DNA from: Lachnospiraceae bacterium
GTDB taxonomy: Bacteria > Bacillota > Clostridia > Lachnospirales > Lachnospiraceae
Assembly (NCBI GenBank): GCA_015057615.1
Contig: SVEA01000094.1
Span: forward strand, 1-36,031
DNA length: 36,031 nucleotides
Direction of reading: 5' to 3'
Below, in pieces: positions 1-36,031 of the stretch. Both the position numbers and the translations under genes were made by a program. The notes beneath the pieces are model-generated. The model did not search any database. It had not been told where the DNA came from and worked only from the letters and a program-made list of their open reading frames with translations. Every line of letters starts with the position of its first letter. Position 1 is the first letter of the stretch.

Positions 1-165
1 ATACACTGCTCTATCTAATAAAAAATGGATGACAAGGCAAGAGGCTTATTAGGCATGCCCTGAAATATGAATTATAGACCTAAACATTAAAACAGCTCTA
101 AACACAGTAATGGAGCGGGATTCCGAGAATCCCACCCCAACTATTGACATAGAGCCAAATAAAAG

Positions 166-200
166 AAAGAGGCCGTTGCCAAAAATGCAGCAGCCTCTTT
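166..200 (-). terminator. Rho-independent terminator of degV
   Basis: Arms AAAGAGGC (166-173) and GCCTCTTT (193-200) are perfect complements. Read on the minus strand, the second arm is followed by a T-rich stretch (TTTCTTTTATTT). It lies 40 bases past the degV stop, so it probably ends that transcript. The remaining bases 1-165 show no convincing gene. Confidence 0.7.
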
Positions 201-239
201 TGAATTTGTACAGATGGAATGGAGGAAACGATACATTTT

Positions 240-1109
240 CTAACGTTTCTCTCCCATAAAGCAGAGTCCGATGGTTCCGGGTCCGGAATGGGATCCGATA
301 CTGGGGCTGACATAATTTATAAGGATCTGTTTATGCGGCAGCTTTTTTCGGATCAAATCGGCTAAATACTGTGCATCTTCCAGGGCATCCCCATGGGCAA
401 TACATACAATATCGTGCGCATCCTCATATTTCCCCATACGATGGATCATATCGTTACAGATTGTGGACAAAGACTTCTTTCTGCCCCTTGCGGTGGATAA
501 CGGTACCAGATTGCCTTCCGTATCGATATGCAGAATTGGTTTTATATTAATCATAGAGCCTACAATAGCGGTCGTCCTAGAAATTCTTCCGCCGCGGTGG
601 AGATGTCCAAGGTCGTCCACTGTAAAAAGAACACAGAAATCCATCTTATGTTCCTCCAGCCATGCAGCAGTCTCATCAATCGTTTTACCCTCTTCTTTCA
701 GAGCAGCAGCTTTCATGACCGCCATTCCCTCTCCCAAAGAAGCATTCAAGGTATCAATAACCGTTATTTTGGCACCCGGATAATCTTCAAGAATTTCTGC
801 AGCACCGGTTACTATATTACTGCATCCTCCGCTTAAAGCCGAGGAGAAACTTATATGTAAGATATCAAGACCTTGCTCTAAGTAATTCTGAAAGGTACTT
901 CGAATCACTGCCGGATTGCTTGCCATGGTGGTGGGCATCTTGCCCTGCCGCATTCGGTCATAGAATTCTTTCGGAGTAAGATTGATCTCATCGCCATAGG
1001 TGACTCCGTCCAAATCGTAGTAATGAGGGATAATCCCGATTTGCTTTTCCCTTATATATTCTTCCGGTAAATCGCAATTGGAGTCCGCAGTGATAATAAA
1101 ATCTCTCAT
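240..1109 (-). CDS. DegV family fatty-acid-binding protein
   Basis: This 289-residue protein has the whole DegV fold. The N-terminal ITADSNCDLP strand-loop is followed by MPTTMASNPA (about residues 58-67), the ligand-pocket HISFSSALSGG segment and the GHLHRGGRIS motif near residue 170. DegV proteins bind a single fatty acid, and in Firmicutes they act like FakB, presenting fatty acids to a FakA kinase. No fakA gene is nearby, so the partner must be elsewhere. The start is the ATG at 1109. It is preceded by AAGAAAGGG about 12 bases upstream, inside a leader repeat shared with the CYTH gene at 20.7 kb. It appears to be transcribed alone, with its own promoter and terminator. The family call is firm; the ligand is inferred. 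Confidence 0.93.
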   Translation of the reverse strand: MRDFIITADSNCDLPEEYIREKQIGIIPHYYDLDGVTYGDEINLTPKEFYDRMRQGKMPTTMASNPAVIRSTFQNYLEQGLDILHISFSSALSGGCSNIVTGAAEILEDYPGAKITVIDTLNASLGEGMAVMKAAALKEEGKTIDETAAWLEEHKMDFCVLFTVDDLGHLHRGGRISRTTAIVGSMINIKPILHIDTEGNLVPLSTARGRKKSLSTICNDMIHRMGKYEDAHDIVCIAHGDALEDAQYLADLIRKKLPHKQILINYVSPSIGSHSGPGTIGLCFMGEKR

Positions 1110-1205
1110 TTAATAACCATGCCCTTTCTTGAACACCTGCAAACTTTGTGCCGCAGGCTCAAATTTACGTGTGAAAAATTGTATTTCACACTATCCTCTC
1201 CTTCT
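1110..1205 (-). repeat. Hairpin leader repeat A, copy 1 (before degV)
   Basis: Read on the minus strand, the leader starts with AGAAGGAGAGGATAGTGTGAA. It forms a GTGTGAAA/TTTCACAC hairpin (1169-1191), then carries a 26-nt block (1134-1159) with a CCTGC/GCAGG stem. It ends in TCAAGAAAGGG and the degV start region. The 26-nt block is identical to 20651-20676, and the similarity continues through the ribosome binding site to the start codon. The repeat is in the same orientation relative to its downstream gene in both places. Confidence 0.8.
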
Positions 1206-1220
1206 AAATATTATGTTCTT

Positions 1221-1249
1221 ATTCTACTAGACATTAGAATTTAAAGCAA
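1221..1249 (-). promoter_or_regulatory. Sigma-A-like promoter of degV
   Basis: On the minus strand, TTGCTT (plus-strand AAGCAA, 1244-1249) and TAGAAT (plus-strand ATTCTA, 1221-1226) are separated by exactly 17 bases. Transcription would begin near 1214, giving a leader of about 105 nt that contains all of hairpin repeat A. Confidence 0.55.
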
Positions 1250-1339
1250 CAAAATGTTAAAAAAAGTTTACGCAAATTTTATAAAAAGTTTATCATTATA
1301 AATTCCTGCTCAAAATCTTTAAACTTTCCATAACAAAAG

Positions 1340-1380
1340 AAAACTGACTGTTCCGGCAATCTACGAATCCAGTCAGTTTT
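1340..1380 (-). terminator. Terminator after the ABC permease gene
   Basis: Ten-base perfect arms AAAACTGACT (1340-1349) and AGTCAGTTTT (1371-1380) lie about 100 bases past the permease stop on the minus strand. The transcript runs into TTTTCTTTTG. No gene is visible between the permease stop and this hairpin. Confidence 0.75.
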
Positions 1381-1476
1381 ACTTTCGAATAGAATTCTCC
1401 ATCTTTTCATAGTAGCGCCCATGTTTTCCATGCATAAATCGCAAAGAACAGCCGTTTTTTGCTAGATAACTCAGAA

Positions 1477-2304
1477 TTAATGTTTCGATATCCTTTTCTC
1501 AAATAACCCGAGCAGTTTATATAATCCGGTTGCAACAAGACAAAGAACAACGATGGACAGGATGACCCAGTCAAGCTTGAAAACCTGGCTGCCATAAATG
1601 ATAAGGTAACCCAGTCCTGCATTTGCAGCGAGAAATTCGCCGATAATAACCCCTACAAGAGACAGCCCGATATTAACCTTCATCAGACTTATGATGGATG
1701 GAATATTTGCCGGTATAATTACCTTAAAAAGTACATCCCGCTTTTTGCCTCCTAAGGTATAGACTAATTTGATTTTATCTTCTTCTACCGATTTAAAATC
1801 GGAGTACAGCGTTATAATGGTGCCGAATACTGCAACCGAAATCGCGGCAACGATGATCGTTTTCATATTATTTCCCAGCCATACAATAAAAACAGGTGCC
1901 AGCGCTGATTTGGGGAGGGAATTTAATACAATCAGGTAAGGCTCAAGGATTTTTGAAAGGCTGTCATTCCACCAGAGAATGATCGCCATGAAAATCCCGA
2001 TTGCGTTTACAAGAAAAAAACTAATAAAGGTTTCAAATAAAGTAATTCCGATGTGGTAAAAAATCTGTCCATTGGCTACCATTTCTAAAAACGTTTTTAC
2101 GATTATGGAAGGACTTGAAAATACGAACGAATTAATGAATCCGACCTGCGCGCCAATCTCCCATAGAGCAAAAAATGTAACTAAAATAATGATTTGGTAG
2201 ATTCTTATCTTTTTTTTCTGTAGCCAATATCTACGGACATAAGCCTTTTGAGCCTCGGAAATTGTTATATCTTCACTTAATACACGGTCACGTTTCCTGC
2301 TCAT
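1477..2304 (-). CDS. ABC transporter permease, SsuC/TauC/ThiX type
   Basis: This is an integral membrane subunit of about 275 residues from the nitrate/sulfonate/taurine/thiamine-precursor import family. A cytoplasmic N-terminus is followed by about six hydrophobic segments. The ATPase-coupling (EAA) loop reads LGGKKRDVLFKVIIPANIPS. I place the start at the ATG at 2304 because GGAGTTGG precedes it. An upstream ATG at 2370 would extend the protein deep into the ATPase gene. The two genes overlap by 17 bases, which suggests coupled translation. The usual periplasmic-type binding protein is not encoded beside it, so the substrate cannot be read from context. Confidence 0.9.
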   Translation of the reverse strand: MSRKRDRVLSEDITISEAQKAYVRRYWLQKKKIRIYQIIILVTFFALWEIGAQVGFINSFVFSSPSIIVKTFLEMVANGQIFYHIGITLFETFISFFLVNAIGIFMAIILWWNDSLSKILEPYLIVLNSLPKSALAPVFIVWLGNNMKTIIVAAISVAVFGTIITLYSDFKSVEEDKIKLVYTLGGKKRDVLFKVIIPANIPSIISLMKVNIGLSLVGVIIGEFLAANAGLGYLIIYGSQVFKLDWVILSIVVLCLVATGLYKLLGLFEKRISKH

Positions 2305-3064
2305 GATGGTCCAACTCCTTCCATATTTGATTAAAATACTCGCGGAATTCCGGAGCATTTCTGGTTGCAAAAGGAGTCCGATGCTCTATTGAAAATTTGG
2401 TATCAAAAACATTCACTACGGTTCCCGGGCGGGAGGATAATACAATAACTCGGTCTGCCATACTGATTGCCTCTGAAATGTCGTGCGTTATAAGTATTGC
2501 GGTTTTCTTTTCTTTTCGTATAATACCCCAGATATCATCAGCCACTTCCAACCTGGTTTGATAATCCAGGGCAGAGAAAGGCTCATCTAGCAGAAGAATA
2601 TCTGGTTCCAGCAGCAGTGTGCGGATCAGTGCGGCTCTCTGTCTCATACCGCCAGATAATTCCGAAGGATAGGAGTTCTTAAAGGTAATTAACCCATACA
2701 TATTTAATAATTCATCAATTTGCAGATAGCTATGGTCGTTTAGCTTGTGTTGAATTTCTAGTCCGAGGGAAACATTCTTCAAAGTATTACGCCAATCGAG
2801 AAGGTGATCTTTTTGCAGCATATAACCGATGTTCTTGCCGGAGGACTTAACGTCTTTTCCATTGATATATATGAAACCACTACTGGGTATGATTAAGCCT
2901 GCAATGAGAGAAAGTAACGTAGATTTGCCACAGCCGCTTGGCCCGACGATACTTATAAATTCACCGTCCATAACGCTAAAAGAAACATCGAATAATGCCG
3001 GTGTTTCTCCTTCGAGGCTATGATAGGTGTAGCTGATATGATCGATTTTTAGTAATTCGCCCAT
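2288..3064 (-). CDS. ABC transporter ATPase, SsuB/TauB/ThiZ type
   Basis: This 258-residue nucleotide-binding subunit has Walker A GPSGCGKST (41-49), a Q-loop region QKDHLLDWRNTLKNV typical of the nitrate/sulfonate/taurine importer ATPases, signature LSGGMRQR (137-144), Walker B ILLLDEPFSALD and the switch histidine in ILITHD. It is the first gene of a two-gene operon with the permease. GGAGGAACAGT precedes its ATG, and a TATAAT-like -10 lies about 30 bases upstream (3092-3097 on the plus strand). The family is certain; the substrate (sulfonate, taurine, a thiamine precursor or another small molecule) is open. Confidence 0.93.
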   Translation of the reverse strand: MGELLKIDHISYTYHSLEGETPALFDVSFSVMDGEFISIVGPSGCGKSTLLSLIAGLIIPSSGFIYINGKDVKSSGKNIGYMLQKDHLLDWRNTLKNVSLGLEIQHKLNDHSYLQIDELLNMYGLITFKNSYPSELSGGMRQRAALIRTLLLEPDILLLDEPFSALDYQTRLEVADDIWGIIRKEKKTAILITHDISEAISMADRVIVLSSRPGTVVNVFDTKFSIEHRTPFATRNAPEFREYFNQIWKELDHHEQET

Positions 3065-3132
3065 ACTGTTCCTCCTTTTTGCTTATACAGTATTATATGA
3101 ATGGGAAAATGAGAAGTTACAAGAGTAGATAG

Positions 3133-3273
3133 GAATCGCCAAAAACGAAAGTAGGAGATGGGGGCATAAAATTATCGGAACATGAAAGATATCAATTTAC
3201 CTTTCACGCGGTTCAGAATGAAATTAAGATTGACAATATATTCTGGGATGGTAGAATTTATATGATTAATTGA
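3133..3273 (+). pseudogene. Possible C-terminal gene remnant
   Basis: Between the ABC operon and the lipoprotein gene, one frame stays open for 46 codons, from just after a TAG (3130-3132) to TGA (3271-3273). It reads like a protein C-terminus (for example HERYQFTFHAVQNEIKIDN), ending DGRIYMIN. There is no ATG, GTG or TTG near its beginning. It may be the end of a decayed gene, or chance. I do not recognise the family. Confidence 0.22.
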
Positions 3274-3326
3274 AACTTAGCAGCTGATTTCAATAAGAAT
3301 TGGCGATGGTTTATAGGAGGTATATA

Positions 3327-4025
3327 TTGAGAAAACACAAAATTTATAAAATATCCCCTGCCATATATATGGGTATCGTAATCTTATCCGGGTGCAGTAA
3401 CAGGAATAATAATCTTACGAAACCAATTGATTCACCGAATAAGGTGATATCCCACGAGGAAGCGACCCCAATACCAATAACAGTAACACCTGCACCAGTT
3501 TTAAATGATTTATCTCCGAATAAACCAGAGGAGAATGATGAACTGACGCCGATTCAAGAGGAGACGAGTACGGAGGAGGTAAATGAACATCTATGCAGTG
3601 AGAACGAAGAAGTGTTATTTAGCTTTGCGATTGCAAATTCGAAAAAAACTGCCTCAATTTGTATTTCCACAAATCAGCAGGATGCTTATATCGTATATCG
3701 CTTTGGAACAAAGGATAAAATAGAACTTGTATATCCTGAAAATACAGAGAATTCATGGGATGCGTTTACCTATTCGTATTATATGCGTGGTGGAGGCGCA
3801 GGAAATGAGGGATTAGATTTAAATTATTTAGAGTTTGAAAATGGTGGCTATGTTTATAAACTGTATGAAGAATATAGCTCGGAAAGTAAGGAAACCCGAG
3901 TAGGGATTCTAGTCACCAATCGAGAGACTGGCGAAGAAACGGTAATCGAAGGGGATTCTAACAGTAGAACAGGAAGTTTGATAGACTTAAGGGACAATGA
4001 TAGGATCAATATTATCCCCCAATAA
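3327..4025 (+). CDS. Uncharacterised lipoprotein
   Basis: This is a predicted lipoprotein of about 232 residues. I choose the TTG at 3327 as start because AGGAGG (3315-3320) sits six bases before it. The in-frame ATG at 3306 has no ribosome binding site. A basic N-terminus (RKHKIYK) is followed by a hydrophobic stretch and the lipobox VILSGC, so it should be lipidated and held on the outer face of the membrane. A Thr/Pro/Glu-rich linker (about residues 35-85) leads to a globular C-terminal domain containing TASICISTNQQDAYIVYRFG and a Gly-rich YMRGGGAGNEG loop. I do not recognise the domain. The VanZ-like gene follows 63 bases later. Confidence 0.8.
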   Translation: MRKHKIYKISPAIYMGIVILSGCSNRNNNLTKPIDSPNKVISHEEATPIPITVTPAPVLNDLSPNKPEENDELTPIQEETSTEEVNEHLCSENEEVLFSFAIANSKKTASICISTNQQDAYIVYRFGTKDKIELVYPENTENSWDAFTYSYYMRGGGAGNEGLDLNYLEFENGGYVYKLYEEYSSESKETRVGILVTNRETGEETVIEGDSNSRTGSLIDLRDNDRINIIPQ

Positions 4026-4088
4026 GTATAAATCAAGATCCTATTATCAAGAATAACAGCGGATAAAAGAAATTCAGGAGGAATGAAT

Positions 4089-4646
4089 ATGATAATATAT
4101 TACTTGCTAATGGTGCTGCCGGTAGTGGCTGTTTTATCTTTGCTCGTTTATTTACCGATCTTCTGTATAAACAAGAAAAAACATGGAAAAAGGCCATTTG
4201 TTCGCCATTTAGTGATTTATGCATTAATTGGAGTTGTATTGAGTATTCTGTACGCAACAATTCTGATTGATGGGATTAATATTACGTTTCACCCAGGATA
4301 CCATCTACTCAATTTGATTCCCTTTGTTTGGGTAAAGGAGACATATGAAATGGGGGCAGCCAGGATGGTAGAACAATTATTAATGAACATAGTTATGTTG
4401 ATTCCTTTGGGTTTTATTCTGCCAATCGTATTTCCGTCATTAAGGCAATGGTGGAAGACGGGGCTTTGTATCATGGTGTTTATACTTTGCATTGAGGTGT
4501 TTCAGTATTTTATTGGAAGATCAGCGGACATAGATGATTTGATCATGAATACCTTGGGAGGGTTGATCGGATATGCGATTATGAAGCTTTGTAATCGGTG
4601 TTTTGGCAGAAAAACATGGTGGAAAAATATATGCAGTATGATATAA
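4089..4646 (+). CDS. VanZ-like membrane protein
   Basis: This protein of about 185 residues has four to five hydrophobic segments. The VanZ-family core shows as NLIPFVWVKET, then QLLMNIVMLIPLGFILP, then a TM segment CIEVFQYFIGRSADIDDLIMN and a final NTLGGLIGYAI. VanZ-like proteins are membrane proteins of unclear mechanism, and some raise resistance to teicoplanin or lipoglycopeptides. Two ATGs are possible. The second, at 4089, is eight bases past AGGAG (4076-4080). The first, at 4083, is only two bases past it, so I prefer 4089. No van resistance genes accompany it, so this is probably a housekeeping relative. Confidence 0.85.
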   Translation: MIIYYLLMVLPVVAVLSLLVYLPIFCINKKKHGKRPFVRHLVIYALIGVVLSILYATILIDGINITFHPGYHLLNLIPFVWVKETYEMGAARMVEQLLMNIVMLIPLGFILPIVFPSLRQWWKTGLCIMVFILCIEVFQYFIGRSADIDDLIMNTLGGLIGYAIMKLCNRCFGRKTWWKNICSMI

Positions 4647-4743
4647 GCCAAATGGAATGTCTGTGGAGATAGTAGGTTATTAGGTCTGTGAAGCAGGAAG
4701 CCGATTGGTTTTGAACAATCGGTAGTCTACAGTTGGTTTTATA

Positions 4744-4752
4744 TGGTATAAT
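4744..4752 (+). promoter_or_regulatory. Extended -10 promoter of the ligase operon
   Basis: TGGTATAAT is an extended -10 element (TGn plus TATAAT, 4747-4752) lying 55 bases before the ligase start. No good -35 is found 17 bases upstream, which fits an extended -10 promoter. Just before it, CCGATTG and CAATCGG (about 4701-4721) form a 7-bp hairpin of unknown role. Confidence 0.5.
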
Positions 4753-4806
4753 GCAAATGTAGAAACTATAATCATATTACACATAAAAATCACGAAGGTA
4801 ATTTAT

Positions 4807-6072
4807 ATGAATAATATTAAAAGACTGATAGAATACTTTGAATCGGGCTGTAAGAAGGAAACAGAAAGCTATCTGGGACTCGAATTAGAACATATTATAA
4901 CTAGCAAAGACACCAATCTTAGTGTGGACTACTATGGCGAATATGGAATGGAGAAGATATTAGAAGAAATGCATCCGTCTTTTGATGAGGCCATTTTTTC
5001 TAACGGGCACCTGATCGGATTACTTAGGAAGGATATTAATATCTCCTTAGAGCCCGGTGCCCAGCTGGAAGTCAGTATCAGCAGACAGCATTGTATTAAA
5101 AATATTGAGAAAATTTACAAGAAGTTTATGGATCTTATTACACCGATTTTAGACCGTTGGAACTACCAATTGACCTACCTGGGCTATCATCCAAAAAGTA
5201 AAGCAGAGGATAGGAGACTGCTTCCGAAGGACCGATACAAATATATGGATTATCATTTTCAGACGGCAGGCACCTGTGGAAGGAACATGATGCGTGGTAC
5301 GGCAGCGTCCCAGATCTCGATTGATTATCAGGATGAGAAGGATTTTTCGATTAAGTACCAGGCAGCTTGTATTCTTGGACCGGTCCTTGCTCTAATGACG
5401 GATAATTCTCCGATATTTGAAGGTGAGATCTATCCATACCATATGCTGAGGCAATATATCTGGAAGAATGTTGATTTGAAAAGACCGATGCTTGTGCCGA
5501 CACTACTGGATAAGAATTTTGGCTTTGAGGATTATGCGAAGTTCGTATCTCAAATTCCGCAGATTATCCGGGTGGACGAGAAAGATCATATTCAATATAC
5601 GAGAGAGACCGCACAAGAGATTTACCGGGAAAAAGCTCTGGAGGAAAAGGATATCGAATTGATCCTCTCCATGATATTTCCGGATGTCCGTTTGAAGAAA
5701 TTTCTTGAAATCCGGGTGGCAGACAGTATGCCGTTTCCTTATGTTCTATCCTATGCCGCATTGATCAAGGGACTTTTTAAGAATACAGCGCAGCTTAACA
5801 AGCTGATTCATTCCCTCGAAGTAGAGAGCGTGCAGGAGATTGAACAGGCGAAGGTAACGTTAAGCAGGCAGGGGTATGACGGTATTATCTATGGAGCGAG
5901 GGTCACTGAGATTATGCGGGACTGTTTTCAGCTGGCGCTGGATATACTGGATCCGTCAGAAGCGGTATATTTAACCGAATTAAAAGAACTGACAGAGCAA
6001 AGAAAAACTCTTGCACAAATTTACAAGGATAAGGAGTTATGCTATGCTGCAAATAGGGATGAAAGAAATTAA
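4807..6072 (+). CDS. Glutamate-cysteine ligase family (GCS2) enzyme
   Basis: This 421-residue protein resembles the GCS2 group of gamma-glutamyl ligases. Such enzymes use ATP to join the side-chain carboxylate of glutamate to an amine, classically that of cysteine. Motifs seen are GLELEH near residue 24, EPGAQLEVS near 93, a DRRLLPKDRYKYMDYHF segment near 137-155 and GRNMMRGTAASQISIDY near 160. These form the glutamate and metal-ATP pocket in this family. It overlaps the next gene, an ATP-grasp ligase, by 29 bases, so the two are translationally coupled and probably act in sequence. The second substrate is not proven. Cysteine is likely, but other amines occur among GCS2 proteins. Confidence 0.8.
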   Translation: MNNIKRLIEYFESGCKKETESYLGLELEHIITSKDTNLSVDYYGEYGMEKILEEMHPSFDEAIFSNGHLIGLLRKDINISLEPGAQLEVSISRQHCIKNIEKIYKKFMDLITPILDRWNYQLTYLGYHPKSKAEDRRLLPKDRYKYMDYHFQTAGTCGRNMMRGTAASQISIDYQDEKDFSIKYQAACILGPVLALMTDNSPIFEGEIYPYHMLRQYIWKNVDLKRPMLVPTLLDKNFGFEDYAKFVSQIPQIIRVDEKDHIQYTRETAQEIYREKALEEKDIELILSMIFPDVRLKKFLEIRVADSMPFPYVLSYAALIKGLFKNTAQLNKLIHSLEVESVQEIEQAKVTLSRQGYDGIIYGARVTEIMRDCFQLALDILDPSEAVYLTELKELTEQRKTLAQIYKDKELCYAANRDERN

Positions 6073-7390
6073 TGACCGATATAGCAAAGAGGTAGAGGAT
6101 CATTTTGAGAAAAATCAGCTAACGAATAAAGCGCAATTCGATTATCTGAATAATTCTACCGCTAAGTATCATGGTATGACAATATCGTATCTTTATATAC
6201 CAAAGTTATTTCCGGAGGCTGTGGTAGATTTTCTCTGCAATCAGGTTACGATGATTTACTCGATACTGGATAAGGTGATCCGGGAATATTTGACCCATGA
6301 GGATTACAGAGCGCTGTTTGGTTTTGATAAGAGGCTGGAGGAATTGATCCTGATCGACCGGTTATACAAGACGACACTTCCGATTGCGAGGGTGGATATC
6401 TTTTTAAATGAAGAGGATCTTAGCTATAAATTCTGCGAATTTAATGCAGACGGCTCAAGCTCTATGAATGATGACCGGGAATTGAATATTTCGATTAAGT
6501 ATACCGATGCATATCAGAGGATGCAGGAGCATTACGACCTTGACTCCTTTGAGCTTTTTGATTCCTGGGTGGAAGAATTTATGAATATCTATTCTACCTA
6601 TCAGAAGAAGGTGGATAAGCCGAAGGTTGCAATTGTTGATTTTCTGGAAAAGGGAGCTTCTCTTGAGGAATTTGAGCAGTTTCGTCAAAGCTTTATCAAG
6701 GCAGGATATCAGGCAGAAGTTTGCGAGATCCGGGATCTTCGGTATGCCAGCGGGCAGTTATATTCTCCAAGCGGTATGCCAATTGATGCAATCTACCGCC
6801 GTGCGGTGACCAGTGATATCATGGAGCATTTGGAGGAAATACCGGATTTTATTCAGGCGGTAAGAGAGCAGAAAGTATGCCTGATTGGAAGCTTCTGCAC
6901 CCAGGTGATTCATAATAAGATCTTGTTTAAGCTGTTGTTTGAGGAGCGGACCCAGAGATTTTTAACGGAGGAAGAGAGGCAGTTTATCAAGGAGCATATA
7001 CCCTATACGGTAAGCTTAAGCGAAACGGATTGCAATATGGATGAGATTATTGAAAATAAGAATCGATGGATCATTAAACCGGAAGATTCCTACGGTGCGC
7101 AGGGCGTTTTCGCCGGAATTCATTATACCCGTAAGGAGTGGGAACAAATCATCAAGGAGCATTTGGAGAACCATTATATGCTTCAGGAATTTCATATGCC
7201 CTACCAATCCAGAAATGTTCTGATGAATGAAAAATATCCGCAATTTAAAAACTACAGTAATCTTATGGGGCTGTATGTTTATAACGGTAAATTTAAAGGG
7301 GTGTATTCCCGCCTATCCGGGAAGGAGATCATCTCTGTGGAGCAGGATGAAAATGATGCTGCTTCTGTGATCGTAAAAGAGAAACAATAA
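6044..7390 (+). CDS. Glutathionylspermidine-synthase-like ATP-grasp ligase
   Basis: This protein of about 448 residues looks like a circularly permuted ATP-grasp amide ligase. An N-terminal substrate region carries IARVDIFLNE and CEFNADGSSSMNDDREL, a pattern like that of glutathionylspermidine synthase. IDAIYRRAVTSDIM follows in the middle. The ATP-grasp lysine loop is WIIKPEDSYGAQGVFAG, and MLQEFHMPYQSRNVL comes near the end. I place the start at the ATG at 6044, with AAGGAG at 6031-6036, rather than at an upstream in-frame ATG at 6011 that lacks a site. Being coupled to the gamma-glutamyl ligase gene, it probably extends a gamma-glutamyl product with an amino acid or amine. The exact product is unknown. 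There is no amidase domain, unlike bifunctional E. coli Gsp. Confidence 0.72.
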   Translation: MLQIGMKEINDRYSKEVEDHFEKNQLTNKAQFDYLNNSTAKYHGMTISYLYIPKLFPEAVVDFLCNQVTMIYSILDKVIREYLTHEDYRALFGFDKRLEELILIDRLYKTTLPIARVDIFLNEEDLSYKFCEFNADGSSSMNDDRELNISIKYTDAYQRMQEHYDLDSFELFDSWVEEFMNIYSTYQKKVDKPKVAIVDFLEKGASLEEFEQFRQSFIKAGYQAEVCEIRDLRYASGQLYSPSGMPIDAIYRRAVTSDIMEHLEEIPDFIQAVREQKVCLIGSFCTQVIHNKILFKLLFEERTQRFLTEEERQFIKEHIPYTVSLSETDCNMDEIIENKNRWIIKPEDSYGAQGVFAGIHYTRKEWEQIIKEHLENHYMLQEFHMPYQSRNVLMNEKYPQFKNYSNLMGLYVYNGKFKGVYSRLSGKEIISVEQDENDAASVIVKEKQ

Positions 7391-7413
7391 AATATAGTTG
7401 CTTATGGAAAAAA

Positions 7414-7584
7414 GCACGAAAAAGCTATGCAGAAATGAGGCTACGCGTGCACAAAGCTGCGCAGAAATGAGGCGGTATTGCAGAAACCACACGGAAATGA
7501 GGTAAGGTTAAGATTGCAAAAGCTGTATAGAAATTGGTGAGGTTAAAGATTGCAAAAAGCCGTACAGAAATGAGGAGGCTTAAC
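7414..7584 (+). repeat. About 35 bp degenerate tandem repeat, five units
   Basis: Five diverged units of about 32-37 bp fill the gap between the ATP-grasp and TIM-barrel genes. Each has a GCAAAAAGC-like box followed by CAGAAATGAGG or a variant, with the core at about 7430, 7462, 7493, 7530 and 7566. The repeated GAAATGAGG looks like a ribosome binding site, and the last copy provides GAGGAGG before the TIM-barrel gene. A related single copy (GCGCAGAAAAGAGG) precedes the ABC-2 permease gene at 12660. Confidence 0.65.
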
Positions 7585-7594
7585 GAAAAGTAAT

Positions 7595-8455
7595 ATGGAT
7601 AGCAAAGTGTATAAGATAACGGGATTTGCAGATGAAATTGATTCGGATTTTGAAAAACAGATCAAGGTTCTTCACGAATGTAACATTTCCTTTATGGAGC
7701 TGCGAAGTGCCTATGGAAAGAACATTAGTGAATACACCCTGGAGGAAGCAAGGCAGTTAAAGAAAATCCTGGATAGGGAGAGCATTCGAGTCTCGGCGAT
7801 CGGATCTCCGATCGGTAAGATTGGTATCACGGAGGACTTTGAAGCGCATTTTCAACTGTTCTGCCATGTGGTTGCTTTGGCAAAGTTGTTTCAGACGAAG
7901 TACATCCGGCTCTTTAGCTTTTACATCCCGAAAGGGGAGAAGGCAGAGAACTATAAGGAAATGGTTTTCGATCGGATGAATCGAATGATATCCTATGCTA
8001 GGAAGGAGAATGTGGTTCTTCTGCATGAAAATGAGAAGGGAATCTATGGGGATATAGCGGATCGGTGCAGGGAGCTGATGGAGCGGTTTTACGGGGACCA
8101 TTTTAAGCAGATCTTTGATTTTGCTAATTTTGTTCAATGCGGTCAGGAGGTTTTCGTGGCTTTTGAAATCCTAAAACCATACATAGCCTACATTCATATA
8201 AAGGATGCTTCTATGGATACCCATCAGGTGGTTCCTGCCGGAATGGGAGATGGGCATCTGGCGGAAATCCTTGGTCAGTTAAAGGCAGAAAATTATGACG
8301 GCTTCTACAGTATGGAGCCGCACCTGGCAGAATTTGCAGGACTTCGGTCATTGGAGCGGGAAGGGGAAAAATCCATCCTTGGAGATAAGTTAACTGACGG
8401 AGAGCTAGGATTTGTCACAGCCTACCAGGCGTTCTTAAAGATTATAGAACGCTAA
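7595..8455 (+). CDS. Xylose-isomerase-like TIM-barrel protein
   Basis: This 286-residue protein belongs to the AP-endonuclease-2 / sugar phosphate isomerase-epimerase TIM-barrel family. Signature pieces are ITGFADEIDSDFEKQIKVL at the start, FMELRSAYGKNI, VLLHENEKGIYGD (metal-binding Glu), IFDFANFVQCG, IAYIHIKDAS (metal-binding His and Asp) and GFYSMEPHL (terminal Glu). These residues make a divalent-metal site, so it is likely an active isomerase or epimerase. The substrate is not known. It is 204 bases after the ATP-grasp gene, on the same strand. The start ATG at 7595 is 16 bases after GAGGAGG, which is long, but an in-frame TAA just before it rules out a longer protein. Confidence 0.85.
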   Translation: MDSKVYKITGFADEIDSDFEKQIKVLHECNISFMELRSAYGKNISEYTLEEARQLKKILDRESIRVSAIGSPIGKIGITEDFEAHFQLFCHVVALAKLFQTKYIRLFSFYIPKGEKAENYKEMVFDRMNRMISYARKENVVLLHENEKGIYGDIADRCRELMERFYGDHFKQIFDFANFVQCGQEVFVAFEILKPYIAYIHIKDASMDTHQVVPAGMGDGHLAEILGQLKAENYDGFYSMEPHLAEFAGLRSLEREGEKSILGDKLTDGELGFVTAYQAFLKIIER

Positions 8456-8501
8456 GCGATGCATTCGATGGCAGGCTGCTGCTTCGGGAGAAAGTTCGCT
8501 T

Positions 8502-9128
8502 TTACGCTATGTTCTTGTAATAGAAAATAGCAATCTGTGTACGGTCCCGCAGGCTTAATTTTTCAAGGATCGTACTGATATTATTGCGGATGGTGCCTTC
8601 ACTTAGAAATAATGTTTCCGATATTTCTTTGTTGGAGAGGCCGTCCGCTATTTTTGTGATGATTTCAAACTCCCGTTCATTAATGCCATAATGCGCAAGC
8701 GTTTTCAGCCTGCCTGCTTTCCCCATAAGATTGGGAAGCTTCGTTATGATCTCATTTCCAAAGACATTCTGCCCCATGGACACGGCTTTGATGGAGGGGA
8801 GGATGCTCTCATAGTTCTGCTTTAGCAGGTAGCCCTTGGCACCAAGATGCAGAGCCTTGATTATGTAATCATCATCGAGGAATGTGGTAAGGTATAGAAT
8901 CTTAGCATCGGGGTAATCCATTAGTATCCTTTCCCCTGCCTCCAACCCGCTCATGGGATCCATGCGGATATCCATTAATAAAATGTCCGGGTGAAGCCTG
9001 CGGTAAAGGGTAACCGCCTCCTTACCGTCATTGCAGGTGCCGATAATTTCGATTTCTTTATCTGCGGAAAGTATGATCTTTAAGGAAGAGCATACTAATT
9101 TATCATCATCAACCAATAAAACCTTCAT
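8502..9128 (-). CDS. NarL/FixJ-family response regulator
   Basis: This 208-residue two-component response regulator has an N-terminal receiver domain with the acidic pocket VDDDK (6-10), the phosphoacceptor Asp53 in ILLMDIRMD, and the switch Lys in YLLKQ. The C-terminal LuxR-type helix-turn-helix reads EIITKIADGLSNKEISETLF then SEGTIRNNIS. It follows its cognate histidine kinase gene with a gap of 77 bases. Regulators of this group often control a nearby ABC exporter. The ABC-2 exporter at 11.7 kb is the obvious candidate, but it is on the other strand and is not proven as a target. Confidence 0.95.
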   Translation of the reverse strand: MKVLLVDDDKLVCSSLKIILSADKEIEIIGTCNDGKEAVTLYRRLHPDILLMDIRMDPMSGLEAGERILMDYPDAKILYLTTFLDDDYIIKALHLGAKGYLLKQNYESILPSIKAVSMGQNVFGNEIITKLPNLMGKAGRLKTLAHYGINEREFEIITKIADGLSNKEISETLFLSEGTIRNNISTILEKLSLRDRTQIAIFYYKNIA

Positions 9129-9205
9129 AGGAATACCATACCTTTCTGATTTATTCGATTTCTTCCTTCTTATATACCTACATGAGGATCGGCTTTTTGC
9201 TGCAT

Positions 9206-10318
9206 TTACGATGGATCGTCAGCATTCTTGGGGATCGTGATAAAAAGCTTAAATCCTTTCTCAAAGGAGAGGTTCATATTGCCGTGAAAGCATTTTACCC
9301 GTTCGGAGATGTTACGAAGTCCCATGCCATCACCAAATTCCTGCTGCTCTAAGGAGGCTTCCAGAGCTTTCTTCTGCCGTTCGCTAAGGGTTCCATCATC
9401 CTGAATGATAAGCTGATAGATTGCCGGATGCTCCCGCAGTAAGATCGTAACCTTTGTTGCATTGGAATGCTTTATGACATTTACCAGGGATTCTTTTACG
9501 ATAGCGATCAGGCTGTGCTTCACCGGAAGCTGGGGAGGGTTCTTAATATCATATTCAAAGCTGATATGACATGCGGTAAACTCCTTTACCAGACGGTTCA
9601 ACTGGGAGTACAGATCAATGGATTCGTCATACATGCAGTGGATACTGTTGCGGATTTGATCCATTCCGTCCGAGAGCGATTCCTTAAGCGAGGTCAGCCC
9701 TTCCCGGATCGGCTCCTCCTTTGCTGTGATGAGCATAGCACCAATCTGCAGCAGGGAGCGGGACAGCAGATGACCGATATTATCATGAATTTCCTTAGAG
9801 ATACGGTTCCGCTCATTCAGGGTTGCAAGATGGATCTGTGCATCCTGGTTTGCAAGAAGATCTTTGTTCTTTGCTTGTAATTCTAAGGAGATCTGCGTAG
9901 AGGTATCCCGAAGGTCATTAAAATCTTTTTGCAGCTTATTCAGCTTATCCGTCTTAAACTTCAGTACATAGGCAGCGAGGAGTAATCCAATCACAGTGAA
10001 AATGGAATTTGCAGTATAATATTCAACATGAAATAGAAATAAAGCAGGTAAGATAATCACTGCCAACCACCTTTTTGTTAAAATAAGATCATACAGAAGC
10101 AAGGGGAGAAAGACTATATATTCCGGCAGAAAGAGACAGGTGATGGCAAATAGCAGGCTGCCAACAAGATGAATTCTGCCATCCTCATAATAGATAAAAA
10201 AACTGCTCAAGGCAAGGGATAAGAGAATTGGAATAATGGCGAAACGGCTGTTGGTATGGAAGAGGTAGAAAGCGGTACTGCATAAAAATAATAATATCTT
10301 ATCCATGATTTCGTACAT
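9206..10318 (-). CDS. Sensor histidine kinase (HisKA_3 type)
   Basis: This is a membrane sensor kinase of 370 residues. About 120 N-terminal residues hold four to five short hydrophobic segments with little extracellular loop, as in DesK-like sensors. A coiled coil (about 121-165) follows. The phosphoacceptor His178 lies in LNERNRISKEIHDNIGH, then come the N-box VKESLVNVIKHSNAT and the G-box GDGMGLRNISERV. I start it at the ATG at 10318, which has GGGGGAG nine bases upstream. Extending to an earlier ATG would cross its own apparent promoter. It lies upstream of the response regulator in the same operon. Small membrane-embedded sensors like this often sense membrane state or lipid-directed antibiotics. 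Confidence 0.93.
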   Translation of the reverse strand: MYEIMDKILLFLCSTAFYLFHTNSRFAIIPILLSLALSSFFIYYEDGRIHLVGSLLFAITCLFLPEYIVFLPLLLYDLILTKRWLAVIILPALFLFHVEYYTANSIFTVIGLLLAAYVLKFKTDKLNKLQKDFNDLRDTSTQISLELQAKNKDLLANQDAQIHLATLNERNRISKEIHDNIGHLLSRSLLQIGAMLITAKEEPIREGLTSLKESLSDGMDQIRNSIHCMYDESIDLYSQLNRLVKEFTACHISFEYDIKNPPQLPVKHSLIAIVKESLVNVIKHSNATKVTILLREHPAIYQLIIQDDGTLSERQKKALEASLEQQEFGDGMGLRNISERVKCFHGNMNLSFEKGFKLFITIPKNADDPS

Positions 10319-10384
10319 TGTGGACTCCCCCTTTCGAATACAGACAGGCTTAATAATTTCTAAATAAGCGTGTTTCTTATTTTT

Positions 10385-10413
10385 AGTATTGCATGATGGA
10401 GGGATAAAGTCAA
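10385..10413 (-). promoter_or_regulatory. Promoter of the two-component operon
   Basis: On the minus strand, TTGACT (plus-strand AGTCAA, 10408-10413) and AATACT (plus-strand AGTATT, 10385-10390) are separated by 17 bases. The start would fall near 10378, about 60 bases before the kinase ATG. It is divergent from the isochorismatase promoter. Confidence 0.6.
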
Positions 10414-10440
10414 ACAGTTTTCCCCTTGCTTTTCTATCCC

Positions 10441-10469
10441 TTGTAAGACGTATCATAAGATGCTATAAT
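10441..10469 (+). promoter_or_regulatory. Promoter of the isochorismatase-fold gene
   Basis: TTGTAA (10441-10446), a 17-base spacer and a perfect TATAAT (10464-10469). Transcription would start near 10476, about 50 bases before the chosen ATG. The divergent kinase promoter is only 28 bases away, so the two could share regulation. Confidence 0.65.
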
Positions 10470-10524
10470 TTTGAAAAACAGATAGAGCATAGGCGTGTTA
10501 AATCAAGAAGAAATGGGGGATAGG

Positions 10525-11070
10525 ATGAGAATATTAGCAGCGGATACGATGGCTTTGGTAATTGATTTTCAAGAGAAGCTGATGCCCGCCATCAACCATG
10601 CAGAGGATGTGCTTTATAATTCGGAGATCTTGATCCGGGGATTAAAAACTTTGGGGATACCACTGCTTGTAACGCAGCAATATACCAAAGGGCTTGGCAT
10701 GACGGTGAATACGGTTAAGGAAGCAATGGGGGAACGATTTGTCTATTATGATAAGAGTACCTTCAGCTGTGCAGATGATGCGAAGATTATGGCAGCCATT
10801 GAAGGGATGGACCGGAAAAATATCGTTGTCTGCGGAGCGGAAGCGCATATCTGTGTTCTGCAGACGGTGATCGACTTGATAGAGATTGGTTATAATGTCA
10901 TCTTAGTGGAGGACTGTGTTGGCTCCCGTAAGGAGAAGGACTGCGAAGCTGCCATTTCGCGTGCCGTGAGGGAGGGTGCGATACCAACGACCTATGAGGC
11001 GATCCTGTTTGAGCTTACCAGAATTTCTAAAACGAGTGTATTTAAAGAGATATCAAGCTTAATCAAATGA
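10525..11070 (+). CDS. Isochorismatase-family cysteine hydrolase
   Basis: This hydrolase of about 181 residues has the isochorismatase-like fold. The triad is visible: Asp in LVIDFQEKLMP, Lys in YDKSTFSC, and the nucleophile Cys in GAEAHICVLQTVIDL. LVTQQYTKGLG after the second strand is also typical. Members hydrolyse varied amides or vinyl ethers (nicotinamide, ureidoacrylate, isochorismate), so the substrate cannot be named. The ATG at 10525 is preferred, since GGGGGATAGG precedes it and family members start about there. An in-frame GTG at 10495 and ATG at 10513 have poorer sites. It is followed by a strong terminator and seems monocistronic. Confidence 0.88.
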   Translation: MRILAADTMALVIDFQEKLMPAINHAEDVLYNSEILIRGLKTLGIPLLVTQQYTKGLGMTVNTVKEAMGERFVYYDKSTFSCADDAKIMAAIEGMDRKNIVVCGAEAHICVLQTVIDLIEIGYNVILVEDCVGSRKEKDCEAAISRAVREGAIPTTYEAILFELTRISKTSVFKEISSLIK

Positions 11071-11148
11071 TGATGCTATTACGAAACTGAAATTGCTGCT
11101 GCGTGATAGAATTGTTTAAAAATTGCTACTTGCCAATAGATTTACTAT

Positions 11149-11213
11149 AAGGGGATACAGAGATTGTTTCTTCGATATTATTCGAAGAGAAGTGATCTCC
11201 AAGCCCCTTTTTT
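11149..11213 (+). terminator. Long terminator after the isochorismatase gene
   Basis: Arms AAGGGG (11149-11154) and CCCCTT (11204-11209) are followed by a T6 run. Inside, AGAGAT faces GATCTC, and TCTTCGA/TCGAAGA closes a perfect inner hairpin (about 11169-11188). This makes one long branched or extended hairpin, about 80 bases past the gene. Confidence 0.7.
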
Positions 11214-11215
11214 GT

Positions 11216-11508
11216 CGTATCGGAAATTGTGTCCGATACGATTAAAAACCTTCATGCGAACAGAGTTCGCATTGGGATGACGCACTCAGCACGTAACGAA
11301 TACTTGAAACATGTATTCGTAAGGTATTTATCTGCCTTCGGCAGAACGCGCTCGGCGCGAGAGTTTGCCAAGGCAAACTCTTTGCTACCTATTCGCGTAC
11401 GTGAAAGCCTTGATCTGCTTATGGCACCCATATCTTTAGATCTGATTACAGCAGTGCGAATGCGATAGCGGCAGATTACATAATGACAAATGTCATTTCA
11501 CGTCATGA
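11216..11508 (+). repeat. Hairpin-string repeat B, copy 1
   Basis: A run of small perfect hairpins: CGTATCGG/CCGATACG (11216-11240); TGCGAA/TTCGCA (11255-11271); the linker TTGGGATGACGCACTC; ACGAATAC/GTATTCGT (11296-11320); TCTGCC/GGCAGA (11331-11345); CGCGC/GCGCG (11347-11359); AGAGTTTGCC/GGCAAACTCT (11360-11381); ATGACA/TGTCAT (11481-11494); and the palindrome CGTCATGACG (11499-11508). The order TGCGAAC hairpin, constant linker, variable hairpin, CGCGCTCGGCGC, AGAGT stem is repeated on the opposite strand at 19.87-19.97 kb. The open frame crossing it is not a gene. Confidence 0.75.
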
Positions 11509-11540
11509 CGGATTTCACTTGGATAAGAATAACTGTTACG

Positions 11541-11659
11541 GTATAGTCTAAATACCAACAACTTCAAACAGTTGCACATTAAAATAGTGTTTCATATTAC
11601 TAGTGTTTTTTTCTTGATATGTGCAAAATGATGAAGACGATTTGTTAAGAAGGCTTTTG
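11541..11659 (+). mobile_element. Element C, truncated third copy (right half)
   Basis: This stretch matches the right half of the elements at 21.3 and 35.7 kb. Shared pieces are CCAACAACTTCAAACAGTTG (11555-11574), the GTTTC.TATTACT stretch, GTGCAAA.TGATGAAG and the end GATTTGTTAAGAAGGCTTTT. The left half is missing or replaced by hairpin-string repeat B. It ends 38 bases before the ABC-2 ATPase start. Confidence 0.6.
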
Positions 11660-11697
11660 ACACGCATATCAAATAAAAAAAATAAAGGGAGGTTTGT

Positions 11698-12630
11698 ATG
11701 ATAGTTAAAGTAGAAGGTCTGGTAAAACGATATGATAAACTGGTGGCGCTTGATTATTTGGATTTGGAGGTTCGGGAGGGGGAAATCTTTGGACTTTTGG
11801 GTCCAAACGGTTCCGGTAAAACCACAGCAATTAACTGCATCCTTTCCTTACTAAAATATGATAAGGGCAGCATTACGATCTTTGGAAAGCCAATGACCCC
11901 GGATGCATATGACATTAAGAAGGATATCGGCATTATTATGCAGAATGTAGCAGTCTTTGATGAGCTTACGGTGTATGAAAACATATCCTATTTCTGTAGC
12001 CTTTATATAAAGGGTAAAGAAGAGGTTAAGCGGCTGACTAAAGAAGCGATTGATTTTGTGTCACTGGAGGACTATAAGAAATTTTATCCAAAGAAGCTCA
12101 GTGGAGGTTTGCTGCGAAGATTAAATATTGCCTGCGGTATTGTACATAAGCCAAAGCTGATTATACTGGATGAACCGACCGTTGCGGTAGATCCTCAGAG
12201 CAGGAATAAGATTCTGGAGGGAATTAAGAAATTAAATCATGAGGGTGCAACAATCATCTATACCTCGCATTATATGGAGGAGGTAGAGCAGCTTTGTACG
12301 GATATTGCAATCATTGATAAGGGCAGAGTGATTGCGAAAGGAACCAAGGAAGAGTTAAAAGCGATGATTTCTACGGGAGAAAAAATCACCATAGAAGCCT
12401 ATCAGGTAGAAGAGGCGCGGATCAATGAAATGAAAGCGATACCGAATATTTTATCCGTAGAATATGACAATAATCTGCTAAGAGTGAAGTCGGGACGCGG
12501 GAAAAATAATCTTGTTACGATTCTGCACTACCTGTCGGATCACAATATTAATTTTGGCAAGGTAATTACGGAGCAGCCAACCTTAAATGATGTGTTTCTG
12601 GAAATTACCGGGAAAGAATTAAGAGACTAG
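11698..12630 (+). CDS. ABC-2 exporter ATPase
   Basis: This 310-residue ATPase of an ABC-2 type exporter (CcmA/NatA/DrrA group) has Walker A GPNGSGKTT (35-43), the signature LSGGLLRRLNIACGI, Walker B LIILDEPTVAVDPQ and switch His in YTSHYMEE. A C-terminal extension of about 90 residues ends in PTLNDVFLEITGKELRD, as in drug and lipid exporters. It has a good GGGAGG site and heads a three-gene operon with two different permeases. The signature carries LL where many members have QQ, a common variation. The cargo is unknown. Confidence 0.93.
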   Translation: MIVKVEGLVKRYDKLVALDYLDLEVREGEIFGLLGPNGSGKTTAINCILSLLKYDKGSITIFGKPMTPDAYDIKKDIGIIMQNVAVFDELTVYENISYFCSLYIKGKEEVKRLTKEAIDFVSLEDYKKFYPKKLSGGLLRRLNIACGIVHKPKLIILDEPTVAVDPQSRNKILEGIKKLNHEGATIIYTSHYMEEVEQLCTDIAIIDKGRVIAKGTKEELKAMISTGEKITIEAYQVEEARINEMKAIPNILSVEYDNNLLRVKSGRGKNNLVTILHYLSDHNINFGKVITEQPTLNDVFLEITGKELRD

Positions 12631-12681
12631 AAAAGAGGGGAGAGAAGCGCAAAAGGCAGCGCAGAAAAGAGGTTGAAAATT

Positions 12682-13815
12682 ATGGGCTTTCGTTTATATA
12701 TAACCAGGTTAAAATGTATCACGCGCAATAAGGAAAATATGTTTTGGTGCTATATGTTCCCTATTTTACTTGCTTCCTGTTTCTTCTTTGCATTTGGTAA
12801 CATTATGGATTCCAGTTCCTTTGAGACGATTAACGTCGGTTATGTCTCCAATGGTACAGGGGAAGATCCTCTGCTAAGTGCAATGGAGGAGGCAAAAGTA
12901 ACTGAGACTACGCCTTTATTTGCCGTTACGGTATACGGCAGGGAGGAAGCAGCAAAGCAGTTAGAGGATAAAAATATTGCAGGATATATTGCAGGAGGAG
13001 AGAAACCGATCCTTCATATTAAAGAAAATGGAATCAATGCGACGATCATGAAATCCTTTTTAGACAGCTATCGCCAGATGATGACAACGATTCAAACGAT
13101 TCTTCAAAAGAATCCGGAAGCCATAAATCAAGGGCTTGTGGAAGATATTATGAATTCAAATACCTATATCTATGAGGAGAAAAATGAGAAAGAACCGGAT
13201 TGTCTACTGGTGTTTTTCTATGCACTATTTGCCTATACCTGTATCTACGCAGGAAATTGGGGAATGGATGAGGTAATTAATATTCAGGCGGATATGTCCC
13301 TGCGAGGGGCAAGAGTAAATGTGTCTCCCGTGCATAAGATGAAATTGCTTCTATACAATATGCTGGCAGCCTTTACGGCGCACATCGGCAGTATTCTTCT
13401 ATTGTTTATTTATATGAATTACATACTGCAGATAAATTTTGGTGACAACTTGATCGGGATATTTATAACCTGCATCGTGGGTTCCTTAGCAGGATTGGCG
13501 CAGGGTGCATTCTTCGGTGTGATGCTAAAACAGAAACCGACCGTGAAGTCTGCCATTTTGGTTGCCGTTACTATGGTCGAATCCTTTCTGGCGGGAATGA
13601 TGATTATAGATATCAAGTACATTATTGCGGACAAAGTACCCATTCTTGGATACCTGAACCCGGTAAATTTAATATCCGATGCTTTATACAGCTTATATTA
13701 TTACGATACCTATGACCGTTTTCTGCTGAATATCATTATTCTGTGTGCGATAACCGCCTTTTTCGGCAGCGTATCCTATCTGAGATTAAGGAGGAAAGCA
13801 TATGCAAGTATTTAG
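12682..13815 (+). CDS. ABC-2 exporter permease, first subunit
   Basis: This permease of 377 residues has one N-terminal TM helix (MFPILLASCFFFAFG). An extracytoplasmic domain of about 150 residues (INVGYVSNGTGEDP to NEKEPDC) follows, and then five C-terminal TM helices. This is the NatB/YhaP-like ABC-2 layout. I prefer the ATG at 12682, nine bases after AGAGG (12668-12672); a TTG at 12673 would abut that site. The leader before it contains GCGCAGAAAAGAGG, resembling the tandem repeat at 7.4-7.6 kb. It overlaps the second permease by 14 bases. Confidence 0.88.
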   Translation: MGFRLYITRLKCITRNKENMFWCYMFPILLASCFFFAFGNIMDSSSFETINVGYVSNGTGEDPLLSAMEEAKVTETTPLFAVTVYGREEAAKQLEDKNIAGYIAGGEKPILHIKENGINATIMKSFLDSYRQMMTTIQTILQKNPEAINQGLVEDIMNSNTYIYEEKNEKEPDCLLVFFYALFAYTCIYAGNWGMDEVINIQADMSLRGARVNVSPVHKMKLLLYNMLAAFTAHIGSILLLFIYMNYILQINFGDNLIGIFITCIVGSLAGLAQGAFFGVMLKQKPTVKSAILVAVTMVESFLAGMMIIDIKYIIADKVPILGYLNPVNLISDALYSLYYYDTYDRFLLNIIILCAITAFFGSVSYLRLRRKAYASI

Positions 13816-14974
13816 AACGTATTTCAAATTATTAAAGTCTCAGATGGTATCCATTATCATTTATGGGGTTACCTTTCTTATCATTACAATTATTATATCG
13901 ATTGCTATCCTGAGGGATAAGGGAGAAGATTTCAGCATAAAAGAAGTTCCTGTGTATGTCATTAATCAGGATGAGCCGAACGAGTTTATTAACGGATTTC
14001 TCGATTATCTGGATCAGTATGTTAATTATGTTGCTCTTGAAGACAGTGATGAAGCAAGAAAAGATGCTTTATTCTATCGAAAGGTTCTTTATATCTTAAC
14101 CATCCCGGAGGGATTTACAGAAAGCTTCCTTGCAGGGGAAAAGACAGAGCTTATAAAAGAGGCCGTTCCGGGTGATGCAAGTATCGTTTCCGTAGATAGT
14201 GCCATTAACAATTATTTGAATAAGGCAAAGATCTATCTAAACCATGCTCCGGATATAAAGCCGGAGGAATTACACGCTAATATAAAAGAGAACTTAAAAG
14301 AGAATACCGAGGTTGCTTTTGATATTACCTATGGGGATGAGGATTACAATTCGAATTTATTTAACCGGAACTATTATAACTATCTTGCCTATATTCTTTT
14401 GGTCTGCTTAATTAAGGGAGTCAGCTCCGTTATGGTATCCTTCCATAATCTTGACATTCAAAGGAGACAGAATGCATCACCCTTATCGTTAGAGAGCACG
14501 AATCTGCAATTGATCCTTGCCAATTTTGTATTTGTAATCGTCTATCTGGGCATATTTATTGTGGCGGGATATGTCTGCAATCCGTACCGGATGATCAACC
14601 GAAATCTGCTGCTATTTATACTAAATTCCATTGTATTTACCATAATGGCACTTAGCATCAGCTACCTGATCGGTATTACGGTGAAAAGTAAAAATGCAGT
14701 GTCCGCCTTGTCCACGGTGCTGTCTTTGAGCTTATCGTTTCTGTGCGGAGTATTTGTAGATCAGCAATATTTAGGAAAAGCAGTTATCAAGGCGGCAAGC
14801 TTTACACCGGTCTATTGGTATGTACGGGCGAATAATGCGATCGATGCTATCGTTAAATTCAGTCCAAAGAATTTAACCGAGATCATTATATGTATGGGAA
14901 TTGAAATTGGATTTGCAATTGCTCTTTTTGCCATAGCTTTGGTTGTTAGCAAACGTAAAAGGCAGCAGGCGTAA
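13802..14974 (+). CDS. ABC-2 exporter permease, second subunit
   Basis: This 390-residue permease has the same plan as its neighbour: one N-terminal TM helix (YGVTFLIITIIISIAIL), an extracytoplasmic domain from about 45 to 200 (KEVPVYVINQDEPN onward), then about five TM helices ending in a basic tail KRKRQQA. AAGGAGG precedes its ATG inside the end of the first permease gene. The two permeases probably form a heterodimer with the ATPase at 11.7 kb. The TM helices contain LSLSLSFLCGVFVDQQYLG, typical of ABC-2 membrane proteins. Confidence 0.88.
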   Translation: MQVFRTYFKLLKSQMVSIIIYGVTFLIITIIISIAILRDKGEDFSIKEVPVYVINQDEPNEFINGFLDYLDQYVNYVALEDSDEARKDALFYRKVLYILTIPEGFTESFLAGEKTELIKEAVPGDASIVSVDSAINNYLNKAKIYLNHAPDIKPEELHANIKENLKENTEVAFDITYGDEDYNSNLFNRNYYNYLAYILLVCLIKGVSSVMVSFHNLDIQRRQNASPLSLESTNLQLILANFVFVIVYLGIFIVAGYVCNPYRMINRNLLLFILNSIVFTIMALSISYLIGITVKSKNAVSALSTVLSLSLSFLCGVFVDQQYLGKAVIKAASFTPVYWYVRANNAIDAIVKFSPKNLTEIIICMGIEIGFAIALFAIALVVSKRKRQQA

Positions 14975-15102
14975 ATGAAACTTCGCAGTTAATCAGAGTG
15001 TTGATGCTTGATAAAATCAGCATTCGGTTGCAGCACATGGATAAGTTTATGAAGGCTGATTTCATCAAGCATGGTTATGGTTGTAAACTGCGAAGTTTCA
15101 TT
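14974..15102 (+). repeat. 129 bp nested inverted repeat (element D)
   Basis: Outer arms AATGAAACTTCGCAGTTAA (14974-14992) and its near-perfect complement (15084-15102, one mismatch) enclose inner arms ATGCTTGATAAAATCAGC (15004-15021) and GCTGATTTCATCAAGCAT (15055-15072, 17 of 18 paired). The middle 33 bases form the loop. It begins at the stop codon of the exporter operon. There is no T-run, so it is not a standard terminator. Confidence 0.8.
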
Positions 15103-15116
15103 GAAGGATGGGAGTA

Positions 15117-15147
15117 TCAAAAGCCGATTTGTTAGGAAAGCTTTTGA
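15117..15147 (+). repeat. Short derivative of element C
   Basis: TCAAAAGC (15117-15124) and GCTTTTGA (15140-15147) flank CGATTTGTTAGGAAA. This looks like the two outer ends of element C (CAAAAGCCGATT and GATTTGTTAAGAAGGCTTTTG) joined with the interior lost. Confidence 0.55.
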
Positions 15148-15186
15148 CTCTTAAATCATATGAATTCCCAGTAGTTTCTTGAAAAT

Positions 15187-15200
15187 AGAACAAATGTTTG
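15187..15200 (+). promoter_or_regulatory. LexA (SOS) box 1, upstream of the radical SAM promoter
   Basis: AGAACAAATGTTTG fits the clostridial SOS box GAAC-N4-GTTT and the Bacillus form CGAAC-RNRY-GTTYG, except at the first base. It lies just upstream of the -35 element. Confidence 0.72.
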
Positions 15201-15210
15201 AAATTAATGA

Positions 15211-15239
15211 TTGACTTCCGATGCTGGTTTTGCTATACT
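15211..15239 (+). promoter_or_regulatory. Sigma-A promoter of the radical SAM gene
   Basis: TTGACT (15211-15216), exactly 17 bases, then TATACT (15234-15239): a near-consensus promoter, among the best in the window. Transcription would start at about 15246, the first base of the second SOS box. An in-frame ATG at 15221 lies inside this promoter and so cannot be the start codon. Confidence 0.85.
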
Positions 15240-15245
15240 ACTTAC

Positions 15246-15259
15246 AGAACAGATGTTTG
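15246..15259 (+). promoter_or_regulatory. LexA (SOS) box 2, at the transcription start
   Basis: AGAACAGATGTTTG, a second GAAC-N4-GTTT box, covers the predicted start of transcription. The two box starts are 59 bases apart and the boxes bracket the promoter, a layout that would allow tight repression. Confidence 0.75.
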
Positions 15260-15277
15260 CATATGGAGAGGGAAGCT

Positions 15278-16702
15278 ATGGTAATTCAGGAGAATATGTC
15301 GATTCAACGTAAACTTGAAATCTTATCCGATGCTGCGAAGTATGATGTTGCCTGTACTTCCAGCGGTGTCGACCGAAAAGGCAACGGAACCGGAATGGGC
15401 AACAGTTCGGCTTGTGGTATCTGTCATACCTTTTCCGCAGACGGAAGATGCATCTCTCTCCTTAAGATATTATTTACCAATGAGTGTATCTTTGACTGCA
15501 AGTATTGCATTAATCGATCATCGAATGATGTGATACGAGCCTCCTTTACCCCGGAGGAAGTTTGTGAGCTTACGATGGAATTTTACCGTAGAAATTATAT
15601 TGAAGGGCTTTTTTTAAGCTCCGGTATCTTAATCAGTCCCAATCATACAATGGAACAGTTACTTCAGACTTTGGTTCTTCTTCGGGAGGTGCATCATTTT
15701 AACGGCTATATTCACTGTAAGGCAATTCCTGGTTCTGATCCTGCTCTTATTGAGATGCTTGGCTGGTATGCGGATCGGATGAGCGTGAATCTGGAGCTTC
15801 CTACCGCGGAAAGCCTGAAGAATCTGGCGCCTCACAAGAACCGTAAGAATATTCTGAAACCGATCCGGCAGATTCAGCTTAGAAGAGAGAATGAACAGGA
15901 GCGTCTCGGACTGCCGGATATGCAGTTATTAAGAAAGCAGATCTCGAATATTTCTGCGGATCATGAATTTGGAGAAATTATAGCAAAGCAGGCCGATCTT
16001 ACCGCTTATCAGCCTAGACCGAAGCCTGGCCGGCATTTTGTGCCTGCCGGACAGAGTACACAGATGATCATTGGTGCGACGAAGGAAACGGATTATCAGA
16101 TTATGTCGGTAACGGAGACATTATATAGGAACTTCAATTTGAAAAGGGTATTTTACTCCGCTTTTATGAATGTGAATCAGGACAGTAGACTGCCGGCGAT
16201 CACCGACGGACCTCCATTACTAAGGGAGCACCGCCTGTATCAGGCAGATTGGCTGCTTCGTTTTTATGGTTTTCAGACGAAGGAGCTGTTAAGTGAAAGA
16301 AATCCGAATTTTAATGTTTTATTGGATCCAAAATGTGACTGGGCGCTTCGGCATCTGGAGATATTTCCGGTAGAGATCAACAAAGCAGACTATTATACCT
16401 TGCTACGGGTACCTGGAATTGGTACGAATTCCGTGAAGCGAATTATGATGGCAAGAAAGAGTGCGGTGCTTGATTTTAAGGACTTAAAACGAATGGGAAT
16501 TGTTCTGAAACGGGCAGTCTATTTTATCACCTGTAACGGAAAGATGATGTATCCGATCAAAATTAATGAGGATTTTATTACCAGACAGCTTTTGGCAGAT
16601 AAGGGAAAGCTTCCATTTGGTATGACGCAGGATATGACCTATCGGCAATTATCTCTATTTGATGATTTTAGTGTATCACCGCAGGCTCTTGCAAAATATT
16701 GA
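15278..16702 (+). CDS. Radical SAM protein, putative DNA modification/repair (TIGR03916-like)
   Basis: This radical SAM protein of 474 residues has its [4Fe-4S] motif CIFDCKYC (C70, C74, C77; CX3CX2C). Four further cysteines come before it (C26, C46, C49, C58, in VACTSSG and ACGICHTFSADGRC). The C-terminus has a helix-hairpin-helix DNA-binding motif, LLRVPGIGTNSVKRIMMAR. This is the layout of the family described as rSAM linked to uracil-DNA-glycosylase-like genes. Starts at 15278 (GGAGAGGGA upstream) or 15296 (AGGAG three bases upstream) are possible. The DUF4130 partner gene follows. Two SOS boxes bracket its promoter. The substrate is unknown; action on a damaged or modified base is inferred. 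Confidence 0.87.
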   Translation: MVIQENMSIQRKLEILSDAAKYDVACTSSGVDRKGNGTGMGNSSACGICHTFSADGRCISLLKILFTNECIFDCKYCINRSSNDVIRASFTPEEVCELTMEFYRRNYIEGLFLSSGILISPNHTMEQLLQTLVLLREVHHFNGYIHCKAIPGSDPALIEMLGWYADRMSVNLELPTAESLKNLAPHKNRKNILKPIRQIQLRRENEQERLGLPDMQLLRKQISNISADHEFGEIIAKQADLTAYQPRPKPGRHFVPAGQSTQMIIGATKETDYQIMSVTETLYRNFNLKRVFYSAFMNVNQDSRLPAITDGPPLLREHRLYQADWLLRFYGFQTKELLSERNPNFNVLLDPKCDWALRHLEIFPVEINKADYYTLLRVPGIGTNSVKRIMMARKSAVLDFKDLKRMGIVLKRAVYFITCNGKMMYPIKINEDFITRQLLADKGKLPFGMTQDMTYRQLSLFDDFSVSPQALAKY

Positions 16703-16721
16703 ACGAATAAAATTGATTGGT

Positions 16722-16775
16722 GGGTCAAAAGCCAGGTTTATAAAATTAACTTCTTGTCAGGAAGGCTTTTGACCC
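16722..16775 (+). repeat. 12-bp-arm inverted repeat with element C ends
   Basis: GGGTCAAAAGCC (16722-16733) and GGCTTTTGACCC (16764-16775) pair perfectly around a 30-base loop that contains GTCAGGAA, similar to the GTTAGGAA inside the short derivative at 15.1 kb. It sits 20 bases after the radical SAM stop. The lack of a T-run argues against simple termination, but it could attenuate read-through into the DUF4130 gene. Confidence 0.6.
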
Positions 16776-16875
16776 TCGAATAAAATTTGGTTGTGCAAAT
16801 ACAAACTCTGCAAGCAAGAGGGATTGTGATTATGGTAGTAATTTTTAAATAGTACGGAAAGGTTCTGAGGATGAT

Positions 16876-17691
16876 ATGAAACCGCAGCGGATTTATGTAT
16901 GTGACAATAGTATCGATGGAATATTTACAGCTATTTACCAGGCTTGGAGTTCACGATATGGTCATGCTAATATTAAAATTGAAGAAAAATATGATCACGG
17001 AGCCTGTTCGAATTTTGAATTGTTTTCTGAATATATTTCGGTGGATACGGACTATGCGGTTGCTGTGAAGGTGGCTGAATCAATTCAGACAAAGATATCG
17101 GAAGAGGCATATCAGATGGTGTATCATGTTGCGCTTTCAAATTATCAGGGGAAAGCAGACCTGGTATACCGCTTCCTTATCCTTGGTTTTGCCATAGGAC
17201 CGAAAGTAGTACAGCATCTAAGTAATGAAGTGGTCGGTCAGATGTTTGCTCTTAATAAGAAAGTCGGTAATGAAGTCCATCATTTGCTTGGCTTCCTTCG
17301 ATTTACCGAGCAGGAGAACCGGATCCTAACCTCTGTGATTCATCCTCAGAACAATGTACTTTCTCTTGTAGTTCCGCATTTTGCCGACCGTTTGCCAGAG
17401 GAACGTTTTATTATCGTTGACGGCAATCGGAATATGGCGGCACTTCATGCGCCAGGAAAGCAATGGATTCTTATGGAATCACAGGAAATTACAGAGAGTA
17501 TTGGGCAAGAGATTTCTGGCAAAGAAGCAGGTTATCAGGAATTATGGAAAGCATTTTTTAACAGTATTGCAATTATGGAACGAACAAATTATAAGCTTCA
17601 AAGAAATAACCTTCCGTTACGATTCCGGAAAGATATGACGGAATTTACATCTGCAAATGCACGAAGCAGCCATCTTATTGATGGAAAATAA
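16876..17691 (+). CDS. DUF4130 / TIGR03915-like DNA metabolism protein
   Basis: This 271-residue protein has features of the family found beside, and in other bacteria fused to, a uracil-DNA-glycosylase-like domain. It starts with YVCDNSIDGIFTAIYQAW. The middle has ILGFAIGPKVVQHLSNEVV, then VHHLLGFLRFTEQEN, VVPHFADRLPEERFIIVDGNR and a C-terminal LWKAFFNSIAIMERTN with basic residues. There is no glycosylase domain here, so it is the stand-alone form. GAGG five bases before the ATG at 16876 supports the start. It lies 173 bases after the radical SAM gene on the same strand and is probably co-expressed with it. The biochemical function is unproven. Confidence 0.82.
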   Translation: MKPQRIYVCDNSIDGIFTAIYQAWSSRYGHANIKIEEKYDHGACSNFELFSEYISVDTDYAVAVKVAESIQTKISEEAYQMVYHVALSNYQGKADLVYRFLILGFAIGPKVVQHLSNEVVGQMFALNKKVGNEVHHLLGFLRFTEQENRILTSVIHPQNNVLSLVVPHFADRLPEERFIIVDGNRNMAALHAPGKQWILMESQEITESIGQEISGKEAGYQELWKAFFNSIAIMERTNYKLQRNNLPLRFRKDMTEFTSANARSSHLIDGK

Positions 17692-17828
17692 AGCTTTTTA
17701 GCAGTCATGCCAATTCTAATTATTTTCAAAAAGGGAAAAGATTCAACATTCGTATGATTATGTATAAATCATTATAACCGTGGGATACTAACGAGGTAAA
17801 TTGATATTATTATATAGGAGGAGTATCC

Positions 17829-18155
17829 ATGAAAAAGAAACTATGTATTTTGTTAGCGTTATGCTGTATGGCGTTATTTTCTTTTAATGCATGCCGTACG
17901 AATGATAACTTAAATAATGGTGCGACAGAGAAAAATGATGGTATCAAGGATGGAGTAACACCAACCCCCGGAACAACAGCGCCCGGAACGACAGCGCCCG
18001 GGACGACAACAACGCCTGGAACGACAACAACGCCCGGTACGAACGGAACAACAAACGGAGCGGATGGAACCAACGGAACCATCAATGGTGCTACACCGAC
18101 ACCTAGAACAACTACAGGAGGAACCACAGGCGGAACGACTGGTGGAACTCGCTAA
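17829..18155 (+). CDS. Small Thr/Gly/Pro-rich lipoprotein
   Basis: This 108-residue protein has a clear signal peptide (KKKLCILLALCCMALFSFNAC). The Cys after FNA could be lipidated, although the lipobox is not canonical. The rest is low complexity: TPGTTAPGTTAPGTTTTPG, then NGTTNGADGTNGT and a tail of GGTTGGT repeats. It has no folded domain that I can see. It may be a cell-wall spacer or a spore/wall-associated peptide. AGGAGG lies nine bases before the ATG. It ends in a bidirectional terminator shared with the Fur gene. Confidence 0.75.
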   Translation: MKKKLCILLALCCMALFSFNACRTNDNLNNGATEKNDGIKDGVTPTPGTTAPGTTAPGTTTTPGTTTTPGTNGTTNGADGTNGTINGATPTPRTTTGGTTGGTTGGTR

Positions 18156-18174
18156 TCTACTTTTTCTAAAATGA

Positions 18175-18206
18175 AAAAGCAGGGCTGATCCTTAACCCTG
18201 CTTTTT
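18175..18206. terminator. Bidirectional terminator between lipoprotein and fur
   Basis: AAAAGCAGGG (18175-18184) and CCCTGCTTTT (18196-18205) pair perfectly and have T- and A-runs on both sides, so the hairpin works for either strand. The Fur stop codon (18192-18194) lies in the loop, so the last Fur codons double as one terminator arm. Confidence 0.88.
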
Positions 18207-18635
18207 TATCGATTCATGACCGGTAGTATGACCAGCCAATTCTTCCTGTTTCGCACATTCCTTACATATGCCGTTTATCTGTATCTGATGCTCTTTAATG
18301 ATAAAGCCCTCCTTCTCCATCGCGGTTTCTATTTCGTGGATCGGGCAGGAAGGGAGATCAAATATTTTCTTGCAGTCGTCGCAAATGACAAAATGCCTAT
18401 GCTCATTGCGGCTTTCTTTAATTAAATAGAAGACTTCATTATCATTTAAATGATATTTATCGATTAAATTTTGATTATATAAGGTATCAATATTGCGGTA
18501 AATGGTAGACTTCGCTATCTTCGGCAGTTCTCTCACTACCTTAGAATAGACTTCATTTGCAGAGATCGGCCGATCTGCTTCCTTTAATATGGTTAGAATT
18601 AATTGCTTTTGCTTTGTATTTCTTCGATTTTCCAT
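18192..18635 (-). CDS. Fur-family metal or peroxide regulator
   Basis: This Fur/Zur/PerR-type repressor of 147 residues has an N-terminal winged helix TKQKQLILTILKEADRPISA and KSTIYRNIDTLYNQNLI. The structural zinc cysteines are in CDDC and CKEC, and metal-binding histidines are in NEHRHFVICDDC and the C-terminal HEIET and KEHQIQINGIC. A His-containing tail (GHTTGHESIKKQG) follows. I start it at the ATG at 18635, which has AAGGAG upstream, rather than at an ATG nine codons earlier. Which metal or peroxide it senses is not clear from the sequence. It is 44 bases downstream of the HAD-GNAT gene and may share its transcript. Confidence 0.9.
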   Translation of the reverse strand: MENRRNTKQKQLILTILKEADRPISANEVYSKVVRELPKIAKSTIYRNIDTLYNQNLIDKYHLNDNEVFYLIKESRNEHRHFVICDDCKKIFDLPSCPIHEIETAMEKEGFIIKEHQIQINGICKECAKQEELAGHTTGHESIKKQG

Positions 18636-18679
18636 ACCAAACTCCTTATTTAAAATCTTCACTGTCCGGACAAAACCGC

Positions 18680-19648
18680 TTAAGTCTCCGGCTCTCTCTC
18701 GTAGACAGCGCAGATACTATGGTTCCTTTTCCTATCTTCCACATATGTCATGCCATTTCGTTCTGCAAAACGAATGGATTTTAGATTCCTTTTATCAATT
18801 ACGGCAAGAATCCGCGGAACAGATAACTTTTCAAATGCATAGGAGATAACGGCATGAACGCTTTCCTTCGCATATCCCTTTCCTTGGTATTGCCTACCGA
18901 TCAGATATCCGATTTCATGAACCGGTGTATTCTTCCTGCTTTTCAGTTCAATTCCGCACTGCCCGATCAGCTGCCCGTTTGTTTTTAGAAAAACACCCCA
19001 GAGACCATAGCCATAATACGCATATACATTTTGAATATAAGCGGCAAATTTCGTTTTCTCTATCGCATCGTTATTCGAAAATCCTTCCAGGTAACAGCAG
19101 ATATCCGGTTCCTGCTGGATCGCATACAGGGCATCAAAATCGGAGGGGATAAATTCACGAATTAGCAGTCGGTCGGTGGTTACAATAGTCTTTGGAGCAT
19201 CATCCTGCCGGTTCTGATATACCTGCTGCATAAAAGTATGATCAATCTCGTCAAAGCCTTCCAGCAATAGGGCTGCTCTCCATAAGGCGGGTGCAGAAAG
19301 CTTCGGATTCGAGTAGCCGATGCTGATCATTCCTGCCTGATTGGCGAGGTCGATCCCTTCCTGGGAGGCAGTAATCAGAATACAATCCCGGGGACGGAGT
19401 TTTTGGTCAAATATAAAAGCTGCGGCTTCTATCTCCTTCATAAGAACATTAGCTTCTATATAGGAAGCGATAGAAGAGGGTTCCAGGATTCTTCGCATCT
19501 CTTTGTAAGATAAGGGGGAGGTGACGAAAAGCCGGATTCCATGCTTGTGCAGATCCCGAATAAAATCGATCATATAAGGCGGCATGGCAGGTTCCGCCTT
19601 GCTTTTCATTATAACGCCATATAGTTCAAAAATAACAGCCTTTAGCAA
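18680..19648 (-). CDS. Degenerate HAD domain fused to GNAT acetyltransferase
   Basis: This is a two-domain protein of 322 residues. The N-terminal 145 residues resemble a HAD hydrolase, but motif I reads VIFELYGVI (E8 and Y10 where D and D are required). The motif IV region reads LITASQEGIDLANQAGMISIG, where the acidic pair is missing, so it should be inactive as a phosphatase. The C-terminal half is a RimJ-like N-acetyltransferase: TDRLLIREFIPSDFDALYA, the acetyl-CoA loop GRQYQGKGYAKE, and NLKSIRFAERNGM. The start is a TTG at 19648 with GGAGGG ten bases upstream. HAD-GNAT fusions exist in Lachnospiraceae; the loss of the catalytic residues here is the odd feature. Confidence 0.85.
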   Translation of the reverse strand: MLKAVIFELYGVIMKSKAEPAMPPYMIDFIRDLHKHGIRLFVTSPLSYKEMRRILEPSSIASYIEANVLMKEIEAAAFIFDQKLRPRDCILITASQEGIDLANQAGMISIGYSNPKLSAPALWRAALLLEGFDEIDHTFMQQVYQNRQDDAPKTIVTTDRLLIREFIPSDFDALYAIQQEPDICCYLEGFSNNDAIEKTKFAAYIQNVYAYYGYGLWGVFLKTNGQLIGQCGIELKSRKNTPVHEIGYLIGRQYQGKGYAKESVHAVISYAFEKLSVPRILAVIDKRNLKSIRFAERNGMTYVEDRKRNHSICAVYEREPET

Positions 19649-19873
19649 AACAAATAAGCCCTCCGAATAAGGTTCCTTTAATAGTATAATGCAGTTATAT
19701 CTTCCTTAAATAATCAGGAATAGTATACCTCTTTTCTGCGGGTCTTTCAAGCCTGCGCTACAATCTGATTTATCCTGAGGATATGGTTGCCTGGTCGGTT
19801 GCGGTTGTGATAAACTTAAAAGTAACAGGAAGATTTTCGGCAGCGAATGAACCGGCAGACCATGCCATAAGAA

Positions 19874-20017
19874 AGAGTTTCGCTTGCGAGACTCTAGCGC
19901 CGAGCGCGGCCAGCATCGCTGGTAAAATACAATACGTGCGAGTGCGTCATCCCAATGCAAACTATGTTCGCACGGAGCATTTTTATTGAATAGGGCGAAC
20001 CTTCCTATTCAATAAAA
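19874..20017 (-). repeat. Hairpin-string repeat B, copy 2
   Basis: Read on the minus strand, a perfect 14-bp hairpin (TTTTATTGAATAGG, 19981-19994, with 20004-20017) is followed by the TGCGAAC hairpin (19956-19972), the linker TTGGGATGACGCACTC, GCACGT, the hairpin CCAGC/GCTGG (19910-19922), CGCGCTCGGCGC and an AGAGT stem (19874-19895). This is the order of copy 1, with stem bases changed on both sides. It lies upstream of the HAD-GNAT gene, in the same orientation as that gene. The rest of 19649-19873 holds only small palindromes and no gene. Confidence 0.75.
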
Positions 20018-20020
20018 ATA

Positions 20021-20044
20021 AGCGGAAAAATTACAATTTCCGCT
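20021..20044 (-). terminator. Terminator of the CmpB-like gene
   Basis: AGCGGAAA (20021-20028) and TTTCCGCT (20037-20044) pair perfectly. On the minus strand they are followed by TATTTTTATT. The gene's stop codon (20043-20045) overlaps the arm. Confidence 0.7.
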
Positions 20045-20444
20045 AATTTCGATTTAATATTTTCTCAAAAAAGAGTCCAGCCAGAAGCCAGACGGGGGCA
20101 TAGTCAAGACGTATCACCCCTTTGTAATTGTATTTTGCTTTGCTGTAGTCCCAAGGACATGCACCGTGTTTTTTCAGAATTACACCAGAGGTGTATTCTG
20201 CAATGTATATTATTGCTGCATAGATCCCTCCTCGAAGCAGGGCATTCCGGTTCTCCAGCTTTTTGCAAATGGGTGCCAGGCAGGCAGCCATGCCATAGAT
20301 GGGAAACATCCAGATAGAGGTATGGCAGGACAAGGTTTTGTCCTTGCTGTGGTTTTTAATGGAGCCTATTCCAGTCCAAAAGCATTCCATACACCAACCG
20401 CATAGGCCGCAAATGATAAAATTACTAAAAAAACATTTCTTCAT
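20043..20444 (-). CDS. CmpB-like (putative ABC type IV) membrane protein
   Basis: This small membrane protein of about 133 residues resembles the PF06541 group. The pattern is GLCGWCMECFWTGIGS in helix 1, IWMFPIYGMAACLAPI in helix 2, YAAIIYIAEYTSGVIL in helix 3, then the conserved CPWDYSKAKYNYKGVIRLDY and a last helix WLLAGLFFEKIL. Its function is not established, and ABC type IV is a historical label. The start is uncertain. ATG 20444 lacks a good site, and a TTG at 20480 would add 12 residues. The upstream 200 bases are hairpin leader repeat A, facing the other way. Confidence 0.65.
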   Translation of the reverse strand: MKKCFFSNFIICGLCGWCMECFWTGIGSIKNHSKDKTLSCHTSIWMFPIYGMAACLAPICKKLENRNALLRGGIYAAIIYIAEYTSGVILKKHGACPWDYSKAKYNYKGVIRLDYAPVWLLAGLFFEKILNRN

Positions 20445-20481
20445 GTGCTTATTATCTGCGAAATGTAAATTCTTATACAAA

Positions 20482-20701
20482 AAGGGAATAGTGTGAAGAA
20501 AAAAACATCTTCACACGGAAGAAAAAAACACTGCGAGCTAAAAGCCTTACTTAAATGCAAGGCTTTGAAAGAATAGCAAAAGCAGCTATTCTTCAGGATT
20601 TTAAGCCAAAAAAGCATGGGTAAGCGAATTAATTCGCTTTGCAAATATAAAGCCTGCGGCACAAAGTTTGCAGGTGGTCAAGAAAGGGTATGCTTATTAT
20701 A
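20482..20701 (+). repeat. Hairpin leader repeat A, copy 2 (before the CYTH gene)
   Basis: Five hairpins in a row: GTGTGAAGA/TCTTCACAC (20491-20516), AAAGCCTT/AAGGCTTT (20541-20566), AGAATAGC/GCTATTCT (20570-20592), the 18-bp palindrome AAGCGAATTAATTCGCTT (20622-20639) and CCTGC/GCAGG (20653-20674). The last lies in the 26-nt block identical to the degV leader (1134-1159, opposite strand). TCAAGAAAGGG and an ATG region then match degV again. Both copies begin with ATAGTGTGAA. The middle three hairpins are absent from the degV copy. Confidence 0.8.
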
Positions 20702-21196
20702 ATGGAAATTGAACGTAAATATGCAATTAATGAAATACCAAAAAACTTGGAACAATATAATAAGAAGAAAATTGAACAAGGATATCTATGTCATAATCCA
20801 ATTCTTCGAATAAGAAAAAGCAATGAAGAGTATATATTAACGTATAAATCAAAAGACGGAATACAAAGGCAGAAGAAAGGCGGTGCGATCGTTCTGCAGG
20901 AAACGGAGCTTCCATTATCCGAAGAATCCTTTTTAACATTAAAAGAAAAGACGGAAGGTAATATGGTTTATAAAACCCGCTATTTGCTTCCTTTAGAGGA
21001 TGGGCTTGTTGCAGAGCTTGATGTATTTGAAGGTATTCTGGAAGGGCTTGCTTTTGTCGAAGTGGAATTTCCGGATGAGAAGACAGCGGATTCCTTCGTT
21101 CCGCCGGATTGGTTCGGGGCGGATTTGTCTTGTGACAGACGGTTTTCCAATTATTACTTATCCCAGATCGATTCCTATGAGGAGCTTTGTTTGTAA
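20702..21196 (+). CDS. CYTH-domain (triphosphate tunnel) protein
   Basis: This protein of 164 residues opens with the CYTH signature MEIERKYAI (ExExK; Glu2, Glu4, Lys6). LRIRKSNEEYILTYKSKDG and ETELPLSEESF follow, then a TRYLLPLEDGLVAELDVFEG strand pair and EVEFPDEKTADSF. CYTH proteins form an eight-stranded tunnel that binds triphosphates with a metal, acting as thiamine-triphosphatases, tripolyphosphatases or adenylate cyclases. The substrate here is unknown. I prefer the ATG at 20702 because family members start with MEIERK. An ATG four codons earlier (20690) almost touches the GAAAGGG site. The leader is hairpin repeat A. Confidence 0.88.
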   Translation: MEIERKYAINEIPKNLEQYNKKKIEQGYLCHNPILRIRKSNEEYILTYKSKDGIQRQKKGGAIVLQETELPLSEESFLTLKEKTEGNMVYKTRYLLPLEDGLVAELDVFEGILEGLAFVEVEFPDEKTADSFVPPDWFGADLSCDRRFSNYYLSQIDSYEELCL

Positions 21197-21339
21197 CAAA
21201 TCGTCTTTTCCTTTGCGTAAAAGTAAAAAATGGCGCTCAGATTTAGAAGATTCTACAATCCTGCTTCCGGATAGGAAGAATCAGATGGCATATACTAAGA
21301 ATGAAACTTGTCAATTCATTATTTGAATGATATGAGCGG

Positions 21340-21592
21340 CAAAAGCTGATTTATAAACGTGGCTTCCAATTTGCACAATATATGTATTGACAAGTAATAT
21401 GAATTTCGCAACACGCAGTCCCCAAAACATTGCAGAAAACGCAGTACTTGGATTGAAGTACGTAGTGGTACATAAGACCAATACGTGGTCTAAGTGCCAA
21501 CGACTTCAAACAGTTGCGTAATGTTTTCTATTACTTAAGTTTTACCTTGATTTGTGCAAATTGATGAAGACGATTTGTTAAGAAGGCTTTTG
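21340..21592 (+). mobile_element. Element C, copy 1 (about 253 bp inverted-repeat element)
   Basis: The element begins CAAAAGCTGATTTATAAA and ends GATTTGTTAAGAAGGCTTTTG. It shares its interior with the copy at 35.7 kb, including TACTTGGATTGAAGTACGTA, AAGTGCCAACGACTTCAAAC and TATTACTTAAGTTTTACCTT. The ends are long imperfect inverted repeats, with no open frame inside. At 21195-21206, just after the CYTH stop, AACAAATCGTCTT is the exact reverse complement of 13 bases near the right end, possibly a second, older left end. The 5' gap 21207-21339 shows nothing else. Confidence 0.7.
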
Positions 21593-21628
21593 TCGGGAAA
21601 CTTTGTAGGAAGAGAAGGAGGGAGCAGG

Positions 21629-21763
21629 ATGCCGAAGGATAGCCAGCCGGATAATAAAAGGACAAGAATAAAAAAAGCGCATGGGAATACTCCGATCACC
21701 AGAGAAAATCAGAATCATAATAAAAATGCGAAGAGACAATCAATGAAACACAATGATGTTTAG
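21629..21763 (+). CDS. 44-residue basic protein
   Basis: AAGGAGGGAG (21615-21624), five bases before the ATG, gives a strong start. The product is 44 residues, very rich in Asn, Lys and Arg (PKDSQPDNKRTRIKKAHG, then TPITRENQNHNKNAKRQ). It has no hydrophobic core, so it is likely disordered or nucleic-acid binding. A longer frame reaching back to 21554 would begin inside element C and has no site. It is the first gene of a tight three-gene set with another tiny basic protein (14 bases away) and an HD protein. I do not recognise the family. Confidence 0.65.
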   Translation: MPKDSQPDNKRTRIKKAHGNTPITRENQNHNKNAKRQSMKHNDV

Positions 21764-21777
21764 ACAGGAGGTTTACT

Positions 21778-21930
21778 ATGGCAAAAGCAGGAATGAGAAG
21801 ACCCGATCCCAAAGCACCCCATGGAACCGAGGGGAGGCAGAAAATGAACATTCCAAAGAATAGTGTAACGCCGGTACCGGAGCTTCAAGGGAAAGCAAAA
21901 TCCGGTAAGAAAAAGGCGAGCATCCTATAG
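21778..21930 (+). CDS. 50-residue basic protein
   Basis: AGGAGG lies six bases before the ATG at 21778, and the stop is TAG at 21928. The product starts MAKAGMRRPDPKAPHG and ends in a lysine-rich tail, KAKSGKKKASIL. It is rich in Lys, Arg, Pro and Gly, with no TM segment. It is too short for routine gene finders, but the ribosome binding site and close spacing (14 bases after the previous gene, 13 before the next) make it convincing. Small basic proteins like this can be spore or nucleoid components; that is a guess. Confidence 0.7.
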   Translation: MAKAGMRRPDPKAPHGTEGRQKMNIPKNSVTPVPELQGKAKSGKKKASIL

Positions 21931-21943
21931 AACCGAGGTACCT

Positions 21944-22609
21944 ATGGCAGATCAAAAACAATCCAAATTATTTAGCGAAATCACGGAACATCTCCTGCAG
22001 GACGATGTTCCGTCCTATTATTTAAACACTTTATCGAACGATCCTGCGTGGAGGAAATACCCATTTTCTCTGCTGCTGAAATTAAAGCAGACCGAGCAGT
22101 CAAGGAAATATCATCCGGAGGGGAATGTGTGGAATCATACCGTGCTCGTGGTGGATGAAGCCGCCAGGGTAAGGAATGAGAGTAAGAATCCCAAAGCTTT
22201 TATGTGGGCTTCCCTCTTGCATGACATAGGAAAGCCGGATACGACCCAGTGGAGAAAGGGAAGAATCACCTCCTATGATCACGATCGTGTCGGGGCAGAC
22301 CTGTGTGTCAGGTTTTTAGAAGAATTGACAAATGAGGAAGCGTTTATTAAAACTGTCCGCGGATTGGTGCGATACCACATGCATATGCTGTATATCCTTA
22401 AGGAGCTTCCCTATGGGGATCTGGTACATCTCTTAAGAGAATCGGATATCTTTGATTGTGCACTACTTAGTAAATGTGACCGGCTGGGACGTACTGGAGC
22501 GGATGTTTTGGAGGAAGAGGATAACTATAAGCGGTATCTTACACGATTGATCGAAGCGAAGGAGAGGATGCAGCAAAAGAGCGGGAATGGTGCTGTTAAT
22601 CGCAATTAA
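21944..22609 (+). CDS. HD-domain phosphohydrolase
   Basis: This 221-residue protein has an HD metal-dependent phosphohydrolase domain. NVWNHTVLVVDEAARV supplies the first His, ASLLHDIGKPDTTQ the HD pair, YDHDRVGADL another His/Asp and VRYHMHMLYIL the late histidines. It resembles the HD part of CCA-adding tRNA nucleotidyltransferases but lacks the nucleotidyltransferase domain. It may be a phosphatase, nuclease or nucleotidase on nucleotides or RNA ends. It is the last gene of a tight set with two tiny basic proteins. Confidence 0.85.
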   Translation: MADQKQSKLFSEITEHLLQDDVPSYYLNTLSNDPAWRKYPFSLLLKLKQTEQSRKYHPEGNVWNHTVLVVDEAARVRNESKNPKAFMWASLLHDIGKPDTTQWRKGRITSYDHDRVGADLCVRFLEELTNEEAFIKTVRGLVRYHMHMLYILKELPYGDLVHLLRESDIFDCALLSKCDRLGRTGADVLEEEDNYKRYLTRLIEAKERMQQKSGNGAVNRN

Positions 22610-22779
22610 GAATTGGAATTAAACAAAATTCCTCAATAATTCCTCTAAAATAGGTGGATACGCCCTTCCAGCGAAAAATGTACTGGATTTTTCAGGATAT
22701 ATATCATATAATTATAGCTAGCAATTTTTTGGTTCGATACCTTAGTGAAAACGTAACGTAAGAAAGAGGATAAGTAGAA

Positions 22780-23676
22780 ATGGCAGATAATTATATGATT
22801 ATAAATAAAGAAAGCCTAGCGGATTCAATCTATCTGATGGACGTCAAAGCGCCCCGGGTTTCTAAACACTGCTATCCTGGACAATTCATTATCGTGAAGA
22901 TGGATGAAAAAGGGGAGAGAATCCCGTTAACTATTTGCGACTATGACAGAGAAGCTGGAACGGTAACCATTGTATTTCAGGCAGTCGGTTCTTCTACAAA
23001 ACGTATGGCAGAATATGAAGCGGGGGATGCATTCGAGGACTTTACCGGACCTCTTGGCTGTCGCTCTGAATTAATCGACATGCCGCGAGAGGAACTAATT
23101 AAGAAAAAAATATTATATGTTGCCGGTGGTGTCGGAACGGCTCCGGTATATCCACAGGTAAAATGGCTAAAGCAGAATGGCTATGAGGCGGATTGCATTA
23201 TCGGTGCAAGAAATAAAGATTTAATTATTCTTGAAGATAGAATGAAAGAGCAGGTAAGGGATCTGTATCTGTGTACCGATGACGGTTCCTATGGATTTCA
23301 TGGAAATGTCTGTGATTGTATACAGGACTTGATTCAGAACAAAGGAAAGCACTATGATATCATTGTTGCCATCGGTCCGATGATCATGATGAAATTTGTA
23401 TGCATCCTGACAAAGAAACTGGGTATTAAGACGATTGTAAGTATGAATCCTGTTATGGTGGATGGAACCGGTATGTGCGGTGCCTGCAGATTGACAATCG
23501 GAGATAATATCAAATTTGCCTGTGTGGATGGACCGGAATTTGATGGACATCTTGTGAATTTTGATGAAGCGATGAAGCGGTCCCAAATGTATAAAACACA
23601 GGAGGGAAGGGCAATGCTTCGTGAGACGGAAGGTGATACCCATCATCATCCCGGTTGCGAATGTCATGAAGGTTAA
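22780..23676 (+). CDS. nfnA: NfnA-type ferredoxin-NAD(P) oxidoreductase small subunit
   Basis: This 298-residue FAD- and [2Fe-2S]-containing subunit is of the NADH-dependent reduced ferredoxin:NADP oxidoreductase type, also called sulfide dehydrogenase beta. The FAD region has HCYPGQFIIVKMDEKG and IPLTICDYD, and the NAD-binding region has VAGGVGTAPVYPQ. The [2Fe-2S] cysteines are in GTGMCGACRLTI and FACVDGPEFDGH. The C-terminus ends in THHHPGCECHEG, a His/Cys tail I would not expect. It sits 32 bases before nfnB, so the pair is one operon. The complex moves electrons between NADH, NADPH and ferredoxin by flavin-based bifurcation. The name rests on the paired subunit. Confidence 0.9.
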   Translation: MADNYMIINKESLADSIYLMDVKAPRVSKHCYPGQFIIVKMDEKGERIPLTICDYDREAGTVTIVFQAVGSSTKRMAEYEAGDAFEDFTGPLGCRSELIDMPREELIKKKILYVAGGVGTAPVYPQVKWLKQNGYEADCIIGARNKDLIILEDRMKEQVRDLYLCTDDGSYGFHGNVCDCIQDLIQNKGKHYDIIVAIGPMIMMKFVCILTKKLGIKTIVSMNPVMVDGTGMCGACRLTIGDNIKFACVDGPEFDGHLVNFDEAMKRSQMYKTQEGRAMLRETEGDTHHHPGCECHEG

Positions 23677-23708
23677 GTATAATATATTAACTTGGAAGGA
23701 TGAAGAAG

Positions 23709-25094
23709 ATGGACGTGTTGAAGAAAGTTCCGGTAAAGGAGCAGGACCCGAAAACCCGGGCAGCGAATTTTAACGAGGTCTGCTACGGCTATAGTTTTGA
23801 AGAAGCCAAGCAGGAAGCTTCCCGCTGCCTTCAATGTAAAAATCCAAAATGTGTGGCAGGCTGTCCGGTATCAATCAACATACCCGGTTTTATAAAGGAA
23901 ATCGGAAATGGGAATGTGGAAGCCGCATTTCAGGAGATCAGTAAATATTCTGCACTTCCAGCGGTCTGTGGAAGAGTATGTCCTCAGGAAAGCCAGTGTG
24001 AGCAAAGGTGCATCCGCGGTATCAAGGGAGAACCGGTTGCAATCGGAAAATTGGAACGTTTTGCTGCGGACTGGGCACGGGAGAATAAAATCCAGCCCAA
24101 GAAGCCGAATACTGTAAATGGCAGTAAGGTAGCGGTAATCGGTGCGGGACCTTCGGGGCTTACCTGCGCGGGAGACTTAGCGAAGCTTGGCTATGAGGTA
24201 ACGATCTTTGAGGCTCTCCATGAACCGGGCGGTGTATTGGTTTATGGGATACCGGAGTTCCGGCTTCCGAAGAATACGGTGGTAAAAGCGGAGATAGAAA
24301 ATGTGAAAGCCCTAGGAGTAAAGATTGAAACCAATGTCATCATAGGAAAATCCATAACCATTGATGAATTGATCGAAGAGGAAGGATTTGACGCGGTATT
24401 TATCGGTTCCGGTGCTGGTCTTCCAAAATTCATGGGAATTCCGGGAGAGAATGCGAACGGCGTATTTTCAGCAAATGAGTATCTGACCCGCAGCAATTTG
24501 ATGAAAGCATTCGATGACAGCTACGACACGCCGATCATTGCCGGTAAAAAGGTGGCAGTTGTCGGCAGCGGCAATGTAGCAATGGATGCCGCAAGAACCG
24601 CACTTCGTCTGGGAGCGGAGGTAGCCATTGTGTATCGAAGAAGTGAAGCAGAACTTCCGGCAAGAGCGGAAGAAGTCCATCATGCCAAGGAGGAAGGGGT
24701 TCAGTTTCATACACTTTCGAACCCGAAGGAGATCCTTGTAAATGAAAATGGCTGGGTAAGCGGTATGCGCTGTATTCGGATGGAGCTCGGAGAACCAGAT
24801 GAAACAGGCAGAAGAAGGCCGATCGAAAAGAAGGGTTCGGAATTTGTTCTGGAAGCAGATACCGTAATAATGGCACTCGGAACCAGTCCCAACCCGCTGA
24901 TTGCTTCTACGACGGACGGACTCGATACGAATAAATACCGATGCATCATAGCAGATGAGGAAAATGGTCAAACGACGAAGATGGGGGTCTTCGCCGGAGG
25001 AGATGCCGTTACCGGTTCTGCTACTGTAATTCTGGCTATGGGGGCCGGGAAAGCAGCTGCCAAGGGGATCAATCAGTATATACAAAACAAATAA
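23709..25094 (+). CDS. nfnB: NfnB-type (glutamate-synthase-like) large subunit
   Basis: This protein of 461 residues has two N-terminal [4Fe-4S] cysteine groups (CLQCKNPKCVAGCP and CGRVCPQESQCEQRC). An FAD site VAVIGAGPSGLTCAGDLAKL and an NADPH site VAVVGSGNVAMDAARTALRL follow, with a closing FAD motif FAGGDAVTGSATVILAMGAG. It matches the NfnB / glutamate synthase small-subunit family. Because it directly follows nfnA and no glutamate synthase large subunit is present, Nfn is the better name. The start is ATG 23709, nine bases after GGAAGG. An ATG at 23700 would overlap the site. Confidence 0.92.
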   Translation: MDVLKKVPVKEQDPKTRAANFNEVCYGYSFEEAKQEASRCLQCKNPKCVAGCPVSINIPGFIKEIGNGNVEAAFQEISKYSALPAVCGRVCPQESQCEQRCIRGIKGEPVAIGKLERFAADWARENKIQPKKPNTVNGSKVAVIGAGPSGLTCAGDLAKLGYEVTIFEALHEPGGVLVYGIPEFRLPKNTVVKAEIENVKALGVKIETNVIIGKSITIDELIEEEGFDAVFIGSGAGLPKFMGIPGENANGVFSANEYLTRSNLMKAFDDSYDTPIIAGKKVAVVGSGNVAMDAARTALRLGAEVAIVYRRSEAELPARAEEVHHAKEEGVQFHTLSNPKEILVNENGWVSGMRCIRMELGEPDETGRRRPIEKKGSEFVLEADTVIMALGTSPNPLIASTTDGLDTNKYRCIIADEENGQTTKMGVFAGGDAVTGSATVILAMGAGKAAAKGINQYIQNK

Positions 25095-25130
25095 CGATAT
25101 CAATTGTGTGGGGAACGTATTGGAGGACTT

Positions 25131-26666
25131 ATGGGATATTATATAAATGAAACCGTCGGATATGCAGCTATCGTTGCAGCCGCAGCTGTTTTGCTGCTGT
25201 TAATTACGGCGTATGTCCGATTAAGAAAAGCGAAAAAAATTCAATATTTACTAGAAGAGGATAAGCGGTCTTTAGCCGATAAGAATAAGGAATTAGTGGA
25301 AGCTTGTGATATGACAAAGACTTCTCTTAACGAACTGATTGCAAAATATGAAGAATTGAATAAGAACAAGGAAAGCATGAAGAAGCTTGCATATACCGAT
25401 TATTTGACGGAGCTTCCGAACCGGATTGCATTTAACGAAATGCTTGATAACGTCATGCTTACGCTCCGCAGTGAGGAAATTGTCGCCATACTGGATATCG
25501 ATATTGATAATTTTAAGAACATCAACGATACGCAAGGACATTCCTATGGGGATGAGCTTTTAATTGATGTGACCTACCGCTTAAAGCAGGTAATGGATGA
25601 TAATGATTATTTGGCTCGAATCGGCGGGGATGAATTCTGCGTCATGATTCAGAATTTGAAGGATACCTCAGAGATTGAGGACAAGATTAAGAAGATCCGC
25701 AATGTATTCTCCTATCCATTTGTATTGTCTACCAAGGAGTATTTTGTTACGGTCAGTATTGGAATTGCCTTTGCTCCAAAGGATGGAAGAACCTCGCAGT
25801 CCCTGATTAAAAATGGGGATGCGGCGATGTATGTTGCCAAAGCGAATGGGAAGAATACCTATGCCTATTTTGACCTTTCCTTTAACCAAAAGCTTACGGA
25901 GAAAATTGAAATTCAATCGGAGCTTAGAAAAGCAATGGAACGGAATGAATTTGAAGTGTACTATCAGCCGCAAATGGATTTGACAGAGAAGAAAGTTGTG
26001 GGCTTTGAGGCGCTCCTTCGTTGGAATCATCCGACAAGGGGATTGATTGCTCCGGGTGAATTTATCAATTATGCGGAGGAAAATGGATTCATTGTTCCAA
26101 TCGGAAAATGGGTTCTTACAACGGCTTGTATGCAGTTAAAGGCTTGGCAGGATGCAGGGTATGTTAATCTTCATATGGCAGTGAACCTCTCGGCAAGACA
26201 ATTTATGGACAAAGACATTGTCCAGTTGGTCAAAGATGCCATTGAGGAGACGAAGATCGATCCTCACAAATTGGAGCTTGAGATTACGGAAAGCATTGCT
26301 CTGACGGATCTGGATTACACGATCAGCACGATACAGGAGCTGAAAAACATCGGCGTGAATTTCTCTTTGGATGACTTTGGTACCGGCTATTCCTCAATGA
26401 ACTACTTAAAGAGACTTCCGGTAAATAATATTAAAATTGACAAAAGTTTTTTGGATACGGTTATGGAAGATCCCTGCGATCAGAAAATTATTCAGACGAT
26501 GATCAATCTTGCAAGAATTCTTGATCTGAATGTCATTGCAGAAGGTGTAGAAACCAGTGATCAGGAAACCTTCTTAACTGCGTCAAACTGTAATAAAGCG
26601 CAGGGTTATTTATACAGTAAACCGGTTCCGGTTGCTATGGCAGAGCAATTGCTGCAAAATATTTAA
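25131..26666 (+). CDS. GGDEF-EAL cyclic-di-GMP enzyme
   Basis: This membrane-anchored protein of 511 residues has one N-terminal TM helix (AAIVAAAAVLLLLITAYV) and a short coiled coil. A GGDEF domain follows with an intact ARIGGDEF (about residue 165) and DIDIDNFKNINDTQGHSYGD. The EAL domain has GFEALLRWNHP (about 293), NLSARQF, ELEITES, DDFGTGYSS and AEGVET, all catalytic residues of an active phosphodiesterase. The inhibitory RxxD site before GGDEF reads DDND, so product inhibition is probably lost. GGAGG lies four bases before the ATG at 25131. It begins 36 bases after nfnB and may be in that operon. Confidence 0.93.
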   Translation: MGYYINETVGYAAIVAAAAVLLLLITAYVRLRKAKKIQYLLEEDKRSLADKNKELVEACDMTKTSLNELIAKYEELNKNKESMKKLAYTDYLTELPNRIAFNEMLDNVMLTLRSEEIVAILDIDIDNFKNINDTQGHSYGDELLIDVTYRLKQVMDDNDYLARIGGDEFCVMIQNLKDTSEIEDKIKKIRNVFSYPFVLSTKEYFVTVSIGIAFAPKDGRTSQSLIKNGDAAMYVAKANGKNTYAYFDLSFNQKLTEKIEIQSELRKAMERNEFEVYYQPQMDLTEKKVVGFEALLRWNHPTRGLIAPGEFINYAEENGFIVPIGKWVLTTACMQLKAWQDAGYVNLHMAVNLSARQFMDKDIVQLVKDAIEETKIDPHKLELEITESIALTDLDYTISTIQELKNIGVNFSLDDFGTGYSSMNYLKRLPVNNIKIDKSFLDTVMEDPCDQKIIQTMINLARILDLNVIAEGVETSDQETFLTASNCNKAQGYLYSKPVPVAMAEQLLQNI

Positions 26667-26723
26667 TGCAAAGCACTTACATACGATGTATTTGACAGTA
26701 AAGATTTCGTATGGAGGAGAGAG

Positions 26724-27479
26724 ATGGAGCTTAGAAATGTAGAAACCAAAATAACCGGTTTATTCTTAGCAATACAGGGATTGCTTTATGGTACATTTCT
26801 CGTTTTGGATTTTACTAGGGGAAATGTCCATTTATCCTCGCGAATCAAATATACAGTCATAATACTTTGCCTATTCTATACGCTTCTACATCATAAGAAT
26901 GTCCATAAAAAGAAAGCATTATGTCTTAGAGTTGCCTTCGTCTTCACGCTTATGGCGGATTATTTCCTGCTGCTGCAGGATCGTCATTATTTCTATGGAG
27001 TCCTTTCCTTTCTTTTCGCACAGCAAACCTATGGAATCAAGCTGGACCTGGGTGAACTGCCGGGCAATACCGTTCAGAAGAAAAACCTCCCTTTACGCAT
27101 TCTCTGCCGGTTTACGATCCAGCTGGCAGTCGCAGGGGGAACGAGCATGGTATTATATTATGCCAGAGTCATAATAAACCCGTTGCTGTTTGTTACCCTG
27201 CTCTATTTTTTCAGCTTCCTTACGAATGTTTATCGTTCGCTCAGATTGGCAGGAGAGCATCCGGCAAATCGCAGCAGACTGCTGTTTGCGGCAGGGATGG
27301 TGCTGTTTTTGCTCTGCGATATCAATGTCGGTCTCTATAACCTGGCTGATTTTATTCCTTTAACGGCAAAGGCGGGTCAAATGATCAGCAGCTTTTCTTC
27401 CCTGTTAATGTGGGCGTTCTATGCACCGTCTCAGGTTCTAATTGCATTAAGTATCAGGAATTACCAGCAAAATGTATAG
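26724..27479 (+). CDS. YhhN-like multi-pass membrane protein
   Basis: This 251-residue protein has seven or eight hydrophobic helices. The pattern VAFVFTLMADYFLLLQ, then FYGVLSFLFAQQTYGIKLD, and later AAGMVLFLLCDINVGLYNL resembles YhhN/TMEM86 proteins, a family that includes lysoplasmalogenases cleaving plasmalogen lipids. The match is by pattern and not strong enough to assign the activity. GGAGGAGAGAG before the ATG gives a good start. It lies 57 bases after the GGDEF-EAL gene. Confidence 0.55.
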   Translation: MELRNVETKITGLFLAIQGLLYGTFLVLDFTRGNVHLSSRIKYTVIILCLFYTLLHHKNVHKKKALCLRVAFVFTLMADYFLLLQDRHYFYGVLSFLFAQQTYGIKLDLGELPGNTVQKKNLPLRILCRFTIQLAVAGGTSMVLYYARVIINPLLFVTLLYFFSFLTNVYRSLRLAGEHPANRSRLLFAAGMVLFLLCDINVGLYNLADFIPLTAKAGQMISSFSSLLMWAFYAPSQVLIALSIRNYQQNV

Positions 27480-27520
27480 AAAAAGAGAAAAAGTTCATGT
27501 AAAAATATGTAATATAAATC

Positions 27521-27549
27521 TTGCAAATGGGATATTTTTCTGCTAAAAT
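27521..27549 (+). promoter_or_regulatory. Putative promoter giving the long DUF5688 leader
   Basis: TTGCAA (27521-27526), 17 bases, then TAAAAT (27544-27549). It would start transcription near 27556, some 435 bases before the DUF5688 start codon. Confidence 0.45.
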
Positions 27550-27555
27550 AATCCT

Positions 27556-27991
27556 TATTAACAGGCAATCTTATATCTTTCTACAGAAATCTGTTCGCGA
27601 CAGATGAAAAAATGCCGCTGATCTAATGTCCATCACATGGCGCTTGTTGATCCTAACGTTTTCTAATGTACAAATAATCAGTCCTTTCATCGGTACAAAT
27701 CAAGGAAAAATTCAAGTAATATAAACCACATTTTGATAAGCAACTTCAATCCAAGCATGAAGTTCTATCGTGCTTTGTACTAAGTTTTATACTGCTTTGC
27801 ACGAAATATGATAGCGCCTTACCCTATGCTTTATAGCACTTTGTGCAAACTAGCTTATGATGCTCGAATCCCATTAAATTTATCTTTAAATTATTGCGAA
27901 ACTGCGGTACTACATCGGTTGTGTACACAATTAATTCAACCAGAGGGTTCGCAATCATTTATCATATTCAAGAATGTAAGGAGGATAATGA
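27556..27991 (+). other. Long structured 5' leader before DUF5688
   Basis: About 435 bases without a credible gene. They contain several hairpins: TCTGT/ACAGA (about 27591-27604), AACTTCA/TGAAGTT around 27745-27765, the palindrome TTGTGTACACAA (about 27920-27931) and the long-range pair ATTGCGAA and TTCGCAAT (about 27893 and 27948). Related boxes GCTTTGTAC, GCTTTGCAC and GCACTTTGTGC recur. No known riboswitch core is recognisable. AAGGAGG (27978-27984) then leads to the gene. Confidence 0.45.
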
Positions 27992-28954
27992 ATGCTTCAA
28001 GTTGTAATGGAAGAAAAAATTGGCTACCTTTCCTTTGTTGACACGGTTTGCGGCAAGGTGAAGGAAATCTTGGGAGAGGAATATCAAGTGCAGATCTGTA
28101 AAGTGATCAAGAACAATTCACTAGAGCTTGATAGCCTGGTCGTTTTAAAAGAAGGAAGAAATTATGCGCCAAACATCTATCTTTTACCCTATTATGAATC
28201 CTATCTTGAGGGGACACCGGTTCAGGAAGTTGTGAAGAGGCTTTGCGTAATCTATCAGAATCAGGAAGGCCCGATCTTAAGCGAGGATTTTACGTATTCT
28301 CTGGAAGAAATGAAACAGTACATAATATATCGTTTAGTCAGCTTTGAAAGGAATCAAAAGCTGCTCAGCCAGATTCCCCATATCAAGTATCTGGATCTGG
28401 CGATTACGTTTCACTGCTTGGTTCGGGAGGATGAGGAAGGGATTGGGACGATCCGGATCACGAATGAGCATATGAAACAGTGGAAGACCACCACGGAGGA
28501 GTTAAATACCTATGCGGCAAGGAATACCAGCAAACGATTTCCGGCATCCATTAAGAATATAGGGGAAACGATTCTGGGGCTGCTTCACGAGGAGCGTAAT
28601 CAAAAAAGTGAGGAGGCTATGGCGGAGGAATGGATGGAGCAGTTAATCAAGAGCCAGCAATCAGCTGGAAACCATTCAATGTATATTCTTACGAATCAGA
28701 AGGGAATCAACGGAGCCTCCTGCATTCTCTATAGTAATATTCTCTTTGACTTCGCCTGTCAAATCAAATCTGATTTTTACATTCTGCCCAGCTCGATTCA
28801 TGAAGTTATTCTTGTGCCCTCCCGCAAAAAGATAGATAAGGAGAATCTGGAGCAGATGGTTTGGGAAGTAAATCATACCCATGTAGCACCGGAGGAGGTT
28901 CTGTCTGACCGGGTTTATTACTATTCAAGAGAGAACAATGCAATTCTCCTGTAG
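27992..28954 (+). CDS. DUF5688 family protein
   Basis: This soluble protein of 320 residues has the hallmarks of DUF5688, a family frequent in Lachnospiraceae. An N-terminal region VQICKVIKNNSLELDSLVVL and APNIYLLPYYESYLEGTP is followed by a helical middle part and a C-terminal region MYILTNQKGINGASCILYS. FYILPSSIHEVILVPS and YYYSRENNAILL close the protein. No catalytic motif, signal peptide or TM helix is visible. The start ATG at 27992 is seven bases after AAGGAGG. Its role is unknown. Members of the family are often found in several copies per genome. Confidence 0.75.
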   Translation: MLQVVMEEKIGYLSFVDTVCGKVKEILGEEYQVQICKVIKNNSLELDSLVVLKEGRNYAPNIYLLPYYESYLEGTPVQEVVKRLCVIYQNQEGPILSEDFTYSLEEMKQYIIYRLVSFERNQKLLSQIPHIKYLDLAITFHCLVREDEEGIGTIRITNEHMKQWKTTTEELNTYAARNTSKRFPASIKNIGETILGLLHEERNQKSEEAMAEEWMEQLIKSQQSAGNHSMYILTNQKGINGASCILYSNILFDFACQIKSDFYILPSSIHEVILVPSRKKIDKENLEQMVWEVNHTHVAPEEVLSDRVYYYSRENNAILL

Positions 28955-29171
28955 TTTCTTGTCTCCCCTATTCCTGGTTTTTTATGACTTATGACACTCC
29001 TATCATAGTTAACAAATCAAAAAATACAATCAATCGATTCGCTTATTAATTTCCAGTGGATGGCCGATTTCCTATCGAATGTGAAATTGTAAAACATCAT
29101 ATAAGGCATATTTCCTGCAAAAAGTACTCCTTGACATGGAATACAAATTGTGGATAAGTTCAATTTTGATA

Positions 29172-29200
29172 TTTCAATATTTTACAAGATGTGCTATAAT
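29172..29200 (+). promoter_or_regulatory. Promoter of the PFOR gene
   Basis: A perfect TATAAT (29195-29200) lies 145 bases before the GTG start. The -35 with a 17-base spacer is TTTCAA (29172-29177), a weak match. TTGTGGA-taag-TTCAATT (29148-29165), just upstream, resembles a Rex operator. The rest of 28955-29339 shows no gene. Confidence 0.5.
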
Positions 29201-29339
29201 AATGAATCGACGAATAAAAAATATATTTTGATTTGCAACCTATTGATTTTTGTATAGAGGATCAGAGTACTTTCTTATTCGTTTTTCTATTATATGCTCT
29301 GACTTCTGTACTTGGATAAATATTAAGGAGGACATTATA

Positions 29340-32300
29340 GTGGCAAGAAAAATGAAAACAATGGATGGTAATAATGCAGCGGCTCATGTATCCTATGCAT
29401 TTACTGACGTTGCGGCAATCTATCCGATTACACCAAGTTCCGTAATGGCTGAAGTAACCGATAAATGGTCAGCTTCCGGTAAGAAAAACATCTTCGGACA
29501 GGAAGTGAAGGTAGTTGAAATGCAATCGGAAGCTGGTGCAGCAGGTACGGTACATGGTTCTCTGGCAGCAGGTGCTTTAACTACGACCTTTACAGCATCG
29601 CAGGGTCTATTACTCATGATACCGAATCTTTATAAGTTTGCAGGTGAGCTGCTGCCGGGAGTTTTAAATGTTTCTGCGCGTGCAGTTGCCAGTCATGCAT
29701 TATCCATATTTGGCGATCATTCCGATATTTATGCATGCCGCCAGACCGGTTGTGCAATGCTTTGTAGTACGAATCCGCAGGAGGTAATGGATCTGACTCC
29801 GGCAGCTCATCTTGCAGCGATCAAAGGCAGAGTTCCATTCATTAATTTCTTTGATGGATTTAGAACCTCCCATGAGATACAAAAGATTGAAACATGGGAT
29901 TATGAGGACTTAAAGGAATTGGCGGATATGGATGCAATCGATGCATTCCGTCGTCATGCATTAAATCCGGAGCATCCGGTTCTTCGTGGCTCCGCGCAAA
30001 ACCCGGACGTATTCTTCCAGGCAAGAGAAGCATGTAATACATACTACGAAGCAGTTCCTGGTATTGTAGAAGAATATATGAATAAGATCAATGCAAAGAT
30101 CGGTACCGATTATAAGCTGTTTAATTACTATGGTGCACCCGATGCAGAGCATGTGATTATTGCTATGGGATCGGTAAATGATACCATCGAAGAGACGATC
30201 GATTACCTCAATGCACAGGGTCATAAATTTGGTGTTGTTAAGGTACGCCTGTATCGTCCGTTTAGTGCAAAGCACTTGATTGATGCAATTCCTGCTACGG
30301 TAAAACAAATCTCAGTATTAGACAGAACGAAGGAGCCGGGTTCCGTCGGTGAGCCTCTGTACTTAGATGTTGTAACCGCTTTAAAGGGATCTAAGTTTGA
30401 TCAGGTTCCGGTTTATAACGGCCGCTATGGTCTTGGTTCCAAGGATACCACTCCAGCACAGATTATCGCTGTTTATAAGAATGCAGAGAAGAAGACATTT
30501 ACCATCGGAATCCAGGATGATGTTACGCATCTGTCCCTACCGACGGAGAAAAGCCCGACAACTACACCGGAAGGAACCATTAACTGCAAGTTCTGGGGTC
30601 TTGGTGCTGACGGTACCGTAGGTGCAAATAAAAACTCCATTAAAATCATCGGTGATCATACGAATATGTATGCGCAGGCATATTTTGACTATGATTCGAA
30701 GAAATCCGGTGGTGTTACCATGTCTCACTTAAGGTTTGGTAAGAAGCCGATTAAATCAACCTATCTGATCTCCGAGGCTGACTTTGTAGCCTGCCACAAT
30801 CCTTCCTATGTCAGAAAATACGACATGGTTCAGGAATTAAAAGATGGCGGTACCTTCCTACTTAACTGTAATTGGAATATGGAGCAGATCGAGAAAAATC
30901 TGCCCGGTCAGGTGAAGAGACATATCGCAGAACACGGCATTAAGCTCTATACCATTGATGGTATCAGTATCGGTAAGGAAATCGGTTTAGGCGGTCGTAT
31001 CAATACGATCCTCCAGGCCGCATTCTTTAAGCTTGCTAATATCATACCGGTAGAAGAAGCAGTAAAATACATGAAGGACGCTGCAACCGCTTCCTATGGC
31101 AGAAAAGGGGAAGCAGTTGTTGCAATGAACCACGCCGCAATTGAACGTGGTATTACGGATGTAAAAGAAGTTAAGGTTCCGGAAAGCTGGAAGAATGCAG
31201 AGGATGAAGAGCTGCATGCAAAGGTGGCAAACGGAAGAAAGGAAGTACTTGACTTCGTTAATAATATACAGACTCCTGCGAATGCACAGCAAGGTAATAA
31301 ATTGCCGGTATCCGCTTTCTTAGACTATGTAGACGGTACCCTTCCACAAGGAACCGCAGCGTATGAAAAACGCGGTGTTGCAGTTGACGTTCCTACTTGG
31401 AATCCAGAAAACTGTATCCAATGTAACTTCTGCTCCTATGTATGTCCTCATGCAGTCATTCGTCCGATAGCAATGAATGCCGAGGAAGCTGCAAATGCTC
31501 CGGAAGGTATGAAAAAGACCGCTATGACAGGAATGAAAGAGTATGAATTTGCAATCACGGTGTCCGCACTTGATTGTACCGGATGCGGATCCTGTGCAAA
31601 TGTATGTCCTGGTAAGAAGGGAAGTAAAGCACTTACCATGCAGTCGCTTGATGCGCAGAGAAAAGAACAGGACTTCTTTGATTATGGTCTATCCTTAGAG
31701 GAGAAACCGGAAGTTGCTGCGAAGTTTAAAGACATTACTGTTAAGGGCAGCCAGTTTAAGCAGCCGCTGCTTGAATTCTCCGGAGCTTGCGCAGGTTGTG
31801 GTGAAACTCCTTACGCTAAATTAGTAACACAGCTATTTGGCGATAGAATGTACATTGCTAATGCAACCGGATGCTCCTCAATCTGGGGAGGGTCCATGCC
31901 GTCCACGCCGTATACGGTGAATAAGCAAGGCAGAGGTCCGGCTTGGTCGAACTCCTTATTTGAGGATAATGCAGAGTACGGTTATGGTATGTATCTGGCA
32001 CAGGAAACCTTAAGAAGCCGTTTGAAAAATGAAGTAGAAGCATTAGCGGCTAAATCATCTAAGGAGGATGTAAAGGCTGCCGCAGAAAGATATCTTGCTA
32101 CCTATAGTAACGGCCGTGAAAACTCCGGTGCAGCCAGTGCATTACTGCGGGTATTAGAGGGGTGCGGATGTGAAGAAGGCAAAGATATCTTAAAGAATAA
32201 AGAGTTCCTATCCAAGAAATCACAATGGATCTTCGGTGGTGATGGATGGGCTTATGATATCGGCTTTGGTGGTTTGGATCATGTGATTGCAAGTGGACAG

Positions 32301-32867
32301 GATGTTAACATCTTAGTATTCGATACCGAGATCTACTCCAATACCGGCGGACAGTCTTCCAAGTCTACACAAACTGGTGCAGTTGCACAGTTTGCTGCTG
32401 CAGGTAAGGAAGTTAAGAAGAAAGACTTAGCAGCAATTGCAATGAGCTATGGTTATGTATATGTAGCGCAGATTGCAATGGGTGCTGATTATAATCAGAC
32501 CATTAAGGCACTGGTTGAAGCAGAGAGCTACAATGGACCATCCTTAATTATTGCATATGCACCTTGTATCAGTCATGGCATCAAGGGCGGTATGTCAACG
32601 GCTCAGACCGAAGAGAAGAAGGCAGTTACTTCCGGTTACTGGCACAACTTCCGTTATGATCCGCGTCTTAAGGACGAAGGTAAGAATCCGTTCTTGTTAG
32701 ACAGTAAGGAGCCTACAACCAAGTATCAGGATTTCTTAAGTAACGAAGTTCGTTATAGTTCTCTTGCCCGTCAGAATCCGGAGAGAGCAGAACAGCTGTT
32801 TAAACAGGCAGAGAAGAACGCGAAAGAGAAATATGAGCAATTAAAGAAATTAGCAGAGATAAACTAA
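29340..32867 (+). CDS. nifJ: Pyruvate:ferredoxin (flavodoxin) oxidoreductase
   Basis: This is a one-chain PFOR of 1175 residues, the usual length for the homodimeric enzyme. It converts pyruvate and CoA to acetyl-CoA, CO2 and reduced ferredoxin. The N-terminal domain has DGNNAAAHVSYAFTDVAAIY and YPITPSSVMAE. Two [4Fe-4S] ferredoxin motifs lie near residues 690-780 (CIQCNFCSYVCPH and CTGCGSCANVCPG), and the third cluster ligand region is CAGCGETPYAKL. The thiamine-diphosphate site includes GDGWAYDIGFGG and YSNTGGQSSKST. The start is the GTG at 29340, eight bases after AAGGAGG. An ATG at 29250 would add 30 unusual residues. It is monocistronic and ends in a strong terminator. Confidence 0.97.
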   Translation: MARKMKTMDGNNAAAHVSYAFTDVAAIYPITPSSVMAEVTDKWSASGKKNIFGQEVKVVEMQSEAGAAGTVHGSLAAGALTTTFTASQGLLLMIPNLYKFAGELLPGVLNVSARAVASHALSIFGDHSDIYACRQTGCAMLCSTNPQEVMDLTPAAHLAAIKGRVPFINFFDGFRTSHEIQKIETWDYEDLKELADMDAIDAFRRHALNPEHPVLRGSAQNPDVFFQAREACNTYYEAVPGIVEEYMNKINAKIGTDYKLFNYYGAPDAEHVIIAMGSVNDTIEETIDYLNAQGHKFGVVKVRLYRPFSAKHLIDAIPATVKQISVLDRTKEPGSVGEPLYLDVVTALKGSKFDQVPVYNGRYGLGSKDTTPAQIIAVYKNAEKKTFTIGIQDDVTHLSLPTEKSPTTTPEGTINCKFWGLGADGTVGANKNSIKIIGDHTNMYAQAYFDYDSKKSGGVTMSHLRFGKKPIKSTYLISEADFVACHNPSYVRKYDMVQELKDGGTFLLNCNWNMEQIEKNLPGQVKRHIAEHGIKLYTIDGISIGKEIGLGGRINTILQAAFFKLANIIPVEEAVKYMKDAATASYGRKGEAVVAMNHAAIERGITDVKEVKVPESWKNAEDEELHAKVANGRKEVLDFVNNIQTPANAQQGNKLPVSAFLDYVDGTLPQGTAAYEKRGVAVDVPTWNPENCIQCNFCSYVCPHAVIRPIAMNAEEAANAPEGMKKTAMTGMKEYEFAITVSALDCTGCGSCANVCPGKKGSKALTMQSLDAQRKEQDFFDYGLSLEEKPEVAAKFKDITVKGSQFKQPLLEFSGACAGCGETPYAKLVTQLFGDRMYIANATGCSSIWGGSMPSTPYTVNKQGRGPAWSNSLFEDNAEYGYGMYLAQETLRSRLKNEVEALAAKSSKEDVKAAAERYLATYSNGRENSGAASALLRVLEGCGCEEGKDILKNKEFLSKKSQWIFGGDGWAYDIGFGGLDHVIASGQDVNILVFDTEIYSNTGGQSSKSTQTGAVAQFAAAGKEVKKKDLAAIAMSYGYVYVAQIAMGADYNQTIKALVEAESYNGPSLIIAYAPCISHGIKGGMSTAQTEEKKAVTSGYWHNFRYDPRLKDEGKNPFLLDSKEPTTKYQDFLSNEVRYSSLARQNPERAEQLFKQAEKNAKEKYEQLKKLAEIN

Positions 32868-32967
32868 ACGATATTTCTATCAAATAAAGAGCAGGGCGAA
32901 TTGCCATGTTACTCAATTTATAAGTGAAATTATTTACAAATGAATGGATAATTCGTTTGACGTAATT

Positions 32968-33031
32968 GAAAAAAGGGAGCAGCTGCAATATTAACAGATA
33001 AATTGTTAATGGAGCAGCGGCTCCCTTTTTT
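32968..33031 (+). terminator. Strong terminator after PFOR
   Basis: A long hairpin with arms around GGGAGC (32975-32980) and GCTCCC (33020-33025), extended by GCTGC/GCAGC and ATTAACA/TGTTAAT, is followed by a T run. A matching A-run precedes it, so it could also act on the minus strand. Confidence 0.9.
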
Positions 33032-33099
33032 ATGTTATAGGTTCTTTTTTACTTTGTTATATGTCATTCGGTCAAAATAGACGCAATGAAGATGGATGC

Positions 33100-34008
33100 T
33101 TATTTTGTACGCAATGCATTAACCCAAGCATTAAAGAATTCATCTATTGAGAAATACCGTTCCTTTCTGTTAACAGCAACAGATTTCAGAGCGACATCAT
33201 AACAGGATTGGTTTAGTTCCCATTTCTCTAATGAACAAGGGGAAAAGGCACTTTTCTCATACCTTAGTCTTATGTCAGTATCGGTGTAATTACCGAAAAA
33301 ATCAAATAGTAATGCTCCAAGTGTGAAAACGTTTGTCGCTTCGTCGATTCCTGCACCATATGTATATTCTTCGGGGGCTTTTAATCTCTTCGTTCCCCAA
33401 TAGCCCATACCCATGTCATTGAAGGCTGGCTTTCGCCTAAAACAATCAATATCACAGATGGTAGTAGTGCCTGTGACGAAATCATACATTATACTTCCAT
33501 CATAAAAATCCACTGCTACATAATTGTTTTTCGAAACGGTTGATAAAAATGAAAATAATACATCAACCGATTTGAGCCTTGCTTCGATCGGTAGTTGCTT
33601 GAAGCGTTTTGCAGGCGGAACTATCTGAGGATTCTTCCAGTATTGCTCAAAATTCCAATGATCAAATAGGCAATCTCCATCTGCCCATTTGAACAATGCG
33701 ATATAGATATCGCCAAGAGAATAGTGCTTTACAAGTTCAATTAAATTTGGATGTTTTATATCTTCATATATGGTCATTGCTTCTTTTAAGAAAGTAAAGG
33801 ATTCTTCTGGCGTTCGAACTGATTCAATGGTTTTTAGTCCTGCCACCTTAACAAAATATTTTTCTTTTCCATCATTAATACCGAAACTAATGTTACCGGA
33901 ATCATTTTGTGCAAATACGTAAAAAACATTTCCTAATGAAGCAAGCCATGAGAAGTCATGCTCTTCTTTCAGTTGAAATTCAACAGCGTCAAAACAAATA
34001 TTAACCAT
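33100..34008 (-). CDS. Atypical serine/threonine protein kinase-like protein
   Basis: This 302-residue protein looks like a divergent protein kinase. The beta-3 lysine is in KYFVKVAG and the alpha-C region in FLKEAMTIYEDIKHPNLIEL. The hinge follows at ALFKWADGDCLFD. The catalytic loop reads YVAVDFYDGSIMYD in place of HRD..KPEN..L, keeping an Asp but having Ser at the Asn position. The metal Asp is in ICDIDCF in place of DFG. RLKAPEEYTYG and TNVFTLGALLFDFFG match the activation segment and helix F. The start at 34008 has GGAGG five bases upstream; an ATG four codons earlier overlaps that site. It has no TM helix or PASTA domain. Substrates are unknown. Confidence 0.72.
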   Translation of the reverse strand: MVNICFDAVEFQLKEEHDFSWLASLGNVFYVFAQNDSGNISFGINDGKEKYFVKVAGLKTIESVRTPEESFTFLKEAMTIYEDIKHPNLIELVKHYSLGDIYIALFKWADGDCLFDHWNFEQYWKNPQIVPPAKRFKQLPIEARLKSVDVLFSFLSTVSKNNYVAVDFYDGSIMYDFVTGTTTICDIDCFRRKPAFNDMGMGYWGTKRLKAPEEYTYGAGIDEATNVFTLGALLFDFFGNYTDTDIRLRYEKSAFSPCSLEKWELNQSCYDVALKSVAVNRKERYFSIDEFFNAWVNALRTK

Positions 34009-34303
34009 AATTTCCTCCATTTTTTCGGAGGGCTACAATATGGTCACCCTCCAAATTTTTTTAGATACTGTATTCAAAAAAATCATCTCCTTTATAATTA
34101 AAATATTTATATCAACACAAGTTATCCTTGTGAAATTGCAGAATAAGCAAAAGCAAATCATCTTTCGTCAAGTATAACATAAAAATATAACAATATGCTC
34201 TTACGGGTTGTATCATTTATGGAAGTTTATCAAATTCAAATATTACCTAATGAGTGCTTGTAATGGAATATCAGTAGAATGGATGGTTTTCGACATATAA
34301 AAC

Positions 34304-34346
34304 AAAAATGCTGAGGCTGTGAAGAGCTTTCACATACCTCAGCATT
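34304..34346 (-). terminator. Terminator of the tRNA-Arg transcript
   Basis: AATGCTGAGG (34307-34316) and CCTCAGCATT (34337-34346) pair perfectly, with TGTGAA/TTCACA inside. On the minus strand the transcript continues TTTTTGTTTTA. It lies 42 bases downstream of the tRNA. Confidence 0.85.
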
Positions 34347-34387
34347 AGGATACAGTCTACGAAGTCGACCCTATTCCAAAAACTTTA

Positions 34388-34460
34388 TGCACCTGACTGG
34401 ATTCGAACCAGCGACTTTTCGCTCCGGAGGCGAACGCTCTATCCACTGAGCCACAGGTGC
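34388..34460 (-). tRNA. tRNA-Arg (anticodon CCG)
   Basis: This is a 73-nt tRNA on the minus strand. The acceptor stem GCACCTG pairs with CAGGTGC plus discriminator A. The D-arm is GCTC..GAGC and the anticodon stem is TTCGC/GCGAA. Its loop CTCCGGA gives anticodon CCG, reading CGG arginine codons. The T-arm is CTGG-TTCGAAT-CCAG. The 3' CCA is not encoded. It stands alone, between a strong promoter and a terminator. Confidence 0.97.
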
Positions 34461-34483
34461 ACGTCCGAATTGCGGACTATGTT

Positions 34484-34512
34484 ATTATATACTAAATGTT
34501 TGATAAAGTAAA
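34484..34512 (-). promoter_or_regulatory. Promoter of tRNA-Arg
   Basis: On the minus strand, TTTACT (plus-strand AGTAAA, 34507-34512), 17 bases, then TATAAT (plus-strand ATTATA, 34484-34489) lies about 24 bases upstream of the tRNA 5' end. Confidence 0.8.
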
Positions 34513-34617
34513 GGGTGAAAATCTCTGAAAATATAAATATGAAATAAATAGTTATAATATATACCAATTAAATGTTACAGAAGTATTAAAAAATATTACA
34601 AAAAAATGAAATAATGG

Positions 34618-34646
34618 TTGATTTTTTCTATAGCTTTTGCTAAAAT
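34618..34646 (+). promoter_or_regulatory. Promoter of the secreted repeat protein gene
   Basis: TTGATT (34618-34623), 17 bases, then TAAAAT (34641-34646), about 48 bases before the ATG. The region 34513-34617 between the two promoters shows no gene. Confidence 0.6.
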
Positions 34647-34693
34647 AGGAAGTAACAAGTAATTGGTATGAAGTTATCTTAAGGAGAAAAATC

Positions 34694-35581
34694 ATGAAAC
34701 TTAAATATAAAAAAATAATCATGCTAACGACGATGAGTACAATGGGAATTGGGCTATTAACTCTTTCGATCAGTAAGGATAGTTCAAAGGCAGAGGAAAG
34801 TATTAATTCCGGCAGGAAGCAGGAAGCCGGGTTGTTGATGGCTGCAGATGGGGAGTATAAAACCCTCGCTTTAGCAGAGGATGCTCTTAATGGAGATACA
34901 GAGGTTACACCTCCCTTAACTCCGACTCCATCCCCCACCCCGACTCCGATACCGGTTTATGATTTAGAGAAGGCAACCGATCCAGAGGTTCTATCTCTGA
35001 TGGAGGAATATTATACAGCGAAGAACAGCTGTGATATAGATAAGATCAAGAGCCTGTTGACCGATCCGTCGAAGGTTCCATCCGCTGATCAGCTTCAGAA
35101 GAAAACGGAATACATTGATGATTACCGCAATATCGAGACGTATTTAAAGAAGAGCATAGAAGACAATGCCTATATTGCTTATGTATACCAGGAAATTAAG
35201 TTTAACGGCGTGAATACCATGGCACCGGGTATGTCAAAGTTTTATCTGGTGCAAGGGGATGATGGTAAATATAAAATTTACTCCGGTGAAATGGATAACG
35301 ATCTGAAAGAATATTTTGATGAAAGAAATAATGATACAGACGTGAAAGAATTACTGGATATGACCAATGAAAAAGGAGAAGAAGCAAAAGAGAAGGATGA
35401 AGATCTGAAAACCTTCTGGGATAGTATTGATAAACTGGCAGGAGAGCAGCAGGAGGATTCTAAGGCAAAAAGCAAGGAGGACTCCAAGTCAAAAAGCAAG
35501 GAAGATTCCAAAGCAAAGAGCAAGAAGGATTCTGAGGCGAAGAGTAATAAGGATACTGCCAAAGGTACAGAGACAGAATAA
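34694..35581 (+). CDS. Secreted protein with Pro/Thr linker and Lys/Ser repeat tail
   Basis: This 295-residue protein has an N-terminal signal-like segment (KYKKIIMLTTMSTMGIGLLT) without a lipobox Cys, so it is probably secreted or membrane-anchored by this helix. A Thr-Pro linker PPLTPTPSPTPTPIP (about 74-88) leads to a helical and beta domain of about 130 residues (MEEYYTAKNSCDIDKIKSLL, IAYVYQEIKF, KFYLVQGDDGKYKIYSGEMD), with an NTF2-like look. It ends in four tandem 8-residue repeats of the type EDSKAKSK. These come from a 24-bp repeat (35453-35548). AAGGAG lies before the ATG. The role is unknown. Confidence 0.82.
   Translation: MKLKYKKIIMLTTMSTMGIGLLTLSISKDSSKAEESINSGRKQEAGLLMAADGEYKTLALAEDALNGDTEVTPPLTPTPSPTPTPIPVYDLEKATDPEVLSLMEEYYTAKNSCDIDKIKSLLTDPSKVPSADQLQKKTEYIDDYRNIETYLKKSIEDNAYIAYVYQEIKFNGVNTMAPGMSKFYLVQGDDGKYKIYSGEMDNDLKEYFDERNNDTDVKELLDMTNEKGEEAKEKDEDLKTFWDSIDKLAGEQQEDSKAKSKEDSKSKSKEDSKAKSKKDSEAKSNKDTAKGTETE
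35453..35548 (+). repeat. Four tandem 24-bp coding repeats
   Basis: Units of the type GAGGATTCTAAGGCAAAAAG plus four bases repeat four times in frame, giving EDSKAKSK, EDSKSKSK, EDSKAKSK and KDSEAKSN. The synonymous differences show that the repeats are not brand new. Copy number may vary among strains. Confidence 0.8.
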
Positions 35582-35617
35582 ATTCATATAGGTCAAGCAG
35601 ATTTTAAAGGCTGAATT

Positions 35618-35655
35618 ACTGCTGTAACGGTGATGCATCGGATACAGCAGTTTTT
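35618..35655 (+). terminator. Terminator after the secreted repeat protein
   Basis: CTGCTGTA (about 35619-35626) and TACAGCAG (35643-35650) pair perfectly and are followed by TTTTT, about 40 bases past the stop codon. Confidence 0.88.
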
Positions 35656-35675
35656 GTCGTCTAGGATTTGAGTGT

Positions 35676-35948
35676 CAAAAGCCGATTATAAAACTACTTC
35701 ATCAATTTGCATAGTTTATGCATAGACAAGTAATAGGAAACATATTTCATTCGCAACCCGTGTTCCCCAAAGCACTGCAAAAACGCAATACTTGGATTGA
35801 AGTACGTAGTGGTACGTAAAATCACAAAATACGTGATCTAAGTGCCAACGACTTCAAACAGTTGTGCATTAAAATATTGTTTCCTATTACTTAAGTTTTA
35901 CCTTGGTTTGTGCAAATTGATGAAGCCGATTTGCTAAGAAGGCTTTTA
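35676..35948 (+). mobile_element. Element C, copy 2 (about 272 bp inverted-repeat element)
   Basis: The left end CAAAAGCCGATTATAAAACT and the right end GATTTGCTAAGAAGGCTTTT are inverted. The arms also pair at CTTCATCAATTTGCA (35697-35711) with TGCAAATTGATGAAG (35911-35925), and at AAGTAATAGGAAACA (35729-35743) with TGTTTCCTATTACTT (35879-35893). This gives imperfect arms of about 85 bp around a centre of about 100 bp shared with copy 1. No open frame and no clear target duplication are visible. Confidence 0.72.
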
Positions 35949-35958
35949 TTATGAAAAC

Positions 35959-36018
35959 GTCTCTTTGTTAGCAAAAAGACGCAACAATCCCCCCCTATGA
36001 AGCTTTTTCATAGTTTTT
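35959..36018 (+). terminator. Two small AT-rich hairpins at the window end
   Basis: GTCTCTTT/AAAAAGAC (35959-35980, one mismatch) and CTATGAA/TTCATAG (35995-36013), the second followed by TTTTT. The second could be a weak terminator for a gene outside the window. Confidence 0.35.
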
Positions 36019-36031
36019 ATGGATTTAGATA

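Follow-up and report, generated by a model that had tools for sequence, protein, structure and literature searches.

The radical SAM/DUF4130 locus and its promoter

The window analysed here is a stretch of 36,031 nucleotides of contig SVEA01000094.1, from the genome of a Lachnospiraceae bacterium (assembly GCA_015057615.1). It carries a gene for a radical SAM protein of family TIGR03916, followed on the same strand by a gene for a DUF4130 protein of family TIGR03915, with a promoter and two putative LexA boxes upstream of the former (Table 1). As the preliminary description had it, both 14-mers fit GAAC-N4-GTTT and they bracket a TTGACT-17-TATACT promoter, box 1 standing before the -35 hexamer and box 2 at the expected start site; both are on the plus strand, with exactly the sequences given there. 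Transcription is expected to begin about 7 nt past the -10 hexamer, where box 2 has its left edge. The window contains many promoter-like matches as such (10 compared with 8.1 expected); the position of the -35 hexamer relative to box 1 recurs in relatives. The list of open reading frames places the start of the radical SAM gene at 15221, within the promoter. Orthologues start about 207 nt ahead of the CX3CX2C motif, which makes 15278 the most likely start codon; box 2 thus covers the expected transcription start, with its right end 19 nt short of the start codon. No strict box was found before the DUF4130 gene in the scan of the window.

Table 1. Features of the radical SAM/DUF4130 locus, in window coordinates
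Feature	Position	Strand	Remarks
Predicted LexA box 1, AGAACAAATGTTTG	15187..15200	+	Exact match; 17.0 bits on the recA-trained matrix
-35 hexamer TTGACT	15211..15216	+	Starts 10 nt past the end of box 1
-10 hexamer TATACT, preceded by TG	15234..15239	+	17-nt spacer from the -35 hexamer
Predicted LexA box 2, AGAACAGATGTTTG	15246..15259	+	Over the expected transcription start; 16.7 bits on the recA-trained matrix
Likely ribosome-binding site, GGAGAGGGA	15265..15273	+	Read from the sequence
Radical SAM protein, TIGR03916 (rSAM_link_UDG), 474 aa	15278..16702	+	CX3CX2C at C70/C74/C77; HhH-like C-terminal part
Palindromic repeat between the radical SAM and DUF4130 genes	16725..16772	.	Repeat-pattern search; also a candidate transcript hairpin
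DUF4130 protein, TIGR03915, 271 aa	16876..17691	+	248.5 bits (cut-off 112.25); no UDG match

LexA-type sites in the window and in the source genome

Five matches to GAAC-N4-GTTT were found in the window against 0.80 expected, the latter in keeping with the roughly one chance match per window that the preliminary description had estimated, and only 1 of 100 shuffles reached five. The three matches away from the promoter lie at 1446, 8667 (minus strand) and 32790, the last two within reading frames. For scoring, we used a matrix built from 35 recA boxes taken from 30 genomes, one of which is the source genome, with no radical SAM promoters in the training set. On this scale, the two promoter boxes are the strongest LexA-type sites in the window, and the sole other site reaching at least 10 bits scores 12.2.

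The source genome (4.07 Mb in 215 contigs) contains one LexA match. Its recA promoter has a box of 18.0 bits and its Y-family polymerase gene is preceded by one of 16.8 bits, while five LexA-like sites of 9.2 to 16.1 bits are gathered within about 120 nt (L001 2179-2295) between lexA and a divergent LysM-domain gene, which we take to be possibly a YneA-type division inhibitor.

Conservation of the boxes in relatives

Of 299 genomes of the family, which represent 298 genera, 169 have a TIGR03916 match above the cut-off, and the radical SAM protein nearly always has DUF4130 adjoining. From these 169 genomes we took 131 loci, namely the window, the 30 best-scoring, 60 from the ranks just below and 40 at the bottom of the listed ranking, chosen by protein score and not by promoter; one genome (G227) was skipped for its short upstream sequence. 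To estimate gene starts in the relatives, we counted 207 nt back from the CX3CX2C motif. The preliminary description had proposed looking for paired boxes before homologous genes, a comparison from which its reading emerged intact. In this set, 116 of the 131 genomes had a strict GAAC-N4-GTTY box in the 300 nt preceding the estimated start and 15 had none there; 52 had at least two boxes, the bracketing arrangement being one of two common two-box designs.

The first pass covered 124 loci, seven of the 131 having been missed by the motif search; later strict and matrix counts use all 131. In this pass, strict boxes were found in 110 of 124 radical SAM promoters and 28 of 30 recA promoters; the controls gave 0 of 30 (gyrB promoters), 1 of 124 (initial 300 nt of the gene) and 4 of 124 (reversed half-sites). 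Among all 256 perfect dyads with an N4 centre, GAAC was the most frequent in the radical SAM promoters (67 of 124), the runner-up reaching 14. The recA-trained matrix exceeded the 99% level of a shuffled null in 129 of 131 radical SAM promoters, in 1 of 30 gyrB promoters and in none of 131 gene bodies, and it exceeded the 99.9% level in 109 of 131. Both failures, L175 and L212, do carry boxes (20.1 and 17.8 bits), which the scored stretch narrowly missed because of their positions at -307 and -299. When the promoters were aligned on their best box (n=129), identity in the flanks was 29%, near background, and kinship alone therefore does not account for the boxes; the 70% identity inside the box is partly built in, as the alignment was anchored on the best-scoring box.

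A second collection of 80 named loci, which includes Desulfosporosinus and Paenibacillus and partly overlaps the family set (e.g. L181 and L222), gave a strict box in 61 and a site passing the matrix null in 68. Eight of the 12 loci below the null are in genomes that have LexA: six of these carry a one-mismatch box upstream, and L294 and L299 lack even a one-mismatch box upstream of the gene. The other four, from Gemmiger (twice), Faecalibacterium and Ruthenibacterium (L286, L289, L296 and L298), keep the radical SAM gene in genomes with no LexA over the cut-off, and no box was found at the gene (1.5 to 4.2 bits). One more genome with no match to LexA, the metagenome-assembled L267, nevertheless has a 13.0-bit site at its radical SAM gene; its LexA may lie on missing sequence. 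For the boxless relatives, lexA was read in 8 of 24 loci, and no differing box was derived for those genomes. Two radical SAM loci were detected in viral contigs.

Two operator designs

Promoters with two boxes fall mostly into two spacing groups, 24–31 nt and 55–64 nt, with 9 of 52 family spacings outside both. The window's promoter is of the wide design. Among 42 promoters spaced by 54–65 nt, box 1 starts 20–25 nt ahead of the start of the -35 hexamer in 40. The narrow design has box 1 within the spacer, and there the -35 hexamer starts 5–11 nt ahead of box 1 in 32 of 32 promoters; these counts pool the family and named sets, which share some genomes and are not independent. Box 2 follows the -10 hexamer in both designs. 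The two positions of box 1 are about 31 nt apart, close to three helical turns, so that the box would face the same side of the helix in both designs.

Among the 113 boxed family promoters with a promoter call, 22 are wide, 22 narrow and 38 have a box at the start site only; the rest have it in the spacer only (10), upstream only (4) or are otherwise arranged (17). A perfect TTGACA/TATAAT pair occurs in 10 of 22 narrow promoters and in 0 of 22 wide ones. At recA, boxes lie at the start site in 18 of 28 promoters and in the spacer plus the start site in 7 of 28, the upstream position being used in none of the 28. The two designs also form a natural promoter set for relating LexA position to promoter strength. 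Examples of a LexA box within the spacer of a perfect TTGACA-17-TATAAT promoter are found at L033, L037, L039, L059 and L132.

The radical SAM and DUF4130 proteins

The radical SAM protein matches the TIGR03916 profile over its full length (model positions 1-415 of 415) with 666 bits against a cut-off of 343.5. We take COG4277 to be the COG of this radical SAM/HhH protein. Both the CX3CX2C cluster motif and a predicted radical SAM fold are present, the predicted fold being closest to lipoyl synthase and HydE. Three further invariant cysteines, C26, C49 and C58, lie in the N-terminal region and could hold a second Fe-S cluster. The C-terminal part gave 20.7 bits with Pfam HHH_3, under the 27-bit cut-off, and a profile of 47 sequences matched a ComEA-related HhH chain at E 0.00053. 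A search of solved structures by sequence matched just short HhH and radical SAM stretches. Spore photoproduct lyase (SPL) was absent from the sequence-profile and fold matches listed for the protein, an absence that excludes nothing. No reaction for a TIGR03916 protein was found in the literature searched.

In the DUF4130 family, the invariant residues are in the C-terminal half. No UDG family was found among the matches listed for 68 DUF4130 proteins (the best 25 of 36 families in one scan and all 5 in another). The alignment behind these scans excluded frames longer than 300 aa, and nine such frames, scanned separately, matched no UDG family either. The two UDG-family genes of the source genome are on contigs other than the window's. 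Foldseek placed DUF4130 near DHH/DHHA1 folds (RecJ, Cdc45, NrnA and PAP phosphatase) at a TM-score of 0.40 at best, which is low; the DHH catalytic motif was found in 0 of 68 sequences, no profile-profile similarity to DHH/DHHA1 phosphoesterases was detected, and a sequence search of solved structures returned no match. A RecJ/Cdc45-like (DHH/DHHA1) fold for DUF4130 is a tentative prediction. Neither protein matched PADLOC at E 0.01, and a role in anti-phage defence was rejected.

LexA control and alternative readings

We read the two boxes as LexA operators that place the radical SAM gene under SOS control, with a probability of roughly 90%. This control, which the preliminary description had proposed, is supported computationally: the source genome encodes LexA, boxes of this kind occur at its recA and lexA promoters, and orthologues are likewise preceded by boxes. 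In undamaged cells, LexA dimers would sit just upstream of the -35 hexamer and over the start site, blocking RNA polymerase. By the standard SOS mechanism, DNA damage would lead RecA filaments to trigger LexA self-cleavage, and the radical SAM gene would then be expressed, with DUF4130 most likely following by read-through. The radical SAM protein probably binds DNA via its HhH-like part. Partnered by DUF4130, it may then use radical chemistry to act on a base that is damaged or altered, although the reaction is speculative.

For the radical SAM gene, DNA-damage control is supported by the boxes and their conservation; for DUF4130 it is deduced from the operon layout. In 207 of 213 loci, a DUF4130 gene comes next after the radical SAM gene, at a median gap of about 8 nt and with three quarters of the gaps below 46 nt. 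In the window the gap is 173 nt, one of 11 gaps above 150 nt among the 207 loci, and it holds a palindrome of the kind that the source genome has in 10 places; co-induction of DUF4130 in the window is therefore likely but not assured. LexA might control the radical SAM gene alone in the window and DUF4130 be expressed separately, as the lack of a strict box before DUF4130 would allow. Since the repeat is not scored as a terminator and the median gap is so short, we consider separate expression rather unlikely, and a shared SOS response of both genes remains the preferred reading.

A second alternative concerns what the pair does. It might make a regular DNA modification, with SOS control serving some other end, such as DNA protection during recombination. 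The NCBI name of the TIGR03916 family, 'putative DNA modification/repair', accommodates this, as do the predicted fold nearest lipoyl synthase and HydE and the three extra invariant cysteines with their possible second Fe-S cluster. However, control of the radical SAM gene follows that of recA, and a relative in other phyla is linked to uracil-DNA glycosylase in the available part of PMC8565304, so that a modification system appears doubtful, about as much so as separate expression of DUF4130. The fullest version of the repair reading holds that in this family the pair belongs to the core of the SOS response, being under LexA control about as regularly as recA is, and that it is a new kind of repair machine. 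In this machine, a radical SAM enzyme resembling lipoyl synthase, with C26, C49 and C58 binding a second Fe-S cluster, would work with a catalytically dead, RecJ/Cdc45-like (DHH/DHHA1-fold) DNA-handling DUF4130, without the UDG of other phyla. Taken with all its parts, this version is tentative, and we think it more likely wrong than right.

The operators might also belong to another repressor with the same half-sites, such as a phage-type S24 repressor or a LexA paralogue, and relatives do encode proteins whose match to the LexA model is confined to its C-terminal part. Yet the source genome has this motif before recA and around lexA, 28 of 30 relatives have it before recA, and of the 5 genomes without LexA over the cut-off, 4 also lack the box, which makes this reading improbable. 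Chance matches in AT-rich intergenic DNA, of which about 0.8 are expected per window and which the other three matches resemble, can be set aside as an explanation for the promoter pair, as the preliminary description had done, since two such sites within 75 nt of each other arose in 1 of 400 first-order Markov windows, and a matrix not trained on the radical SAM gene finds the site in 129 of 131 relatives whose flanks share an identity of 0.29. Strong and conserved predicted SOS control indicates when the radical SAM protein is needed, namely during DNA damage; its reaction thereby becomes testable, because induced cells can be compared with a simple mutant.

Relation to known SOS systems

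LexA control of the pair is not a new principle, since it was predicted earlier in Clostridium acetobutylicum: the available text of PMC3828012 (2013) gives CAC3343-CAC3344 as a predicted LexA target. That prediction was for one species, and CAC3343 is assigned to TIGR03916 here by its name; in this work, by comparison, the predicted control proves conserved across a sample of 131 genomes of the family, and the layout of the operators is worked out. The Gram-positive core SOS regulon in PMC7739468 counts 'a radical SAM protein', its family not given in the part available, for species that are mainly Bacilli and Actinobacteria. In Bacteroidetes, an operon of UDG and COG4277 (COG1573-COG4277) is a predicted SOS target according to the accessible portion of PMC8565304, which also cites SOS control of COG1573-COG4277 for Verrucomicrobia and Alphaproteobacteria. 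Like the pair studied here, that operon is a two-gene putative DNA-repair unit under LexA; its partner is a UDG and its LexA motifs differ, whereas here the partner is DUF4130, with no UDG match. The same portion of PMC8565304 describes SOS control, in several species, of another radical SAM enzyme of DNA repair, SplB (spore photoproduct lyase). The window's protein resembles SplB in combining radical SAM DNA repair with LexA control (both putative here), but belongs to TIGR03916 and has the three extra invariant N-terminal cysteines and the HhH-like part. The available text of PMC3765255 describes DUF4130 as an enzyme with a predicted role in mutagenesis and a link to SplB-like proteins and UDGs.

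The 12-mer of box 1, GAACAAATGTTT, is identical to the operator core of C. difficile lexA and recA in the accessible text of PMC4234289, where both operators are listed for surface plasmon resonance. These operators belong to other genes, and 'radical SAM' is absent from the main text available. The first two thirds of the gut SOS meta-regulon paper (PMC3998124) do not name the radical SAM/DUF4130 pair. In literature that included few subscription papers, some of it in partial text, we found no report of LexA control of the pair in Lachnospiraceae and no statement of a DHH fold for DUF4130. What this work adds is the family-wide conservation, the operator designs, the tentative DUF4130 fold and the three extra cysteines in a lipoyl-synthase-like core.

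Repeats and further sites

A palindromic repeat, TCAAAAGC...GCTTTTGA, lies on both sides of the radical SAM gene, at 15117-15147 and 16725-16772. Its pattern occurs at 10 places in the source genome and at none with the reversed control; it is a small dispersed palindromic element. The copy between the two genes may form a hairpin in the transcript, and no terminator was called there. Between an ABC permease gene and the SOS promoter, nested inverted repeats occupy 14974-15102: perfect arms of 17 nt, separated by 95 nt, enclose a second pair of arms of 22 nt. Rfam gave no match at gathering scores over 14900-18000, these repeats included.

Elsewhere in the source genome, a 14.7-bit LexA-like box precedes an SMC/AAA_23 frame (SbcC- or RecN-like) by about 35–50 nt (L339, contig C136). 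LexA-like boxes of 14.8 and 16.3 bits also lie near genes for an ABC-3C-type protein (CTD10) and for a restriction endonuclease of the TdeIII type (L335 on C78 and L336 on C86). In the source genome, to which this observation is confined, the latter two boxes hint at SOS-linked defence genes.
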